Of a DNA stretch of 64,000 nt, positions 1 to 64,000 are shown in pieces. The stretch is from Calditerrivibrio sp. (GTDB lineage Bacteria > Chrysiogenota > Deferribacteres > Deferribacterales > Calditerrivibrionaceae), in the NCBI GenBank assembly GCA_026415135.1, contig JAOAHS010000040.1, positions 1-64,000 on the forward strand, given 5' to 3'. The notes under the pieces are model-generated. The model had not been told where the DNA came from and did not search any database. It was given only the letters and a program-made list of their open reading frames with translations. Within the stretch, counting starts at the first letter, position 1. Every line of letters starts with the position of its first letter. The position numbers were made by a program, and so were the translations under genes.

Positions 1-132
1 TTCTACCCCTTTTTCAAGCCCAACAAACCTTTTGCTAAAAGGATAAAACACCACACCAATAGCAGAAAATCCAAGATCTACAGCCCAATCCACCTGTTCT
101 TTCTCCGTCAAACCACACACCTTAACAAACAT
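1..132 (-). CDS. trpF: Phosphoribosylanthranilate isomerase, N-terminal part (runs off window)
   Basis: Cytosolic enzyme that isomerises N-(5-phosphoribosyl)anthranilate in tryptophan synthesis. Only the first 44 codons are present; the gene leaves the window at its left edge. The start reads MFVKVCGLT, the conserved first beta strand of the TrpF barrel; Cys6 sits where the family has its catalytic general base, and FSAIGVVFYP matches the second strand. The ATG overlaps the end of trpC by 11 bases, so it is the fifth gene of the trp operon and probably translationally coupled. The identification rests on a short N-terminus plus context, and both agree. Confidence 0.85.
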   Translation of the reverse strand, partial: MFVKVCGLTEKEQVDWAVDLGFSAIGVVFYPFSKRFVGLEKGVE

Positions 133-883
133 CTTTTACCCCACTCATGAGTCTTTTAAAATGCTCCTCAAGATTATCTGCTCGCATAAGCGCCGTACCC
201 ACCAAAAACCCTTTTGCTCCCGCCTTCCTAAAGAAAGCTATATCAGATTCATCATCTATACCACTTTCTGCAATGACAAAAGGGTGTTCCACCTGTGAAA
301 TAACTTCACCTGCTCCTTTTTTATCGATGACAAAGGTATCTAAATCACGACTATTTACTCCAAGCAGATCCACATTCAAACCTCTTACTCTATAATATTC
401 TTCCAAAGTGTGAACCTCTAAAAGGATATGCAATGACAGACCCCTCGCATAACGGCAAAGCCTTTCAAGCTCCCCATCTGATAATATAGCGGCAATAAGT
501 AATACAGCATCTGCACCATTTACATAAGCATAGTCCAACTGAACCTCAGAAATGATAAAATCCTTACAAAGCGTAGGTATAACAAGAGTATCCGATGCTT
601 TTTTTAAATCGGCAAATGATCCACCAAAATACTTTTCATCCGTGAGCACACTCACCATGCCAGCACCAAGCCTCTCATACTCTTTTACCTGTTTTATAAT
701 ATCATTTATCTCTTTAATCACCCCAGCCGATGGCGATCTCTTTTTAAACTCAGCAATAATCGGTCTATAAGACAAAAACTTAACGGGGTCTAAAACAGGT
801 TTATCCCTTTTTAAGAAAACAGGTTTTAAACCTTTTATAAACTCCCTTTTGTAGTCCACTATTTCAACAAGCTTTCTATTCAT
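122..883 (-). CDS. trpC: Indole-3-glycerol-phosphate synthase
   Basis: Closes the pyrrole ring of the indole by decarboxylating and dehydrating CdRP. The protein has 253 residues, normal for a monofunctional TrpC. Family catalytic residues are visible: Glu45 and Lys47 in IIAEFKKRSPS, Lys107 in LCKDFI, Glu156 in LLEVH, Asn177 in NSRDL and Glu206 in AESGI. The single (beta/alpha)8 domain is complete. The start overlaps the trpD stop by 8 bases and the 3' end overlaps trpF, so the gene is embedded in the trp operon and should be under the leader attenuator upstream of trpE. Confidence 0.96.
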   Translation of the reverse strand: MNRKLVEIVDYKREFIKGLKPVFLKRDKPVLDPVKFLSYRPIIAEFKKRSPSAGVIKEINDIIKQVKEYERLGAGMVSVLTDEKYFGGSFADLKKASDTLVIPTLCKDFIISEVQLDYAYVNGADAVLLIAAILSDGELERLCRYARGLSLHILLEVHTLEEYYRVRGLNVDLLGVNSRDLDTFVIDKKGAGEVISQVEHPFVIAESGIDDESDIAFFRKAGAKGFLVGTALMRADNLEEHFKRLMSGVKDVC

Positions 884-1865
884 TTTCGCCCCTTAATTGG
901 CTTATTTTTTTGAAAGCATTCCCAGATTTAATATTATCGTAGGCCCTTTTGTAACTTTCTTTCAACTCCCACTTGTATTTTATATACAGGGCTACTGCTG
1001 TATTAAGGGCAAAGATCTTCACAATATCCTCATTTTCACCCTTAATACCTTCTATGAAAAGTTTTAGTGCTTCTTCACCATTCTCCACAACAGGTAAAGG
1101 GAAAGGTTTGAAAAACTCAGAAGGATCTATAAAAAAGTAATCTATTTTACCATCTTCTATTATATAGGCTTTTGTTATCTCCGATGTAGATACTTCATCA
1201 AAACCATCATCAGAGGAATATATAACCATATCCCCTTTATTCAACATAAGAGCTGCATCAGCATAAGTCTTTAACATCTCCCTCTTACTAATACCTATTA
1301 TCTGATAGGCGGGATTACCAGGATTTAACAAAGGCCCTAAGAAGTTAAAAATTGTAGATGTCATGATCTCTTTTCTTATTTTAGCTACATTTTTTAGAAT
1401 AGGATGAAAAAAAGGAGCAAACAAAAATACAAACCTATGTTTTTTAAAAAAATCTTCAGCCTCTTTTTTTTCGAGCCTACAAGGTATATGTAAAAGTTCA
1501 AGGATATCGGCAGAACCAATTTTACCAGATTGGGCAATATTCCCGTGTTTGATCACAGGCTCACCCATAGAAGCCAGATTTATAGCTACAGCTGTGGATA
1601 TATTCACAGTGGACTTCCCATCACCTCCTGTACCACAGGTATCTATAGCGTCAGGTAGATCATGTTCAAAGGGGATCATCTTATCCATGAGCACCTTAGC
1701 AGCAGCAGCTATCTCTTCGGCGCTTTCTTTTCTATGTTTCATCGATATCAAAATCGAAGCTATCTGCGCTTCTGAGAGCTGATTAGTCACCATAAGCTCG
1801 AAAAGCTGTTTTGACTCTTCAAATGTCAATATTGCACCGTTATTTACTTTTTTTACCAGTTCCAT
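876..1865 (-). CDS. trpD: Anthranilate phosphoribosyltransferase
   Basis: Transfers phosphoribosyl from PRPP to anthranilate. The 329-residue length is typical. The PRPP-binding GTGGD is at residues 78-82, followed by NIST at 88-91 and KHGN at 106-109. It is a separate protein here, not fused to the TrpG glutaminase as in enterics. Its start lies 11 bases after the trpG stop and its end overlaps trpC by 8 bases. One small oddity is KHGNI-AQSGKIGSAD where most homologs have KHGNR-SVSSKSGSAD; the glycine-rich phosphate contacts are kept, so I expect normal activity. Confidence 0.96.
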   Translation of the reverse strand: MELVKKVNNGAILTFEESKQLFELMVTNQLSEAQIASILISMKHRKESAEEIAAAAKVLMDKMIPFEHDLPDAIDTCGTGGDGKSTVNISTAVAINLASMGEPVIKHGNIAQSGKIGSADILELLHIPCRLEKKEAEDFFKKHRFVFLFAPFFHPILKNVAKIRKEIMTSTIFNFLGPLLNPGNPAYQIIGISKREMLKTYADAALMLNKGDMVIYSSDDGFDEVSTSEITKAYIIEDGKIDYFFIDPSEFFKPFPLPVVENGEEALKLFIEGIKGENEDIVKIFALNTAVALYIKYKWELKESYKRAYDNIKSGNAFKKISQLRGENE

Positions 1866-1876
1866 AATACCTCCCT

Positions 1877-2431
1877 CTAACCTTCACATACATTTATAAA
1901 GTTATATGCTATTTCAGCACCATATTCACTTAGATACGACTCAGGGTGGAACTGAACACCAAAAAGCTTTCTCTCGAAATCTTCAAAAGACATAATCTCC
2001 CCATCAAACATAGATATCGATGTAACATATTGGGGTGGTGCATCCACAACCAGGGAATGGTATCTCACAGCCTTAAACTCAGTAGGCAACCCCTTTAGCA
2101 ACACAGTATTTTTTACTATCTTTATAGTATCTACTTTACCATGCATAATCGACTTTGCCCTTCTAAAACCATATCCCAAAACATGACTAATAGATTGCAT
2201 ACCCAAGCAGACACCAAAAATGGGCTTTTTACCCTGATACTCTTCAATGTAGCGCAATGTAGTACCAGCATTGGTGGGATTAGAAGGACCAGGCGAAAGG
2301 ATAATCCCCTGAAATTTATCAGCAGATATATAATCATCATTTTTTATGACATGTACCTTAGCTCCTACAGACTCAAAAAGTGCCTTTAGATTAAAAGTGA
2401 AAGAATCATAGTTATCAACTAATAAATACAT
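1877..2431 (-). CDS. trpG: Anthranilate synthase component II (glutamine amidotransferase)
   Basis: Class-I glutaminase that feeds ammonia to TrpE. It has 184 residues. The nucleophile is Cys75 in FGVCLGMQ and the rest of the triad is His162 and Glu164 in QFHPES; the N-terminus has the family signature LLVDNYDSFT. The oxyanion strand SPGPSNP is at about 46-52. The start overlaps the trpE stop by about 17 bases, which implies coupled translation and equimolar subunits. A TrpG of this type may also serve p-aminobenzoate synthesis (PabA role); no pabB is visible here, so that remains possible but unsupported. Confidence 0.93.
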   Translation of the reverse strand: MYLLVDNYDSFTFNLKALFESVGAKVHVIKNDDYISADKFQGIILSPGPSNPTNAGTTLRYIEEYQGKKPIFGVCLGMQSISHVLGYGFRRAKSIMHGKVDTIKIVKNTVLLKGLPTEFKAVRYHSLVVDAPPQYVTSISMFDGEIMSFEDFERKLFGVQFHPESYLSEYGAEIAYNFINVCEG

Positions 2432-3884
2432 TACTTTCCTCCAGTGTTTTTATTCTTTTCACAGCTGCATTTAGGGCTGCAAGCTTTCTTTCCACCTCCA
2501 AATGCTCCTTTTCAGGGACACTATCATATACTATCCCAGCACCTGCTCTAAAGATTGTTTCATCTTTTTTAACAAGGGCACTTCTAATGGTTATGCAAGT
2601 ATCCAAATTCCCATTAAAAGATAAATACCCAGTGCATCCAGCGTAAAAACCCCTTGGACTTTTTTCGTAATGATTGATCAACTCCATAGCCCTGACCTTT
2701 GGGGCACCTGTCACCGTACCTGCTGGAAAGGTCTTCATGAATAGTTTTAAAGCATTTTCACCTTTTTTCATTCTCCCAGAAACCTCAGAAACAATATGCA
2801 CAACATGGGAATAAACCTCTGCCTCAAAACTCTTGTCCACATGAACAGAATCTGAATCACACCCAGTGTAAAGATCGTTACGAGCAAGATCGAGTAACAT
2901 GAGGTGCTCCGAAATCTCCTTTGAATCATTGAGGAGTTCCTTCTTGATCTTCTCAAGATCATCACCTACTGGGTACGTACCTGCTATAGGCTTTAAAATC
3001 GCTTTATCACCAACAACCTTTAGATGTATCTCTGGAGATGAACCCGATAGAACATAATCCTCAAACTTAAGATAGAACATATAAGGTGAAGGATTAACGT
3101 TTCGTAACGTCCTATAAAGGGTTACAGGATTTATTTTACCTTTGAGGGTATATTTATTAGAAAGAACACATTGAATAAGTTCACCACTTTCAATATCATT
3201 TTTTATCCTATTAACCGTATCTATGAACTCTTTTTCTTCAAAATCCCTTATAACTTCCCCAATATCATCGGATTCAAAGTTATCGAAATTAAAGCTAAGA
3301 ATTATATTAGCCATCTCACTTAACTTTTTAACCGCAAGATCGTAGTTTTTCGAAGGTTCTTTATCCACCTTTACAGACTTTGCAGCATACATTTTGCCAC
3401 AATGATTATCAAATACATAGAACTCATCCACAAGCATCAGTGCCATAAGGTCCATTTTACTATCTTCCTTGAGCTTTTCCCTTAAAAAACCGAAATAATT
3501 TGCCATCTCATACCCAAAGTATCCCACATAACCACCACAAAAGCCTCCAAAAACCTCATCTGCATAACCGTTGAATGATAAAATCTCATTATTGAGATAA
3601 TCCATAGGATTGATATCAACCTCTGTCTTTTTAGACCCAGATTCTACAAAAAGTTTACCATCTTTGAATCTAACTATCTTTTGAGGATTGAACCCAAAAA
3701 AAGAATAACGCGAAAATGTCTTATCAAGGTTAGCACTTTCAAGTAAAAAGATATTCCTTTCATTGGAAAAGTTTCTTAAAAGAGCTATGGGAGTAAAAAT
3801 ATCCCCAGCTATCTCCTTATAAACAGTTATCCTATTGTAATTTTCAGCCAAAGACAAAAATCTTTCTTTGTCGGGAAATATCAT
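2415..3884 (-). CDS. trpE: Anthranilate synthase component I
   Basis: Converts chorismate plus ammonia to anthranilate, the committed step of tryptophan synthesis. I start at the ATG at 3884 (489 residues): the upstream in-frame ATG at 3896 contains the GGAGG ribosome site that sits 5 bases before 3884. The N-terminal domain carries LLES at 47-50, where the family binds feedback tryptophan. The C-terminal chorismate-binding domain has IAGTYPVG and the TGAPKVRAMELI signature near residue 390-410. First structural gene of the operon, preceded by the trp leader and its terminator hairpin, so it should be controlled both by feedback and by attenuation. Confidence 0.96.
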   Translation of the reverse strand: MIFPDKERFLSLAENYNRITVYKEIAGDIFTPIALLRNFSNERNIFLLESANLDKTFSRYSFFGFNPQKIVRFKDGKLFVESGSKKTEVDINPMDYLNNEILSFNGYADEVFGGFCGGYVGYFGYEMANYFGFLREKLKEDSKMDLMALMLVDEFYVFDNHCGKMYAAKSVKVDKEPSKNYDLAVKKLSEMANIILSFNFDNFESDDIGEVIRDFEEKEFIDTVNRIKNDIESGELIQCVLSNKYTLKGKINPVTLYRTLRNVNPSPYMFYLKFEDYVLSGSSPEIHLKVVGDKAILKPIAGTYPVGDDLEKIKKELLNDSKEISEHLMLLDLARNDLYTGCDSDSVHVDKSFEAEVYSHVVHIVSEVSGRMKKGENALKLFMKTFPAGTVTGAPKVRAMELINHYEKSPRGFYAGCTGYLSFNGNLDTCITIRSALVKKDETIFRAGAGIVYDSVPEKEHLEVERKLAALNAAVKRIKTLEESNVFIS

Positions 3885-3910
3885 ATCTACCTCCATTTAC
3901 TTTAAGTATA

Positions 3911-3943
3911 AAAAAAAGCCGTGTTTTTTCAAACACGGCTTTT
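3911..3943 (-). terminator. trp attenuator terminator hairpin
   Basis: On the minus strand AAAAGCCGTGTTT pairs with AAACACGGCTTTT over 13 bases across a 4-base loop and runs into a T tract, directly before trpE. It is a textbook intrinsic terminator, placed between the leader peptide and the first structural gene, so it is best read as the attenuator rather than an operon-end terminator. Its 5' arm can also pair with the 3' arm of the hairpin at 3958-3981 (GCACGGC), which would prevent termination. Confidence 0.88.
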
Positions 3944-3957
3944 CTTCAAACTTAAAA

Positions 3958-3981
3958 GCCGTGCGGTTGTCACCGCACGGC
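3958..3981 (-). promoter_or_regulatory. trp leader competing hairpin (anti-terminator region)
   Basis: GCCGTGCGGT pairs with ACCGCACGGC around a 4-base loop. Its 3' arm is shared by three mutually exclusive pairings: within this hairpin, with CGGTTGTC at 4000-4007 just after the leader stop codon (8 bases), and with the 5' arm of the terminator at 3931-3943 (7 bases). This is the layout expected of a ribosome-controlled attenuator. Which fold is the antiterminator was not computed. Confidence 0.7.
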
Positions 3982-4007
3982 CACAATCTATGGGCAGGGG
4001 ACAACCG

Positions 4008-4070
4008 TCATATTATATCAGCTGTCCACCACCAATTTCTTCTATTGTTTAATACTCTACAGTACATCAT
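4008..4070 (-). CDS. trpL: trp operon leader peptide
   Basis: A 20-codon frame beginning with two ATG codons and ending in TGA, whose second half reads NWWWTADII: three consecutive Trp codons at positions 13-15 (4026-4034). It lies upstream of trpE on the same strand and just before the attenuator hairpins. Ribosome stalling at the Trp codons when charged tRNA-Trp is scarce would favour the antitermination fold and transcription of trpEGDCF. No clear Shine-Dalgarno precedes either ATG, and the likely promoter is so close that the message may be nearly leaderless. Three Trp in 20 codons at this place is very unlikely by chance. Confidence 0.85.
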   Translation of the reverse strand: MMYCRVLNNRRNWWWTADII

Positions 4071-4078
4071 ATTATGCT

Positions 4079-4106
4079 TACTATCACAAAAAAAAACGTT
4101 TGTCAA
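4079..4106 (-). promoter_or_regulatory. Probable trp operon promoter
   Basis: Minus-strand TTGACA (4101-4106) is a perfect -35 hexamer. The best -10 candidates, GATAGT/ATAGTA at about 4079-4085, stand 15-16 bases away and are weak. Transcription would begin within a few bases of the trpL ATG. It is the only room for a promoter between the hsp20 terminator and the leader peptide. Confidence 0.5.
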
Positions 4107-4115
4107 ACTAATTAT

Positions 4116-4139
4116 AAAAAAAGCCACCATAAAGGTGGC
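4116..4139 (-). terminator. Terminator of the small heat-shock gene
   Basis: GCCACC and GGTGGC form a 6-base-pair stem with a 5-base loop, followed on the minus strand by a run of T (4116-4122). It lies 7 bases after the hsp20 stop and separates that gene from the trp operon. Confidence 0.8.
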
Positions 4140-4145
4140 CTCTTA

Positions 4146-4592
4146 TTACTCGATATTGATCTTAATGGCCTTAGGCTTGACTTCCTCCTCTTTTGGTAAT
4201 ACTATGCTCAAAACCCCATTCTTAAAAGTAGCCTTAACGTTATCAAGCTTTATAGGCTTTGGAATAGATATATGCCTTACAAAAGAACCGGAGAACCTCT
4301 CCCTGTGATAATAGTTCTCCTTCTCATCCACCTTTTCTTCCTCTTTCTTACCTTTAATACTCAGCACACCATTTTCAAAATGTACCTCAATATCCTTTTC
4401 ATCAAACCCAGGTACATCCACTACAACCTTAAACTCATTGTCATTCTCAGATAGATCAAGCTTAGGTGAAAAAGAGGTAACAGCTAAATCTTTTGTGCTA
4501 AAAAACCTGTTAAAAATTTTGTTGATCTCCTCTTGAATAGTTGAAAGTTCATTAAAAGCAGAAGGAAAAGATGGCTTGAACCTCTCTAACAT
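4146..4592 (-). CDS. hsp20: Small heat-shock protein, Hsp20/alpha-crystallin family
   Basis: ATP-independent holdase chaperone that forms oligomers and binds unfolding proteins. It has 148 residues. The alpha-crystallin domain spans about 42-140, with DLSENDNEFKVVVDVPGF at its start and the conserved KNGVLSIVLPK near the end; the C-terminal IKINIE is a short extension resembling the I-x-I oligomerisation motif. The N-terminal 40 residues contain the usual hydrophobic Phe-rich part. It is a single-gene unit with its own promoter and terminator. The short message and AGGAGG-like ribosome site suggest strong expression. Confidence 0.94.
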   Translation of the reverse strand: MLERFKPSFPSAFNELSTIQEEINKIFNRFFSTKDLAVTSFSPKLDLSENDNEFKVVVDVPGFDEKDIEVHFENGVLSIKGKKEEEKVDEKENYYHRERFSGSFVRHISIPKPIKLDNVKATFKNGVLSIVLPKEEEVKPKAIKINIE

Positions 4593-4626
4593 ACCACACC
4601 TCCTTTCAATTTAATCCCTATCAAAT

Positions 4627-4654
4627 AATATATGTATAGTTAATTTTTTTTCAA
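4627..4654 (-). promoter_or_regulatory. Possible hsp20 promoter
   Basis: TTGAAA (4649-4654) and TATATT (4627-4632) lie 16 bases apart on the minus strand in the 68-base gap before hsp20. It looks like a housekeeping promoter; I see no CCCAT-type -10 of a sigma-32 promoter and no CIRCE inverted repeat. Confidence 0.4.
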
Positions 4655-4660
4655 GAGTGT

Positions 4661-5731
4661 TCATACACCACATTTGTAGTTTGTTGGTATATAGTCACAA
4701 AACGGTTCTTCTTTCATGTATGAACCATCCACAGCATACGCCCTAGCTCGACAACCACCGCAAACACCAAGATATTTGCACACCCCACATTTACCCTCAT
4801 AAGCTTTGAAGTTTCTCAAGTCTGTAAAAAGGGTAGACTTTTCCCAAATATCTTTGAACTTTTCCCTAAAAACGTTTCCTGCAGAAAATGGGAAATAAGA
4901 GCATGGGTAAACATCCCCCTCCGAATTGACAAAACATATACTCTGCCCAGCAATACACCCTTTGCCACCACCAGTAGAAAAAGTGAGGCTCCTACGATCA
5001 GTGTCTCTGCCCTCCTGTTTGCTTCTCTCATGCCAAATTCTGTAGTACTGGGGAGCACAAGTAGGTCTTACAAGGATCTCGTTTTCATCCCTTTCCATTT
5101 CGTAGTGCCAATTCAAAATCTTCTCATAATCCTCTTTGCTTACAAGCTCATTCATTATCTCTTCACCTCTACCAGTGGGCACTATAAGGAACATATACCA
5201 AGCTGTAGCACCTAATGACTTGGCAAGTTTATAAACATTTTCTATGTCGTGTTGATTTCTTTTTGTAAAAGAGGAGTTTATGATAAACTGAATGCCATGC
5301 TTTTTAAAAAGGGAGACTGCATTCATCACACCATCGAAGGCACCCTTTTGCCCTCTAAAGTCATCATGGATCTCCTTTGTGGAACCATCAAGGCTCAAAG
5401 AAACTATCTTGATCCCTGATTCTTTGATCTTGGTACACACATCATCAGTTACCAAAACACCATTGGTAGCCATACACATGCGAAAGCCCTTTTGAGTACC
5501 ATATTTAGCTATATCAAAAAGATCTTTTCTTAAAAGTGGTTCACCCCCAGAAAGCACCACCACAGGAGATGCAAACTCTGAGATATCATCCATAAATTTA
5601 TAACACTTATCCAATGTAAAAGCCCCTTCAGAGGAATGTAAATCAGAAGAAGACCTGCAGTGTACACATTTAAGATTACATTTAGAGGTCACTTCCCATG
5701 CCATCCATTTTAAATCCCATTTTTTATGCAT
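4661..5731 (-). CDS. Radical SAM/SPASM enzyme of the NirJ/AhbC/AhbD heme-synthesis type
   Basis: A 356-residue radical SAM protein. CNLKCVHC near residue 14-21 binds the SAM-cleaving [4Fe-4S] cluster, LSGGEPLLR follows, and a C-terminal SPASM region ([15 protein letters not shown], then [18 protein letters not shown] near 315-335) should bind auxiliary clusters. [14 protein letters not shown] and EGKCGVCKY...CGGCRARAY are what I recall of NirJ and of AhbC/AhbD, which act on siroheme-derived tetrapyrroles in heme d1 or the alternative heme b route. Which of these substrates applies cannot be told from sequence. The start at 5731 has GGAG 7 bases upstream; a TTG at 5743 would include that site. 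The neighbours give no heme context. Confidence 0.72.
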
Positions 5732-5791
5732 AATCATCTCCAAAATTTTTATTAAATATTAAGCATATCTCATATCATATCAATAGTTTTT

Positions 5792-6625
5792 TTATCTTAT
5801 CCACATCCCACTGATTGTATAGATAAAATATCCATCTACGTTTAATATATTCAAACCAAAGCTTTCTGGTAGTGGTACCTTACCCATTGTTTTTAGTGCG
5901 TCTACCGCAGCTCTATCCAGCGCAGAGTAACCAGAACTACTTACCAGATTTATATTGGTAATTGTTCCATCTTTTAATATGGAAAATTTTATTCTAACAG
6001 TACCTTGTTCACCTTTCAAAACAGATTCAGAGGGATAACGCCATACATTGTACAGTCTTTGTTTAAATTTATAAAAATATGATGTATATTTAACCTCAAA
6101 ACGATTAAAATCCACCTCCTCCTCTTTGTTTTCCTTCTTAGCTATATCTCCTATCACATCCTTTGGATTTAAAATCTTTGCCATCTGCTCCTTTGTAAGT
6201 TTTTTCTTTTCCTCAACCTTCTGTTCATCTTTTTTCTCCTGCACTACCGGTTGTTCTCTTTTTACCTCCTCATGTTTCTCTTCCACCGTCTCTATGGGAG
6301 ATGGTTCTATTTTTGGGGGTTTATGCTCCTCTTCTTTTTTTACAACAGGATCCTTTTTTTCCTCAATCGGTACTTTAAAATCACCTATTTTTGGAGCATA
6401 GCTTTCAGGAATTATGTTTTGAGGTCTTTTTTCAATACTCTGTTTCCCATTTTCAATCTCATATTTTTCAGGCAAAATCTTAACAGGCTTACGGGGAAAC
6501 TTTATGATATCCACATAAGTAGGCTCTTTTTTTTGTTCTTTCTTTTGATCTGGTAACTTAGTAAAATAAATAAATATCAAATGTATCAATAATGAGATAA
6601 ACAAAAATATGTTAAATCGTTTCAT
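5792..6625 (-). CDS. tonB: TonB-family energy transducer
   Basis: Couples the inner-membrane proton gradient to outer-membrane receptors. It has 277 residues: one N-terminal membrane segment (about 5-22), a long Pro/Lys/Glu-rich periplasmic spacer (about 25-165) typical of TonB, and a C-terminal TonB domain (about 185-277) containing YPSESVLKGEQGTVRIKFSI and SSSGYSALDRAAVDALK. No exbB/exbD or TonB-dependent receptor is adjacent, so the partner genes must be elsewhere. A convincing ribosome site is lacking before the ATG. It lies 59 bases downstream of mce on the same strand and may be read from that operon. Confidence 0.88.
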   Translation of the reverse strand: MKRFNIFLFISLLIHLIFIYFTKLPDQKKEQKKEPTYVDIIKFPRKPVKILPEKYEIENGKQSIEKRPQNIIPESYAPKIGDFKVPIEEKKDPVVKKEEEHKPPKIEPSPIETVEEKHEEVKREQPVVQEKKDEQKVEEKKKLTKEQMAKILNPKDVIGDIAKKENKEEEVDFNRFEVKYTSYFYKFKQRLYNVWRYPSESVLKGEQGTVRIKFSILKDGTITNINLVSSSGYSALDRAAVDALKTMGKVPLPESFGLNILNVDGYFIYTISGMWIR

Positions 6626-6683
6626 ATTATAGTAATTAGGAGCAAAATGATACCAGAAAGTTCATTTCACCCCTTTTTTCATC

Positions 6684-7091
6684 TTAATGCCCTTCACCTG
6701 GTTGGGAAAGCTCCGTCAGAACTCCATTTGTACTCTTTGGATGAACAAAAGCTATCATTTTACCATGGGCACCTGGTTTGGGCTCATTGTCTATCAATTG
6801 ACAACCCTGTGCCTTCAACATCTCAAGAGCCTTTGATATATCCTCCACTTCATAAGCTATGTGGTGTATCCCTTCACCCCTTTTTTCTATAAATTTAGCT
6901 ATAGGGCTATCAGGGCTTGTTGCCTCCAGAAGCTCAATATTTGATTCCCCCACTTTGATAAAAGCCACCTTAACCTTCTGAGACTGCACTTCTTCAAAAT
7001 GATACGGGGTAACACCTATAGATCTATAAAAATTAAGAGCATCCTCCAGAGACCTTACAGCTATACCCACATGATCGATTTTGTGTAACAT
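6684..7091 (-). CDS. mce: Methylmalonyl-CoA epimerase
   Basis: Interconverts (S)- and (R)-methylmalonyl-CoA between propionyl-CoA carboxylase or succinyl-CoA and the B12-dependent mutase. It has 135 residues in two beta-alpha-beta-beta-beta modules of the vicinal-oxygen-chelate fold. Expected metal ligands are His7 (KIDHVGIAV), Glu53 (NIELLE), His76 or His77 (GIHHIAYEV) and Glu127 (LTELSQP). The length and the VxxxHPKSTNGVLTEL tail match the epimerase rather than general glyoxalases. It follows gatB by 8 bases. No mutase gene is in the window, but a PduO-type cobalamin adenosyltransferase is encoded at 49999. Confidence 0.9.
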   Translation of the reverse strand: MLHKIDHVGIAVRSLEDALNFYRSIGVTPYHFEEVQSQKVKVAFIKVGESNIELLEATSPDSPIAKFIEKRGEGIHHIAYEVEDISKALEMLKAQGCQLIDNEPKPGAHGKMIAFVHPKSTNGVLTELSQPGEGH

Positions 7092-7099
7092 AAATCCCC

Positions 7100-8536
7100 C
7101 TATTTTAATAGTTTTAACAATAGCTCGTTAACAATCTTTGGATTAGCTTTACCTTTTGTTTCCTTCATAATCTGCCCAACAAAAAATCCTATAAGTTTCG
7201 TTTCACCATTTTTATACCTTTCAACCTCTTTAGGCGACATTTCCAAAACTTTTACAACTACAGCTTCAAGAGCAGACTCATCTACAATCTGTACAAGCCC
7301 TTTTTCTTCAACTACTGTTTTCGGAGATTTTTTACTATTTATTACTTCATCAAAAACATCCTTTGCAATCTTAACAGAAATAACCCCCTCATCTATCAAT
7401 CCAATCAGTTCTGCCAAATCATCGGGAGAAATTCCCACAGCATCTATACTCACAAGTTTTTCGTTCATTACCCTCAGCATCTCAGTTTGAATCCAGTTTG
7501 AAATAGCCTTATAATTTTTACATTTAAAAGCAACCCTGAAGAAAAATTCTGCTATCCCTCTGGAGGAAGACAGTACTTCCGCATCATACTCAGGTAGATG
7601 ATACTCAGTAAGAAGCCTTTGATACACCTTATCGGGAAGATCTGGCAACTCCCTTTTAAGCTTTTCAATATAGGAATTCTCGACAACAACAGGTACAAGA
7701 TCCGGATCAGGAAAATACCTGTAATCATGGGACTCCTCTTTACTCCTCATTGAGACTGTAACCCCTCTATCGGGATCCCAGAGTCTAGTCTCCTGTACTA
7801 TTAAGTTACCACTTTGAATCTCACTGATCTGCCTTCTTATCTCATAATCGATGGCCTTTTGAACATTTTTAAAAGAGTTCATATTTTTTATTTCAACCTT
7901 TGTTCCAAACTCCTTTTGCCCAATAGGCCTCACAGATACATTCGCATCACATCTCAAAGAACCCTTTTCCATACTGCAATCAGAAACACCTATATATTCA
8001 AGGATCTTTTTTAAATTTTCCAAATACAGTTTGGCTTCTTCAGAACTTCTCATATCCGGTTCACTTACTATCTCAATAAGTGGGGTACCAGTTCTGTTAT
8101 AATCTATATAGCTCGAATTGGGATTACCTAAATTCTCTCCATGTATCAATTTGCCAGCATCTTCTTCCATGTGTATCCTTGTAATACCTATCCTTTTTAT
8201 ACCATTTTCTGTTTTTATATCCACATATCCGTTCAAACAGATCGGTAGTTCATACTGGGATATCTGATAGTTTTTTGGTAAATCTGGATAAAAATAGTTC
8301 TTACGGGCAAAAATAGATCTATTTTGAATGGTGCAGTTAAGGGCTAAACCAGCCTTTATAGTATATTCCACCACTTTTTCATTCAAAACAGGCAGTACCC
8401 CAGGCATACCTAAGCATACTGGACAAACATTAGTATTTGGTTCACCCCCAAACTCTGTAGAACAAGAACAAAAAATCTTTGTATTGGTATCAAGCTGAAC
8501 ATGAACCTCTAAACCAATCACTGGCTCAAACTTCAT
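7100..8536 (-). CDS. gatB: Aspartyl/glutamyl-tRNA(Asn/Gln) amidotransferase subunit B
   Basis: Kinase and tRNA-binding subunit of GatCAB, which amidates mischarged Glu-tRNA(Gln) and/or Asp-tRNA(Asn). It has 478 residues, the normal length. The N-terminal cradle has GLEVHVQLDT, FCSCSTEFGGEPN with VCPVCLGMPG (a four-Cys zinc knuckle) and RKNYFYPDLPKNYQISQYE; the C-terminal helical and YqeY-like tail domains end in GKANPKIVNELLLKLL. gatA and gatC are not next to it. Its ATG overlaps the AIG2-like gene by 4 bases, so it is in the long pur-bio transcription unit. Confidence 0.96.
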   Translation of the reverse strand: MKFEPVIGLEVHVQLDTNTKIFCSCSTEFGGEPNTNVCPVCLGMPGVLPVLNEKVVEYTIKAGLALNCTIQNRSIFARKNYFYPDLPKNYQISQYELPICLNGYVDIKTENGIKRIGITRIHMEEDAGKLIHGENLGNPNSSYIDYNRTGTPLIEIVSEPDMRSSEEAKLYLENLKKILEYIGVSDCSMEKGSLRCDANVSVRPIGQKEFGTKVEIKNMNSFKNVQKAIDYEIRRQISEIQSGNLIVQETRLWDPDRGVTVSMRSKEESHDYRYFPDPDLVPVVVENSYIEKLKRELPDLPDKVYQRLLTEYHLPEYDAEVLSSSRGIAEFFFRVAFKCKNYKAISNWIQTEMLRVMNEKLVSIDAVGISPDDLAELIGLIDEGVISVKIAKDVFDEVINSKKSPKTVVEEKGLVQIVDESALEAVVVKVLEMSPKEVERYKNGETKLIGFFVGQIMKETKGKANPKIVNELLLKLLK

Positions 8537-8937
8537 ACAATCTCCCTATAATTAACATTTTTATTATCCCAGATACCGCTTTCCAGTATCTGTACCCCCT
8601 TTATACCTTTTGTGCATACAAAACAATAAGCTTTGATCGGATCACTTTCCCCTTCTTTGTATACATCTATGATGGTGTTGACTTTATCGTTGTATTGGGG
8701 CTCTAAAAACTCTATAACATCCCTTACATTAAACACCGTAACCAATTCCCCATATACCTTATAATTTCCCTCAACAAAAAAAGTAGGATACCCTTTTCTT
8801 ACACCTAATGTACCATAGGTATAAGCTGGCTCATTTTTTAGAACAAAATGGGAAAAAAGTTTATAAAATGGTCCGTCTGATTTTAATGTCCCATACAAAA
8901 AAAATTTATCTATAAAGACAGGCTTATTAAAAGTCAT
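8533..8937 (-). CDS. AIG2/gamma-glutamylcyclotransferase-like protein
   Basis: A 134-residue protein. The FFLYGTLKSDG motif near the N-terminus is the substrate loop of the gamma-glutamylcyclotransferase (AIG2) fold, and VYGELVTV...LEPQ follows as in that family; the catalytic Glu is likely in the FFVEGNYKVYGELV stretch. Family members cyclise gamma-glutamyl amines or amino acids; the real substrate is unknown. The start at 8937 has GGAG 6-7 bases upstream; the longer TTG frame to 8961 is less likely. It overlaps bioC by 11 bases and gatB by 4, so it is translated from the biotin operon, but there is no known role for it in biotin synthesis. Confidence 0.72.
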   Translation of the reverse strand: MTFNKPVFIDKFFLYGTLKSDGPFYKLFSHFVLKNEPAYTYGTLGVRKGYPTFFVEGNYKVYGELVTVFNVRDVIEFLEPQYNDKVNTIIDVYKEGESDPIKAYCFVCTKGIKGVQILESGIWDNKNVNYREIV

Positions 8938-9673
8938 TTCCCACTCCAGTCTTTTTTTCAACGATAAAGCAAATCGGATGATATGTCAATAGATACCCCC
9001 TTTCAGTCTTAAATTTTGAATAACCATCTACAAAACCTTTGAGATCTCTTTTGGTCCAATGAATCTTTTTTATATTGTTTACCCCTGTAAGTTTCATATG
9101 TCTAAGGATCTCTACAGGATCATTAAAATATAGATCCTCTCTACTCTCTGATACATACACTAAATTAAAATCATTTTTTAGCAATTCTACATACCCATTT
9201 AAATTAAAATAGCTCAACCCCACACCTGTGATATCCTTTATCTGCTTTAAATTATCAGATCCAAATGTGGTAAAAGCAAGTATCCCTCTTTTCTTCAAAC
9301 TGATACATATTTTTTTAAAAAGACTCTCCAAATCTTTCACCCATTGGAAAACAGCATTTGAGATTACAAGGTCATATCTATCAGATGGTAAATCTATATC
9401 CTCAATATCTCCTACTAAAAACTCATACTCATGATTATCAAAATCCACAAACCTGTTTATGTCATTCAAAGTGAGTTTAAGATAAGATATGTGCCTATAT
9501 ATAAGTTTTGTCAATAATCCAGTTCCACAGCCTATCTCAAGAATATTTTCGTAATAACTACCCACTTTAAGGGATAGACAGTTGATGAGATCTTGGGCCA
9601 TATTTTTCTGAACTATTGCATTTTTTTCGTAATCCTTTGATATTTTCTTAAAATTATTTCTATCACTGAGCAT
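8927..9673 (-). CDS. bioC: Malonyl-ACP O-methyltransferase
   Basis: Methylates malonyl-ACP so that the fatty-acid machinery can extend it to pimeloyl-ACP methyl ester. It has 248 residues. The SAM-binding motif NILEIGCGTG is at about 43-52, the acidic end of strand 2 is LTLNDIN, and LVISNAVFQWVKDLE is the BioC-type motif IV region. The N-terminus (FKKISKDYEKNAIVQKNMAQDLI) also matches BioC. It overlaps bioG by 11 bases and precedes the AIG2-like gene. The order bioA-F-G-C makes the assignment safer than sequence alone would. Confidence 0.9.
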   Translation of the reverse strand: MLSDRNNFKKISKDYEKNAIVQKNMAQDLINCLSLKVGSYYENILEIGCGTGLLTKLIYRHISYLKLTLNDINRFVDFDNHEYEFLVGDIEDIDLPSDRYDLVISNAVFQWVKDLESLFKKICISLKKRGILAFTTFGSDNLKQIKDITGVGLSYFNLNGYVELLKNDFNLVYVSESREDLYFNDPVEILRHMKLTGVNNIKKIHWTKRDLKGFVDGYSKFKTERGYLLTYHPICFIVEKKTGVGNDF

Positions 9674-10319
9674 TCAAGAGCTCTCTCCAACTCTTAAATC
9701 TAAAAAAAGGGAAATGGTCTTCATCCACAAACATAAAATCTAATTCATTTTGCCAAAAACTCATTTGATTTGTTGGAGGGAAAATTTTATCATTTTCAGA
9801 TATAATTGCAATGTTATATATGTTTTCCAGTCTCCCAGTTTCATCAACAAAAACCTTTAAATTTTTTAACTCTTCCTTTGCAATTTCAAGATCATAACTT
9901 AGAAGATGTTTTAATTTGCTATAGTTTTTTCCAAAAACCCTTCTATAAAATCTATCCAAGCTCTCCTCAGATAAATTATTCAAAGTTCCTAAAAAAATAC
10001 TCTCCGGAATACCAAAAAAATCATCCACAGGCTTAAGTGTACCGTTTACAGCAATCGATTTGAATATATTCACATTTTGTTGCTTGATTACTGAAGAAGC
10101 AATAGATACCCCAAAAGAAAAAGCTACAAGATATACCTTAAAATATGATGCCACATCCTCCCACAAAGAACTATCCAATTCAAAATCCCTGTAATCATGG
10201 ATAAAAAAGATATCTAAATCAGATGAATCGATCTCTTCATAGATTTCTGGCTTCATCATATAGCCACTAAAAAAAACCAACAGCTCCTCGTTTTTCCTCT
10301 TTTTCTTAACTACTTTCAT
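9663..10319 (-). CDS. bioG: Pimeloyl-ACP methyl ester esterase, BioG type
   Basis: Removes the methyl ester from pimeloyl-ACP methyl ester, ending the chain-building stage opened by BioC. It has 218 residues of a compact alpha/beta hydrolase (DUF452). VFFSGYMM and FFIHDYRDF match the BioG N-terminus, the nucleophile is likely Ser68 in VAFSFGVS, and the catalytic His is probably His202 in VDEDHFPFF. The acyl-ACP esterase could in principle be BioH or BioV, but the short length and DYRD motif favour BioG. It overlaps bioF by 4 bases (ATGA) and bioC by 11. Confidence 0.85.
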   Translation of the reverse strand: MKVVKKKRKNEELLVFFSGYMMKPEIYEEIDSSDLDIFFIHDYRDFELDSSLWEDVASYFKVYLVAFSFGVSIASSVIKQQNVNIFKSIAVNGTLKPVDDFFGIPESIFLGTLNNLSEESLDRFYRRVFGKNYSKLKHLLSYDLEIAKEELKNLKVFVDETGRLENIYNIAIISENDKIFPPTNQMSFWQNELDFMFVDEDHFPFFRFKSWRELLNAQ

Positions 10320-11479
10320 GTTTCACCCCCTTTTAAACCAGCCAACACCAACTCAATATCTTCTTCATCCATCAAACTGTTTAATGAAAATCTAAGCCTA
10401 GATGTCCCCTCTGGAACAGTAGGTGGTCGTATTGCAGGTACTAAAACCCCACTTTCTCTAAGTTTCTTAGAAACCTCAAGGGTTTTATTGGAATCGCCTA
10501 ATATGAGCGGAACTATATAGCTATTACCCAATGTTTTATAATCCATCTGAATAAGCAATGATCTAAAGCGCTTTGATAGCATAAAAAGTTTATTTATTTT
10601 TTCCACTAATGTTGGTATCTTTTTCAATATAAAATAGTTCCAGAATACTACAACAGGTGGAAGCCCAGTAGTAAATATGAATGGTCTCGAAAAATTAACG
10701 ATAAGCTCAAAAAAAAGATCATCTGTAGCAATAAAACCACCCACCGAAGAAAAAGCCTTGCCAAAAGTACCAGCCAGCAAATCTATTTTATCCAATACAC
10801 CCATCTCATAAGCAATCCCCTTTCCATTGCCATAAACACCTATAGAATGGGCCTCATCCACATACAAATAACAGCTGAACCTTCTTTTTATTTCGACAAG
10901 CCTTTTAAGATCGGCAATATCTCCATCCATACTAAATAGAGACTCAGTAACTATAAAAACGTTTTCATACCCATTTCTATTCTTTTCTAAATAAGCCTCA
11001 AGGCCATCATAATCCAGATGTTTGTATCTTATATGTTTTGCCTCAGATAATCGCAGTCCATCTATTATACTTGCATGATTAAGCTTATCAGAAAGGATAA
11101 GATCCCTTTTATCCGTCAAAGCCGGTAAAACTCCAATATTCATATGATAACCGCTGTTAAAAACGATAGCTCTTTTTTTGCCCAGAAAGGTAGCCAATTC
11201 TTCCTCAAGCATTTTATAAATAATAGGATTACCGGAGATCAACCTGGATGATGCACTTGAAAATCCATGCCAGTTTAAATCAAGTTCGATACTATCATAA
11301 AAATCTCTCAAAAGATCTACATCAGTAGAGATACCCAGATAATCATTGGATGAAAAATTTAAATACCTATGACCTTCAATAAAGATATATTTACTATACT
11401 TTTTATCATAATACTGTAACGTACGGTAATTATTTTTTTCTTTTATATTAGATAATCTTCTAATCAGTTTTTCAACCAA
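10316..11479 (-). CDS. bioF: 8-amino-7-oxononanoate synthase
   Basis: PLP enzyme that condenses pimeloyl-ACP with L-alanine. It has 387 residues. The Schiff-base lysine is Lys241 in TFGKAFSSVGGF; Asp208 and His211 in VDEAHSIGVYG stack on and hold the cofactor; SNDYLG is at 44-49. The closely related KBL and ALAS have the same motifs; placement between bioA and bioG decides for BioF. The start is TTG at 11479 with GGAG 8 bases upstream, overlapping the end of bioA by 16 bases. Confidence 0.93.
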   Translation of the reverse strand: MVEKLIRRLSNIKEKNNYRTLQYYDKKYSKYIFIEGHRYLNFSSNDYLGISTDVDLLRDFYDSIELDLNWHGFSSASSRLISGNPIIYKMLEEELATFLGKKRAIVFNSGYHMNIGVLPALTDKRDLILSDKLNHASIIDGLRLSEAKHIRYKHLDYDGLEAYLEKNRNGYENVFIVTESLFSMDGDIADLKRLVEIKRRFSCYLYVDEAHSIGVYGNGKGIAYEMGVLDKIDLLAGTFGKAFSSVGGFIATDDLFFELIVNFSRPFIFTTGLPPVVVFWNYFILKKIPTLVEKINKLFMLSKRFRSLLIQMDYKTLGNSYIVPLILGDSNKTLEVSKKLRESGVLVPAIRPPTVPEGTSRLRFSLNSLMDEEDIELVLAGLKGGET

Positions 11480-12843
11480 CTGTATCTCTCCAAAACTGTC
11501 TCAATACTCTTTTGAGATTTTAAAAAAATTAGATCAAGATCCTTCTTTTTAACAGTTATTGGTAACAGCCAATAGATGGTATCCCCTAGAGGTCTGAGGA
11601 TTAGGTTATTTTTCAGTGACTCCTTATAAATCTGAAAACCTATTCTTTCTATAGCTGGGTAAGGCTTACCCGTATTCGGATTGACAATATCAATAGCCCC
11701 TATAAAACCGATAAATCGTACATCACCCACATAAGGTTTTTCAGAAAAACCTTTCACCTTTTCAACAAAGTACTCAGAACCACTACGATATTTATGTATC
11801 GGTTTTTTTATGAAGTTTTCTAAGGTACCTATGGCAGCAGAACAAGCAATAGGATTACCAGTATAGCTATGCCCATGAAAAAATGTTTTGTAAGAAAAAT
11901 AATCATCGTAAAATTCATTGTAAATCCAATCGGTAGTAACTGTAAGCGCCAGCGGCAAGTACCCACCAGTCAACCCCTTTGATAGACAAACTATATCAGG
12001 AATCACCCCCGCATGCTCAAAGGCAAACATCTTCCCTGTCCTTCCAAAACCTGTGGCCACCTCATCAAAAATTAACAACACCTCAAACTCATCACACAAC
12101 TGCCTTATCCTTTTAAGCACAACAGGGTTATAAATATTCATTCCTGCAGCACATTGAACCACAGGCTCCAGAATAATGGCAGCCAATTCATGACTTTTTT
12201 CTTGGAATAACAGTCTCAGTTCATCCACACATTCACCATTACATCCAGTATCTGCATTCATAGTATGGGACAAGGTGTTAAAAGGGCATCTCTTGCAATA
12301 AGGTGCTTTTACCTGATAAGAGTTAAACATGAGAGGCTTATACAACTTGTGGTATAAATCTATACCTCCCACACTTACTGCTCCTATTGTATCCCCATGG
12401 TAACTGTTTTCAAAAAAAACAAACTTTGTCTTCTGAATAACTCCCTTGTTTTGCCAATACTGAAAAGCCATCTTTATGGCCACCTCTACAGCCGTGGACC
12501 CATTGTCAGAAAAGAAAAAACGGCATAACTCTTTTGGCAAAAACTTAGTCAACAAGCTCACCAGTTTTACCGCATAAGGATGTGTCATCCCAGCAAAAAT
12601 TACATGCTCCAGTGAATTTAACTGACTCCTTATATTATGGCTAATATGCTTGTTACAATGGCCAAAAACATTAGTCCACCAAGAGGAAACTGTATCATAA
12701 TAGTAGTTATTATCAATATCGTAAAGCTTTACCCCTTTACCTCGGACAATAACTACATGCTCCATCTGCTCGTAATCCTTCATCTGGGTAAAAGGATGCC
12801 ATATATGCTTTTTATCTAATGCTATAATTTCATTCTTTTTCAT
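11464..12843 (-). CDS. bioA: Adenosylmethionine-8-amino-7-oxononanoate aminotransferase
   Basis: Makes 7,8-diaminopelargonate using SAM as amino donor. It has 459 residues from the ATG at 12843, which has AAGG 5 bases upstream; a TTG 27 bases earlier is possible but lacks a site. KKHIWHPFTQM is the BioA signature, IFDEVATGFGRTG holds the cofactor Asp and Lys289 in CLSKGLTGGYLPL is the PLP lysine. Residues about 183-205 carry C-x2-C-x14-C-x3-C, an insert found in part of the BioA family that could bind a metal. bioD and bioB are not in the window, so the pathway is completed elsewhere. Confidence 0.94.
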   Translation of the reverse strand: MKKNEIIALDKKHIWHPFTQMKDYEQMEHVVIVRGKGVKLYDIDNNYYYDTVSSWWTNVFGHCNKHISHNIRSQLNSLEHVIFAGMTHPYAVKLVSLLTKFLPKELCRFFFSDNGSTAVEVAIKMAFQYWQNKGVIQKTKFVFFENSYHGDTIGAVSVGGIDLYHKLYKPLMFNSYQVKAPYCKRCPFNTLSHTMNADTGCNGECVDELRLLFQEKSHELAAIILEPVVQCAAGMNIYNPVVLKRIRQLCDEFEVLLIFDEVATGFGRTGKMFAFEHAGVIPDIVCLSKGLTGGYLPLALTVTTDWIYNEFYDDYFSYKTFFHGHSYTGNPIACSAAIGTLENFIKKPIHKYRSGSEYFVEKVKGFSEKPYVGDVRFIGFIGAIDIVNPNTGKPYPAIERIGFQIYKESLKNNLILRPLGDTIYWLLPITVKKKDLDLIFLKSQKSIETVLERYSWLKN

Positions 12844-12882
12844 ATCGACCTTAAAAAATATTAGCACCAAAAGTGGGATTTA

Positions 12883-13794
12883 TCAAGTGGAGTTTGATTT
12901 CATAAAACTTTCTATTGTACTAAAAAAATTATCCTCCCCATCGATCTTTGTTTCTATCTTCACATACATACTTTTTTTTCTCATCTCACAGGGTAATTTT
13001 ACATAATCTTTTTCTGTTGTTAAAAAAAAATCTGCATTAAACCTGTTTTGTACAATCTGTAACTTCTCATAATCCTTAACACTATAAATATGATGATCAC
13101 TGAAACCTCTAAATGCAGCAATATTTACCCCATTTTTTATCAAAAAATCATAAAACTGTAAGTTATTGGCAAGCCCCGAAAAAGCGACAAAACTCAAAGA
13201 TGAATAGTTAACCAACTCATCCCCATGATAAATTCCACAAAAAACCACATCAGAAAAATATATCGGTTTACCAACCACATAACAACTTACCCTGTTGGGA
13301 ACCCCCCTTCTACCCTTACATTTTGTAAATACTACAATATCTGCCCTTTTTATACCATTTGGCAATTCCCTAAGGTATCCAAAAGGAAAAGGTAAGCCAG
13401 TCGAAATGGGATTTTCATAATCAAGCAAAAGGATATCAACATCCTTATCTATATCTTTTCTTTGGTAAGCATCATCAAGGAGTATAATATCAGGATTTAC
13501 ATCCCTAATGATATGTTTGATTGCAAAACCTCTATCTTTACAGGTTACAACGTATGCCTTTTTGAGTTTACTTGCAATCAAATAAGGTTCATCAGCTGCT
13601 AAAGGGGGACAGAGCTTAACCTGTTCACCATCTGATATCACATTGTAATCATACCCTATCCTCCCCTTGTATCCCCTCGATAAAACCGCTACCCTAAAAC
13701 CCTTTTCTATATAATAAGCACCAAGCTTAATAACCATGGGTGTTTTACCAGTGCCACCCATGGTTATATTACCTATAGAAATGATTTTAGCCAA
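12883..13794 (-). CDS. lpxK: Tetraacyldisaccharide 4'-kinase (lipid A)
   Basis: Phosphorylates the lipid A disaccharide at the 4' position on the cytoplasmic face of the inner membrane. It has 303 residues. The P-loop GGTGKTP is at 13-19, LSRGYKG and ADEPYL follow, and ILLDDAYQRKDIDKD corresponds to the LpxK DDGxQ-type catalytic region with a two-residue change (DDAYQ). The protein begins right at the P-loop strand; most LpxK proteins have about 40 more residues including a membrane-anchoring helix, and there is no room for them because the previous gene ends 3 bases upstream. Membrane contact would then have to come from the core domain. Confidence 0.9.
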   Translation of the reverse strand: MAKIISIGNITMGGTGKTPMVIKLGAYYIEKGFRVAVLSRGYKGRIGYDYNVISDGEQVKLCPPLAADEPYLIASKLKKAYVVTCKDRGFAIKHIIRDVNPDIILLDDAYQRKDIDKDVDILLLDYENPISTGLPFPFGYLRELPNGIKRADIVVFTKCKGRRGVPNRVSCYVVGKPIYFSDVVFCGIYHGDELVNYSSLSFVAFSGLANNLQFYDFLIKNGVNIAAFRGFSDHHIYSVKDYEKLQIVQNRFNADFFLTTEKDYVKLPCEMRKKSMYVKIETKIDGEDNFFSTIESFMKSNST

Positions 13795-13797
13795 TAT

Positions 13798-14148
13798 CTA
13801 AACCTTTTTCTCCAAGTGTTCAACTATTCTCTGATAGATCTCATTTGCATCTTCCAGCCCCCACGCAACAGGTGTCTTCCCCACAGCCACATAAGGAAGA
13901 GGTAACCTATTTTCCACAATTGTGTTTATATCTTCAATATAATCGAGAACCTCCGGAGTAGATATATCCACATATTTAAGTTCGAAGGCTTCTTGTCCCA
14001 TTTTGTTTGTTAGCAAAGCATCCACCTTGTTAGCCATTTCAAAGTAAGGATCATCTTTTACCCCACAACCTGAAGGGAAATAAGAAGGTGCTCAGCCAGA
14101 CACAAAATCTGTACTTGTTCCAAAAATTTTGATCAAGATCTTTTCCAT
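13798..14148 (-). CDS. Probable selenoprotein with thioredoxin-like fold (in-frame TGA at codon 19)
   Basis: Reading from the ATG at 14148 gives MEKILIKIFGTSTDFVSG, then TGA (14092-14094), then an uninterrupted frame to 13798: 116 residues if the TGA is read as selenocysteine. Support: GAGG lies 6 bases before this ATG, while the first ATG after the TGA (14037) has no ribosome site; the protein is coherent across the TGA; and a SECIS-like hairpin follows immediately. The strand IKIFGTS, then Sec19, then a second conserved-looking Cys28 (PSGCG), then FELKYVDIST and LPLPYVAVG suggest a small thioredoxin-like fold resembling YuzD/DUF1462, with Sec at the position of that family's redox Cys. Function unknown, presumably redox. 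It sits 8 bases after purF and 3 bases before lpxK. A nonsense-mutated gene is the alternative. Confidence 0.75.
14052..14094 (-). promoter_or_regulatory. SECIS-like hairpin after in-frame TGA
   Basis: Starting 4 bases after the TGA, CTTCTTATTTCCC can pair with GGGGTAAAAGATG through ten base pairs and three internal mismatches. The 10-base apical loop TTCAGGTTGT carries GG at bases 22-23 after the TGA. A short stem just downstream of UGA with GG in its apical loop at about this distance is the pattern of bacterial SECIS elements such as that of E. coli fdhF. Pairing was done by hand, not with a folding program. Confidence 0.65.
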
Positions 14149-14156
14149 GTATAACC

Positions 14157-15539
14157 TCACATTTTATTTATAGTCTCACCATCACCATGCAACGTTGGGT
14201 AATCGCCAGTAAAACAAGCATCACAAAAGGGTAGGTTTTTCACACACTCATACATCCCTTGAATAGATAGATAACCCAGTGAGTCCGCGGTAATATATTT
14301 TCTAATCTCATCTATAGTATGGGTAGATGCAATTAACTCTTTTCTTGTAGGTGTATCTATACCATAAAAACAGGGGAACTTGGTTGGAGGTGATGATATT
14401 CTCATATGTACCTCTTTTGCTCCAGCCTCCCTGAGCATCTTTACAATTTTCCTACTTGTAGTACCCCTCACTATGGAATCATCCACCACCACAACCCTTT
14501 TTCCTCTTATGATGGAAGTAACAGGATTTAATTTTATTTTGACGCCAAAGTGTCTGATGGATTGGGACGGTTCTATAAATGTTCTTCCAACGTAGTGGTT
14601 TCTAATCAACCCCTGTTCGTAAGGCAAACCACTGTACTCAGAATACCCCAAAGTGGCAACTACGCCCGAATCAGGGACAGGAATAACAATATCGGCTTCT
14701 ACTGGATTTTCAAGAGCTAATCTCTTACCAAACTCCTTGCGCACATCATAAACATACTTTCCAAATATCATAGAATCTGGTCTTGCAAAATATATGTATT
14801 CAAAAATACATGGTCGAGGCACAACGCTTTCAAAAGGTTTGAAGCTTTTGATACCATCATCGTTGATAATGACCATTTCTCCAGGCTCTATCTCTCTAAT
14901 AAACTCAGCTTCTACAAGATCGAGAGCTACCGTTTCACTGGCAAGCATATATCCACTTCTTATTTTACCAAGAACAAGAGGTCTTACTCCCATAGGATCT
15001 CTAACACCGATTAATGAGTGTTCGGTCATAAAGATTAAAGAGTATGCCCCCTTTAAAAGGGAAAGGGCATCTACGATCGCCTCAATGAGTGTAGGTTTTT
15101 GATTTTTAGCAAGAAGATGGATGATTATCTCACTATCAGTAGTGGACATAAAAATAGAACCACTTTCAACAAGCTCCTGTTTTATCTGGGAAGCATTTAC
15201 GATATTCCCATTATGCACCAAAGCTATTTTACCTTTGTTGATTTCAGCAAATATAGGCTGGGTATTCGAAATATTGTTTGCTCCTGTAGTGGAATACCTG
15301 TTGTGACCTATAGCAATATCACCCTTGAGCTCTCTAAGAACATTATTAGAAAAGATATCAGCTACAAGACCTAAGGATTTGTGAATATAAAAAGAGTGCC
15401 TATCAGTAGAACAGATGCCTGAGCCTTCCTGACCCCGATGCTGGAGCGAGTACAAAGACAAATATACCAAATTAGCCGCGTCTTTATCACCATAAACACC
15501 AGCTACACCACATTCTTCACGAAATTTATCCCAAAGCAT
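14157..15539 (-). CDS. purF: Amidophosphoribosyltransferase
   Basis: First committed step of purine synthesis: glutamine plus PRPP to phosphoribosylamine. It has 460 residues. The mature N-terminal nucleophile is Cys10 after a nine-residue propeptide (MLWDKFREE). The PRPP-binding signature VVVDDSIVRGTT lies near residue 340. Cysteines in RPCIFE, KFPCFYG and LPFCDACF sit as in the [4Fe-4S]-containing Bacillus-type enzyme, so an oxygen-sensitive cluster is likely. It follows purL by 3 bases in the operon order S-Q-L-F. Confidence 0.96.
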   Translation of the reverse strand: MLWDKFREECGVAGVYGDKDAANLVYLSLYSLQHRGQEGSGICSTDRHSFYIHKSLGLVADIFSNNVLRELKGDIAIGHNRYSTTGANNISNTQPIFAEINKGKIALVHNGNIVNASQIKQELVESGSIFMSTTDSEIIIHLLAKNQKPTLIEAIVDALSLLKGAYSLIFMTEHSLIGVRDPMGVRPLVLGKIRSGYMLASETVALDLVEAEFIREIEPGEMVIINDDGIKSFKPFESVVPRPCIFEYIYFARPDSMIFGKYVYDVRKEFGKRLALENPVEADIVIPVPDSGVVATLGYSEYSGLPYEQGLIRNHYVGRTFIEPSQSIRHFGVKIKLNPVTSIIRGKRVVVVDDSIVRGTTSRKIVKMLREAGAKEVHMRISSPPTKFPCFYGIDTPTRKELIASTHTIDEIRKYITADSLGYLSIQGMYECVKNLPFCDACFTGDYPTLHGDGETINKM

Positions 15540-15542
15540 ACT

Positions 15543-17774
15543 CTAACCCATCGCTTTTTTAATAACAGTTTTGTAAATATATTTTGGTATATCAAGGGGG
15601 ATATTAATAAGATTCTTTTTGTTATAATTTACTATGATATTCCTTCCAGAAGTTTCACCAATCTTAGAAAATGGCAAACTATAGGATCTTAAAAGCTTTT
15701 CAACATTTTTACAGTTTATCTTCTCAACTTCGAGGATCACCATACCCTGAGATTCGCTGAAAAGATAGGCATCAGCCCTCATATCACCTTTTAAATTTAC
15801 AACAAAACCGATATCGTTTTTAAAAGACATCTCAGTAAGTGCAATCACAAGACCACCTTCGGATACATCGTGGGCAGCAAGGATTAATTTCTGTTTAGCA
15901 GCATCCACCATAAAATCTATGAGATCTTTTTCATAGTACAAATCGACCTCTGGCACTTTACCTTTTATAAGACCATGGATATGACTTAGATACTCACTAC
16001 CACCTATCTCCCCCCTATTTGAACCAACGAGATATATAACATTGCCTAAATTTTTAAACTCAGAAGTAATAACATATTCCTGCTTATCAACCACACCAAC
16101 AGCCACAACAGTAGGTGTAGGAAAAACAGCCTTTCCGTCAGTTTCATTGTAAAGACTTACATTACCACTTACCACAGGCACATTTAATCGTTTGCATGCA
16201 GATGCCATACCTTCGACAGCATTTACAAACTGCCACATTATTTCAGGCCTTTCTGGATTACCAAAATTAAGACAATCTGTAATGGCAAGGGGCCTTCCAC
16301 CACCCATAGCAACATTCCTACAAGCTTCCACAACAGCCTGAACTCCACCAATAAATGGATCTAAGTAGCAGTATCTTCCATTACAGTCAGAAGACATAGC
16401 AATACATCTTTCAGAACCTTTTATTCTTATGACTGCAGCATCAGACCCTGGTAAAACTATTGTATTTGTTTGTACCATGTGATCATACTGTTCGTAGACA
16501 TATTCCTTTGAAGCGATATTGGGGCTTTCAAACATCTTCATCAAAATATCGTTATAATTCTTAGGTTCAGGAATATCATTTATATCAAATTTTCTAACCT
16601 CATCTATATACGCTGGTTTTGAATATGGTCTATCATAAACTGGAGCCTTATCCGACAAAGGAGACGCTTCTAAACATGCCACTTCTTCTCCTTCCCAATA
16701 TAGACGTACGTAACCATCCCCAGTGACTTCTCCAATCACCTCAGCATCCAGATCCCATTTATCAAATATCTTTTTAATTTTTTTCTCACAACCCTTCTTA
16801 GCAACAATAAGCATCCTCTCCTGGGATTCTGACAACATAATCTCATAGGGATTCATATTCTTTTCCCTAACAGGAACTTTATCAAGATGAAGCTTCACCC
16901 CACTACCAGCCCTTGATGCCATCTCAAAGGATGAGCTGGTTAGCCCCGCAGCCCCCATATCCTGAATACCCACTACATAGTCCTCCTGCATGAGTTCTAA
17001 ACAAGCCTCTAAAAGCAATTTTTCTTTAAAAGGATCACCAATTTGGACATTAGGCCTCTTAGAAGTATCATTTGAGGAGAATTCTTCACTGGCCATCGTA
17101 GCACCATGAATACCATCCCTACCAGTCTTCGCACCAACATAAATTATGATATTCCCAACACCTTCAGCTTTTGCATAAAAAATCTTATCTTTTTTCACCA
17201 AACCAAGTGCAAAGGCATTGACCAAAGGGTTTTTTTGATAACATTCATTAAAAAACACCTCCCCTCCGATCGTAGGCACACCAAAACAGTTACCATACCC
17301 GGCAATCCCAGCCACAACCCCTTCAAAGATATGTTTTGTTTCGTTGTTATCCAATTTTCCAAACCTCAATGAGTTCATAGCTGCTACAGGCCTTGCACCC
17401 ATAGTAAAGACATCCCTCAAAATACCACCAACCCCTGTAGCTGCCCCTTGATAAGGCTCTATATAAGAAGGGTGATTATGGCTTTCTATTTTAAAACATG
17501 CACATATATCCCCATCTATCTCTATTATTCCTGCATTTTCACCTGGCCCTTGAACAACCCATGGAGCAGTCGTTGGAAACTTTTTAAGATGTATTTTACT
17601 ACTTTTATAACTACAATGCTCACTCCACATCGCTGAAATAATACCCAATTCGATATAATTAGGTGTCCTACCCAAAAGTTTCTTAGCCATTTCAAATTCC
17701 TCTGGTTTTAACCCCATCTCCTGGGCTATTTTGACATCTACTTTTGGGAATCCAAATTTATCATAAACACTCAT
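15543..17774 (-). CDS. purL: Phosphoribosylformylglycinamidine synthase subunit PurL
   Basis: ATP-dependent amidation of FGAR to FGAM. It has 743 residues, the small (prokaryotic) PurL that needs separate PurS and PurQ, both of which are encoded upstream. Visible elements are [11 protein letters not shown] near the N-terminus, [23 protein letters not shown], the tandem AIRS-like domains with [16 protein letters not shown], and [10 protein letters not shown] near 640. purQ overlaps its start by 4 bases. The three-protein complex should form co-translationally. Confidence 0.97.
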
Positions 17775-18472
17775 ATTACACCCTTTTCCAGAAATTTTTT
17801 AATCGATCTAAAAATATGGATTCCATCTTCAGACCCCAACACCCTTTCCGAAGCTCTTTCAGGATGGGGCATCATACCCAAGACATTGCCATTTTTGTTT
17901 ATAATACCTGCAATATTATAAACAGAACCATTAGGATTTGACTCCTCATCAACAACTCCTGATTCAGAACAGTATCTAAATATAATCTGATTGTTCTCCT
18001 TAAGTTCTTCGAGCCCTTTTTGGTCTATATAGTAGTTTCCATCCATGTGGGCTATTGGAATCTTTAAAACCTCACCAACGGTATAAAGGTAAGTAAAAGG
18101 TGTGTTTATATGTTCAACAGAAATACTTACATTTCTACATATAAACTTTAGATTTTTATTTCTCATTAATGCTCCGGGTAACAAACCTGTTTCTGTCAAT
18201 ATCTGAAAACCGTTGCATATACCTATAACAAAACCACCTTTCTCTGCAAAATCCACTACAGCATCCATAATAGGGGATTTACTAGCAATCGCCCCACATC
18301 TTAAATAATCACCAAACGAGAAACCACCCGGCAGTACTACCAGATCATACTTTTTTATTTTTTTATCCTTGTGCCAAATAAAATCTGTATCAAAACCTAC
18401 AATATCTTTTAAAACGTAATAACAATCATAATCACAATTAGAGCCCGGAAAAACTACCACCCCAGCTTTCAT
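17771..18472 (-). CDS. purQ: Phosphoribosylformylglycinamidine synthase, glutaminase subunit PurQ
   Basis: Supplies ammonia from glutamine to PurL. It has 233 residues of a class-I amidotransferase. The nucleophile is Cys86 in [17 protein letters not shown] near residue 210 carries the catalytic His and Glu; [14 protein letters not shown] is the family oxyanion region. It overlaps purS by one base (TAATG) and purL by four. Confidence 0.96.
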
Positions 18473-18714
18473 TATTTATCACTCACATATTTTATAGTAT
18501 ATTCTTCTATTATAGGGTTTACCAACAACTTTTCTGTTAATTCTTTTATCTTATCCTCATATTTTCTGACTTTATCAAATTCTATTTCTATTATTTTACC
18601 TACCCTTACATCATTTACAAAATCATAACCCAATTTGGACAAAGACCCAAGTACCGCCTGACCCTGTGGATCTAAAACCACCTCTTTTAGCTTAATAGTA
18701 ACAATAGCTTTCAT
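18472..18714 (-). CDS. purS: Phosphoribosylformylglycinamidine synthase subunit PurS
   Basis: Small structural subunit that docks PurQ onto PurL. It has 80 residues from the ATG at 18714; the TTG three bases earlier is also possible because AGGAG lies 5-8 bases upstream of both. [37 protein letters not shown] is the recognised PurS core (here summarised: residues 9-45). First gene of the pur operon. Confidence 0.94.
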
Positions 18715-18755
18715 CAATCCATCTCCTAAAAGTATTAGATAGTTAGAACGAAACG

Positions 18756-18784
18756 ATATTACAAAAAAGTTCTCTACATATCAA
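18756..18784 (-). promoter_or_regulatory. Promoter of the pur-bio-gatB operon
   Basis: TTGATA (18779-18784) and TAATAT (18756-18761) are 17 bases apart on the minus strand, 42 bases before purS. With no terminator seen until after mce, it may drive the whole run from purS to mce. I found no obvious PurR palindrome or guanine-riboswitch stem in the short leader. Confidence 0.6.
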
Positions 18785-18810
18785 GAAAAACTTTTAAAAT
18801 AAACTACAAA

Positions 18811-20265
18811 CTACCCGCAAGAAGCTTTCCACTTAAAAAACTCATATAATGATCTCAAACCAAAACCAGTACCACCTTCACCATAAATTTTATGACAATC
18901 GTCCATAAATGCTGTCCCAGCTATATCAAAATGAGCCCAAGGTACACCTTCTATAAATTCATCCAAAAATAATGCTCCAATTATTGCTCCAGCTTCTGTT
19001 CTTTTCTTGGATATATTCTGTATATCAGCGTTTTTACTTTTTATTCTTTCCTTATAATTTTTATGTAAGGGTAGCCTAACAATATACTCCACATTTTTAT
19101 CAAAAAACTGGCTTAACTCTGTGAACAACCTATCATCATTACAAAAACATCCAGCTATATCTGACCCCAAAGCTGTCACACATGCTCCAGTAAGAGTTGC
19201 TAAATCGATAAGCAAATTAGGTTTTTCTTTTATAGCATACGAAATAGCATCAGCAAGTATCAAACGACCTTCAGCATCTGTATTTAGAATCTCCACTGTT
19301 TTACCATTAAATGATTTTATTATATCCCCAGGGCGATAGGCCTCAGCACCAATAGTATTCTCTACCAATGGGATATACCCAGTTACATTTAGAGGAAGCT
19401 TGTTTTGAGCAATGGCATTAACAAGCCCCAAAACTGTCGCAGCTCCAGCCATATCTGATTTCATACTCTCTATGCTACCTGTTGGTTTGAGGTTTGTTCC
19501 CCCAGAATCGAAAGTTACTCCTTTCCCCACTAAAGCATAATTATCTGCTCTACCCCCTTTATACCTGAGGATAAGAAAGCGCGGTTTGTTTTCACTCCCT
19601 TTACCAACATAATATAACAAATTCATGCCTAATGACTTAATCTCTTCTTCACCAAATACCTCTATAAACACATTATCAGGTAATATCTCTTTTGCAATCT
19701 CACAAAAAGTATTCGGTGTAAGTTCATTTGGAGGCATATTGATAAGGTCTTTGACTTTGTATATGCAGATGAATATATTTTTTAACTCTTGCAATAAATC
19801 GCAACTTAAATACTGCATAAAAGACTTATTCAAAACTATTTTTAGGTCAGTACGACTACATATATCTGTTTTATACAGATCAAAAGAATAATAGGCAAAA
19901 AGGATCCCCTCTAAAAATTGGTAAAAAGATCTACTATCCATATCTTCTTTATCAAGATAATGTACATATATTGAATCATAACCCTTTTTATCAATCAACT
20001 TTAAAACCTTATGCCCCATCTCTAGAGCATCTTGTGATGAGAAACTACCTTTATTAAAAGGGATAATCACCACATTTACGAGATTATCATTGTAAACAAA
20101 ACTGTATTTCTTAGGCTCCTTATCCTTTAATTCATCTTTTGTACAGATTTCATTCAAAAGAAGACTAAAGTTATTATCAACATCTTTTATAAATTTATTA
20201 TCAACTTCTAAAAAAAATAAATAATTTTTATAAAAAGCACCTTCATCAAATGAAATTTCAATCAT
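18811..20265 (-). CDS. pepA: Leucyl aminopeptidase, M17 family
   Basis: Cytosolic two-metal aminopeptidase. It has 484 residues: a divergent N-terminal alpha/beta domain (about 1-170) and the conserved catalytic domain with VGKGVTFDSGGTNLKP (metal-binding Lys and Asp), SDMAGAATVLG, and NTDAEGRLILADA with the second Asp-Glu pair and catalytic Arg. GGTGFGLRSL closes the domain. It is the last gene of a unit whose first three members encode envelope proteins; the gap to the previous gene is 13 bases. A link between the peptidase and the envelope proteins is only positional. Confidence 0.95.
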   Translation of the reverse strand: MIEISFDEGAFYKNYLFFLEVDNKFIKDVDNNFSLLLNEICTKDELKDKEPKKYSFVYNDNLVNVVIIPFNKGSFSSQDALEMGHKVLKLIDKKGYDSIYVHYLDKEDMDSRSFYQFLEGILFAYYSFDLYKTDICSRTDLKIVLNKSFMQYLSCDLLQELKNIFICIYKVKDLINMPPNELTPNTFCEIAKEILPDNVFIEVFGEEEIKSLGMNLLYYVGKGSENKPRFLILRYKGGRADNYALVGKGVTFDSGGTNLKPTGSIESMKSDMAGAATVLGLVNAIAQNKLPLNVTGYIPLVENTIGAEAYRPGDIIKSFNGKTVEILNTDAEGRLILADAISYAIKEKPNLLIDLATLTGACVTALGSDIAGCFCNDDRLFTELSQFFDKNVEYIVRLPLHKNYKERIKSKNADIQNISKKRTEAGAIIGALFLDEFIEGVPWAHFDIAGTAFMDDCHKIYGEGGTGFGLRSLYEFFKWKASCG

Positions 20266-20278
20266 CGATTCTCCACAC

Positions 20279-20659
20279 CTATTTTTTTTTCAATTCATTA
20301 ATTAAAGCAAGACTATCTTCAGCCAAAGCAGATTTTGGATATTTAGTCAATAAATTACTAAGCACCTCTCTTCCATTAACGATATCACCTTTCTCAAGGT
20401 AATTCAGTGCTGATTTAAATAGCTCCAACTCTTCATCACCAACCTCATCTTTACCGGCCCAATATAGCTCATCCTTACTTACCTGTTCTTCAGCTTTTAC
20501 TCCAGCTACAGCAATTTTCGTATTATCTCTTGCTCCTTTTAGCTTCTCCAAATTCTCTATTTTAGTTTTAGACTTAGCTATTAACTGCTGAGTATCAGCA
20601 TAGGTATACACCATACAGATAAGTAAGAAAAAAAAGAGAAAAAACACCTTACCTTTCAT
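20279..20659 (-). CDS. Small exported protein with C-terminal TPR-like helix pair
   Basis: I do not recognise a named family. It has 126 residues. An N-terminal signal peptide (about 1-21, ending CMVYTYA) predicts export; there is no lipobox Cys at the cleavage point. Residues about 22-45 could form a coiled coil (TQQLIAKSKTKIENLEKL), and 80-122 (ELFKSALNYLEKGD...LSNLLTKYPKSALAEDSLALINEL) reads like one or two TPR repeats as in YbgF/CpoB-type periplasmic proteins. It lies 10 bases after the 1,439-residue protein and 13 before pepA, so it probably works with the large protein. Confidence 0.6.
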   Translation of the reverse strand: MKGKVFFLFFFLLICMVYTYADTQQLIAKSKTKIENLEKLKGARDNTKIAVAGVKAEEQVSKDELYWAGKDEVGDEELELFKSALNYLEKGDIVNGREVLSNLLTKYPKSALAEDSLALINELKKK

Positions 20660-20669
20660 ATTGAAAACC

Positions 20670-23600
20670 TCATTTTTTTATTTCAAGTAACTTTTGCTCC
20701 CAAGTTCTTGCACTTGTTTTATCCATTAATTTTTCATACGCTGAAATGATATTATAGATATAAACATAACTATTTGACATCTCATAAGCCTTTTTATACA
20801 TATCTATTGCTTCCTTATATCTTTTCTTATAATAATAGAGGTTACCTGTATCGTTGTAAAATTGAGGGGTTTTATAACCAGCTCTCATTATAATATCCGC
20901 TACAGTTATAGCATCATCTATCATCCCCTGAATGAAAAGTCTATACAATAGATTTTCCACTTTATAATCAGGGTTCTTTATATACTCCAAGACAAATGTA
21001 TCTCTGATCTTTTTCAACTCACTTATTGATATATTATAATTAGATTGAAAGTTCACCGGTAAAGACAGATTCAATTTTTCTAGCTCGAATGTTGGAGGTT
21101 TGTAAATTTCCCAGCCCTTTTCTGTAAGGGTTACAGTCAACCCTTTGTTATAATTTTTTTTATAAAGGTTCAAACCTTGCCTCCAAGCATCATAAAAGGA
21201 TGAGTTTATAAGAGTAGATTCAATAGGCAAAAACAATCTCCCATCGATATCAACAAAATCGTCACCTTTTAAACCAAAATACGAAACCTCTGTTGAGCGA
21301 ATACCACTATCAAACATAAGCAATATATGACCAGGAAAATCAACAAAAGCAGTCTTAATACCAAGGCTCTCAAGCAATGAACTCAAAAGAGCTACTAAAT
21401 CATCACAATCACCTGTTTTTCTCTTAAGGGTATCAGAAGGATACTGTACATAATCAATAGCATCTATATGTCCTGACACAACAGAATAAGGACTATTAGG
21501 GTCTTGTTGATACTTGATTCCATAGGTTTTCAAAAACTCGAACACAGCCACACCCAATGAAATATTGTTATTAATAAATCGATTGGGGATGTTATTAACA
21601 ATCAGTCTACTTATATCTAAAATATTTGGATCTCTAGGTGTAATGAAAGTCGCAAGTTTTTTCTTATCATCCCATATCAAAGCATTTTTCTCAAATATAT
21701 TAAGGACACCAACTGCTTTTATCTCATTTTGATTCCCATCCAAAACATAACTCACTTTTATCTCCGCTTGAAACTTTGAATTTTCAGTTAACTCTAACAC
21801 CTTGTTGTTAAATACGGCATTAAGTTTTAATACTATAGACTTATTTACATCCAGTAACTCTAAAACATTTTCTGTGGGAAAATCCATATAACCTTTAACA
21901 AATAATGAGTACTTTATGTTATGCAATGGCTTTCCTGTGTTATTTTTCAAAGAAATTTCCATAACAGGATTTTCAGAATATGACTTATATTGATTTACAA
22001 AGACATTGTACGATTTCAACACAGCTAATGTTACGGGAGATTGACTTTTTGCAGATAGATAGTTTGATTTAACAGTTAATCGCTTATCATCTTTTGCCAT
22101 ATCTCTTTCATAGGCTAATAAAGTCCTTTCGACCTTATCTTTAACTTTATTGAAAGCATCTACCAATGCGGATTTCTTACCCTCCTCCTCATTAATATGA
22201 TAAGCTGTTCCACCTTCTGTCAATACAGCATATTCCCTCTCTAAAAAGACATCAGAAAACCGTATCTCCACATTAGCACTGAACAGATTAAGGGTGCTAC
22301 CCAATTTGCTTGGCAGTTGCTTTGCATCAGATTTTAGAAATATTATTAGATCTGCCATATTATCTTTTGCTTTTGCATAATAAACACCTAAATCACATAT
22401 TTCATATTTAAGATCAGTTGTTTCAAATTTATGTTTCTTCAATAGCTTTCTTACCTCATCAGAAACAAAATTTACATTACAAGTAATATAAGCAATTCTG
22501 GTATCTTTTTTATCCTCACCAAAAAATCCTAAAGATCTTAGATCATCTTTTAATTGTTGTTCATCAAGAGCATAAATAAAATATACTGAAGTTGAAATAT
22601 CTGTCGATAACTTACTTACAGGATATACAAAAGGTACATACTTGGAAGTCGTTGTAAAAATCTTTTTATCCAACTCAGCAAGCTTATTTTTATCTAACTC
22701 TAAAACTAAATCATCAACAAGTTCTTTTAAAGCTTTAAGCTCCATTCTTTTAGCCAATACCTGCTCGACGTTATCACTCAATCCAACAGAAGGTGCCTTG
22801 ATATCCGAGATTTTTATTATAAAACGTGCGTTCTTGCCCTTAGTTAGATTATTGTTAACTATCTCCCTAAATCTAAGATCAGTTTTATTCAACAATTCAC
22901 TACCAGCTTCATAAGAAACATACTTACTATATATGTAAGCAAAAAATTCAAGAGGAGTAAGATTCTTTAAATCAATTACACGTTCGATCTTTCCTATGAT
23001 ATCCCTTATAGCTTTTTGATCATCTTTGATAGCAACATTGACAAGTTCAATTTTTAGCGAGTCTATATAATCATGTTTTAAACCATTCAAAGATTTTTTA
23101 AAAGGGAATATTGTTAACACATCAACATTAGAAGAAAATCCATTTATTATATCACTAAGGTTTTTAGAAAGATGATCGTCGAATTTTACCTCTCGAAGAT
23201 GTAAAGGATTACTACTTTTGATATAAAAATTATTTTTACCAAAAGTGATACCTTTTTCATCTATAACACCACTAACAAAATTAACTGCTAACTCATTACC
23301 CTCAAATCTGAACGTGCCTATCAAATTTCCATCTTGGATATCAGCCCCTATATGGGATTGTTTTATAGTCAGAGACGAGGCATCTACCTTGCCACCTCTT
23401 ACTATCTTTAACCCTTTATTATAATTCCTAATTTCAACATTCTTAAATGTTGCACCACTATTTGATACCTGTAAAGTTTCCCCACCCTCCAATATAGCAT
23501 GTTCAATTAAAATAGCAGCATCACCAGCATCCTGAACAATCAAATGATAACCCTTACCTTTGATGGTTACTTTTTCAGATATACTTCCAGCAAGTCTCAC

Positions 23601-24989
23601 TTTACCATTAACTGTTAATGTCACATTATCAAATAACTCTATTATAACCCCGGGTTCAGCAGTAACCTCTACACCTTTTGAAACAACCGTATTAGTAACC
23701 ACCCTATAAGGGCTACCCTCTTTATAAAGAACAAGATTTTCTTTAATTTCACTGGCGACCTCTGTTGGTCCTTTTTTAACATAATAAAACTTTATTTCAG
23801 CAGGTTGACTTAAATTCCCAGCAAGATCTCTTGCAAAAACCCTATAATAGTATGTTTTTCCAACAGTAGCGTTATCATCGAAAAATTCTGGCACTTGAGT
23901 AACCCCAATCTCCACAAACTCACCTGTTTCGCTTCTCATAATAAGAAAATCTTTTACATCCTCCAACTTCTTCCAACTAAGCTGCACTCTATCTTTTAGC
24001 CCATGAACTTTTAAATTTTTAACTTCAGATGGAGGGATAGAATCCAATTCGATGGGATGAAAAACAGTAAAATTGTTTTCAAGCTTCGACTTTGGGCTGA
24101 ATAAAGTAACTTTCATCAATTTATTTTTAACGTTGTCCCCTTGATTAACAATATACTTCCCCACATAATTGCCAGGCTCTATCTCGGTAAGAGGAATATT
24201 TTTAGCTACATCAGGAATTTCAAAACTGCCAATACAATTTGGCTCACCTTTCATGGCCACTAAAATCTCAGAATTCAATCGGAAGGGGCTATCTTTAGCA
24301 TTAGTAATCACAGAAAAGATAACTGGTGGCTTCCTAACAACTGCTACCTTAGGTTCTGGGATCCCTTTAGCCATCTCCCTAAATAATCTATCCATAAGGG
24401 ATATCTTTACTGAATCTCTCAAAACCAATGCGGAAGAAATTGCTGTAGATATAGCTCCCCATGGAGAAAGGGGTACACCACCACTTCTTTCTGCCACAGA
24501 CTCTTCCTTTTCCCAAATCAATTCCCCAGTATCACCTGCAACTAATTTGGCTTTAACTTTTATAGACAAACTTCCATAAACACCAGCATATACCTTTTCT
24601 ATTGAAATCACCTCTGCATAAAACAAGCCATCTACCCCTAACCTTTTAGCTAACGTAGCATTATCCAAATCAAACCATTTTTTACCTGTTTCCTTTTCCA
24701 AAATAGCTAATTTTTCATCAATTTCATCCAATTTAATATTTTCAAATTTTTTAGAAGAAATATGATTGTTAAATGTTATTCTTAATTCTTTTTTATCCTC
24801 ATCTGTTCCCTCGCCAACAAAAGGTAACACAGCCACTGTTTTGGGAACATTATCTTTATTAAAAAGGCCTACTGCTGTATCTTTTAATGTTTTAATAGTG
24901 TTCAATAAACTAGTAGCATATGACACCTTATATATAAACAGTAGTAAAATAAAGATATAACCTACCCTTTTTAACACCCCGTGTATCAT
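20670..24989 (-). CDS. Very large exported multidomain protein: CsgG-like, Fn3, beta-helix-like, transglutaminase-like, TPR
   Basis: It has 1,439 residues from the ATG at 24989 (GGGAG 8 bases upstream). I see, in order: an N-terminal hydrophobic export signal (about 1-26); a GNA1162/CsgG-like domain (about 50-200, TVAVLPFVGEG...LAKRLGVDGLFYAEVISI); a fibronectin type III-like unit (about 322-402, VQLSWKKLED...GKTYYYRVFARD); a repetitive strand-rich stretch resembling a right-handed beta-helix (about 430-590); a long unassigned region; a transglutaminase-like core (about 1190-1250) with Cys in KTGDCDDLVALL, His in DFPGHILLMFD and a later Asp; and a C-terminal TPR pair (about 1380-1435). The Cys-His pair suggests a papain-like amidase or protease in the periplasm. 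Function unknown. Confidence 0.7.
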   Translation of the reverse strand: MIHGVLKRVGYIFILLLFIYKVSYATSLLNTIKTLKDTAVGLFNKDNVPKTVAVLPFVGEGTDEDKKELRITFNNHISSKKFENIKLDEIDEKLAILEKETGKKWFDLDNATLAKRLGVDGLFYAEVISIEKVYAGVYGSLSIKVKAKLVAGDTGELIWEKEESVAERSGGVPLSPWGAISTAISSALVLRDSVKISLMDRLFREMAKGIPEPKVAVVRKPPVIFSVITNAKDSPFRLNSEILVAMKGEPNCIGSFEIPDVAKNIPLTEIEPGNYVGKYIVNQGDNVKNKLMKVTLFSPKSKLENNFTVFHPIELDSIPPSEVKNLKVHGLKDRVQLSWKKLEDVKDFLIMRSETGEFVEIGVTQVPEFFDDNATVGKTYYYRVFARDLAGNLSQPAEIKFYYVKKGPTEVASEIKENLVLYKEGSPYRVVTNTVVSKGVEVTAEPGVIIELFDNVTLTVNGKVRLAGSISEKVTIKGKGYHLIVQDAGDAAILIEHAILEGGETLQVSNSGATFKNVEIRNYNKGLKIVRGGKVDASSLTIKQSHIGADIQDGNLIGTFRFEGNELAVNFVSGVIDEKGITFGKNNFYIKSSNPLHLREVKFDDHLSKNLSDIINGFSSNVDVLTIFPFKKSLNGLKHDYIDSLKIELVNVAIKDDQKAIRDIIGKIERVIDLKNLTPLEFFAYIYSKYVSYEAGSELLNKTDLRFREIVNNNLTKGKNARFIIKISDIKAPSVGLSDNVEQVLAKRMELKALKELVDDLVLELDKNKLAELDKKIFTTTSKYVPFVYPVSKLSTDISTSVYFIYALDEQQLKDDLRSLGFFGEDKKDTRIAYITCNVNFVSDEVRKLLKKHKFETTDLKYEICDLGVYYAKAKDNMADLIIFLKSDAKQLPSKLGSTLNLFSANVEIRFSDVFLEREYAVLTEGGTAYHINEEEGKKSALVDAFNKVKDKVERTLLAYERDMAKDDKRLTVKSNYLSAKSQSPVTLAVLKSYNVFVNQYKSYSENPVMEISLKNNTGKPLHNIKYSLFVKGYMDFPTENVLELLDVNKSIVLKLNAVFNNKVLELTENSKFQAEIKVSYVLDGNQNEIKAVGVLNIFEKNALIWDDKKKLATFITPRDPNILDISRLIVNNIPNRFINNNISLGVAVFEFLKTYGIKYQQDPNSPYSVVSGHIDAIDYVQYPSDTLKRKTGDCDDLVALLSSLLESLGIKTAFVDFPGHILLMFDSGIRSTEVSYFGLKGDDFVDIDGRLFLPIESTLINSSFYDAWRQGLNLYKKNYNKGLTVTLTEKGWEIYKPPTFELEKLNLSLPVNFQSNYNISISELKKIRDTFVLEYIKNPDYKVENLLYRLFIQGMIDDAITVADIIMRAGYKTPQFYNDTGNLYYYKKRYKEAIDMYKKAYEMSNSYVYIYNIISAYEKLMDKTSARTWEQKLLEIKK

Positions 24990-25013
24990 ATGCCACACTC
25001 CCTTACAATAGCT

Positions 25014-27023
25014 TTACATGTTAACAATGGTATCTACATATTTCAGAATTTTCATTTCTATATCTTCATAGTTCATTTTCTTTCTCTTTAAAATACTCAC
25101 AGCATCTATATACCTTTCTATAGCTTCTAATATACTATTCTCTTTTTCTAAATCTTGAGCCTGTTTAATATAACGACTTTCAGGATCTTTAAACAAAGCC
25201 CTTGTTTCATTTTTTATCTTAACAACAGCTTCATCCTGTGCTTTTTTAAGTAACTCAGCATCAGTGGGCAACTGAGCCACTTTGAAAGGAATTTTAAAAT
25301 CACCTATCTCTATACCTTCACTGGATTCATCAATAGCATCCTTTTTTATATCAACAATCCCTGTATGAACAAGCTTACCATTCATATCAACTATACGATA
25401 ACTAATACTCAACACAGCAACTTTTTTAAAGTATTTTACATTATACTTCACATCTTCAAAAACAGGTTTTTCAATGTTTCTAGATGGGGCAGGAGGTATC
25501 TCTTTCCCCTCTTTTTCTAACTTTGAAGCAAGTTTTTGCCAGTCTTCATACTCTGGATTTGGAACCAACTCTGTCTTTGTTTTCACTCTAATAGATTTTT
25601 TACCTTCTTGCATGGTTGACTCTACCTTATACTCCAGTACATCCCCAAGTAAAAAATAGTCTGCACTAGCTATTTTTAACCCACCTGTCTTCTGGGCAGC
25701 TTGGGATGCTAAATTAAGTTCAAATTCCTTTAACAAGACATCTGTTGATTCCCTTTCAATAATTTTAAGTTCATCTTTTAAATCGTTATATAAACTAAGC
25801 ATAATATTGGATGTGAACAAACCTCCAGCATCAGGTGCATTTTTGGGACTTTTAAAAGGTATTATAGCAAGGCTTTTTATTGACCTGGCAGCAATTTTAT
25901 CATCAAGTTTTTTTAGGTTTTCTTTTAGTTCAGGATAGGCAGGGTTAAGATTGAACAGTAGTCTATAATAAAGATATGTCAATCCTAATCTATCAGCATC
26001 TTCAGCTTTTTTAGCTTTTAAGTATAGGGTATCATAATATTTACTTAACTCTTTTTTAGGAACTTTAACCAAACCACGCTTTTCAACCGGTATCTTAGTT
26101 ATTAAATCAAATGCCTTTTTGAAATTATCATAAGCCTGCCACACAAAATCCTGCTGAGAATAATCTAAACCAACTTGAAAGTAAAATTCAGAAAACTCTG
26201 CTAATGCTTTGTTATACAGTTCTTTTACTCTGACTGTGTCATCGGGATACTCCATTGCAATATTATATGCCTTTATAGCCTCTTCAAATTTCTTCTGCTT
26301 TTTCAACTCCTCAGCTTTCTTAATATAATAATCAGCATTATCTTTTTGCTCCGCCTCAGCTTTTAATCCAGCAATATTCTGATAACCACTATCTATTTCG
26401 TAGAGCTGATCAATCATAGGTTTTGCCTTTCTCCATTGATCAGTCTCAGCCAATTTTAGTATTTCTGGGTATAAAGTTGTTAAAGCTGTATTTTTGATTT
26501 CATTTATCTTCAGATTAAAGAAAGAATTATCGATATAAGCATTTTCATTCAATAAACTTACGGCTTTAGCATATTCTCTATTTTTAAGATATTCATCCAT
26601 CTGCTTTATAACACTATCTTTTTTTGATATTGTAAGCCTCCTCTCATTTGAGAGCTGAGCAGCAAGCTTATCGACCTGGTTTTTTTCAATATTAAACTCA
26701 TAAAGAGATTTTACATCCTCTTCAAACTTGACAATCAACCCTATTGGTATCAAAGGAGTTTTAGATTTAATTGACCTAATTTCATCATTTATACTGTTAA
26801 ATTTCTGATCAAACAATATTTTATTTAATTTTCTGTATTCCTCACAATATTCCTTATTTTCTGGAACCTTAGAACAAAGATCCTTATAAATTTTATAAGC
26901 TTCCTCTAATCTATTGGCAGAGGCTAACTTTTTAGCATTTTCAAAACTTTCCCTGAAAGGATCGGGTGCACAAGCATAGATTAAGACAACCAGTATCGAA
27001 AACAAAAATATATTTCTCACCAT
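25014..27023 (-). CDS. Large lipoprotein with TPR repeats and a CsgG/LpoB-like domain
   Basis: It has 669 residues from the ATG at 27023, which has AGGAGG 6 bases upstream; the frame is open for 16 more codons but without a ribosome site. The signal peptide ends at a lipobox-like VLIYAC (Cys18), so it should be lipid-anchored. Residues about 25-390 are mainly helical with TPR-like repeats (ADYYIKKAEELKKQKKFEEAIKAY). About 388-560 resembles the CsgG/LpoB fold (LAIIPFKSPKN...LFTSNIMLSLYNDL...KIASADYFLLGDVLEYKVE). TPR-like helices follow at the end. It shares the CsgG-like element with the next gene, 24 bases on, and they likely work together at the outer membrane. Confidence 0.65.
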   Translation of the reverse strand: MVRNIFLFSILVVLIYACAPDPFRESFENAKKLASANRLEEAYKIYKDLCSKVPENKEYCEEYRKLNKILFDQKFNSINDEIRSIKSKTPLIPIGLIVKFEEDVKSLYEFNIEKNQVDKLAAQLSNERRLTISKKDSVIKQMDEYLKNREYAKAVSLLNENAYIDNSFFNLKINEIKNTALTTLYPEILKLAETDQWRKAKPMIDQLYEIDSGYQNIAGLKAEAEQKDNADYYIKKAEELKKQKKFEEAIKAYNIAMEYPDDTVRVKELYNKALAEFSEFYFQVGLDYSQQDFVWQAYDNFKKAFDLITKIPVEKRGLVKVPKKELSKYYDTLYLKAKKAEDADRLGLTYLYYRLLFNLNPAYPELKENLKKLDDKIAARSIKSLAIIPFKSPKNAPDAGGLFTSNIMLSLYNDLKDELKIIERESTDVLLKEFELNLASQAAQKTGGLKIASADYFLLGDVLEYKVESTMQEGKKSIRVKTKTELVPNPEYEDWQKLASKLEKEGKEIPPAPSRNIEKPVFEDVKYNVKYFKKVAVLSISYRIVDMNGKLVHTGIVDIKKDAIDESSEGIEIGDFKIPFKVAQLPTDAELLKKAQDEAVVKIKNETRALFKDPESRYIKQAQDLEKENSILEAIERYIDAVSILKRKKMNYEDIEMKILKYVDTIVNM

Positions 27024-27041
27024 CACACACCTCCTATTGAA

Positions 27042-27050
27042 ATTATAACA
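27042..27050 (-). promoter_or_regulatory. Extended -10 promoter of the envelope-protein operon
   Basis: TGTTATAAT on the minus strand is a perfect -10 (27042-27047) with the TGn extension, 18 bases before the AGGAGG-preceded ATG at 27023 counting from the hexamer. No good -35 is present, as is normal for extended -10 promoters. Confidence 0.6.
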
Positions 27051-27153
27051 TAAAATGCTACCAAAAACCACATCTTTTTGTTACTATAATTTTTATTGAT
27101 TTCTAAAAAAAAAGATTATATGAATATATAAAAATTACAAAGGCAGATACAAG

Positions 27154-27933
27154 ATGAACATTTATTTAGGGACTAGTGGTTACAAGTTTGATGACTGGAT
27201 TGGGGTTTTTTATCCAAACAGTATAAAAAAAGTAGAAATGTTAGAGTACTATGTAAAACATTTTAATCTACTCGAACTTACGTTTACCTACTACAAAATG
27301 CCATCTTATGGAGAGATTAAAAACATATTAGATAGAAGCGGTAGTAATACCGTTTTCACGATAAGGCTACCACACTTTTTCCAAAAAGATAAATTCACTT
27401 CTGAAGACGTAAAGAATTTCTACATTGCCATCTCCCCCATCATCGAATCAAACAGACTATATGCACTTTTTTCTGACTTCCCATACAAATTCACCGCATG
27501 CAAAAAGAACTTTGAATACATACTAAAATTAAAATCTACCTTCCAAAATCATCCCCTGTTTGTAGAACTACCCAACAGGACATGGTACAAAGAAAGATTC
27601 ATCTCTGACTTTAGAAATAGTAGTATAGGTTTGATAACCCTTGATCTACCACCCATTGTTGGTTTTGCACCCTATTACCCTTTTATCTTAGACAATAAAA
27701 TCTATTTAAGGTTGTACGGTAAAAGTGAGCTCTGGCTTACCCCCGAAACTAAAGAACTCAGCTATAACTATCCTAAAAACTTTCTCGAAAAGCTCGCAAA
27801 CGATATCAAAAAAAGAGAAGATGTGGAAAATATAGCTATTTCTTTCTGCAATGTGGTAGATGGTTACGCACCTTTAAACGCATTGGATTTAAAAGATATG
27901 ATCAGAGGTAAAAACAGTGAAAAAAATATATGA
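27154..27933 (+). CDS. DUF72 family protein (YecE-like)
   Basis: It has 259 residues of the DUF72 TIM-barrel family. The signatures are YLGTSGYKFDDWIGVFYP at the start, HFNLLELTFTYYKMPS, and FVELPNRTW in the middle. The biochemical function of DUF72 is not established; a nuclease or sugar-related enzyme has been suggested because of its barrel fold. It opens a plus-strand group, transcribed away from the envelope operon, and overlaps the next gene by 17 bases, implying translational coupling with that aminotransferase. Confidence 0.85.
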   Translation: MNIYLGTSGYKFDDWIGVFYPNSIKKVEMLEYYVKHFNLLELTFTYYKMPSYGEIKNILDRSGSNTVFTIRLPHFFQKDKFTSEDVKNFYIAISPIIESNRLYALFSDFPYKFTACKKNFEYILKLKSTFQNHPLFVELPNRTWYKERFISDFRNSSIGLITLDLPPIVGFAPYYPFILDNKIYLRLYGKSELWLTPETKELSYNYPKNFLEKLANDIKKREDVENIAISFCNVVDGYAPLNALDLKDMIRGKNSEKNI

Positions 27934-29188
27934 GGAATACAAATTAAGATTCTCTAAATCCAAAAATATCTTCAAGCGATATCAAGCTGTATTTCCAAAA
28001 GGTGTAAGCCATGACATACGTTTCTTTACCCCTTTTCCATTTATTGTAAAGAGTAGCAAAGGCCCCAAAATCACCACAATAGATGATATAGAGTTAATTG
28101 ATCTTTGGATGGGCCACTACACAAATATATTAGGGCATGCCAACACATCTATCATTGATGAAATCAAAGAAGTATCAAGAAAAGGTATCCAGATGGGTAT
28201 ATTAAACGAATATCAACTGCTATTAGCAGAGAAAATAAAAGAAGCTGTCCCCGAAATGGAAACTATGCGCTTTTGTACCTCTGGTACTGAAGCAACCATG
28301 TATGCCACAAGGGTTGCCAAAAGCTATACCAAAAGGGATATCGTTGCTAAGATTGAAGGTGGCTGGCATGGCGGAAACACCGATTTATCCTTTGATATAA
28401 AACCACCTTACAAAGGGATGAAAGAAAATATAATATCACTACCCTTTAACGACACTACAACCTCTTTAGATATCCTTTCAAAGATAAAAGGGAACCTGGC
28501 AGCCATAATCCTTGAACCAATATTGGGAGCTGGTGGAGGTGTAAAAGCAGAAGAAGAGTTTCTAAAAGAGATAAGAGCCTTTTGTGATAAGAATGGAACA
28601 TTGCTCATATACGATGAAACAATTACCGGGTTTAGATTTAGATTTGGAAGCATTTGGCCCATTTTTGGTGTAAAGCCAGATCTATTTACTTTTGGGAAAA
28701 TAGTAGGTGGGGGCTTTGCTATAGGAGTTTACGGAGGCAAAAAAGATATCATGGATGTTATTAAAAAAGGGGAAATTATCACAGGTGGAGGTACATTTTC
28801 CGAACATATTTTATCTATGGCTGCAGGATACAAAACCCTATCCCTTTTAGAAAAAAAGGATTATAATAGGCTCAACAACAAAGGAGAAAAACTCAAAAAG
28901 ACGATAGAAGGTTTCATCCCAAAAAATATTAATGCTTTTGTTTCAGGATACGGTTCTCTTTTATCTATACATTTTCTTACAAGAGGAGATATTCAAAAAA
29001 ATAAGCCATCCTCCTTTTTAAGCTATTTAGACTATGAAAAAGAAAGCCTGTTTAAAATAGCTATGATTCTTAACGGTGTCTACACAATGCATTCTGGGGG
29101 CTGCATAACCTTTGCCCACAAAAAGACCGATATTAATCAGATAATCTTAGCCTATAAAAACTCATTTGAGGCATTGGCTGATGGATAA
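27917..29188 (+). CDS. Class-III aminotransferase, glutamate-1-semialdehyde aminomutase (HemL)-like
   Basis: A PLP enzyme of 423 residues starting with GTG at 27917 (AGAGG 8 bases upstream). The C-terminal half follows HemL closely: YDETITGFRFRFG, then the Schiff-base lysine in LFTFGKIVGGGFAIGVYGG. The N-terminal part (FPKGVSHDIRFFTPFPF) differs from the PGGVNSPVRAF of true HemL, so I expect a paralog acting on another amino acid or amine rather than tetrapyrrole synthesis. It overlaps the DUF72 gene by 17 bases and the FlhB-tail gene by 8. Confidence 0.8.
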   Translation: MKKIYEEYKLRFSKSKNIFKRYQAVFPKGVSHDIRFFTPFPFIVKSSKGPKITTIDDIELIDLWMGHYTNILGHANTSIIDEIKEVSRKGIQMGILNEYQLLLAEKIKEAVPEMETMRFCTSGTEATMYATRVAKSYTKRDIVAKIEGGWHGGNTDLSFDIKPPYKGMKENIISLPFNDTTTSLDILSKIKGNLAAIILEPILGAGGGVKAEEEFLKEIRAFCDKNGTLLIYDETITGFRFRFGSIWPIFGVKPDLFTFGKIVGGGFAIGVYGGKKDIMDVIKKGEIITGGGTFSEHILSMAAGYKTLSLLEKKDYNRLNNKGEKLKKTIEGFIPKNINAFVSGYGSLLSIHFLTRGDIQKNKPSSFLSYLDYEKESLFKIAMILNGVYTMHSGGCITFAHKKTDINQIILAYKNSFEALADG

Positions 29189-29453
29189 AAATAAAAAAGC
29201 TACTGCTTTAAGATACGACGCTGAAAAGGATAAAGCACCAAAAGTTGTCGCCAAAGGTAGAGGTCTAATCGCAGAGAAGATATTAGAAAAAGCAAAAGCC
29301 CATAATATTGAAATAAAAGAAGATCCCGACCTACTCGAGGTTCTTTATAAACTCGATATATATCAGGAGATCCCTGAAAATCTCTATAAAGCAGTAGCAG
29401 AAATCTTATCTGAGGTTTATAAAATCAATAACAGAAGAAAAAGCAAAACATAG
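29181..29453 (+). CDS. FlhB C-terminal-like protein (FlhX/YlqH type)
   Basis: It has 90 residues from the ATG at 29181 (GAGG 9 bases upstream). It matches only the cytoplasmic tail of the flagellar export switch protein FlhB: ATALRYDAEKDKAPKVVAKGRGLIAEKI and LLEVLYKLDIYQEIPENLYKAVAEILSEVY. The autocleavage motif NPTH of FlhB is absent (the place reads ALRYD). Stand-alone proteins of this kind exist in flagellated bacteria and may substitute for or modulate the FlhB tail. No other flagellar gene is in the window. It overlaps the aminotransferase by 8 bases. Confidence 0.85.
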   Translation: MDKNKKATALRYDAEKDKAPKVVAKGRGLIAEKILEKAKAHNIEIKEDPDLLEVLYKLDIYQEIPENLYKAVAEILSEVYKINNRRKSKT

Positions 29454-29462
29454 GAGGCAGCT

Positions 29463-30248
29463 GTGGAATATTTAAAATCTTTAAAAAATAAAAATGTTTT
29501 GATTACGGGTGCATCAAGTGGTATAGGTGAAGCATGCGTTAAAAGATTTGCCCAAGAATCTGCAAATCTCATTTTTTGTTCTAGAAATATCGAAAAGCTA
29601 TCAAAAATCGATAAGGAGTTAAAGGAGAAATACGACATAAAAACCTTTTACGGTAAAGTTGATGTGAGAAATCTATCAAAAATTCAGGATTTTCTAAAAT
29701 CGATCCCCCCAGAACTTTCAAACATCGATATTCTCATAAACAATGCTGGGCTTGCTCTGGGGTTAGAAAAGTTTTATGAAGGTAATTATGAAGATTGGGA
29801 AACAATGATAGATACAAACATAAAAGGGCTACTATACTTCTCCAAAGAAATTGCTAATATCATGCTAAGCAAAAACATACACGGACATATCATAAACATA
29901 GGCTCAATAGCTGGCCTTAGTGCATATCCAAATGGAGCTGTTTATTGTGCCACAAAATCTGCAGTCAGAGTTCTCACAGATGGCATGAGAATGGATTTAG
30001 TTGACAAACCGATTAAAGTATCAAATATAGCACCCGGAATGACTGAAACAAACTTCAGCATAACACGATTTCATGGTGATATAGATCGAGCTAAAAAAGT
30101 ATATGCTGGAATAAAACCCTTATCGCCTGAAGATATAGCAGAGATAGTGGTTTTTACTGCAAAGCTCCCAGAACATGTCCAGATAGGAGAACTCACTGTC
30201 ACCCCCCTTCACCAATCCCATTCTATGGTAATATACAAAAACATATAG
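29463..30248 (+). CDS. Short-chain dehydrogenase/reductase
   Basis: It has 261 residues with the classical SDR fold. The cofactor motif TGASSGIG is at 15-22, NNAG at 93-96, and the catalytic residues are Ser148, Tyr161 and Lys165 (YCATK). Arg41 after strand 2 (FCSRN) favours NADP(H). The overall pattern (IAPGMTETNFSITRFHGD, PEDIAEIVVFTAKLPEHVQIGEL) is like YdfG, which oxidises 3-hydroxy acids such as serine; the substrate here is unproven. The GTG start at 29463 has AGGAGG 6 bases upstream. It probably forms a unit with the genes on either side. Confidence 0.85.
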   Translation: MEYLKSLKNKNVLITGASSGIGEACVKRFAQESANLIFCSRNIEKLSKIDKELKEKYDIKTFYGKVDVRNLSKIQDFLKSIPPELSNIDILINNAGLALGLEKFYEGNYEDWETMIDTNIKGLLYFSKEIANIMLSKNIHGHIINIGSIAGLSAYPNGAVYCATKSAVRVLTDGMRMDLVDKPIKVSNIAPGMTETNFSITRFHGDIDRAKKVYAGIKPLSPEDIAEIVVFTAKLPEHVQIGELTVTPLHQSHSMVIYKNI

Positions 30249-30258
30249 AGGTAAAAAG

Positions 30259-30552
30259 ATGGATGCAAAATGGTTAGAAGAATACTCAGAAAAACTAAAA
30301 ACAATTGGTCACCCTATAAGGCTAAAAATAGTTTTAGGGTTGATGCACAATGAGTGCAATGTAACAAAAATATGTGATGGTTTAAAGATACCACAGGCTA
30401 CCACAAGTCAGCATCTTGCAATCCTTAAAAATAAGGGGATTCTCGATTGTGTTAGAAATGGTACCACAGTTTGCTACAAAGTAAAAGATGAAGCAATAAA
30501 AGAGATCTTAAAAAGGTTACTTGAGGTCACCAACACAAAATTTGAATGTTAG
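30259..30552 (+). CDS. ArsR-family winged-helix regulator
   Basis: It has 97 residues. A winged helix-turn-helix is evident: IGHPIRLKIVLGLMHNE, then CNVTKICDGLKIPQATTSQHLAILKNKGIL and a wing (VRNGTTVCYKV). Cys33 at the helix start (ECNVTKI), a second Cys38-Asp pair and a C-terminal FEC might sense metals or redox state, but the ArsR motif ELCVCDL is not present, so a metal ligand set cannot be assigned. Located 10 bases after the SDR gene and before a strong promoter, so it may regulate either side. Confidence 0.85.
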   Translation: MDAKWLEEYSEKLKTIGHPIRLKIVLGLMHNECNVTKICDGLKIPQATTSQHLAILKNKGILDCVRNGTTVCYKVKDEAIKEILKRLLEVTNTKFEC

Positions 30553-30564
30553 TTGTTTTAAATG

Positions 30565-30593
30565 TTGACTTTTTGTAGTAATTTTTGTATAAT
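30565..30593 (+). promoter_or_regulatory. Strong promoter of the tandem-Hfq/response-regulator operon
   Basis: TTGACT (30565-30570), a 17-base spacer and a perfect TATAAT (30588-30593), 22 bases before the ATG. It is among the best housekeeping promoters in the window. Confidence 0.8.
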
Positions 30594-30614
30594 TTATAAA
30601 ATTATGGGGGAAAT

Positions 30615-31115
30615 ATGTCTTTATATGCTCAGTTGGAGTTTGTTTATTTACAGAATGCTTCTATAAAATCTGTGCCTCTTCTATTTATTATGAATAACAA
30701 AGAACGATTTAGAGGCAAGATAATAGATTTTGATCAGTATACCATTATCTGCGATGATTTAGGTTATAAAGTAGCCCATAACAAAAAGGATATAGCAACA
30801 ATTGCTTCTGTTAAAAATATTATCGATATTGAGTATATAAGTAAGGTCTACTACCAAACCAACCTCGGTAAAAAACCTAAACACTTAAAACCACCTATGC
30901 AGGACATATTCCTAAATGAGGTTAGAAAATCTAAATCCCCCGTTACCATATACCTTAGGAATGGAGTGAAAATCAAAGGCAATCTAATTGGTTTTGACGA
31001 TTATACTATACTTCTATCCTACGAAGATAAACAACAGCTCATATATAAAACGTCTATTTCAACGGTTCATCCTATTTATCAAGAGGGTGAAATAATTAAA
31101 TACGATGGGGAATAG
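30615..31115 (+). CDS. hfq: Tandem Hfq-like RNA-binding protein (two Sm domains)
   Basis: It has 166 residues, about twice a normal Hfq core. The second half (about 92-158) is a clear Hfq: QDIFLNEVRKSKSPVTIYL, NGVKIKGNLIGFDDYTILL and YKTSISTVHP, the last being the Sm2 motif (YKHAISTI in E. coli). The first half (about 8-75) has the same layout, FVYLQNASIKSVPLLFIM, NKERFRGKIIDFDQYTIIC and YKVAHNKKDIATI, but the Sm2 motif is altered. A trimer of such a protein would mimic the normal hexameric ring with two kinds of face. It is followed by a receiver-domain gene, overlapping only through the spacer, under one strong promoter. Confidence 0.85.
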   Translation: MSLYAQLEFVYLQNASIKSVPLLFIMNNKERFRGKIIDFDQYTIICDDLGYKVAHNKKDIATIASVKNIIDIEYISKVYYQTNLGKKPKHLKPPMQDIFLNEVRKSKSPVTIYLRNGVKIKGNLIGFDDYTILLSYEDKQQLIYKTSISTVHPIYQEGEIIKYDGE

Positions 31116-31116
31116 T

Positions 31117-31488
31117 ATGGATAATGCTAAAATTAAGATCTTGATTGTTGATGATGAAGAACATACCCGCTTAGGTTATGCAGAGGTTTTAAGACTTGAA
31201 GGGTACAATGTGGATACTGCAGAAAATGGTCGAGAAGCTTTTTACAAGCTGGAGAAAGAAAACTTTGACGTAATAGTAACTGATCTACGCATGCCTGAAT
31301 TGGATGGGCTAGCCCTCATCGAAAGAATTCGTCAGATAAAAAAAGAACAAAAAATAATTATAATAACAGCCTTTGGTACCTTCAAGACTTACAAACAGGC
31401 AAAAGATGTGGGTGTAACACTTTTTCTGAACAAACCTGTAAGAGCTAAAGACCTCAAAGAAGCGATAAGCACAATTCTTTCGAACTAA
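31117..31488 (+). CDS. Single-domain response regulator (CheY/Spo0F-like receiver)
   Basis: It has 123 residues and no output domain. Acidic pair Asp12-Asp13, phosphoacceptor Asp56 (VTDLRMPELDG), the Thr/Ser switch in IITAFG, and Lys in NKPV are all present. The start at 31117 has GGGGA 5 bases upstream; the ATG at 31105 would overlap the previous gene. GTFKTYKQAKDVGVTLFLNKP resembles NtrC/Spo0F receivers rather than CheY. No histidine kinase is adjacent. Transcribed with the tandem Hfq gene, it could be part of a phosphorelay that affects RNA control, but only context suggests this. Confidence 0.9.
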   Translation: MDNAKIKILIVDDEEHTRLGYAEVLRLEGYNVDTAENGREAFYKLEKENFDVIVTDLRMPELDGLALIERIRQIKKEQKIIIITAFGTFKTYKQAKDVGVTLFLNKPVRAKDLKEAISTILSN

Positions 31489-31513
31489 AAAGAATACCCC
31501 AAGCAATTTACCA

Positions 31514-31540
31514 TTGACATTTTATGAAAAAAGATTTAAT
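31514..31540 (+). promoter_or_regulatory. Promoter of the RND efflux operon
   Basis: TTGACA (31514-31519) and TTTAAT/TTAATG (about 31535-31541), 15-16 bases apart, directly before the palindrome at 31541-31556. Confidence 0.6.
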
Positions 31541-31556
31541 GACTGACTAATCAGTC
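31541..31556 (+). promoter_or_regulatory. Palindromic operator of the RND operon
   Basis: GACTGA-CTAA-TCAGTC, two perfect 6-base arms around 4 bases, lying just after the -10 element. Such TGACT...AGTCA palindromes at this position are typical binding sites of TetR/AcrR-type repressors, which is the common control of RND pumps. No TetR gene is next to it, so the repressor must be encoded elsewhere. Confidence 0.6.
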
Positions 31557-31576
31557 TAATAGAGCCGGAGGATACA

Positions 31577-32704
31577 ATGAAACTGACAAAGGGAATAATC
31601 AGCATAATATTTGGTATCATCGCGATAGGTTTGATTTTTTGGGGATATAAAAAACTTATAACCAAGCCACTATCAATGCCTCCTCAGATGCAAATCCAAT
31701 TTTCTGTGGACGTATATAAAATAGATAAAAGCAAAACACTCGAAATACCCATCGAATATCCAGCCAGAATAGTTCAATTTAGTTCAGTCAATATTGTCTC
31801 AAGAGTATCTGGTATATTGTTAAAAAAACATATAAAAGATGGATCCTTTGTTAAAAAAGGTGACTTACTGTTCAGTATTGAGCCTGATTTATACTTAGCT
31901 AAAGTTAAACAAGCTGAAGGTAATTTAGAACAAGCCAAAGCAAACCTAATAAGAGCAAAAAGTGAATTTGAAAGAACAAAAAAGTTATACGAAGAAAAGA
32001 TCAGTAGCCAACAAGATTACGAAAGTGTTCTATCAAACTACGAATCTGCCAAAGCCATACTAAAAAATGCAGAAGGGGCATTGGAAATAGCAAAATTGGA
32101 ACTAAGTTACACTAAAATATATTCCCCCACTGACGGCATCGCCCATATAAAATTAGTGGATGAAGGTAATTATATAACCCCAGGAACTCATCTAATAACC
32201 ATAAACAAAATCGATCCAGTCTACATAGAATTTTCAATACCAGATAGCGATAACAAAAAATACTCGATTGTAAGCTCTATTCAAAAGGGTTTAATAAAAC
32301 CGGTTATCTCAGAGAATAGGTTTGTTGGAAGGTTTGATTTTGTTGACAACCTCATGGAGGCAACAACAGGAACAATTAAAGTAAGAACTATCTTTGATAA
32401 TAAAAATAATAAGTTAATCCCAGGAGATTTTACAAGATTACTACTATTAGGATTAAAATCGAATGAAGGTGTAAAAATACCTTCAAAGGCTATTATTCAA
32501 ACTTCATCAGGACCAATAGTTTATGTCGTCAAAAATGGTACAATAGTTGTCAAGCCAATATCCATATTCAGAGAAGAAGGCGATTTCTCAATAGTAAAAG
32601 GGGACTTTAATGATAAAGATGACGTCGTGGTCAATAACCTACTTAAAATCAAACCAGGGATCAATGTAAAAGTTGACAGAGTTATAAATCAGGAGCAGAA
32701 ATAA
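31577..32704 (+). CDS. RND efflux periplasmic adaptor (membrane fusion protein)
   Basis: Bridges the inner-membrane pump and the outer-membrane channel. It has 375 residues: an uncleaved N-terminal membrane helix or signal (about 8-27), the lipoyl halves VSRVSGILLKKHIKDGSFVKKGDLLF and IYSPTDGIAHI, a long hairpin coiled coil between them (about 112-170), and the beta-barrel/membrane-proximal domains. AcrA-type fit; no lipobox Cys. The stop overlaps the pump's ATG by one base. The ribosome site GGAGGATACA precedes the ATG well. Confidence 0.92.
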   Translation: MKLTKGIISIIFGIIAIGLIFWGYKKLITKPLSMPPQMQIQFSVDVYKIDKSKTLEIPIEYPARIVQFSSVNIVSRVSGILLKKHIKDGSFVKKGDLLFSIEPDLYLAKVKQAEGNLEQAKANLIRAKSEFERTKKLYEEKISSQQDYESVLSNYESAKAILKNAEGALEIAKLELSYTKIYSPTDGIAHIKLVDEGNYITPGTHLITINKIDPVYIEFSIPDSDNKKYSIVSSIQKGLIKPVISENRFVGRFDFVDNLMEATTGTIKVRTIFDNKNNKLIPGDFTRLLLLGLKSNEGVKIPSKAIIQTSSGPIVYVVKNGTIVVKPISIFREEGDFSIVKGDFNDKDDVVVNNLLKIKPGINVKVDRVINQEQK

Positions 32705-35700
32705 TGTTGTCAAAATTTTTCATAAATAGACCAAGATTTGCCACTGTAATTTCCATTGTAATAGTTATAATAGGTCTTATTGCACTAAAACTTTTACCAG
32801 TTCAAGAGTATCCAAGTGTCGTACCACCCACCGTCATGATTCAAGCAGTTTACCCCGGTGCAGATGCTGACACATTAGCGAAAACAGTAGCAGCTCCATT
32901 AGAAGAATCGATAAATGGCGTAAAAAATATGATTTACATGACATCTACGGCATCACCATCAGGTATACTTAATATAAGTGTCGTATTTGAAGTTGGTACA
33001 GACCCAAAACAAGCAAATGTGGAGGTAAACAACAGAATTCAGATAGCACAGAGCAAACTACCAGAAGAAGTTAGAAGACAGGGTATCACAGTAAGGGAAA
33101 GATCTCCCGATATTTTACAGGTCATTGCTTTCACTTCAGAGGATAACTCTCACACTGGTTTGTGGCTAAACAACTACATTAACAATACCGTAGTGGATGA
33201 ATTAAAAAGGGTTAAGGGTGTTGGTGACGCATTCCTATTTGGTAATCGGGAATATGCCATAAGAATATGGATAGAACCTGACAAATCAGCTAAATACAAC
33301 ATAACAATAAACGATATTCTTAGTGCCATTAGAAACCAAAACATTCAAATAGCTGCCGGTAACTTAGGGGAAGAACCCCAATCGGCAAAAAACAGTTTCA
33401 CTTACACAATAACAACACCAGGGAGATTAAAAAGCCCAGAGGAGTTTGAAAATATCATCCTTAGGAGTAATCCAGACGGCTCAAAGCTTGTAATCAAAGA
33501 TATAGCAAAAGTGGAGCTTGGTGCAGAACGATATTTGTTAAAAGCTTTCTATAATGGTAGAGAAATGGCACCTGTAGGTATATTTTTGGCTCCAGGTGCA
33601 AATGCTTTGGAAACAGCCAAAGAGGTCAACAAAAAGCTAAAAGAGATATCCTCAAACTTCCCCAAAGGTGTCAAATATACAGTTGCTTATGATACCACAA
33701 AATTTATAGAGATTTCGATAAACGAAGTTTTAAAAACTCTCATAGAAGCTTTGATATACGTTACCTTGGTCCTTTTCATCTTTTTAGGTAAAATCAGATC
33801 TACAATAATCCCCAGCCTTGCAATACCTGTCTCCATAATTGGTACTTTTGCAGGTATGTACTTGCTGGGTTTTTCTATAAATATGTTGACGCTTTTTGGT
33901 TTGATACTATCTATCGGACTAGTTGTTGATGATGCGATAATAGTCATCGAAAACACTGAAAGAATTCTTCATAACAATCCAGGTATCTCTACAAAAGAAG
34001 CTACGCTAATGTCCATGAAAGAGATCCAAGGACCAGTGATAGCTAATGTACTTGTTTTGTTTGCAGTTTTTGTTCCTGTGGCGTTTATGGGTGGATTTAG
34101 TGGAGTAATGTATAGGCAGTTTGCAGTGACAATCGTAATTTCTATGTTTATATCAGGTATAGTAGCACTTACCCTTACTCCTGCTTTATGTGCCACAATC
34201 CTGAAAAATCAGGAAAAACCACCAGTATATCCACTTCAACTTTTCCACAGACTGTTTGAATGGATAACAGATAAATTTTCAAAAACAGTTGCTCTAACGA
34301 TAAAATATGGAGTTTTCAATCTTATCATATTCTTAGGTCTAACCCTTTTAGCAATAGATATCACAAAAAAAATACCTACAAACCTTGTCCCTGAAGAGGA
34401 CAAAGGGGCACTGATGATCATATCTTACCTGATGCCAGGCTCCTCCCTCCAAAGAACAGAATTGGTCCAAAAAGAGATAACAGACATCATTCTAAAAGAA
34501 GGTAACTTCACCGGTGCAACAGCCATGGCAGGTCTTGATATTGCTGGATTTGCCTACAAATCTGATTCTGCTGTAATGTTTGCTAAACTAAAGGATTGGG
34601 ATGAAAGAAAAAGAAAAGATCAATCATCCTTTGCACTTGCTGGGAAGCTATACGGTATTTTCTCACAAAACAAAGAAGCCTTAATCTTTCCGGTCAATCC
34701 TCCCCCAATAATGGGCATGAGCAATACCGGAGGATTTGAGGTATATCTACAAGATAGAACAGGTGGAGATCCTCTCCTACTGGGTAAATATGTTCAAGAA
34801 TTAGTAACAAAAGCAAATCAGCGTTCCGAATTAACACAGGTTAGATCAAACTATAATCCTAATGTTCCCCAATATCGCATCTCGGTAGACAAAGAAAAGG
34901 CAAAAGCCTATGGTATAGAAATATCCGATATATACTCAACTTTAAATAGTACCTTGGGTACCAGCTATGCAAACGACTTTAATCTCAGTGGTAAAACATA
35001 CCACGTCAATGTCCAACTGGATGAAAAATATAGAAAAAGTGTTGATGACCTAAGTAACATTTATATAAAAAACAACAAAGGGATAATGATCCCTGTCTCT
35101 AATTTTATTGAAATAAAAAAAATAGTAGGTCCAAGTGTCATACAAAGGTTTAACATGTTCAACGCTGCCCAAATCACTGGGCAACCCAAATATGGTTTTA
35201 GCTCAGGTGATGCCATCAAAGCAATAGAAGAAGTTGCAAAAGAGGTACTACCTCCTGGATATACTATTGACTATGCTGGTTCTACTTTTCAGGAAAAAAG
35301 ACAAGTTTCTGAGGGTAGTAGTGCTTTTTGGTATGCAATTCTATTTATCTTCCTCATATTAGTGGCTTTGTATGAAAGCTGGACACTTCCCATAGTCATC
35401 TTACTCACTGTACCCATAGCTATATTAGGAGCATCAAGCTTTGTCTTTTTTAGAGGTCTTGCCAACAATGTCTATTTTCAAGTAGGATTGATTACACTTA
35501 TAGGGCTTACCGCCAAGAATGCTATTCTTATAGTAGAATTTGCCCAGCAAAAAATCAAAGATGGATCTACTATCTTTGAAGCTGCCATCGCAGGATCAAA
35601 AATAAGGTTTAGACCAATAATGATGACTGCTTTGACCTTTATATTAGGTGCATTACCCCTTGCTATTGCACAAGGAGCAGGTGCAAACAGTAGAATAGTG

Positions 35701-35829
35701 GTGGGAACAACTGTTGTTGGGGGTATGATACTTGTTACCTTTGTTGGTATCTTCTGGGTACCCCTCTTCTATTATATATTGATGAACATAAGATCATACT
35801 TTAAAAAAATCAAAGCAGGTGAAAAATGA
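32704..35829 (+). CDS. RND multidrug efflux permease (HAE1/AcrB family)
   Basis: Proton-driven trimeric pump exporting hydrophobic or amphiphilic compounds from membrane and periplasm. It has 1,041 residues with twelve membrane segments in two halves. PRFATVISIVIVIIG opens TM1, LTLFGLILSIGLVVDDAIIVIEN carries the two Asp of the proton relay in TM4, and the corresponding TM10 Lys lies in GLTAKNAILIVEFA. Two large periplasmic loops follow TM1 and TM7. Asp-Asp-Lys is the hallmark of the HAE1 drug branch rather than the metal-exporting CusA branch. Overlaps the outer-membrane gene by four bases. Confidence 0.95.
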   Translation: MLSKFFINRPRFATVISIVIVIIGLIALKLLPVQEYPSVVPPTVMIQAVYPGADADTLAKTVAAPLEESINGVKNMIYMTSTASPSGILNISVVFEVGTDPKQANVEVNNRIQIAQSKLPEEVRRQGITVRERSPDILQVIAFTSEDNSHTGLWLNNYINNTVVDELKRVKGVGDAFLFGNREYAIRIWIEPDKSAKYNITINDILSAIRNQNIQIAAGNLGEEPQSAKNSFTYTITTPGRLKSPEEFENIILRSNPDGSKLVIKDIAKVELGAERYLLKAFYNGREMAPVGIFLAPGANALETAKEVNKKLKEISSNFPKGVKYTVAYDTTKFIEISINEVLKTLIEALIYVTLVLFIFLGKIRSTIIPSLAIPVSIIGTFAGMYLLGFSINMLTLFGLILSIGLVVDDAIIVIENTERILHNNPGISTKEATLMSMKEIQGPVIANVLVLFAVFVPVAFMGGFSGVMYRQFAVTIVISMFISGIVALTLTPALCATILKNQEKPPVYPLQLFHRLFEWITDKFSKTVALTIKYGVFNLIIFLGLTLLAIDITKKIPTNLVPEEDKGALMIISYLMPGSSLQRTELVQKEITDIILKEGNFTGATAMAGLDIAGFAYKSDSAVMFAKLKDWDERKRKDQSSFALAGKLYGIFSQNKEALIFPVNPPPIMGMSNTGGFEVYLQDRTGGDPLLLGKYVQELVTKANQRSELTQVRSNYNPNVPQYRISVDKEKAKAYGIEISDIYSTLNSTLGTSYANDFNLSGKTYHVNVQLDEKYRKSVDDLSNIYIKNNKGIMIPVSNFIEIKKIVGPSVIQRFNMFNAAQITGQPKYGFSSGDAIKAIEEVAKEVLPPGYTIDYAGSTFQEKRQVSEGSSAFWYAILFIFLILVALYESWTLPIVILLTVPIAILGASSFVFFRGLANNVYFQVGLITLIGLTAKNAILIVEFAQQKIKDGSTIFEAAIAGSKIRFRPIMMTALTFILGALPLAIAQGAGANSRIVVGTTVVGGMILVTFVGIFWVPLFYYILMNIRSYFKKIKAGEK

Positions 35830-37202
35830 AAAGAGCAATACTGTTTTTTTTATGGCTTATAATGGGATGCTCCCTAACACCAGAATTAAAAATAAATACC
35901 CCAAACATTCCAGAACAGATTAAGATAGCCCATTTTAGCTCCAACATAGACTTAAAAAATAATTGGTGGGAAGAACTAAACGATCCTATCCTGAACAGAC
36001 TTATTGAAGATGGCCTTAAAAACAACAAAGAGATAAAAACTGCTGAAATGAAGATAGATATCGCTTTAGCAACCCTTGGCATAGAAAAAGCCACTCTATA
36101 TCCAGAGACAAAAGCCTCTAGTAATATTGCAAGACAGAGTGTTAGTCAAGAGGTTTCCCCCTATAAAAAGTCTGTGGATAATTACTTCAACTTAGGGGCT
36201 TCATTATCCTATGAATTGGATTTTTGGGGAAAATTAAAAGCCCAGAGAGAGATTGCCAAATCAAACCTAAAAATATCTGTTTTCGATAAACAACACATAG
36301 CAAATTCATTAGTAGCAACCATAGCAAATATCTACATCCAGATACGCGCTAATGAAAAGGTTCTATCACTTTTGGATAAGCACGAAAAACTCCATGAAGA
36401 AACGGTGGCTTTTAGAAAAAAACAGTTAGAACTTGGCGTCATCAGCGAATATATCTTTGAACAAGCTAACGCACTATTGTTAAACATAAAAAACCAACGA
36501 CTACAAATCATAGAGAATACGAACATTTTGAAAAACAGCTTATCTTTCTTAGTTTCAAAAGACCCCCAGACTTTAACGAACTTTGACATTAATACCACCA
36601 CTGCAGACCTCACACCATTTTCTCTCCCAACAAATCTACCTTCAACATTCTTACTGAAGCGCCCAGATATAAACGCAGCAATAGAAAAAATAATATCAGC
36701 AAACTACAATATAGCGGTAGCTAAAAGCCTTTACTTCCCCAATATAACTCTTACTGCAAATACCGGCTTCGCCAGCAGTGACCTAACAAATATTGCCCAA
36801 TCTTCAGCAAACTTTTGGAATATTGGTTCAATCATATATCTACCAATATTCGACTTCGGAAAGATTAAAAACACTGTAAGAAAATCAGAGTTATCAAGAG
36901 ATATAGAGGTAATAAATTACGAAAAAACCGTTGAAAATGCTTTTAAGGAGGTTAATGAAGCTTTAATCAAAATTAGATCTATTTATACAAGATTAGAACA
37001 CAAAAAAGATGAGTTAAATAGCCATAAAAAGCTATTAGAAATCTCTAAAAAATATTTTGAAACTGGCAAGACTAGTATATTAGACCTAATAGAAGCAGAA
37101 AGAAATTATATCTCAAAAGAGGTAGAGATGATCACCCTAAAAAAGGAGTTAATTCTATCTCAGATAGAGTTTTACAAGGCATTGGGGCTAACTTACCAAT
37201 GA
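35826..37202 (+). CDS. RND outer-membrane factor lipoprotein (NodT/OprM family)
   Basis: TolC-like channel that completes the pump. It has 458 residues. A short signal peptide ends at LIMGC, so Cys15 should be lipidated. The two OEP repeats (about 60-245 and 265-455) give the alpha-barrel; NNWWEELNDPILNRLIEDGLKNN and RPDINAAIEKIISANYNIAVAKSLYFPNITLTA are family signatures (given in pieces: LLKRPDI near 278). Its 3' end overlaps the convergent rsmD gene by 10 bases, with no terminator between them. Confidence 0.94.
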   Translation: MKRAILFFLWLIMGCSLTPELKINTPNIPEQIKIAHFSSNIDLKNNWWEELNDPILNRLIEDGLKNNKEIKTAEMKIDIALATLGIEKATLYPETKASSNIARQSVSQEVSPYKKSVDNYFNLGASLSYELDFWGKLKAQREIAKSNLKISVFDKQHIANSLVATIANIYIQIRANEKVLSLLDKHEKLHEETVAFRKKQLELGVISEYIFEQANALLLNIKNQRLQIIENTNILKNSLSFLVSKDPQTLTNFDINTTTADLTPFSLPTNLPSTFLLKRPDINAAIEKIISANYNIAVAKSLYFPNITLTANTGFASSDLTNIAQSSANFWNIGSIIYLPIFDFGKIKNTVRKSELSRDIEVINYEKTVENAFKEVNEALIKIRSIYTRLEHKKDELNSHKKLLEISKKYFETGKTSILDLIEAERNYISKEVEMITLKKELILSQIEFYKALGLTYQ

Positions 37203-37735
37203 GTCTTTGATTTTTCATAAAAGATAAGCTTGTTGTCTCCATAAATCCTTTCATCCATAATTAAAAAAAATCCATTTGTAATTGACATTACTTTTGATGA
37301 TTCTTCCACAATCAATAACCCTTCTGGTTTGAGAACATTATATTTGGAAAAAAGATCCAAAATTTCCATTAAAGAATATTTTTGGTATGGAGGGTCTATA
37401 AAGATTATATCAAAAATCTCCCCTTCTATGGACGGGATTTTTTTGAAAAAGTCCCCTTTGATTATTTGATATGATTCTTTATGTAAAAGGGGTATATTTT
37501 TCATAAGATTTTTTGTATCTACATCCACAAATACCACACTATCTGCGCCTCTACTTATAGCCTCTATACCCACTGCTCCCGTTCCACAACAAACATCTAA
37601 AAAAATTGACTTAACAACCCTGTCGGATATGATGGAAAAAAGAGCACTCCTTAGTTTATCAGTAGTAGGCCTAATTCCAGATCCTTTCGCAAACGATATC
37701 TGCCGCCCTTTTAAAAATCCTCCAGTTATCCTCAA
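37193..37735 (-). CDS. rsmD: 16S rRNA (guanine966-N2)-methyltransferase
   Basis: Methylates G966 of 16S rRNA in the assembled small subunit. It has 180 residues. The SAM site is LDVCCGTGAVGIEA (46-59) and the N6/N2-methylase motif DPPY is at 114-117; the N-terminus MRITGGFLKGR is characteristic of RsmD. Its start overlaps the end of the radical SAM gene by about 65 bases, an unusually long overlap, so a start further in cannot be excluded, but MRITGG is the expected terminus. It is the last gene of the fab-rnc operon. Confidence 0.92.
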   Translation of the reverse strand: MRITGGFLKGRQISFAKGSGIRPTTDKLRSALFSIISDRVVKSIFLDVCCGTGAVGIEAISRGADSVVFVDVDTKNLMKNIPLLHKESYQIIKGDFFKKIPSIEGEIFDIIFIDPPYQKYSLMEILDLFSKYNVLKPEGLLIVEESSKVMSITNGFFLIMDERIYGDNKLIFYEKSKTHW

Positions 37736-38651
37736 AATCTTCTCCTAAAAATTTACTATACCAATTGATATCCTCTACTACTTCAAGCTTTGGGAATATT
37801 TTTTTAATTATATTCTTATATCCGTTAAAAAACCCGGGAAGAACATTATATTTCTCTGCAAAAGAAATCATAGCCACCGTTTTTACTAACTCACCCATAG
37901 CAGAGTGATAAAACCCAGCTACTATAGCAGATTTCAATTCCGATGAGTCCTGTAAACCAACACGAATAACCTCTATATGATGACCTTTGAAATATACAAA
38001 AGCCATTGATGTTAAAGCAAGCGTTATTGAAGGGCTATAAGGGCAAAATGCCCCTTGATTATAGATCTCTTCAAGCGGTGAATTTTTTAAAACAACTGTA
38101 GGGTATATCCTGACAAAATCTGGTCTCATACTACATACATCAATGACAGTAGTCCAAAAGTCATCAATACTTTCAGCAAACATACCCACCATAATCTGAT
38201 GCCCAAGAGTAAACCGCTCTTTTACCCTTTTTGAAGCAGTTATAATGTCTGTTTTAGTGTAGTTTCTTAGATTAGCTTTTAACACTTTGTCTGAAGTAGA
38301 TTGGACACCCATCTCCACCGTTTTTACCTTATTCAACACCAATTCCTCCAATACCTCCTCACCCAAACAATCTGGTCTTGTAGATATTCTGATATTACAA
38401 AACCCATACCTATGAGCCAATCTATAAGAGATATACCTATGTTCTTTTTCCATACATGTAAAGCTACCACCATAAAAAGCGATCTCATCCCAGTCTTTTT
38501 CATATTCTAAATAAACTTCAATCTGTTTGATTAGAGTCTTTTCAAAATCATCTATTTTCACTCCAGAAATACGCTCCTGATTGCAAAAAAGACATCTATT
38601 GCGACATCCAAAGAAAGGTATAAAAACAGGTAAAATCTTAGCTTTTTTCAT
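37671..38651 (-). CDS. Elp3-like radical SAM protein of the rnc neighbourhood
   Basis: It has 326 residues. FFGCRNRCLFCNQERISG carries the C-x3-C-x2-C cluster motif (Cys16, Cys20, Cys23); FYGGSFTCME and STRPDCLGEEVL are the Elp3/YhcC-like radical SAM core. There is no acetyltransferase domain, so it is not a tRNA-modifying Elp3. Similar proteins are often found beside rnc and smc in bacteria; the substrate is unknown. Start overlaps rnc by 14 bases and the 3' end overlaps rsmD by 65. Confidence 0.85.
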   Translation of the reverse strand: MKKAKILPVFIPFFGCRNRCLFCNQERISGVKIDDFEKTLIKQIEVYLEYEKDWDEIAFYGGSFTCMEKEHRYISYRLAHRYGFCNIRISTRPDCLGEEVLEELVLNKVKTVEMGVQSTSDKVLKANLRNYTKTDIITASKRVKERFTLGHQIMVGMFAESIDDFWTTVIDVCSMRPDFVRIYPTVVLKNSPLEEIYNQGAFCPYSPSITLALTSMAFVYFKGHHIEVIRVGLQDSSELKSAIVAGFYHSAMGELVKTVAMISFAEKYNVLPGFFNGYKNIIKKIFPKLEVVEDINWYSKFLGEDFEDNWRIFKRAADIVCERIWN

Positions 38652-39327
38652 TAAGCATTAAAAAGGCTTTTTTCGCTGCATCTTGTTCTGCTTTTTTCTT
38701 GCTTTTACCTTCACCAGTGCAGTAATAATAACCCTTTATAAAAAGATCCACAACAAATGTCTTATCATGTTCGGGACCAGTTTCATATTTTAACACATAC
38801 TCAGGCAGATCTTCAAATAGTTTCTGGGTAAGTTTCTGAAGTTCACTTTTATAGTCTGTAAACTTATTCAACTTAATAACTTCATCAATCTTTTCAGAAG
38901 CTATTTTTATGATAAACCTACGGGCCTCATTGTACCCCCCATCAAGGTACATTGCTGCAACAACAGACTCAAATATATCACACAAAATAGAGGGTCTCCT
39001 ACTACCTCCAGCAATGAGTTCACCTCTACCTAATCTTATAAATCTTCCAAGATCGATCTGTTGAGCTATCTGACTTATAAATTCCTCACTGACAAAATAT
39101 GCCCTATACTTAGAAAGCACCCCTTCGTCAAATTCTTTGTATTTAATGGTAAGATACTCAGATATTATGAGCTGTAAAACTGCATCCCCCAAAAACTCCA
39201 GCCTTTCATAGTTTCTGTTTAATTTGTTTTCATACGAATAAGAGGAATGAGTAAGAGCTTCCAAAAGAAGCTCCTTGTTTTTAAACTCATAGCATAAAAT
39301 ATCGGTGATATTCTCACTATCACTCAT
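38638..39327 (-). CDS. rnc: Ribonuclease III
   Basis: Cleaves double-stranded RNA in rRNA and mRNA processing. It has 229 residues: the catalytic domain has the signature ERLEFLGDAVLQL (41-53, with metal-binding Glu44 and Asp48) and DIFESVVAAMYLDGG (about 116-130, second metal pair), followed by a dsRNA-binding domain from about 155 (DYKSELQKLTQK) to the end (KKKAEQDAAKKAF). It overlaps the fabF stop by 8 bases and the radical SAM gene by 14. Confidence 0.96.
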   Translation of the reverse strand: MSDSENITDILCYEFKNKELLLEALTHSSYSYENKLNRNYERLEFLGDAVLQLIISEYLTIKYKEFDEGVLSKYRAYFVSEEFISQIAQQIDLGRFIRLGRGELIAGGSRRPSILCDIFESVVAAMYLDGGYNEARRFIIKIASEKIDEVIKLNKFTDYKSELQKLTQKLFEDLPEYVLKYETGPEHDKTFVVDLFIKGYYYCTGEGKSKKKAEQDAAKKAFLMLNEKS

Positions 39328-40558
39328 ATTTTTTTATTAACAACGATGCGTTAGTTCCTCCAAACCCCAAAGAATTTGATAAAGCATACCTTATCTCTGC
39401 CTTTTCAGCTTTGTTAGGAACATAGTAAAGATCACATTCTGGGTCCTGATTATCAAGATTTATAGTTGGATGTAGTATCCCGTTATAAATACTTAAAGCA
39501 CAAACTGCAAGCTCTATACTCCCAGCTGCACCAAGAGTGTGCCCTGTCATAGATTTTGTAGAATTTATCTTAAGCTTGTAAGCATGTTCACCAAAGGCAT
39601 TTTTAATTGCCTTTGTTTCTATGACATCGTTATAGGGTGTTGAAGTCCCGTGGGCATTTATATAATCAACAACATCCGGTGCAACCCCAGCATCTTTTAT
39701 TGCCATAAGCATACATCTTCTTGCTCCATCACCTGTTTCATCGGGGGCAGTGATATGAAAGGCATCTGAGGTCAAACCATACCCAACAATCTCTGCATAG
39801 ATTCTGGCACCACGTTTGATGGCATGCTCCAACTCTTCAAGGATCAAGATCCCTGCACCTTCACCCATGACAAATCCATCCCTGTCTTTATCAAAAGGTC
39901 TACTTGCTTTTTCAGGTTCTTCGTTTCTCCGTGATAGAGCTTTCATATTAGCAAAACCACCAAGTGCAGTAGGGGTGATAGCACTTTCACATCCACCTGC
40001 AAACATAAGATCCGCATCACCCCTTTGGATGATTTTAAAAGCATCACCAACAGCATGGGCACCAGTAGCACAAGCAGTAACTACACTTGTATTTGGCCCC
40101 TTGAGTCCATACCTTATAGAGACAGCTCCACTTGCCATATTTATAATAGAAGATGGTATAAAAAAGGGTGATATCCTACGGGGACCTTTTTCCATATAGG
40201 TTTTGTGGGTTTCCTCAATTGTAGAAAAACCACCAATACCTGAACCGATTATGACCCCTGCCCTTTCGCTTTCGATCTTTTCTACATCAAGATCAGCATC
40301 TTTCCTTGCCATCTCAGATGCAATCATACCAAAAAGTACAAATCTATCGAATATCTTTATATCTTTTTTATCCACAAAATCTTCATAGTTCAGATTCTTT
40401 ACCTCTGCAGCAATTTTAACAGGAAATTCGGATGTATCAAAATAGGTCACTAATCCTACTCCACTTTTACCAGCAATCAAATTGTTGAAGGTTTCTTCTG
40501 TTCCAATCCCAACCGGTGTAAGGAGGCCTATACCTGTTATAACAACCCTTCTTTTCAT
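39320..40558 (-). CDS. fabF: 3-oxoacyl-ACP synthase II
   Basis: Elongating condensing enzyme of fatty acid synthesis, adding malonyl-ACP units. It has 412 residues from the ATG at 40558, preceded by GGAGG; longer frames to 40633 run through the intercistronic hairpin and are rejected. The active site is Cys163 in VTACATGAH, with the two His in NAHGTSTPYND and SMTGHTLGAAG. FVMGEGAGILILEE is also family-typical. BioC/BioG pathway products pass through this enzyme as well. Confidence 0.96.
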   Translation of the reverse strand: MKRRVVITGIGLLTPVGIGTEETFNNLIAGKSGVGLVTYFDTSEFPVKIAAEVKNLNYEDFVDKKDIKIFDRFVLFGMIASEMARKDADLDVEKIESERAGVIIGSGIGGFSTIEETHKTYMEKGPRRISPFFIPSSIINMASGAVSIRYGLKGPNTSVVTACATGAHAVGDAFKIIQRGDADLMFAGGCESAITPTALGGFANMKALSRRNEEPEKASRPFDKDRDGFVMGEGAGILILEELEHAIKRGARIYAEIVGYGLTSDAFHITAPDETGDGARRCMLMAIKDAGVAPDVVDYINAHGTSTPYNDVIETKAIKNAFGEHAYKLKINSTKSMTGHTLGAAGSIELAVCALSIYNGILHPTINLDNQDPECDLYYVPNKAEKAEIRYALSNSLGFGGTNASLLIKKYE

Positions 40559-40598
40559 AATTCCTCCAGAGTCTAATTTTGGGGTAATACAAAATGAA

Positions 40599-40630
40599 CA
40601 CCCATGACCCCAAAAACAGGGGCCATGGTG
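40599..40630 (-). promoter_or_regulatory. Intercistronic hairpin between acpP and fabF
   Basis: CACCATGGCCCC and GGGGTCATGGGTG form a stem of about ten pairs with one G-U around a 7-base loop, 7 bases after the acpP stop. It has no strong T run (TGTTCATTTTG follows), so it is more likely an RNA-stability or partial-termination element that lets acpP be made in excess over fabF. Confidence 0.55.
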
Positions 40631-40636
40631 CAAAGT

Positions 40637-40873
40637 TTAACCAACAATCTTAGAGATATGATCAATAGCATCCCCAACAGTTTTTATCTTTTCAGCAACA
40701 TCATCAGGGATTTCGATATCAAACTCCTCTTCGAGGGCCATGATAAGCTCCACTGTATCGAGGGAGTCAGCACCCAAATCATCGATAAAAGATGCTTCAG
40801 GTTTTACTTGAGCCTCATCGATATTAAGTTGCTCAGCTATGATCTTTTTCACTCTTGATGCAACATCAGCCAT
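40637..40873 (-). CDS. acpP: Acyl carrier protein
   Basis: Carries growing acyl chains on a 4'-phosphopantetheine arm. It has 78 residues from the ATG at 40873, with GGAGG 6 bases upstream; the longer frame to 40912 overlaps fabG. The prosthetic-group Ser is Ser37 in [13 protein letters not shown], and the protein is strongly acidic as expected. It sits between fabG and fabF as in many bacteria. Confidence 0.97.
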
Positions 40874-40895
40874 AATTATGCCTCCTTTTATTGTA

Positions 40896-41636
40896 TTAAA
40901 AATACATACCACCGTTTACATGTAATACTGTTCCAGTTATATAGTCGGCGTCTGAAGATGCCAAGAACAAACAAGCTTTCGACACATCTTCTGCTTTACC
41001 AAAGTATCCCAAAAGTATTCGAGATAGCATAGCATTTTTAACATCTTCTGGAAGATCTTTTGTCATCTCAGTTTCTATAAAACCGGGCGCTATAGCATTT
41101 ACCCTTATACCACGTCCAGCCAATTCTATCGCTGCAGATTTGGTCAAACCGATCAATCCACTTTTACTAGAGATATAGTTTGCTTGTCCAACATTGCCAG
41201 AAAAAGCGACTACACTTGAAATATTAATGATCTTACCATATCTTTTTTTCATCATACCTTTTGAAGCAGCTTTTAAACAATTAAAAGCACCTTTAAGATT
41301 CGTATTTATTACAGAATCCCATTCATCAGACTTCATTCTCATGATAATATTATCTCTGGTTATACCTGCATTATTAACGAGAACATCAACATAACCAAAT
41401 TTTTCCTCAATCCTATCAAACATATCTTTTACTTCATTTTCATCCGCAACATCACATTTGAATGCTTCAGCAACATAACCTTGGGAAATTAACTCATCTT
41501 TAAACTGTAAAGCAGGTTGTTCACTTGAAGCATAATTAATACAGACTTTAGCCCCATTAGCAGCAAAATCTCTTGCAATAGCCTTGCCAATACCCCGCGA
41601 TGCACCAGTTACTAAGACCACTTTATCCTTAAACAT
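40896..41636 (-). CDS. fabG: 3-oxoacyl-ACP reductase
   Basis: NADPH-dependent reduction of 3-ketoacyl-ACP. It has 246 residues. TGASRGIG is at 10-17, NNAG at 88-91, and the catalytic residues are Ser140, Tyr154 and Lys158 (YISSK). The C-terminal [13 protein letters not shown] is typical of FabG. It overlaps the fabD end by 8 bases. Confidence 0.95.
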
Positions 41637-42561
41637 TTAACCCTCCAAGTGTTGCAATATCCTCAACCTTACCTATGTTAAAACACCTTACATTTTTATC
41701 TATTTTTTTTATAAGACCTGTTAAAACGTTACCAGCACCAACTTCCACAAAAGTATCAACACCATCTTTTATCATATTTCTTACCAAATCAGTCCACCTT
41801 ACGGGAGCTGATACTTGCTTTATTAGGTTAAGTCTCACCTCATCAGAACTAATCTCTTTACTTGCCTCCACATTGCTATAGATTGGAGTGCGAAGATCAG
41901 TGATCCTTACTTTTTGCAAATACTCTGCCATTTTTTCCTCGGCAGGTTTCATCAAAGAGCAATGAAAAGGTGCACTAACAGGCAACTTAATTACTTTTCT
42001 CCCGCCCTTTTCTTTTATCTTTTCTATAAATAGATCTACAGCTTCAGCATGACCTGCCACTACCAACTGGGCATCGGAATTGAAATTGGCTGGTTCCACC
42101 ACAAAACCGTCTTTCGAAATCTCCCTGCAGGTTTCTAATATTATGTTTTCATCCATCGATAAAACAGCAGCCATCGCCCCAACACCTACAGGAACAGCAC
42201 TTTGCATAAACTTACCTCTGTTATGGACAGCTAAAACAGCATCTTCAAAGCTCATACCCCCTGCGGCGACAACTGCAGAATACTCCCCTAACGAATGCCC
42301 AGCAAATAGATCAGCGTTTATTTTATCTTTTACTAACTCCCAAACTGCCACACTTACCGTCAAAAGGGCTGGCTGGGTATTATAAGTTATCTTCAGTTCA
42401 TCCTCAGGCCCTTCAAACATTATCCTGGACAAGCTATACCCAATCAGTTCGTCGGCTTTTTCAAAAAATCTCCTACATTCTTTATACTGATCAAAGAGAT
42501 CTTTCCCCATACCTACATATTGAGACCCTTGGCCGGGAAATACCACAGCAATCTTACCCAT
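41629..42561 (-). CDS. fabD: Malonyl-CoA:ACP transacylase
   Basis: Loads malonyl groups onto ACP. It has 310 residues. The FPGQGSQYVGMGKDL motif opens the protein, the nucleophile is Ser90 in AGHSLGEYSA, and the catalytic His is in SAPFHCSLM near residue 200. PVRWTDLVRNMI and EVGAGNVLTGLIKKI complete the family pattern. It follows fabH by 15 bases. Confidence 0.96.
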   Translation of the reverse strand: MGKIAVVFPGQGSQYVGMGKDLFDQYKECRRFFEKADELIGYSLSRIMFEGPEDELKITYNTQPALLTVSVAVWELVKDKINADLFAGHSLGEYSAVVAAGGMSFEDAVLAVHNRGKFMQSAVPVGVGAMAAVLSMDENIILETCREISKDGFVVEPANFNSDAQLVVAGHAEAVDLFIEKIKEKGGRKVIKLPVSAPFHCSLMKPAEEKMAEYLQKVRITDLRTPIYSNVEASKEISSDEVRLNLIKQVSAPVRWTDLVRNMIKDGVDTFVEVGAGNVLTGLIKKIDKNVRCFNIGKVEDIATLGGLNV

Positions 42562-42576
42562 TCACAACTCCTTTTT

Positions 42577-43554
42577 TCAAAATGTAAAAAGAGTAGAACC
42601 CCAAGTTAAACCACCACCAAAAGCAGCAGAAACAATATTGGCACCTTTTTTAATTCTTCCATCCCTTACAGCAATATCAAGCGCCGTAGGTATGGTAGCT
42701 GATGAGGTATTGCCAAACTTATCTAAAGTAACTATAACCTTATCATTGGAAAGATTGATCCTTTTGGCAGCAGCTTCAATAATCCTAAGATTTGCCTGAT
42801 GGGGGATAAAAAAATCTACATCTTCATACCTTAAACCACTTGATTCCACCGCCTTTGCCGTTGCTTCAGCCATAGCTCTCACAGCTATTTTAAAAACCTC
42901 ATTCCCTTTCATTTTTATAAGGTGATCATCTATATTTTTATTTTTCCTTTCCCCCATAAAATTGGTACCCAAACTATCAAGGGTAAGCAACCCACTTGCG
43001 GAACCATCAGCATTTAAGTGAAAGGATCTAAAACCTGGCTCATCACTCCTCGTCATCACAACAGCCCCAGCTCCATCTCCAAAAAGGATACATGTATTCC
43101 TATCGCTCCAATCTACTGTAGCCGATATCCTCTCAGCACCAATCACAAGTAGATTATAAGCCAAACCATTTTTTATCATAGAGTCAGCCACAGCCAAAGC
43201 ATAGATAAATCCAGAACAAGCAGCAGACATATCAAATGCAAAACAGTTATTTTTTAGTTTAAGATGGTCTTGTATAAGACAAGCAGTCGACGGCATTATA
43301 GTATCAGGAGTAAATGTAGCTACTATGATGCCATCTATATCATTTCTATCTATATTTGCCATCTCTATAGCTTTTTCAGCAGCTTTTGTTCCTAAAATGG
43401 AGGTCGGCTCATTATCTGAGATCCTTCTCTCTCTGATACCTGTTCTGGTCAATATCCACTCATCGCTAGTATCCACCATCTGCTCAAGATCTTTATTAGT
43501 CAAAACCTTTTCAGGAAAATAAGAACCAGTACCGATGATCCTTGAATATACCAT
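42577..43554 (-). CDS. fabH: 3-oxoacyl-ACP synthase III
   Basis: Initiating condensing enzyme (acetyl-CoA or branched acyl-CoA plus malonyl-ACP). It has 325 residues from the ATG at 43554, with GAGG 5 bases upstream; the first in-frame start at 43584 lies inside plsX. Active-site Cys113 is in SAACSGFIYAL, with His in FIPHQANLRI and Asn in FGNTSSATIP. Located next to plsX as in many genomes, linking phospholipid and fatty acid synthesis. Confidence 0.96.
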   Translation of the reverse strand: MVYSRIIGTGSYFPEKVLTNKDLEQMVDTSDEWILTRTGIRERRISDNEPTSILGTKAAEKAIEMANIDRNDIDGIIVATFTPDTIMPSTACLIQDHLKLKNNCFAFDMSAACSGFIYALAVADSMIKNGLAYNLLVIGAERISATVDWSDRNTCILFGDGAGAVVMTRSDEPGFRSFHLNADGSASGLLTLDSLGTNFMGERKNKNIDDHLIKMKGNEVFKIAVRAMAEATAKAVESSGLRYEDVDFFIPHQANLRIIEAAAKRINLSNDKVIVTLDKFGNTSSATIPTALDIAVRDGRIKKGANIVSAAFGGGLTWGSTLFTF

Positions 43555-43561
43555 AAGAACC

Positions 43562-44641
43562 TCACCCTTGGATTTGTGAAGCAATATTTTTAACTTTGTC
43601 CTTTAAACTGCTCCAAAAAGTCTGTTCTCCATTACATTCAACATTAAGCTTTATATCCTCAGCTATATGCGTATTGACTTTATTTAAAGCAAGCTCATAC
43701 GATACTCTAATACCATTTTTTACAGCATTGGCATTAGAACTTCCGTGCCCTATTATAACTATGCCATCTACACCAAGAAGAGGTGCACCACCATACTCTG
43801 TATAGTCTGTCCTTTTTTTGACCCTTTCAAATGCACCCTTCGCAAGAAGAGCACCAATCTTAGAAATAAAACTCCTCTTTAACTCCTCTTTTAGCAAAGT
43901 TGCGATATAACCTGCAGCTGCTTCACTCGATTTTAGTGCTATATTCCCAGTAAATCCATCACATACGATCACATCTGCTACACCTTTAAAGATCTCCTTA
44001 GCCTCAACATTCCCTATAAAATTTATCACATTAGAGTTTTTCAGCAATGAAAAAACAGATTTTGTTAACTCATTCCCTTTAACATCTTCCTCACCTATGC
44101 TTAAAAGTCCAACCTTTGGGTTATCCAGCTTTAAGATATATTTTGCATAGGCTTTACCCATAATAGCAAACTGAAGAAAATGAATAGGTTTACAATCAAC
44201 GTTAGCTCCTACATCCAGTATTATAGTCTTAGACCTTATATTAGGAAAGACAGCACCTATAGCCGGTCTATCAACACCTTCAATTGTTCTTAAAATAAGC
44301 TTTGCCACAGCCATCATAGCACCGGTGTTACCAGCGCTAAAAAAAGCATTGGCCTCACCATTTCTTACCAGTCTCATCCCCACATGCATAGAAGAATTCC
44401 TTTTTCTTCTTGCTGCTAATGCCGGGATATCATCCATTCTTATCTCTTCCTCTGCATTAACAATAAATAATCTATCTAAATTAGATGTTTTAGCTTGTTT
44501 CTCCAGTTCTTGTTTGACAATACGCTCGTCACCAACTAAAATAATATCGATAGGATACTCCTGTCTTGCCAACAGAACACCTTTGATGATTTCCTGGGGA
44601 GCATAATCGCCCCCCATAGCATCAACAGCAACCCTTATCAT
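43562..44641 (-). CDS. plsX: Phosphate acyltransferase
   Basis: Peripheral membrane enzyme that makes acyl-phosphate from acyl-ACP for PlsY-type phospholipid synthesis. It has 359 residues. [21 protein letters not shown] is the signature start (residues 1-21; core DAMGGDYAP), and [26 protein letters not shown] (middle) and [13 protein letters not shown] near the end are also characteristic. The 3' end is 7 bases from the fabH start; rpmF ends immediately before its start. Confidence 0.95.
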   Translation of the reverse strand: [359 protein letters not shown]

Positions 44642-44824
44642 TTAGATCTCTTCGATCTTTAATACCTTTCTTTTGGCATAATAGCCACAGTTTGGACAAA
44701 TAGTATGGGTAAGCTTCAACTCACCACAGTTATCACATTTTGCATGACCATGGGGGATTGCCCTATGATGACTTCTTCTTGCACCAATCTTTGACCTACT
44801 TGATTTACCTTTTGGGTTTGGCAT
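44642..44824 (-). CDS. rpmF: 50S ribosomal protein L32
   Basis: It has 60 residues. It starts MPNPKGKSSRSKIGARRSHH, as expected for L32, and has the zinc-ribbon set Cys30, Cys33, Cys43 and Cys46. This Cys-containing form is the zinc-binding type; genomes sometimes also have a Cys-free paralog for zinc shortage, not seen here. The order yceD-rpmF-plsX is a very common bacterial operon. Confidence 0.97.
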   Translation of the reverse strand: MPNPKGKSSRSKIGARRSHHRAIPHGHAKCDNCGELKLTHTICPNCGYYAKRKVLKIEEI

Positions 44825-44838
44825 TTTACACCTCTATG

Positions 44839-45342
44839 TTATTTATTATTCTGCAATAGCTTTGTAAGCGCCTTCCAGCGCTCATCGACTTCAGCATTAC
44901 ATTCACATTTTTCTTCATTGAGGTTTCTACCACATTTTGGACAAATACCTTTACACTCATCCACACATAGTCTTTTCATCGGTCTTAAAAGTATGGACTC
45001 CTGAAAGAGTATTTCATGTATATCAACATGATCCTCTTTAATATGGTAAAACCCAAGATCATCTTCGTCGAGTTCTTCTTCAGAGCTAAGGTTCACAGTG
45101 TCTTCCCTTACCAACTCCACAGTAATATGTTCTAAAAAACTTTCATCGAACTTCTTCAAACATCTATCGCAAACATCACTTATCACAAGCTCTAAATCAC
45201 CATCCAATACATAACCCTTTTTAATTGGGTAAAGTTTTCCATCAAAACTTTTTATAAAAAAACTGATATCATCTACATCAAAACTAAAACTTGTTTTTAC
45301 AAGATTTCCTTCCTGTTTAATCTGTTCAAAAAAAATTTTCAT
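44839..45342 (-). CDS. yceD: YceD/DUF177 family protein
   Basis: It has 167 residues. Conserved in most bacteria upstream of rpmF and implicated in 23S rRNA or large-subunit accumulation, although the biochemical activity is not settled. ISDVCDRCLKKFD carries a C-x2-C pair, a second pair is in VDECKGICPKCGRNLNEEKCEC (C-x3-C-x2-C then C-x-C), so a zinc site is likely. DLGFYHIKEDHVDIHEILFQESILLRPMK is the DUF177 core (read in pieces: DIHEILFQESI). First gene of the fab operon. Confidence 0.88.
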   Translation of the reverse strand: MKIFFEQIKQEGNLVKTSFSFDVDDISFFIKSFDGKLYPIKKGYVLDGDLELVISDVCDRCLKKFDESFLEHITVELVREDTVNLSSEEELDEDDLGFYHIKEDHVDIHEILFQESILLRPMKRLCVDECKGICPKCGRNLNEEKCECNAEVDERWKALTKLLQNNK

Positions 45343-45369
45343 ACCTTCACCGTCAAAATTTGAACTAAC

Positions 45370-45398
45370 CTTATATGTTAATCTAAAGACATTGTCAA
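45370..45398 (-). promoter_or_regulatory. Promoter of the yceD-rpmF-plsX-fab operon
   Basis: TTGACA (45393-45398) and TATAAG (45370-45375) with a 17-base spacer on the minus strand, 27 bases before the yceD ATG. No FapR/FadR-like palindrome was recognised. Confidence 0.75.
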
Positions 45399-45486
45399 CT
45401 TTAAAAATTATTGGTATTATTAAATATAAGTTTTTACAATAAGTTCCGTTTTAAGATCCCCATTAGTCAAAGTAACCAACTTTCAT

Positions 45487-45515
45487 TTGATTTTAACAAA
45501 AATTATTGTTATAGT
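45487..45515 (+). promoter_or_regulatory. Promoter of the trkA operon
   Basis: TTGATT (45487-45492), 17-base spacer, TATAGT (45510-45515) with a TGn extension (TGTTATAGT). It lies about 90 bases from the divergent yceD promoter, leaving the rest of the 196-base gap without a recognisable element. Confidence 0.65.
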
Positions 45516-45538
45516 AATATAAAAAAGAGGTGTAGAGT

Positions 45539-46882
45539 TTGAAGATAATCGTTGCTGGTGCAGGAGAGGTAGGTTTTAATTTAGCTAAACATTTAGTGGA
45601 AAACGGTAATGACATAACAATAATAGATCGCGACAAAGACAGAATCAAATATGTTAATGAGCATCTTGACTGCTACACTATTGTGGGTGAGGTAACCAAC
45701 TACGATCTTTTAAAATCAGCAGGCGTAAATGAAGCAGATATCTTTATTGCGGTAACGGATTCAGATGAAGTAAATATGATCTCATGCCTCATTGTTCATT
45801 CCAACTTTTCTGTGGATACAAAAATTGCAAGAGTTAGAAATATCGATTACCATAAGACAAACCTTTTTGATAAAAAAATTGCAGGTTTTGACTATTTGGT
45901 CAACCCAGAAGTAGAAGCAGCCAAATCAATTATAAGGGGTGTAGAGTACGGCGCCATAAGCGATGTATTTGTTTTCGATGATACAGACATACAGTTCCGA
46001 GAGGTTTTTGTTGATAGCGATGTGGATATTGCTGGTAAGTCTTTAGAGAGTATCAGGAAAAACTCAAAGATCCCTTTCGTAGTTGCCTCCATATACAGGG
46101 AAGGTCAGCTTTTAATCCCCTCAGGTAAAGATATTATCCAACCTGAAGATCACCTTTTTATTGTAGGTACTAAGACAAACCTAGATATGCTTTTTTCATA
46201 TATAGGGATAAAAAGAAGAAAAATCAAATCTGTCATAATTGCTGGTGGCGGAAAAATACAACGAATAGTTATAGAGGGTCTAATCAGTAAAGGAAGAGAT
46301 ATCATAGTCGTAGAAAAAGACTACGAGAAATCAAAAAAATTAGCGGACATGTTCCCTGAGGTTTTGGTAATAAATGGTGATATATCTGATGAAACACTTT
46401 TGGAAGAGGAAGAGCTCCACAAAAAAGACCTCATAATCACAGCAACAGATAATGATGAAATCAATATATTATCTGCCAGTTATTATAAATCTATAGGTGT
46501 TAAAAGGGCGATAGCCCTCATCGACAAGGCAAACTATCTCCACATGGCAAGTAGTCTTGGAATAGATATATCAATAAGCCCAAAGCTAAGTGCTGTAAAT
46601 ACAATATTAAAATATGTTAAAAAAGGGAATATAATCAATATCTACTCGCTCTTTGATGGAAAAGGAGAAGCCATAGAATTCCTACTGAATCATCGTTCAA
46701 AACTCGATGGCGTAGCTCTAAAGAATTGCAAAATCCCACAAAATGCAGTTATAGTAGCCATAACGAGGAATGGAAAAAGCTATATCCCTGACGGAGACTT
46801 TGTTTTTAAAAGCGGTGACATAATAATAGCCTTTGCTCTTAAGGGATCTGATAAAGCATTGGAGGAGTTTTTCAAACAGTAG
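45539..46882 (+). CDS. trkA: Trk potassium transport NAD-binding protein
   Basis: Cytosolic ring-forming subunit that gates TrkH in response to nucleotides. It has 447 residues starting with TTG at 45539 (GAGG 7 bases upstream). Two RCK-N Rossmann domains begin with VAGAGEVGFNLAKHL (4-18) and VIIAGGGKIQ (about 232-241), each followed by an RCK-C (TrkA-C) domain (about 140-220 and 365-445). A two-repeat TrkA paired with TrkH is the usual arrangement. The stop is 4 bases before the trkH ATG. Confidence 0.95.
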   Translation: MKIIVAGAGEVGFNLAKHLVENGNDITIIDRDKDRIKYVNEHLDCYTIVGEVTNYDLLKSAGVNEADIFIAVTDSDEVNMISCLIVHSNFSVDTKIARVRNIDYHKTNLFDKKIAGFDYLVNPEVEAAKSIIRGVEYGAISDVFVFDDTDIQFREVFVDSDVDIAGKSLESIRKNSKIPFVVASIYREGQLLIPSGKDIIQPEDHLFIVGTKTNLDMLFSYIGIKRRKIKSVIIAGGGKIQRIVIEGLISKGRDIIVVEKDYEKSKKLADMFPEVLVINGDISDETLLEEEELHKKDLIITATDNDEINILSASYYKSIGVKRAIALIDKANYLHMASSLGIDISISPKLSAVNTILKYVKKGNIINIYSLFDGKGEAIEFLLNHRSKLDGVALKNCKIPQNAVIVAITRNGKSYIPDGDFVFKSGDIIIAFALKGSDKALEEFFKQ

Positions 46883-46886
46883 TTAT

Positions 46887-48338
46887 ATGCGATTCAAATT
46901 CATATTCAAAGTTTTTGCATACCTGGTTATGATTATCTCTCTTTTTATGATCTTACCTATTATTGTAGCCATGTACTATAAAGAACACCATGCCATAAGA
47001 ACATTTTTCATTGTTATGATAATAAGTTTACTCTTTAGTGCTTTAACAATTCTCACATTAAGAAAAACTAAAAGGGACTTTTTGTCATCTGCAGATGGAA
47101 TGTTTTTGGTATCTATTGGATGGTTAGTAATATCAGCAATCAGTGCTTTGCCCTATTATTTAACAGGATCAGTTACCTCTTATACCGACGCATTTTTTGA
47201 AAGCATCTCAGGCTATACCACAACGGGGGCTACCATATTCAAGTCTGTTGAAGATCTGCCCAAATCGATTCTTTTCTGGAGATCCCTTACCCACTGGTTA
47301 GGTGGTATGGGTATTGTGGTACTTACCGTAGCAATTCTTCCCCTCTTGGGTATAGGAGGAATGCAGCTTATCAAGGCAGAAGCCCCTGGGCCATCAGTAG
47401 ATAAAATATCCCCCAGAATCACCACCACTGCTAAATATCTTTGGTATATATATATAACACTTACTTTTTCAGAAATTGCTCTTTTGTATCTCGGTGGAAT
47501 GAGCTTTTTTGATGCAATAAATCACTCATTTGCCACATTAGCAACTGGTGGCTTCTCAGTAAAAAACGAAAGCTTTCTAACATACAAAAACCCTTACTTC
47601 GAATGGGTAGTAGCTGTTTTTATGATACTTGCAGGGATGAATTTTACATTGCATTACCGACTATTTCTTGGTCATTTTAATATACTCAAAAGAGATTCAG
47701 AATGGAAGTTTTATATATCTTTGATATTAGCCTATACCACCATAATAGGATTAGATCTTTATTCCAAAACAAACCTAAACCTTCATGACAGTATTAGATC
47801 AGCCTTTTTCCAAGTAGCCACTATTTTAACTACAACAGGTTTTGCCTCAGATGATTATGAGAAATGGCCACTGTTTTCCCAAACACTGTTATTTGCTTTG
47901 ATGTTTGTAGGTGGTTGTTCTGGTTCTACAGGTGGAGGGATAAAAGTCATCAGAATTCTAACTCTTCTAAAACAAGCAATAAACGAAATGAAATATTTGG
48001 TGCACCCCAGAGGGGTATTTGTATTAAAAATAAATGGTGAATCAGTGCGAAAAAACACTGTATATGCAATATCTGGATTCTTTTTTCTTTACATGCTAAC
48101 AGTGCTTTTTGTAACACTTGCTGTAAGCTTTTCCGGCGTAGATTTAGTTACATCTGTAAGCGCATCTTTAGCATGCGTTGGTAACATTGGACCAGGTTTT
48201 GGCAATGTGGGACCCATGGAAAATTATAGTTTTTTTCCTGATTATGCAAAATGGACACTAAGTATAGGTATGCTTTTAGGTAGGCTTGAAATTTACACGT
48301 TTCTTGTTATAATTACTCCATATTACTGGAAAAAATAG
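46887..48338 (+). CDS. trkH: Trk potassium uptake membrane subunit
   Basis: K+ channel-like transporter of the SKT family. It has 483 residues. I start at the ATG at 46887, just after trkA; an earlier in-frame start at 46833 would lie inside trkA, and there is no nearby ribosome site, so translation is likely coupled. The four filter loops are recognisable by GYTTTGATIF, LATGGFSVKN, TTTGFASDDY and ACVGNIGPGFG, with glycine-rich selectivity segments. About ten to twelve membrane helices. Confidence 0.95.
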   Translation: MRFKFIFKVFAYLVMIISLFMILPIIVAMYYKEHHAIRTFFIVMIISLLFSALTILTLRKTKRDFLSSADGMFLVSIGWLVISAISALPYYLTGSVTSYTDAFFESISGYTTTGATIFKSVEDLPKSILFWRSLTHWLGGMGIVVLTVAILPLLGIGGMQLIKAEAPGPSVDKISPRITTTAKYLWYIYITLTFSEIALLYLGGMSFFDAINHSFATLATGGFSVKNESFLTYKNPYFEWVVAVFMILAGMNFTLHYRLFLGHFNILKRDSEWKFYISLILAYTTIIGLDLYSKTNLNLHDSIRSAFFQVATILTTTGFASDDYEKWPLFSQTLLFALMFVGGCSGSTGGGIKVIRILTLLKQAINEMKYLVHPRGVFVLKINGESVRKNTVYAISGFFFLYMLTVLFVTLAVSFSGVDLVTSVSASLACVGNIGPGFGNVGPMENYSFFPDYAKWTLSIGMLLGRLEIYTFLVIITPYYWKK

Positions 48339-48347
48339 GAGCATTTG

Positions 48348-49022
48348 ATGTCAAAAGCTATAGTGTTAGTTAGTGGTGGATTAGATAGCTGTGTTACTGC
48401 ATCTATAGCAAAAAACAAAGGTTATGAGTTATACTTTCTTCATATAAACTATGGTCAAAAAACAGAAGAAAGGGAACTCAAGGCATTTAACGACCTTGTC
48501 CAGTATTTCAACGTCAAAGATAAAAAAATTGTTGATATATCCTATTTAAAGGATATTGGTGGTTCATCCCTGACATCCCCCAATATGGAAGTGGAAAAAG
48601 GTATCCTCAACAGGCAAGGTATCCCAACAACTTATGTCCCATTTAGAAATGGTAACATCATATCCATCGCCGTTAGTTGGGCCGAAGTGATAAAGGCTAA
48701 CAGGATATTTATAGGTGTAGTAGAAGAAGATAGTAGCGGTTACCCTGATTGTAGAAAAGCTTTTTATGATGCTTTTAACAATGTTTTAGAAGTAGGATTA
48801 GCCTACACACACCTTAAAATAGAAACCCCTCTTATTGACAAAACAAAGGGTGAAATAGTAAAAATCGGCAATTCCCTCAAAGCACCTTTCCAACTTACTT
48901 GGTCATGTTATAAAGATAACGAAATAGCCTGCGGGGAATGCGACAGTTGCCTGCTTAGATTAAAAGGATTTAGAGACGCTGGCATAGATGATCCCATACC
49001 TTATAAAATAAAACCTTTTTAG
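48348..49022 (+). CDS. queC: 7-cyano-7-deazaguanine synthase
   Basis: Converts 7-carboxy-7-deazaguanine to preQ0 in queuosine synthesis. It has 224 residues. The ATP-PPi loop SGGLDS is at 9-14; zinc ligands are in WSCYKD and ACGECDSCLLR near the C-terminus. The start at 48348 has AGGAG 6 bases upstream (a TTG three bases before also fits). It follows trkH by 9 bases. queD/E/F are not in the window. Confidence 0.95.
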   Translation: MSKAIVLVSGGLDSCVTASIAKNKGYELYFLHINYGQKTEERELKAFNDLVQYFNVKDKKIVDISYLKDIGGSSLTSPNMEVEKGILNRQGIPTTYVPFRNGNIISIAVSWAEVIKANRIFIGVVEEDSSGYPDCRKAFYDAFNNVLEVGLAYTHLKIETPLIDKTKGEIVKIGNSLKAPFQLTWSCYKDNEIACGECDSCLLRLKGFRDAGIDDPIPYKIKPF

Positions 49023-49031
49023 GGGGAAACT

Positions 49032-49994
49032 ATGAAAAAGATTGCAGTTATGACAAGCGGTGGTGATTGCCCCGGAATGAACGCTGCCATAAGAAGTGTA
49101 GTTAGAACAGCTTTAGCACACGATGTGGAGGTATATGGCATTGAGCAGGGCTATAAAGGACTCATAGAAGGGAAGATCATAAAGATGGATAATAAATCTG
49201 TTGCAAATATCATTCAGAGGGGTGGAACAATCCTAAAAAGCGCAAGATCAACGGAATTTAAGACTGACGAAGGTCAAAGAAAAGCTGTAAACACCCTGGC
49301 TGAACATGGTATAGAAGGGTTGGTGGTAATTGGTGGAGATGGTTCGTTGACAGGTGCTAAAATACTTTCCGAAAGATATGGAATAAAAACTATTGGAATA
49401 CCCGGATCCATTGACAATGACCTTTGCTGTACCGATATGTCAATAGGTGTTGATACTGCACTAAATACCATAGTGAGAGCTGTGGACTCAATAAATGATA
49501 CAGCAAGCTCCCACGACAGAACGTTCCTTATTGAGGTTATGGGGAGAAACTGTGGATATTTAGCACTGATATCTGCCATCGCCACAGGTGCTGAAGCTGT
49601 TTTGATTCCTGAGGTTCAATACGATATAGAGAAAATTATAGCCAAGATCAGAAAAAGGTATGAACAGGGTAAAACTAGGAGTATCATAATAATAGCAGAA
49701 GGGGTAGGTTCTGCTACAGACTTTGGGAAAGTGTTTGGTATGATTGGTGGATTCGATACAAGGGTTACAATATTAGGACATCTGCAAAGGGGTGGTAGTC
49801 CCACAGTGTTTGATCGAATCTTAGCCACACGAATGGGTACCGCAGCTGTAGAAGCCCTCTTAGCTGGTAACTCTTCCTGTATGACTGCTCTACAAAAAAC
49901 CAAGATAGAGTTGGTCCCTTTCAAGGATATAATAGGTCTTAAAAAACCTCTTGACCACAAACTCCTTGAAATTGCTGAAATGCTGAGCAGGTAA
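49032..49994 (+). CDS. pfkA: ATP-dependent 6-phosphofructokinase
   Basis: Committed step of glycolysis. It has 320 residues, the bacterial PfkA length. The ATP site begins MTSGGDCPGMNAA (7-19), GGDGS near 101-105 has Gly at the position that distinguishes ATP enzymes from PPi enzymes (which have Asp), and the catalytic GIPGSIDNDL and fructose-6-phosphate motif EVMGRNCGYLAL follow. GHLQRGGSPTVFDR is also typical. It is 9 bases after queC. Confidence 0.96.
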   Translation: MKKIAVMTSGGDCPGMNAAIRSVVRTALAHDVEVYGIEQGYKGLIEGKIIKMDNKSVANIIQRGGTILKSARSTEFKTDEGQRKAVNTLAEHGIEGLVVIGGDGSLTGAKILSERYGIKTIGIPGSIDNDLCCTDMSIGVDTALNTIVRAVDSINDTASSHDRTFLIEVMGRNCGYLALISAIATGAEAVLIPEVQYDIEKIIAKIRKRYEQGKTRSIIIIAEGVGSATDFGKVFGMIGGFDTRVTILGHLQRGGSPTVFDRILATRMGTAAVEALLAGNSSCMTALQKTKIELVPFKDIIGLKKPLDHKLLEIAEMLSR

Positions 49995-49998
49995 CAAA

Positions 49999-50535
49999 AT
50001 GTCAATAGCCACTAAAAAGGGTGATGATGGTAATACAGCCCTTTATACGGGAGAAAGGATATCCAAAGCTGATCTGAGAGTAGAAGCCTACGGAACAGGA
50101 GATGAACTGATATCTTTTTTAGGGCTATTAAAAAATATATGTAGTGATTTATATGACGAGATTGAGTTTATTCAAAACAAGATTTATCTGACAAATGCTT
50201 ATTTGGCATCAAAAGGAAATATCGATGATTTTTCCCTAAAAGATGACGATATCTTATATATAGAAAAACTTTTATCCCAATATGAAGAGGAAGTGGGAAA
50301 ACTAAACGGCTTCATCGTGCCCTCAGAGTGTTATGAGGCATCTATAGCAGATATTTGTAGAACAGTTTGTAGGAGATTTGAAAGAAGGGTAGTAGAATTA
50401 TCCCATCTGGAAAATATTGACAAAATTTTTTTAAGGTTTATAAATAGGCTCTCTGATCTACTTTTTATGATGGCAAGGGTAATAGCTAAAAGAAAAGGAG
50501 GAAAATCTCATGGGTTTGAAAGAAAAAATAAATGA
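49999..50535 (+). CDS. Cob(I)alamin adenosyltransferase, PduO type
   Basis: Makes adenosylcobalamin from ATP and Co(I) corrinoid. It has 178 residues of the PduO/MMAB helix-bundle family. KKGDDGNTALYTGERISKADLRVEAYGTGDEL (start; key pieces KKGDDGNT and YGTGDEL) binds ATP, and CRTVCRRFERRVVEL and FINRLSDLLFMMAR near 130-160 are conserved signatures. Its product would serve the methylmalonyl-CoA mutase implied by mce. It overlaps yqeY by 26 bases and follows pfkA by 4. Confidence 0.93.
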   Translation: MSIATKKGDDGNTALYTGERISKADLRVEAYGTGDELISFLGLLKNICSDLYDEIEFIQNKIYLTNAYLASKGNIDDFSLKDDDILYIEKLLSQYEEEVGKLNGFIVPSECYEASIADICRTVCRRFERRVVELSHLENIDKIFLRFINRLSDLLFMMARVIAKRKGGKSHGFERKNK

Positions 50536-50962
50536 AGATATGAAACAGTATATGAAAGAAAAAAATCAATTAGCACTAAATGCCATAAGAATGATAAAAT
50601 CTGAAATAAAAAACGCCGAGATAGCAAAGATTGGCGAATTATCTGAAGAGGAGATTATAAAGGTTATTCAATCATCGATCAAAAAGAGAAAAGATGCCAT
50701 AGAACAATTTAAAAACGCTGGTAGGGAAGATCTTGTGCAAAAAGAGACTGAAGAACTAAAGTATTTAGAGGTTTACCTACCTCAACCACTAACAAAAGAA
50801 GAGGTCATCCAGATCATAAAAGATGAGATTGCAAAAGTAGATATATCTGATAAGAAGAACTTTGGAATTGTAATGCGCTCTGTCATGACAAAGATTCAGG
50901 GCAGATTTGACGGTAAAGAGGTAAACAATTTAGTAAATGATGTTATCGCCGGTAAACTTTAA
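50510..50962 (+). CDS. yqeY: GatB/YqeY domain protein
   Basis: It has 150 residues. It consists of the YqeY fold that is also the tail of GatB; a stand-alone role in tRNA handling is presumed but not proven. Signatures are LNAIRMIKSEIKNAEI, KKRKDAIEQFKNAGREDLV and ELKYLEVYLPQPLT, and GKEVNNLVNDVI near the end. The GGAGG inside the cobalamin transferase gene is 5-10 bases before its ATG. Confidence 0.93.
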   Translation: MGLKEKINEDMKQYMKEKNQLALNAIRMIKSEIKNAEIAKIGELSEEEIIKVIQSSIKKRKDAIEQFKNAGREDLVQKETEELKYLEVYLPQPLTKEEVIQIIKDEIAKVDISDKKNFGIVMRSVMTKIQGRFDGKEVNNLVNDVIAGKL

Positions 50963-50978
50963 AGAACGAGTCATCTAA

Positions 50979-51506
50979 ATGGGTTTAAGTGGCTGGGATA
51001 TATTTTTTCTCCTCATTATTGCTGTTTTTACAATAAAAGGTTATCTAAGGGGTTTAATATGGGAGATACTTAGGATCTTGGGTATAATAATTGCATATCT
51101 TTTTTCCCATCAGATAAATCCAGTTTCCCAGAAGATACTAATTTTTTTCGGCTTTTCTGAGCATATGGCAAAAGTATTTGGATTTGTATTAACTTTTATA
51201 ATTATATTTATAGTAATCATATTCATCTCATATATTCTCAAAAAGTTTTTCAAAGCTATTAAGATAGGTTGGATTGATAGTCTAGGGGGAGCTTTTTTTG
51301 GTTTCTTAAAGTCTGTAGTAATAATGAGTGTACTTTTAAGCTTTTTAGTTTCCATCACACCAAGATCAGAATTCAGTAAGCAACTTATGTTATCCCCCAT
51401 CTCATCGAAAATAATCTCGATAAATCCTTACATCTATGACATCATAAACAAAATAAGTGGTAACAGATTTTCAAACCCATTCAATCAGAGTAAAAAAGTG
51501 CTTTAA
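50979..51506 (+). CDS. cvpA: CvpA-family membrane protein
   Basis: It has 175 residues with four hydrophobic segments (about 5-22, 26-45, 60-85, 100-122), the N-terminal DIFFLLIIAVFTIKGYLRG being the CvpA signature. The family is linked to colicin V production and to envelope stress; its activity is unknown. It commonly precedes mutS2, as here, where the stop overlaps the mutS2 ATG by one base. Confidence 0.88.
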   Translation: MGLSGWDIFFLLIIAVFTIKGYLRGLIWEILRILGIIIAYLFSHQINPVSQKILIFFGFSEHMAKVFGFVLTFIIIFIVIIFISYILKKFFKAIKIGWIDSLGGAFFGFLKSVVIMSVLLSFLVSITPRSEFSKQLMLSPISSKIISINPYIYDIINKISGNRFSNPFNQSKKVL

Positions 51507-53779
51507 TGAAAGAAACATTGGAACAGTTAGATTTTGAAACATATAAGGACTCACTAAAAAGATTCTCCCCCTCAAAATTTTCTGATGATTTCATAGATCA
51601 TCAACTTAAACCACTTTTATCTATAAATGACATACTAAGTGAACAAAAAATAGTTGAAGAAGCAATAAATATCTTCAAAAGTTTTGATGGAGCCCTCCCA
51701 GACTCAAAAGACTACTACACCTTCTACCAAAAACTTATGGATCCTTTTTCCTCATGGCTTATCCAAGATCTTTTGGTTTTTGGAGAGTACCACCGTCAAT
51801 TAGGAGAATTTAAAAAGAAAATATTTAGTGAAAACCAGATAAATCATCTTAAAACAATCTTTGCTAACATATATACTCTTGGAGATATAGTTGACAATAT
51901 CTTTGACAAAGTATCCGCTGACGGTAGTTTGAAAGACCACGCATCAGAAAAACTATTTGACATAAGAACGGAGCTTAAAGCCATTAAAGCTAAACTTTAC
52001 CAGTCCCTAAACAGGATTTTAAACAGTAAAGATGCTGAAAAGTTTGTTCAAGAAAAAGTGATCAAAGAATACAACCATAGGCTTGTCCTTCTGCTAAAAC
52101 CGAATTTCAGACAATATCTTGAAGGTATAGTCCACTCCATATCCAGTAGTGGTCTAACCATGTATGTGGAACCATCATCGAATGTGGATATGAACAACAG
52201 GTATCAAGAACTTCTGTCCCTTGAAGAGTTAGAGATAAGAAAGATACTACTTCATCTTCTTGATAGTATAAGATCCCATCTCTATGAGATCACAGAAACA
52301 GTAAAATCGATCACAAAGATATATTTTTACTATGCCATTTTCCAATACGTGGGAAACAGAAGATACACATTCCCAATTTTTTCCAGTGATCTCCTGTTAG
52401 AACAGATCCATCACCCCTTGATATTGGATATAAAACAAGAACAATCCGTACCAATAAACTTCAATATGGATAAAAATACAAATGTAGCAATCATAACAGG
52501 GCCAAATGCTGGCGGAAAAACAGCTGCACTAAAATCGATAGGATTAAACTGTATTATTGCAAAATGTGGTCTACCTATCTTTGCAAAATATGCTGAGATC
52601 ATAAACTTTGAATCCATCTATGCTGATATCGGTGATCAACAATCTTTAATCATGGATCTAAGCACCTTTACCTCACATATGGTTAATATCAAAAATATAC
52701 TTGAAAATGTTGATAATAGATCGCTAATTCTTTTAGATGAATTAGGTACTGGAACCGATCCTAAAGAAGGTGAAGCCCTTGCTTTATCAATAATAAAATA
52801 TCTCCAACAAATAGGATCTAAGGTGATTATCACTACGCATTTCAATGGAGTTAGAAATCTTGGTTTACGGGATAAAGGGGTCATGCTATACGGTGTTGAT
52901 TTCAACTATGATACCTTTGAACCAAAATTTGTACTGATAAAAAACCTAATGGCTAAATCAGATCCATTAATCATTGCTACCAAATTAAATTTTAAGAAAT
53001 CTATTATAGAGGAAGCTTATCGAATAATAAACGAGTATAAATCCTTTGAAACCCTAACCCTTGAGGAACTCAATGAGATAAAACTTAAAATAGAATATGA
53101 AAAAAAACAGCTCGAAGAGGAAAGGAAGCAAATTAATCAACAAAAACAAGAGCTCCATAAAAAGGAAGAAGAATTTAAAAAACTTATATCCCAAAAAGAA
53201 TCGGAAATTTTAAAAGAATCGCTAAATATTTTAAAACAAGTTAAAACAATAAAAACCTTCCCTAAAGATGAAGTCGACTCCCTAAAAAAACAGATATCAT
53301 CAAAACTCAACCTATTAGAACAAAATACCCACATCTTGGATATAAAAGAAGGAGATTTAATAAAATTAAACCAATACAATAAAGTAGCTAAGGTTTTGGA
53401 GATAAATAAAAATAAGGTATTGATAGATCTTGATGGATTGAAACTTACCTTAGATATCAAAGATCTTAAAGGTGAAAAGATCACAACATCAGAACCAAAA
53501 GATAGCTCAATCTCTGTGAAGACATCTGTCTTAAAATCCCCTAAATATGAAATAGTCCTTATAGGGAAAACAGTAGAAGAAGCATGGGACGAACTCGACA
53601 AATTTATTGACAAAGCCCTGATTTCCGGCTGGGATAAAATCTATGTGATACATGGAAGAGGTACAGGAGCCTTAAAAAAAGGCCTACAAAATCTTTTAAA
53701 GTCAGATAAAAGAGTTAAATCTTTTAGAATAGCCGATCTAAAAGAGGGTGGAAACGCTATAACCATTGTTGAACTTTGA
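51506..53779 (+). CDS. mutS2: MutS2 endonuclease (Smr domain)
   Basis: Anti-recombination or ribosome-rescue protein of the MutS family without mismatch-recognition domain. It has 757 residues: a helical core and lever region (about 1-320), the ATPase with Walker A TGPNAGGKT (331-339), a Walker B LILLDELGTGTDP, a long Lys/Glu-rich coiled coil (about 510-600), and a C-terminal Smr nuclease domain (about 680-757) with YVIHGRGTGALKKGLQ. It shares a base with cvpA and is the last gene before the hydrogenase promoter. Confidence 0.95.
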   Translation: MKETLEQLDFETYKDSLKRFSPSKFSDDFIDHQLKPLLSINDILSEQKIVEEAINIFKSFDGALPDSKDYYTFYQKLMDPFSSWLIQDLLVFGEYHRQLGEFKKKIFSENQINHLKTIFANIYTLGDIVDNIFDKVSADGSLKDHASEKLFDIRTELKAIKAKLYQSLNRILNSKDAEKFVQEKVIKEYNHRLVLLLKPNFRQYLEGIVHSISSSGLTMYVEPSSNVDMNNRYQELLSLEELEIRKILLHLLDSIRSHLYEITETVKSITKIYFYYAIFQYVGNRRYTFPIFSSDLLLEQIHHPLILDIKQEQSVPINFNMDKNTNVAIITGPNAGGKTAALKSIGLNCIIAKCGLPIFAKYAEIINFESIYADIGDQQSLIMDLSTFTSHMVNIKNILENVDNRSLILLDELGTGTDPKEGEALALSIIKYLQQIGSKVIITTHFNGVRNLGLRDKGVMLYGVDFNYDTFEPKFVLIKNLMAKSDPLIIATKLNFKKSIIEEAYRIINEYKSFETLTLEELNEIKLKIEYEKKQLEEERKQINQQKQELHKKEEEFKKLISQKESEILKESLNILKQVKTIKTFPKDEVDSLKKQISSKLNLLEQNTHILDIKEGDLIKLNQYNKVAKVLEINKNKVLIDLDGLKLTLDIKDLKGEKITTSEPKDSSISVKTSVLKSPKYEIVLIGKTVEEAWDELDKFIDKALISGWDKIYVIHGRGTGALKKGLQNLLKSDKRVKSFRIADLKEGGNAITIVEL

Positions 53780-53806
53780 TATTAATTTTCATCCATTACA
53801 ATTTTA

Positions 53807-53815
53807 TGTTATAAT
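53807..53815 (+). promoter_or_regulatory. Extended -10 promoter of the hox operon
   Basis: TGTTATAAT: a perfect TATAAT at 53810-53815 with a TGn extension; the -35 position (TTTCAT) is poor. The hoxE ATG is 29 bases downstream with AGGAG before it. Confidence 0.6.
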
Positions 53816-53844
53816 ATATTTAGAAAATCTCAGGAGAGTATTAT

Positions 53845-54339
53845 ATGTTTGGAAAGATAAACCCTCCATCAGATGATAAAAGATGGCGATTTGTTTTAAA
53901 CACAATGAAGAAATATGGCTTTTCTCCAGATGCACTTATAGAGGTCCTGCATACTGTTCAAGAGTACTTTGGATATATAGATGAAAGCGCCATAAGGTTT
54001 GTATCTGAATCATTGAAGATTCCATTCAGCAAAACTTACGGTGTGGTAACATTCTATCATTTCTTTACACTAAAACCAAAAGGTGAGCATACCTGTGTAG
54101 TATGCACTGGAACAGCCTGCTATATAAAAGGAGCTGGTGAGCTTTTAAACCATATTTCCCTTGAATGCAATATTAAAGACGGTGAAACCACTAAAGATGG
54201 AAAAGTATCACTACTTACAGCAAGATGTGTTGGAGCCTGCAGTTTGGCACCCGTAATTGTTTTTGACAATGAAATTGCTGGAAATGTTACAAAAGATCGT
54301 GTAAACGAAACGATTAAGAGGTGGACAGATGATATATGA
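53845..54339 (+). CDS. hoxE: NAD-reducing hydrogenase diaphorase subunit HoxE (NuoE-like)
   Basis: Electron-transfer subunit with a thioredoxin-like [2Fe-2S] domain. It has 164 residues. Cluster ligands are Cys87, Cys92 (VVCTGTACY), Cys128 and Cys132 (RCVGACS), the NuoE spacing. It starts the operon E-F-U-Y-H-W. Its presence makes this a HoxE-containing group 3d bidirectional hydrogenase or closely related NAD(P)-linked type. Overlaps hoxF by 11 bases. Confidence 0.9.
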   Translation: MFGKINPPSDDKRWRFVLNTMKKYGFSPDALIEVLHTVQEYFGYIDESAIRFVSESLKIPFSKTYGVVTFYHFFTLKPKGEHTCVVCTGTACYIKGAGELLNHISLECNIKDGETTKDGKVSLLTARCVGACSLAPVIVFDNEIAGNVTKDRVNETIKRWTDDI

Positions 54340-55933
54340 AAATTTATTAGAGATGATTGGAACAAAACTTGACAAAGATAAAAGATCGATAAAAGTATGT
54401 GTAGCTGCTGGATGTATAGCTCTAGGAAGCGACAGAGTATTAGAAGAACTAAAAAAGATATTTCCCAATAGAGAGGTAAAAGGTGTTGGCTGTATTGGTC
54501 TGTGTAGTAAAGGTGGGCTTATCAGAGTCGATCCAGATGGTGTTATTATAGAACATGCTACCTATGACAATTTAGAAAAGATAGTAGAAGAGATAAAGAA
54601 TGCAGATAAAAAAGAGCAACAAGACAAAAATTTCTATGAAAAACAATTCAAGATAGTATTAGAAAACTCAGGCAAAATAGATCCAGAATCGATCGAGGAT
54701 TATATCTTGGAAGGTGGTTACAAAGCTTTTTTAAAATGCATAAATGATATGAGCCGAGAAGAGGTAATTTCGGAAATCATGAAAAGTGGGCTTAGAGGAC
54801 GTGGAGGTGGAGGTTATCCAACAGGCTTGAAATGGAGTACCGTAGCCAAGATGCAAAACCAGAGCAAATATGTTGTCTGTAACGCTGACGAAGGTGATCC
54901 TGGAGCATTTATGGACAGATCAGTATTAGAGAGTGACCCCCATAGGGTAATTGAAGGTATGCTAATTGCTGCCTACGCTGTAAATGCCTCAAAGGGGTAT
55001 ATATATGTTAGAGCAGAATACCCTTTAGCCATCAAGCGGTTAAAAATTGCAATAAAACAGGCAGAGAAGTATTCCTTATTAGGCAAGAATATAGCTGAAT
55101 CAAACTTTGAATTTCATTTAGAGATCCGCTTAGGTGCTGGTGCTTTTGTATGCGGTGAAGAAACAGCTCTCATCTCGTCAATAGAGGGTAAAAGGGGTAC
55201 ACCTAGACCAAGACCCCCTTATCCTGCTGAGTCTGGGATAAAGGGATTACCTACCCTCATAAACAACGTTGAAACATATGCAAACATCCCCACAATAATA
55301 AACAAAGGTGCCCAATGGTTTGCCTCTATCGGTACCGAAAAAAGCAAAGGAACAAAAGTATTCGCATTAGCAGGCAAAATAGTCAATAACGGTTTAGTCG
55401 AAGTACCTATGGGTATAAAACTTAGAGAGTTAATCTTTGATATCGGTGGTGGTATACCAAATGGCAAGGACTTCAAAGCTGTTCAGACTGGAGGACCCTC
55501 TGGAGGTTGTATCCCTTTGGATTATATAGATACACCTGTAGATTATGAATCGATGATTAAATTAGGTTCAATGATGGGTTCTGGGGGAATGATTGTTATG
55601 GATGAGGACACGTGTATGGTGGATGTAGCAAAATATTTTATGGATTTCTGCAAATCCGAATCCTGTGGAAAATGTGCCCCTTGCAGGAACGGAACGATTC
55701 AGATTTTTGACCTACTTGATAAGATCACAAAAGGTGAAGCAACTGAATCTGATCTTACTACAATGCTAAAACTTGCAAATACGATGAAAAAAACAAGCCT
55801 TTGTGGACTTGGCCAATCGGCTTCAAATCCTGTTTTAAGTACATTTAAGTACTTTAGAGATGAATACTATGAACATGTGGTAAATAAGTTTTGCCCTGCA
55901 GGTGTATGTAAGTTCAAAGGAGAATTAGTATGA
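54329..55933 (+). CDS. hoxF: NAD-reducing hydrogenase diaphorase subunit HoxF (NuoF-like)
   Basis: Binds NAD(H) and FMN and passes electrons to and from HoxU. It has 534 residues. The N-terminal thioredoxin-like domain binds a [2Fe-2S] cluster by Cys24, Cys29, Cys55 and Cys59; GRGGGGYPTGLKW (157-169) is the FMN/NADH site with GEETALISSIEG; the C-terminal [4Fe-4S] ligands are Cys446, Cys449, Cys452 and Cys492 (CGKCAPCRNGT and SLCGLG). Very similar subunits occur in NADP-reducing [FeFe] hydrogenases (HndC); the NiFe subunits downstream decide. Confidence 0.94.
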   Translation: MIYENLLEMIGTKLDKDKRSIKVCVAAGCIALGSDRVLEELKKIFPNREVKGVGCIGLCSKGGLIRVDPDGVIIEHATYDNLEKIVEEIKNADKKEQQDKNFYEKQFKIVLENSGKIDPESIEDYILEGGYKAFLKCINDMSREEVISEIMKSGLRGRGGGGYPTGLKWSTVAKMQNQSKYVVCNADEGDPGAFMDRSVLESDPHRVIEGMLIAAYAVNASKGYIYVRAEYPLAIKRLKIAIKQAEKYSLLGKNIAESNFEFHLEIRLGAGAFVCGEETALISSIEGKRGTPRPRPPYPAESGIKGLPTLINNVETYANIPTIINKGAQWFASIGTEKSKGTKVFALAGKIVNNGLVEVPMGIKLRELIFDIGGGIPNGKDFKAVQTGGPSGGCIPLDYIDTPVDYESMIKLGSMMGSGGMIVMDEDTCMVDVAKYFMDFCKSESCGKCAPCRNGTIQIFDLLDKITKGEATESDLTTMLKLANTMKKTSLCGLGQSASNPVLSTFKYFRDEYYEHVVNKFCPAGVCKFKGELV

Positions 55934-56640
55934 AAATCAAAACGTTAACGATTGATCATTTAGAAGTATCCGGCAGAGAAGATCAAACAATCCTTGAAGT
56001 AGCCATAGAACACAATATAAGAATACCCACCCTATGCCACTTAGAAGGACTAACCCCCATTGGAGCATGCAGAGTATGCATAGTGGAAATAGATGGAAAA
56101 AGATTGGCACCTGCATGTATCACAAAGATCGAAGAAGGTATGAAAGTCATTACAAATTCACCTGAAATATTGGAACATAGAAGATTAATTGTTGAAATGA
56201 TATTTGCAGAAAGAAATCATATCTGCTCCATCTGCATAGCAAATGGTAACTGTGAACTACAGGACCTATCGATAGAACTTAAGATAGATCATTTCGAAAT
56301 GCCAAATAAATATCCCAAATGTGAAGTGGATCTAAGCCATGAAAAGTTTGGCTTAGATCATAACCGGTGTGTTTTATGTGTGAGATGTGTAAGGGTTTGT
56401 GCTGAAATAGAGGGAGCCCACACCTGGGATATAAAAGGAAGGGGGTACGACGCCCGTATATTCACAGATTTCGATGAGGGATGGGGAAAAGCTGAAAGCT
56501 GTACAAGTTGTGGGAAATGTGTTCAAGTTTGCCCAACAGGTGCTCTATTTGAAAAAGGTAAGCCAGTCGGAGCAAGAAAAAAAAGAGATTTCTTGCAATA
56601 TCTAAAAGTAATGCGTAGTAGCAGTGGGGGATCATTATGA
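55930..56640 (+). CDS. hoxU: NAD-reducing hydrogenase electron-transfer subunit HoxU
   Basis: Iron-sulphur wire between HoxF and HoxY, homologous to the N-terminus of NuoG. It has 236 residues. [2Fe-2S]: Cys36, Cys47, Cys50, Cys63. His-Cys3 [4Fe-4S]: His97, Cys99, Cys102 and Cys108 (ERNHICSIC..NGNC). Two further [4Fe-4S] clusters: Cys147/150/153/157 and Cys191/194/197/201. All ligands are present. It overlaps hoxF and hoxY by 4 bases each. Confidence 0.94.
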   Translation: MKIKTLTIDHLEVSGREDQTILEVAIEHNIRIPTLCHLEGLTPIGACRVCIVEIDGKRLAPACITKIEEGMKVITNSPEILEHRRLIVEMIFAERNHICSICIANGNCELQDLSIELKIDHFEMPNKYPKCEVDLSHEKFGLDHNRCVLCVRCVRVCAEIEGAHTWDIKGRGYDARIFTDFDEGWGKAESCTSCGKCVQVCPTGALFEKGKPVGARKKRDFLQYLKVMRSSSGGSL

Positions 56641-57170
56641 ACAAAAAGAAGTTAGCTACCATTTGGCTTGATGGTTGTTCCGGTTGCCATATGTCTTTTC
56701 TTGATATCGACGAAAGAATCGTAGAGATCTTAACATACTTTGATATCGTCTATAGCCCCCTTGTTGATCAAAAAGAATATCCTGATTTTGTAGATGTAGC
56801 ACTGATTGAGGGTGCTGTAAGTACCCATGAAGATATACAAAAATTAAAGAAGATCAGAAGCAAAACAGCCGCTTTAATTTCGATTGGGGATTGTGCCATT
56901 ACTGGCAATGTTCCTTCCATGAGAAACCCATTTAATCTGAAAGAGGTAATTCATAGGGGTTACCTTGAAAATTCCGATGGTATCGTGGATCCGGTTTTTA
57001 CCGATGTACCACCGCTACTTAGCAAAGTATTACCTGTTCATGAAGTTGTACATGTTAATTACTTTTTACCCGGTTGCCCTCCCCCTGCAGAAGCTTTTTA
57101 TAACTTAATAAAATCTTTATTAGAAAATAATGAAATAGATATTTTCAATTTTACAAGATTTGGAAAGTGA
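56637..57170 (+). CDS. hoxY: NAD-reducing [NiFe]-hydrogenase small subunit HoxY
   Basis: Carries the proximal [4Fe-4S] cluster next to the NiFe site. It has 177 residues. Ligands are Cys14, Cys17 (GCSGCHMS), Cys86 (GDCAITG) and Cys147 (PGCPPP), so only one cluster, as in group 3d. No twin-arginine signal peptide, so the enzyme is cytoplasmic. It ends 9 bases before hoxH. Confidence 0.94.
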   Translation: MNKKKLATIWLDGCSGCHMSFLDIDERIVEILTYFDIVYSPLVDQKEYPDFVDVALIEGAVSTHEDIQKLKKIRSKTAALISIGDCAITGNVPSMRNPFNLKEVIHRGYLENSDGIVDPVFTDVPPLLSKVLPVHEVVHVNYFLPGCPPPAEAFYNLIKSLLENNEIDIFNFTRFGK

Positions 57171-57179
57171 GGAAATGTT

Positions 57180-58592
57180 ATGAAAAAAATAGTCATAGAC
57201 CCGGTTACCCGTATAGAAGGACACGCAAAGATTACCATATATCTCGATGAGACAGGTACTGTAAGGGATGCTAAATTTCATGTAACCCAATACAGAGGTT
57301 TTGAAAAACTCTGTGAAGGAAGGCCCTTTACAGAGATGCCGAGACTCATGGCCAGAACCTGTGGGATATGTCCAGTTAGTCACCTTATAGCTGCCGCTAA
57401 AGCCTGTGATGAAATTATGGCTGTAAAAGTACCAAAAGCAGGAGAAAATATTAGAAAGATAATAAATTATGCCCAGATATTACAATCCCACGCGTTGAGC
57501 TTCTTCTATCTATCAAGCCCCGATATCCTGTTAGGAATGGACTACGATCCTTCAAAAAGGAATATTAACGGCGTTATTGAATCTAACAGAGAATTCATTC
57601 TCAACGGAATATTTCTAAGGAGATTTGGTCAAAGTGTAATTGAAATGGTAGCAGGTAAAAGGATCCATCCAGATTATATCATCGCAGGCGGTGTAGAAAA
57701 ACCGATTGATAAAATCTTTAAAGATGAAATCATTAGTGGTGCCAAATCTTGTATTGAAAAGACACTTACCACCATTGAATTTATACAAAAAGTGTTATCC
57801 TCCTTTGATGAAGAGGTATCCTACCTTTCAAACTTTGATACATACCATTTAGGACTTTCCAGTTCTGATCACCTGGAACACTATGATGGCAATATCGTTG
57901 TTATCAATGAAAAAGGGGATAAAATATTTGAGTTTAATCCAACAGAATATAAAGCATATCTCGCTGAAAGGGTAGAAACAGTTAGCTATCTCAAATCACC
58001 CTATCTTGTAAAAATAGGTTACGATGATGGAATTTACAGAGTAGGCCCCCTTTCAAGGCTAAATATAGCCAGAAAATGTGGCACGCAAGTAGCTGAAGAA
58101 CAATTTAAAGTTTACAAAGAGATTGCTGGGGAGATTAGTAATGCTGCCTTTTTAAATCATTATGCCCGTCTTGTGGAGATCATCTTTTGTGCTGAGAAGA
58201 TTATAGAACTGTTAGAAGATCCTGCCACTTATGATCATCATGTAAAAGCTACTGCAGGAGTGAACCAAAATGAAGGTATAGGGGCATCAGAGGCCCCCAG
58301 AGGCACACTTATACACCACTACAAAGTAGACAAAAATGGGCTTGTGGAATATGCAAACCTTATTATAGCTACAGGTCATAACAATCTTGCGATGAACAAA
58401 GGTATACTTCAAGCTGCTAAACATTTTATAAATGGTGAAAAGATAACCGATGGCATGCTCAATAGAATAGAAGCTGTAATAAGATGCTACGATCCATGCC
58501 TAAGCTGTTCAACCCATGCTGTTGGTAAAATGCCCATGAAAGTTGAGATCTTAAACTACAGAGGAGAAAAAATCAGGGAGTTAGCAAGATAA
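57180..58592 (+). CDS. hoxH: NAD-reducing [NiFe]-hydrogenase large subunit HoxH
   Basis: Holds the Ni-Fe(CN)2CO active site. It has 470 residues. The ligand pairs are Cys61 and Cys64 (RTCGICPVSH) and Cys440 and Cys443 (DPCLSCSTH). After His446 there are 24 residues, the peptide that the maturation protease should remove after nickel insertion; the protease is the next gene. The motifs match group 3 enzymes. No hyp genes are in the window, so assembly factors are elsewhere. It is a cysteine (not selenocysteine) enzyme. Confidence 0.95.
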   Translation: MKKIVIDPVTRIEGHAKITIYLDETGTVRDAKFHVTQYRGFEKLCEGRPFTEMPRLMARTCGICPVSHLIAAAKACDEIMAVKVPKAGENIRKIINYAQILQSHALSFFYLSSPDILLGMDYDPSKRNINGVIESNREFILNGIFLRRFGQSVIEMVAGKRIHPDYIIAGGVEKPIDKIFKDEIISGAKSCIEKTLTTIEFIQKVLSSFDEEVSYLSNFDTYHLGLSSSDHLEHYDGNIVVINEKGDKIFEFNPTEYKAYLAERVETVSYLKSPYLVKIGYDDGIYRVGPLSRLNIARKCGTQVAEEQFKVYKEIAGEISNAAFLNHYARLVEIIFCAEKIIELLEDPATYDHHVKATAGVNQNEGIGASEAPRGTLIHHYKVDKNGLVEYANLIIATGHNNLAMNKGILQAAKHFINGEKITDGMLNRIEAVIRCYDPCLSCSTHAVGKMPMKVEILNYRGEKIRELAR

Positions 58593-59056
58593 AAAAACTT
58601 TTATTAACATTAGGCAACCCCTTAAGGGAAGATGATGGTATAGGTCATATCCTTGCAGAAATTTTAAAACAGGATCTCCCTGATTGGAGCTTTATAAATA
58701 CATTCCAACTCTTACCAGAACATCTATACATTATTAGTGAATATGATTTAGTAATTATTTTAGATGCAGAATGTGCAGAGTACACAGGTCATGTGAAATT
58801 TAAAGAGCTAAAACACAATACCTTAGAAACCCCACTTTTTCATGAATTTGGCTTAGATAATTTAGCAAGTTATCTTAAACATCTCCCCGTAAACATTCCA
58901 GATATAAAAATAATCACAGTAACATCAAAAAACTTTGCTTTTAAAGAAACAATATCCGAAGAACTCAAATCGCACTTGGGCTCAATAAAAAAAACAATAC
59001 TATCTTATCTCGAATCCCTCAATAAAAAAGGGGGGCACAAAAGCCCCCTTTTTTAG
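58589..59056 (+). CDS. hoxW: Hydrogenase maturation protease HoxW (M52), apparent ATA start
   Basis: Endopeptidase that trims the HoxH C-terminus. The frame gives 155 residues: LLLTLGNPLREDDGIGHILAE at the start (key motif GNPLREDDGIG), Asp in VIILDAEC, and His in LFHEFGL, the nickel-sensing residues of the M52 family. The open frame runs upstream to a TGA at 58544 with no ATG, GTG or TTG. The homologs' start (MKKLLLTLGNP) coincides with ATA at 58589, overlapping the hoxH stop (ATAA) with GGGAG 8 bases before. The only standard start, GTG at 58793, would lose the catalytic N-terminus. So an ATA start seems to be used, probably coupled to hoxH. The 3' end overlaps the terminator. Confidence 0.8.
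   Translation: MKKLLLTLGNPLREDDGIGHILAEILKQDLPDWSFINTFQLLPEHLYIISEYDLVIILDAECAEYTGHVKFKELKHNTLETPLFHEFGLDNLASYLKHLPVNIPDIKIITVTSKNFAFKETISEELKSHLGSIKKTILSYLESLNKKGGHKSPLF
59024..59055. terminator. Bidirectional terminator at the end of the hox operon
   Basis: AAAAAAG-GGGGGC-ACAAAA-GCCCCC-TTTTTT: a 6-base G-C stem extended by A-T pairs, flanked by A and T runs on both strands. It stops transcription from hoxW on the plus strand and from the small lipoprotein gene on the minus strand. It overlaps the last codons of hoxW (KKGGHKSPLF). Confidence 0.88.
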
Positions 59057-59071
59057 CTTTAGACAAACTAA

Positions 59072-59290
59072 TTACTTTTTAGTTGCATTATCTGCTGCAG
59101 GAGTTGTGTTGTCAGCTGGTTTGGCTGCATTGTCAGTTGGAGCTGCTGCATTGTCAGCTGGTTTAGTTGCATTATCAGCTGGAGCTTGCTTAACAGGAGC
59201 TGGTGCTGGCTCTTCTTTTTTCTGACAACCAGTTACAAACACTGTAGCTGCGATAACTACTACTGCCATAAGTGTTAAAAGCTTTTTCAT
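59072..59290 (-). CDS. Small lipoprotein with Ala/Pro/Asn/Asp heptad repeats
   Basis: It has 72 residues from the ATG at 59290 (AGGAGG upstream); the longer frame to 59365 would run through the promoter. The signal peptide ends with lipobox VTGC, so Cys22 is lipidated. Residues 37-71 are five imperfect seven-residue repeats of the form P-A-D-N-A-x-K with no hydrophobic residues, expected to be disordered. I know no specific family; it resembles small repeat lipoproteins that may act as spacers in the envelope. It has its own promoter and shares the terminator with hoxW. Confidence 0.8.
   Translation of the reverse strand: MKKLLTLMAVVVIAATVFVTGCQKKEEPAPAPVKQAPADNATKPADNAAAPTDNAAKPADNTTPAADNATKK
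59078..59182 (-). repeat. Five 21-base repeats in the lipoprotein gene
   Basis: The DNA encoding residues 37-71 consists of five imperfect 21-base units (each with GCTGxxAATGC-type cores on the minus strand). Tandem, in-frame, and variable in copy number in principle. Confidence 0.75.
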
Positions 59291-59336
59291 ATAAATGTCC
59301 TCCTTACCTGTATAGGCGTTTTTTTGAACAAAGGTT

Positions 59337-59365
59337 GCTATATATCTAAAAAATAACTTTGTCAA
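59337..59365 (-). promoter_or_regulatory. Promoter of the small lipoprotein gene
   Basis: TTGACA (59360-59365) and TATAGC (59337-59342) with a 17-base spacer on the minus strand, about 47 bases before the ATG at 59290. The AT-rich stretch further upstream (59366-59504) holds nothing else I can name. Confidence 0.7.
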
Positions 59366-59504
59366 ATGTTTTTTTTAATTTTTATATATCTGAAAAATCA
59401 TATATATATCAAACACTTAATTTTGCAAAAATAAAAAAAAACAAAAAATTCTACATTTTTAACTTAAATAAAAAAATGTTTGATTACGATAAAACAATAG
59501 ACCC

Positions 59505-62099
59505 CTAAATAACCTTAAAAAGCTCTTCCCGAATCGTATACAAAAACTGTTTATCTTCGATTTTATTACCATTCTCATCAGTAATATAAAAGGAGTCAAC
59601 GACTCTATTTACATCAGTAGAAATCTTTGCTTTTTGTACACTTATTCTCAGTTTTTCAAAAACAGATAGAATATAGTATAACAAACCGACAAAATCCTCT
59701 GCATAAACATCCACTATGGTGTAGATGGGTGAGGTTATATTATCGAACTCCACTTTTCTATTAACTTTAAATATCTTCTTTTTATTTGAGTATATATTCC
59801 CCATTGACTTTGAGAGAAGGTCATCCACAGAGATCTTACCAGAAAGCACAGAACGTATCCTACCTTCTATGTAGGGGAATTTTTCATGAATATAATCCAA
59901 TCCTTCATTACTCATATTCACCTGAATCTTGTCTATAGCTATGGTCCTATTAAGGGTATATATTTGGGCTCCGAGTATGTTTATATTAAAGGATGCCAGA
60001 ACACCAGAAACCTTTTTCAAAAGACCTATGGAGTCAAAAGTACATATAGTTATCTCATAACAATTAAGATCATCCCTTATCTCCCCGTGAATAATCTTTC
60101 TATTATTATCATTTAGTTTAATAGCCATATCGAGGTGACGTACTATATGCTTTATTTTGTTGCTAAAGATATATTCATCATCGAGAGAATCAATCATATT
60201 AAGCATGAGAACATTAGCCCCTACCCTCTCCTTGAGCCTTTCCCTCTTACTTGAAACGATGGATGCAAACTCTTTTTTCATATCTTCAGATTCGAGATAT
60301 CTTAATGCATTTTCATACAGCTCAAAGAGAAGGCTTTTTTTCCATTCATTAAAATTATTACCACCTGTTGCCCTTGAGTCTGCATAAGTAAGGACAAATA
60401 ACATCTTAAGTTCTTCTATATTGTTTATAAAAGATATAAAATGCTTAATCACATTAAAATCATGTATATCCCTTCTCTGGGAGATATGTGCCATAAGCAG
60501 ATGATGCTCCACAAGATTTGCCACTGTATCAATATCATCTAATTTTAAGTCAAGCCTTGAACAAACAATCTTGGACATCTTAGCTCCAACTTGGGAGTGA
60601 TTCTTCCCCTGCCCCTTACCTATATCATGTAACAAAACAGCTAAACTCAAAAGCTCTTTTTTTTCTATCTCTGCAAAAACCTTTTGAAATATCGAATACC
60701 TATTAGTAAATATCTCAGAAAGTTCATCGAGATACTTTAAAGCTAATAGTGTATGTTCATCAACAGTGTAATGGTGATAAGTATTAAACTGAGCCTTACA
60801 ATATATATCTGAAAACTCTGGAATAAATCTTTCAAGCACCCCATCCCTTAACATGTTACTCGTAACCTTAAAACTATTAGGAAAGTCAGATATAGCTTTA
60901 AGAAAAAGATAACCATGTTTCTTAAGATATTGCTCATCTATCAGATATAGATGTTCTTTTATCAATTGAGATGTTGCATCAGATATCCTAAGACCATTTT
61001 TTGCAGCAATAGTATACAAATGAATAAACAGAGTTGGATACTTTATAAAAATCTCTTTATCTTTAATAGTTATCATATTTTCATACTTTACCAGCCCAAA
61101 GCCCAACTCCTCCATATGAACTTTTTTAATGTTATTGGATATAACGTAGTTATTGAATATCTTTTCAAAAACCTTGTGGGTGATATCAGAAATAGCCCTC
61201 ACAGATCGGTAAAAATCTCTGAGAAAAAGTTCAACTCCAAGAGAATAAGTTGTATCCGTATATCCCATAGATTCGGCAATATTTTTCTGGGATTCCATAT
61301 TTAAGATATCGTTTTTTCTGTTATAGAAATAATGTAGCCTAATCCTTATCCTGAAAATAAATTCCACAGATTGATAAAAAATATCATAATCATCAGCAGA
61401 GATTATCTTTTCATTTATTAAAGTAGTAAGTCTATCACTTTCAAACAGCACCTTATTTATCCAGTAAACACTGTTGTAATCCCTGACACCACCAATTCCA
61501 TCTTTTATATTAGGCTCAATCTTAAGCATAGAATCACGGTGTTTTCTCATTCTTTTGCGAACATCGTTAATTTTGTTTATGAGAAAATTGTACCTACCCC
61601 TGTTTAAAATATAGTTGTGAACAATCTTTTCAAATTTCAGATAGGCAACAAAACTACCATCCAAAAATCTATTATCTATCAATGAATTTTTTACGATTTC
61701 ATCTAAATATGATGGTTCCGAAAGCTCTGATACATTCTTGATCTGGACTCCAGGAGCAAGCCCTATATCCCACATGGAAGAGATAAAATGCTTAATGGCT
61801 TCCTCCTGCTCTGCAGTTAGGTGATTTATATGAAATATCAATACATCTATATCAGAAAAAGGGCACATCTCTTTACGAGCATAACCCCCAAGAGCTATAA
61901 AAGCCACTCCATCCCAATCTACACAGTATTGGGATAACGCCCTTTTTATCACATCATCTGACAAAAGGGATATCCTTTCTAAGGTATTCCACGCAGAAGT
62001 GTTGTTTTCAAAATGATCTTTTTTTATTTTATTCCATTCATCCCAGTAAAAGGATTTTAGCTCCAATATTTTCATATGCGCCCAAAGCTTTTTACTCAT
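59505..62099 (-). CDS. glnD: [Protein-PII] uridylyltransferase/uridylyl-removing enzyme
   Basis: Senses glutamine and modifies PII to control nitrogen assimilation. It has 864 residues: a nucleotidyltransferase domain with GGYARKEMCPFSDIDVLIF (about 70-90), an HD hydrolase domain with LLHDIGKGQGKNHSQVGAKM near 485-505 for deuridylylation, and two ACT domains at the C-terminus (about 685-755 and 790-864) that bind glutamine. No glnB or glnA is in the window. It is divergently transcribed from mtaB. Confidence 0.95.
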   Translation of the reverse strand: MSKKLWAHMKILELKSFYWDEWNKIKKDHFENNTSAWNTLERISLLSDDVIKRALSQYCVDWDGVAFIALGGYARKEMCPFSDIDVLIFHINHLTAEQEEAIKHFISSMWDIGLAPGVQIKNVSELSEPSYLDEIVKNSLIDNRFLDGSFVAYLKFEKIVHNYILNRGRYNFLINKINDVRKRMRKHRDSMLKIEPNIKDGIGGVRDYNSVYWINKVLFESDRLTTLINEKIISADDYDIFYQSVEFIFRIRIRLHYFYNRKNDILNMESQKNIAESMGYTDTTYSLGVELFLRDFYRSVRAISDITHKVFEKIFNNYVISNNIKKVHMEELGFGLVKYENMITIKDKEIFIKYPTLFIHLYTIAAKNGLRISDATSQLIKEHLYLIDEQYLKKHGYLFLKAISDFPNSFKVTSNMLRDGVLERFIPEFSDIYCKAQFNTYHHYTVDEHTLLALKYLDELSEIFTNRYSIFQKVFAEIEKKELLSLAVLLHDIGKGQGKNHSQVGAKMSKIVCSRLDLKLDDIDTVANLVEHHLLMAHISQRRDIHDFNVIKHFISFINNIEELKMLFVLTYADSRATGGNNFNEWKKSLLFELYENALRYLESEDMKKEFASIVSSKRERLKERVGANVLMLNMIDSLDDEYIFSNKIKHIVRHLDMAIKLNDNNRKIIHGEIRDDLNCYEITICTFDSIGLLKKVSGVLASFNINILGAQIYTLNRTIAIDKIQVNMSNEGLDYIHEKFPYIEGRIRSVLSGKISVDDLLSKSMGNIYSNKKKIFKVNRKVEFDNITSPIYTIVDVYAEDFVGLLYYILSVFEKLRISVQKAKISTDVNRVVDSFYITDENGNKIEDKQFLYTIREELFKVI

Positions 62100-62157
62100 T
62101 TTACAACATTTATAAAAAAAGAAAAGAAAAAAATCTTCACTTTTTTCTTAATTTGCT

Positions 62158-62165
62158 CTATTATA
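62158..62165. promoter_or_regulatory. Overlapping divergent -10 elements of glnD and mtaB
   Basis: CTATTATA contains TATTAT on the plus strand (62159-62164) and TATAAT on the minus strand (62160-62165). The minus-strand one lies 60 bases before glnD; the plus-strand one is 7 bases before the mtaB ATG, which would give a leaderless message. The -35 elements are weak (TTCACT for mtaB), so confidence is limited. Confidence 0.4.
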
Positions 62166-62170
62166 AGCTG

Positions 62171-63418
62171 ATGAAAATAGCATTTCAAACTTTGGGCTGT
62201 AAAGTAAACCTTGTAGAAAGTGAAAATCTAAAATCAAAGGCAATAATCGAAGGTTTCTTATATACAGATAAGATTGAAGACTCTGACATTATTGTCGTAA
62301 ACTCTTGTGCTGTAACAGATAATGCTGAAAAGAAATCATATAAATTAATAAAAAAACTAAAATCAAAATATCCTGAAAAAAAAATTGTACTGACTGGTTG
62401 CCTCGCAGAACTAAAAAAAAACAACGTTAAAGATGCCGATTTAATTATAACAAACATTGAAAAAGACAATATCTTTAAGTATATAAAAACAAATGAAAAT
62501 CAATTGACACCTATATCTGAGCTTGATTATTACAAAGAATCTTTTCCTAATTCAATCACCGATAAAACCAGAGGTTTTTTAAAAATACAGGATGGTTGTG
62601 ATTCCTTTTGTAGTTATTGTATTATACCCCACTTAAGAGGTAAACCCAGAAGTAAAAATAAAACCCAAATAATCAACGAATTCAAAGATCTTCTGAAAAA
62701 AGGTTTCAAAGAGATTGTATTAGTGGGGATCCATATAGGTAAATATGGCACCGATATCGATACTGATCTGTATACCCTTTTAAAAGATTTAACCAAATTA
62801 AATGGTGACTATAGAATAAGGTTATCATCTTTAGAGCTAAATGAATTAACAGACGCCATGATAGATCTAATCATATCTGAACCTAAAATATGCAAACATC
62901 TCCATATACCTTTGCAGGGTACTACCGATAAAATTCTATTACTTATGAACAGACATTATACCATTAAAGAGTACACAGAAAAGATAGCTCTTATAAAAAA
63001 TAGAGACCCCGATTTTACTATCGGTACCGATATCATCACTGGTTTTCCCGGTGAAAGGGAAGAAGATTTTAAAGAAGGGTATAAAAACCTATTAGAAATG
63101 CCACTTACTTATATGCATATATTCCCTTTTTCAGAAAGAGAAGGGACTAAAGCTGCTACAATGCCAGATAAGGTCGATGATAAGATCAAAAAAAACCGAT
63201 CAGAAATACTTAGGGAATTAAGTGACTCTAAAAGATTTAACCACTCTAAAAGATTGTTTGGGCAAAAGGTAAGAGTTCTTACAGAAAAAGGGAACAAAGG
63301 GCTTACAGATAACTACTTTGAAGTTGATATTACAGAAAACATAGCTAACAACTTATTCATAGATGTTCATATTGTTGGTGTTGCTTTTGATGGTACTTTA
63401 TTGGGCTCTATAAAATAA
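62171..63418 (+). CDS. mtaB: tRNA (N6-threonylcarbamoyl-A37-C2)-methylthiotransferase
   Basis: Radical SAM enzyme that makes ms2t6A at position 37 of ANN-decoding tRNAs. It has 415 residues from the ATG at 62171; the frame is open for six more codons. The N-terminal UPF0004 domain has FQTLGCKVN (Cys10, the MtaB form of the MiaB motif) and further Cys in VNSCAVTDNAE and LTGCLAEL; the radical SAM motif is CDSFCSYC in the middle. GTDIITGFPGE and FPFSEREGTKAATMPDKV are typical of the family. MiaB would have a different N-terminus. No ribosome site precedes the ATG. Confidence 0.9.
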   Translation: MKIAFQTLGCKVNLVESENLKSKAIIEGFLYTDKIEDSDIIVVNSCAVTDNAEKKSYKLIKKLKSKYPEKKIVLTGCLAELKKNNVKDADLIITNIEKDNIFKYIKTNENQLTPISELDYYKESFPNSITDKTRGFLKIQDGCDSFCSYCIIPHLRGKPRSKNKTQIINEFKDLLKKGFKEIVLVGIHIGKYGTDIDTDLYTLLKDLTKLNGDYRIRLSSLELNELTDAMIDLIISEPKICKHLHIPLQGTTDKILLLMNRHYTIKEYTEKIALIKNRDPDFTIGTDIITGFPGEREEDFKEGYKNLLEMPLTYMHIFPFSEREGTKAATMPDKVDDKIKKNRSEILRELSDSKRFNHSKRLFGQKVRVLTEKGNKGLTDNYFEVDITENIANNLFIDVHIVGVAFDGTLLGSIK

Positions 63419-63434
63419 TGCTAACGAGGACAAT

Positions 63435-64000
63435 ATGAAAAAAAAGATTTTAGTCATAGGTGGAGTCGCAGCTGGAGCTTCTGCTGCAGCAAAAGCAAGA
63501 AGAATTGATGAAGATGCCCAGATAACAATCCTTGAAAAAAATGGCTATATCTCCTTTGCAAACTGTGGGATGCCATATTATATAGGTGATGTCATAAAAA
63601 ATAGAAGTGCCCTTTTATTCCACAATGAAAAATCGTTTAAAAAACGCTTTAATATAGATGTTTACACAAAAACCACCGCCTACCGAATAGACTCTAAACA
63701 GAAATTGGTTTACGCAAGAAAAAACGAAGAAGAGTTAATCTTCCCTTATGACAAGCTCATCCTTTGTAATGGTGCTAAAACAGTAATTCCAGAAATAGAA
63801 GGCATTGAAACAGTACCATATTTCACCCTTAGATCTATAGAAGATATGGATAACATAAAATCTTACATCATAGATAAATCACCAAAATCAGCTACTATCA
63901 TAGGTGCTGGTTACATTGGAATAGAAACTGCTGAGGCTCTTGTAAATTGCAATCTAAATGTATCTATAGTTGAAGCATTACCAAATATTTTACCCACATT
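63435..64000 (+). CDS. CoA-disulfide reductase/NADH oxidase-type FAD-dependent disulfide reductase, N-terminal part
   Basis: Runs off the right edge after about 188 codons. GGVAAGASAAAKARR (9-23) binds FAD. ISFANCGMPYYIGD (about 44-57) carries the single redox Cys49 of the NADH oxidase/CoA-disulfide reductase class, and IIGAGYIGIETAEAL opens the NAD(P)H domain. Members reduce CoA disulfide or persulfides, or O2; some carry a C-terminal rhodanese domain, which cannot be checked because the gene is cut. CGAGGA lies just before its ATG, 16 bases after mtaB. Confidence 0.88.
   Translation, partial: MKKKILVIGGVAAGASAAAKARRIDEDAQITILEKNGYISFANCGMPYYIGDVIKNRSALLFHNEKSFKKRFNIDVYTKTTAYRIDSKQKLVYARKNEEELIFPYDKLILCNGAKTVIPEIEGIETVPYFTLRSIEDMDNIKSYIIDKSPKSATIIGAGYIGIETAEALVNCNLNVSIVEALPNILPT

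Follow-up and report, generated by a model that had tools for sequence, protein, structure and literature searches.

Gene organization of the locus

The window, which is the entire 64-kb stretch analysed here (64,000 nucleotides of a Calditerrivibrio sp. contig), carries on its minus strand a purine biosynthesis cluster followed directly by a small gene whose frame contains an in-frame TGA (Table 1). Specifically, the frame opens with an ATG at 14148, contains this single TGA at codon 19 and closes with a TAG ending at 13798, giving 116 residues. The upstream ATG is the sole start that the GAGG at 14158-14155 precedes. An ORF finder that stops at TGA (at least 60 amino acids) returned just one ORF within 13798-14148, a 79-residue product beginning at 14037. 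The original prediction, made from the window sequence, had described a frame broken at codon 19 alone, a ribosome site fitting only the upstream ATG, a second Cys nine residues after codon 19 (Cys28) and a 79-residue fragment as the product that gene finders would call, and each of these points was recovered on the reading frame.

Table 1. Features of the predicted selenoprotein locus (window coordinates)
Feature	Position	Strand	Basis or remark
Predicted selenoprotein gene of 116 codons plus stop, with Sec at codon 19	13798..14148	-	frame and orthologue comparison
In-frame TGA, predicted to be read as selenocysteine (U19)	14092..14094	-	invariant in 20/20 orthologues
Cys28 codon, possible resolving Cys (U-x8-C)	14065..14067	-	third base pairs in SECIS stem of many orthologues
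bSECIS-type apical hairpin, 7-position stem CCCUUCA / UGUGGGG with U-U mismatch	14061..14077	-	loop GGU at 14070-14068, 21 nt after UGA
Shine-Dalgarno-like GAGG	14155..14158	-	overlaps purF stop codon, 6 nt before ATG
purF, Fe-S type amidophosphoribosyltransferase	14157..15539	-	immediately upstream, gap 8 nt
purL	15543..17774	-	same transcription unit by gene spacing
purQ	17771..18472	-
purS	18472..18717	-
lpxK, downstream neighbour	12883..13794	-	found in window's genus alone

With respect to genomic context, the gene starts 2–15 nt after purF in all 20 orthologues identified below, with purQLF upstream in every case and purS as well in most. The downstream neighbour varies, so that of the earlier placement between purF and lpxK the purF side holds for every orthologue and the lpxK side for the window's genus alone. 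PurF contains Bacillus-type Fe–S Cys motifs, the residues of which we take to be Fe–S ligands. One draft genome contains purSQLF together with the selenoprotein gene twice (L092 and L093, on G038:C7 and G038:C16), reflecting either duplication or two mixed strains.

Conservation of the TGA and of both flanking regions

Orthologues were sought initially by whole-genome search of 60 relatives and then across the full class (48 genomes), and both searches pointed to the same 19 carrier genomes, which together hold 20 genes. Among the carriers with names are Calditerrivibrio sp. W28, Seleniivibrio woodruffii and Denitrovibrio sp. BM701, along with other Deferribacteraceae. Every one of the 20 genes contains exactly one in-frame TGA, always in the same column, and neither Cys nor any other sense codon occupies that column in any of them (in G034 the search match ran on to a terminal TAA, and the TGA is alone within the gene). 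The surrounding block is ungapped and reads FVSGU-[A/S/N/G]-PSYFP-x-GCG, with identity to the window protein falling as low as 46% over the set.

Both sides of the TGA are under purifying selection. With synonymous sites near saturation (pS about 0.7 in the orthologue set), pN/pS is 0.27 for codons 4–18, 0.31 for codons 20–36 and 0.26 for codons 55–98; together with the 20/20 conservation of the TGA, these values rule out a decayed gene and agree with the proposal that the two sides form one protein, with no decay on either side. Moreover, a scan from codon 20 to about codon 60 found no ATG, GTG or TTG in frame after the TGA in G002 or in either G038 copy, and the downstream part therefore cannot be a separate gene there. 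In one copy from G027 (L018), the first in-frame start after the TGA is codon 78.

The original prediction had also suggested looking for homologues with Cys at position 19. Homologues were indeed found, all with TGA, and a close Cys form did not appear, the distant YuzD with CxxC being the only candidate for a Cys counterpart. Specifically, neither the 48 genomes of the class nor a sample of 385 relatives yielded a close Cys homologue, and no Cys remnant was found behind purF in class genomes without the gene.

A SECIS-type hairpin downstream of the TGA

A hairpin with GG in its loop at a bacterial SECIS distance had been predicted from the window alone, and it proved to be conserved. All orthologues have a GGU or GGC loop 21 nt after the UGA, on a stem pairing positions 18–24 with positions 28–34 counted from the TGA. 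According to the bSECIS model, the apical loop lies 16-37 nt after the UGA, G is found in the first two loop positions and the stem comprises 4-16 bp (PMC13188914); the 21-nt spacing, GGU/GGC loop and 7-position stem observed here all fall within it. The window's hairpin, with its one U-U mismatch, is among the weaker examples, having an energy of -4.9 kcal/mol as an isolated 30-nt segment. When 51 nt are folded, this hairpin is the apical stem-loop of a structure at -8.6 kcal/mol, and only over this longer fold does the window pass the -7.5 kcal/mol threshold. A single mismatch, at pair 22–30, is present in six distinct rows of the alignment, including that of the window, whereas the copy in G040 has two mismatches elsewhere. 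An Rfam search over the locus returned nothing credible.

Compensatory changes in the stem sit at third codon positions. Phe24 is written TTC where codon 30 opens with G and TTT where it opens with A (or pairs as G·U), and codon 26 is ACA with Cys28 as TGT and GCA with Cys28 as TGC. In terms of statistics, which come from related sequences and hence not from independent trials, 125 of 133 possible pairs are formed, compared with 89.6 +/- 4.0 (maximum 102) in synonymous, protein-preserving recodings; the covariation score is 0.285 versus 0.162 +/- 0.022 in shuffles, with 0/500 shuffles reaching the observed value; and pairing is 93.7% in place and at most 56.3% when the stem is slid along the alignment.

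Selenocysteine machinery and co-occurrence

A search of the window's genome for sel genes, which had been proposed as a check, located selD, tRNA-Sec(UCA) and an adjacent selA and selB (C21). The SelD of this genome (L097, G000:C2:15157-16077, minus strand) is itself a selenoprotein, with TGA as the catalytic codon (SKAAGUAAK). Across the class, the new gene and selA are both present in 18 genomes and both absent from 27 (Fisher p = 4.6e-10). There are three exceptions. G022, an 87% complete assembly, has the gene, and selA/selB were not found in it; G018 has selA, and its purF region is missing. The third, G006 (L113), encodes selA, selB and an intact purF yet lacks the gene, which is a real absence.

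Predicted fold and relationship to YuzD/DUF1462

The predicted model has a β-α-β-α-β-β-α arrangement of thioredoxin type, with a mean pLDDT of 79. Its top PDB match is 1xg8, the YuzD protein SA0798 of S. aureus (Foldseek probability 1.00, E 1.2e-3), and a profile match to the same entry was obtained at E 0.01. The sole Pfam match is DUF1462 (PF07315), which covers residues 37-108 of the window protein at 23.2 bits against a gathering cut-off of 25; in a PF07315 genome scan, one orthologue scored 25.7 bits. A thioredoxin-like protein close to YuzD/DUF1462 had been anticipated, and these results place the two as distant relatives. A search of a viral structure library matched generic thioredoxins alone.

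The selenoprotein and YuzD/DUF1462 share 20-23% identity, the thioredoxin-like fold and a Pro at position 85, which is invariant among orthologues and lies where the cis-Pro of a thioredoxin fold is expected. The two differ in the loop that follows the first strand, where YuzD has C-x-S-C and no Sec, whereas the selenoprotein has VSGU...C28 without a CxxC. This loop, which contains U19 and Cys28, is about 8-10 residues longer than that of YuzD, and the register between the two is ambiguous as a result: a MAFFT alignment from the strand side puts Sec19 on the second Cys of the YuzD CxSC, and alignment back from the helix brings Cys28 close to it. Since the model has pLDDT < 50 for loop residues 14-30, it lends no structural support to a U19-Cys28 partnership. 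In terms of genomic context, Priestia yuzD lies beside a NifU-family gene and not beside purF. At L132 (2550-3300), a Bacillus-type yuzD adjoins a NifU-family gene, and YuzB and a gene for Fe-S assembly are close by, which hints at an Fe-S link for DUF1462.

A second Sec subfamily

Two related genera contain a second Sec subfamily, represented by L029 (1435-1788, G024:C2) and L137 (about 1489-1809, G040:C5); both genomes carry a member of the main family as well. These two proteins are 25% identical to the window protein and 31% identical to each other. Sec occupies the same column as in the main family, and a loop opening with GU is likewise found 21 nt after the UGA; constancy of this spacing at such low identity provides separate support for readthrough. 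The motif is C-x3-U (C-x3-UMP) instead of the U-x8-C of the main family, and the neighbours are methyltransferase-like and cytochrome b5-like genes (named by eye), not purF. This arrangement also bears on Cys28. Because its codon overlaps the SECIS stem, the conservation of Cys28 is partly explained by the RNA; the second subfamily, which keeps a SECIS there without the Cys, suggests that Cys28 is kept for the protein.

Novelty of the family

The original prediction knew of no described selenoprotein family of this kind, and our comparisons agree. NCBIfam gave no match up to E 10 for the window protein and none to E 1 for relatives, and no DUF1462 entry appears in the table of the 2026 catalogue of 119 prokaryotic selenoprotein families (PMC13188914); these two results exclude a known selenoprotein family. 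In the literature searched, no paper joining a selenoprotein with DUF1462 or YuzD was found, and the titles and abstracts retrieved for Deferribacter, Denitrovibrio, Calditerrivibrio and purF do not concern the family. Known thioredoxin-like bacterial selenoproteins (Trx UxxC, Grx, UXX-star, HUIPC, VPGUxxT, SaoT and others) have the same small thioredoxin fold, a Sec in the loop that follows strand one, and a bacterial SECIS. Unlike these, the window protein has neither UxxC nor CxxU, its possible partner Cys being at +9. The locus represents a new selenoprotein family, and not a new mechanism.

Searches for distant members among 385 relatives (family search), 371 relatives (PF07315) and 133 genomes of another Sec-using phylum gave weak, chance-like matches alone, and seven loci inspected as candidates (L060, L061, L062, L064, L067, L074 and L075) were dismissed. 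A search for plasmid carriage gave no match. Methods built on Sec/Cys pairs miss genes that lack a close Cys homologue, a limit stated by the deep-Sep authors (PMC12013277); the absence of such a homologue from the genomes searched makes the present gene one of the type that these methods miss.

Interpretation and alternative explanations

Taken together, these observations make it very probable that the locus encodes a genuine 116-residue selenoprotein, the first of a family that our searches found in Deferribacterales alone, in which UGA19 is decoded as Sec within a thioredoxin-type protein distantly related to YuzD/DUF1462. Of the checks suggested with the original prediction, all those carried out supported this reading. 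The protein would be made from the purSQLF operon, with SelB and tRNA-Sec inserting selenocysteine at UGA19 under the direction of the hairpin 21 nt downstream. Its most likely role is that of a thiol/disulfide oxidoreductase dependent on the selenol. The U19 selenolate would attack a disulfide or an oxidised thiol of the substrate, after which the invariant Cys28 of the main subfamily may resolve the intermediate as a selenenylsulfide; in the second subfamily, the Cys preceding U could act as the resolver.

With respect to function, a different possibility is that the protein helps to mature or repair either the oxygen-sensitive [4Fe-4S] cluster or the catalytic Cys of co-transcribed PurF, its selenol reducing or delivering to that site. 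The unvarying position behind purF, the Bacillus-type motifs in PurF, and the location of Priestia YuzD next to a gene of the NifU family and close to one for Fe-S assembly are all in keeping with this idea. Nonetheless, in some genomes of the class that lack the gene, PurF retains at least part of this set of Cys motifs, which argues that PurF does not need the selenoprotein, and a shared operon says little about function by itself. We consider such a role unlikely, and a link of any kind to the Fe–S enzyme PurF is conjectural. The distribution of the gene does follow a Sec-obligate pattern, with no Cys form in the class and no gene in genomes without Sec machinery, bar one incomplete draft. 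That an apparently obligate-Sec family ties selenium to purine synthesis in Deferribacterales, by maintaining the activity of Fe-S PurF, is a still more doubtful extension of the same idea.

The remaining alternatives concern the decoding of the UGA itself. Suppression of this codon, or its reassignment to Cys or Trp, has nothing specific in its favour and is very improbable given that UGA ends many genes of the window, that SelA, SelB, SelD and tRNA-Sec are present, that the gene tracks selA and that a SECIS-type hairpin follows. The same use of TGA as an ordinary stop, which terminates 18 of the 40 ORFs of at least 200 amino acids in the window, could instead be taken to mean that it is a true stop here too, the product being either the 79-residue ORF or a short peptide encoded upstream. 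This reading is scarcely credible, however: past the terminal TGA of those ORFs the frame runs on for no more than 16 codons, as against 97 codons in the selenoprotein frame, and two separate ORFs are ruled out by the comparative data, namely the invariant TGA, the purifying selection acting on either side of it (also on codons 20-36), the several orthologues without a downstream start, and a conserved SECIS whose pairing exceeds that of recoded sequences. An assembly or sequencing artefact, raised solely by an earlier caveat on a resequenced codon and with nothing found in its favour, has a negligible chance, as the same TGA occurs in 19 separately assembled genomes.

Implications

The selenoprotein described here extends the list of roughly 119 prokaryotic families by one, and gives the uncharacterised DUF1462/YuzD a Sec counterpart. 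The literature searched did not touch on the selenoproteome of its order. Carrier genomes of the Deferribacterales would have the wrong 79-residue ORF, or no ORF, annotated behind purF. The fixed operon partner of the gene offers a starting point for functional tests.
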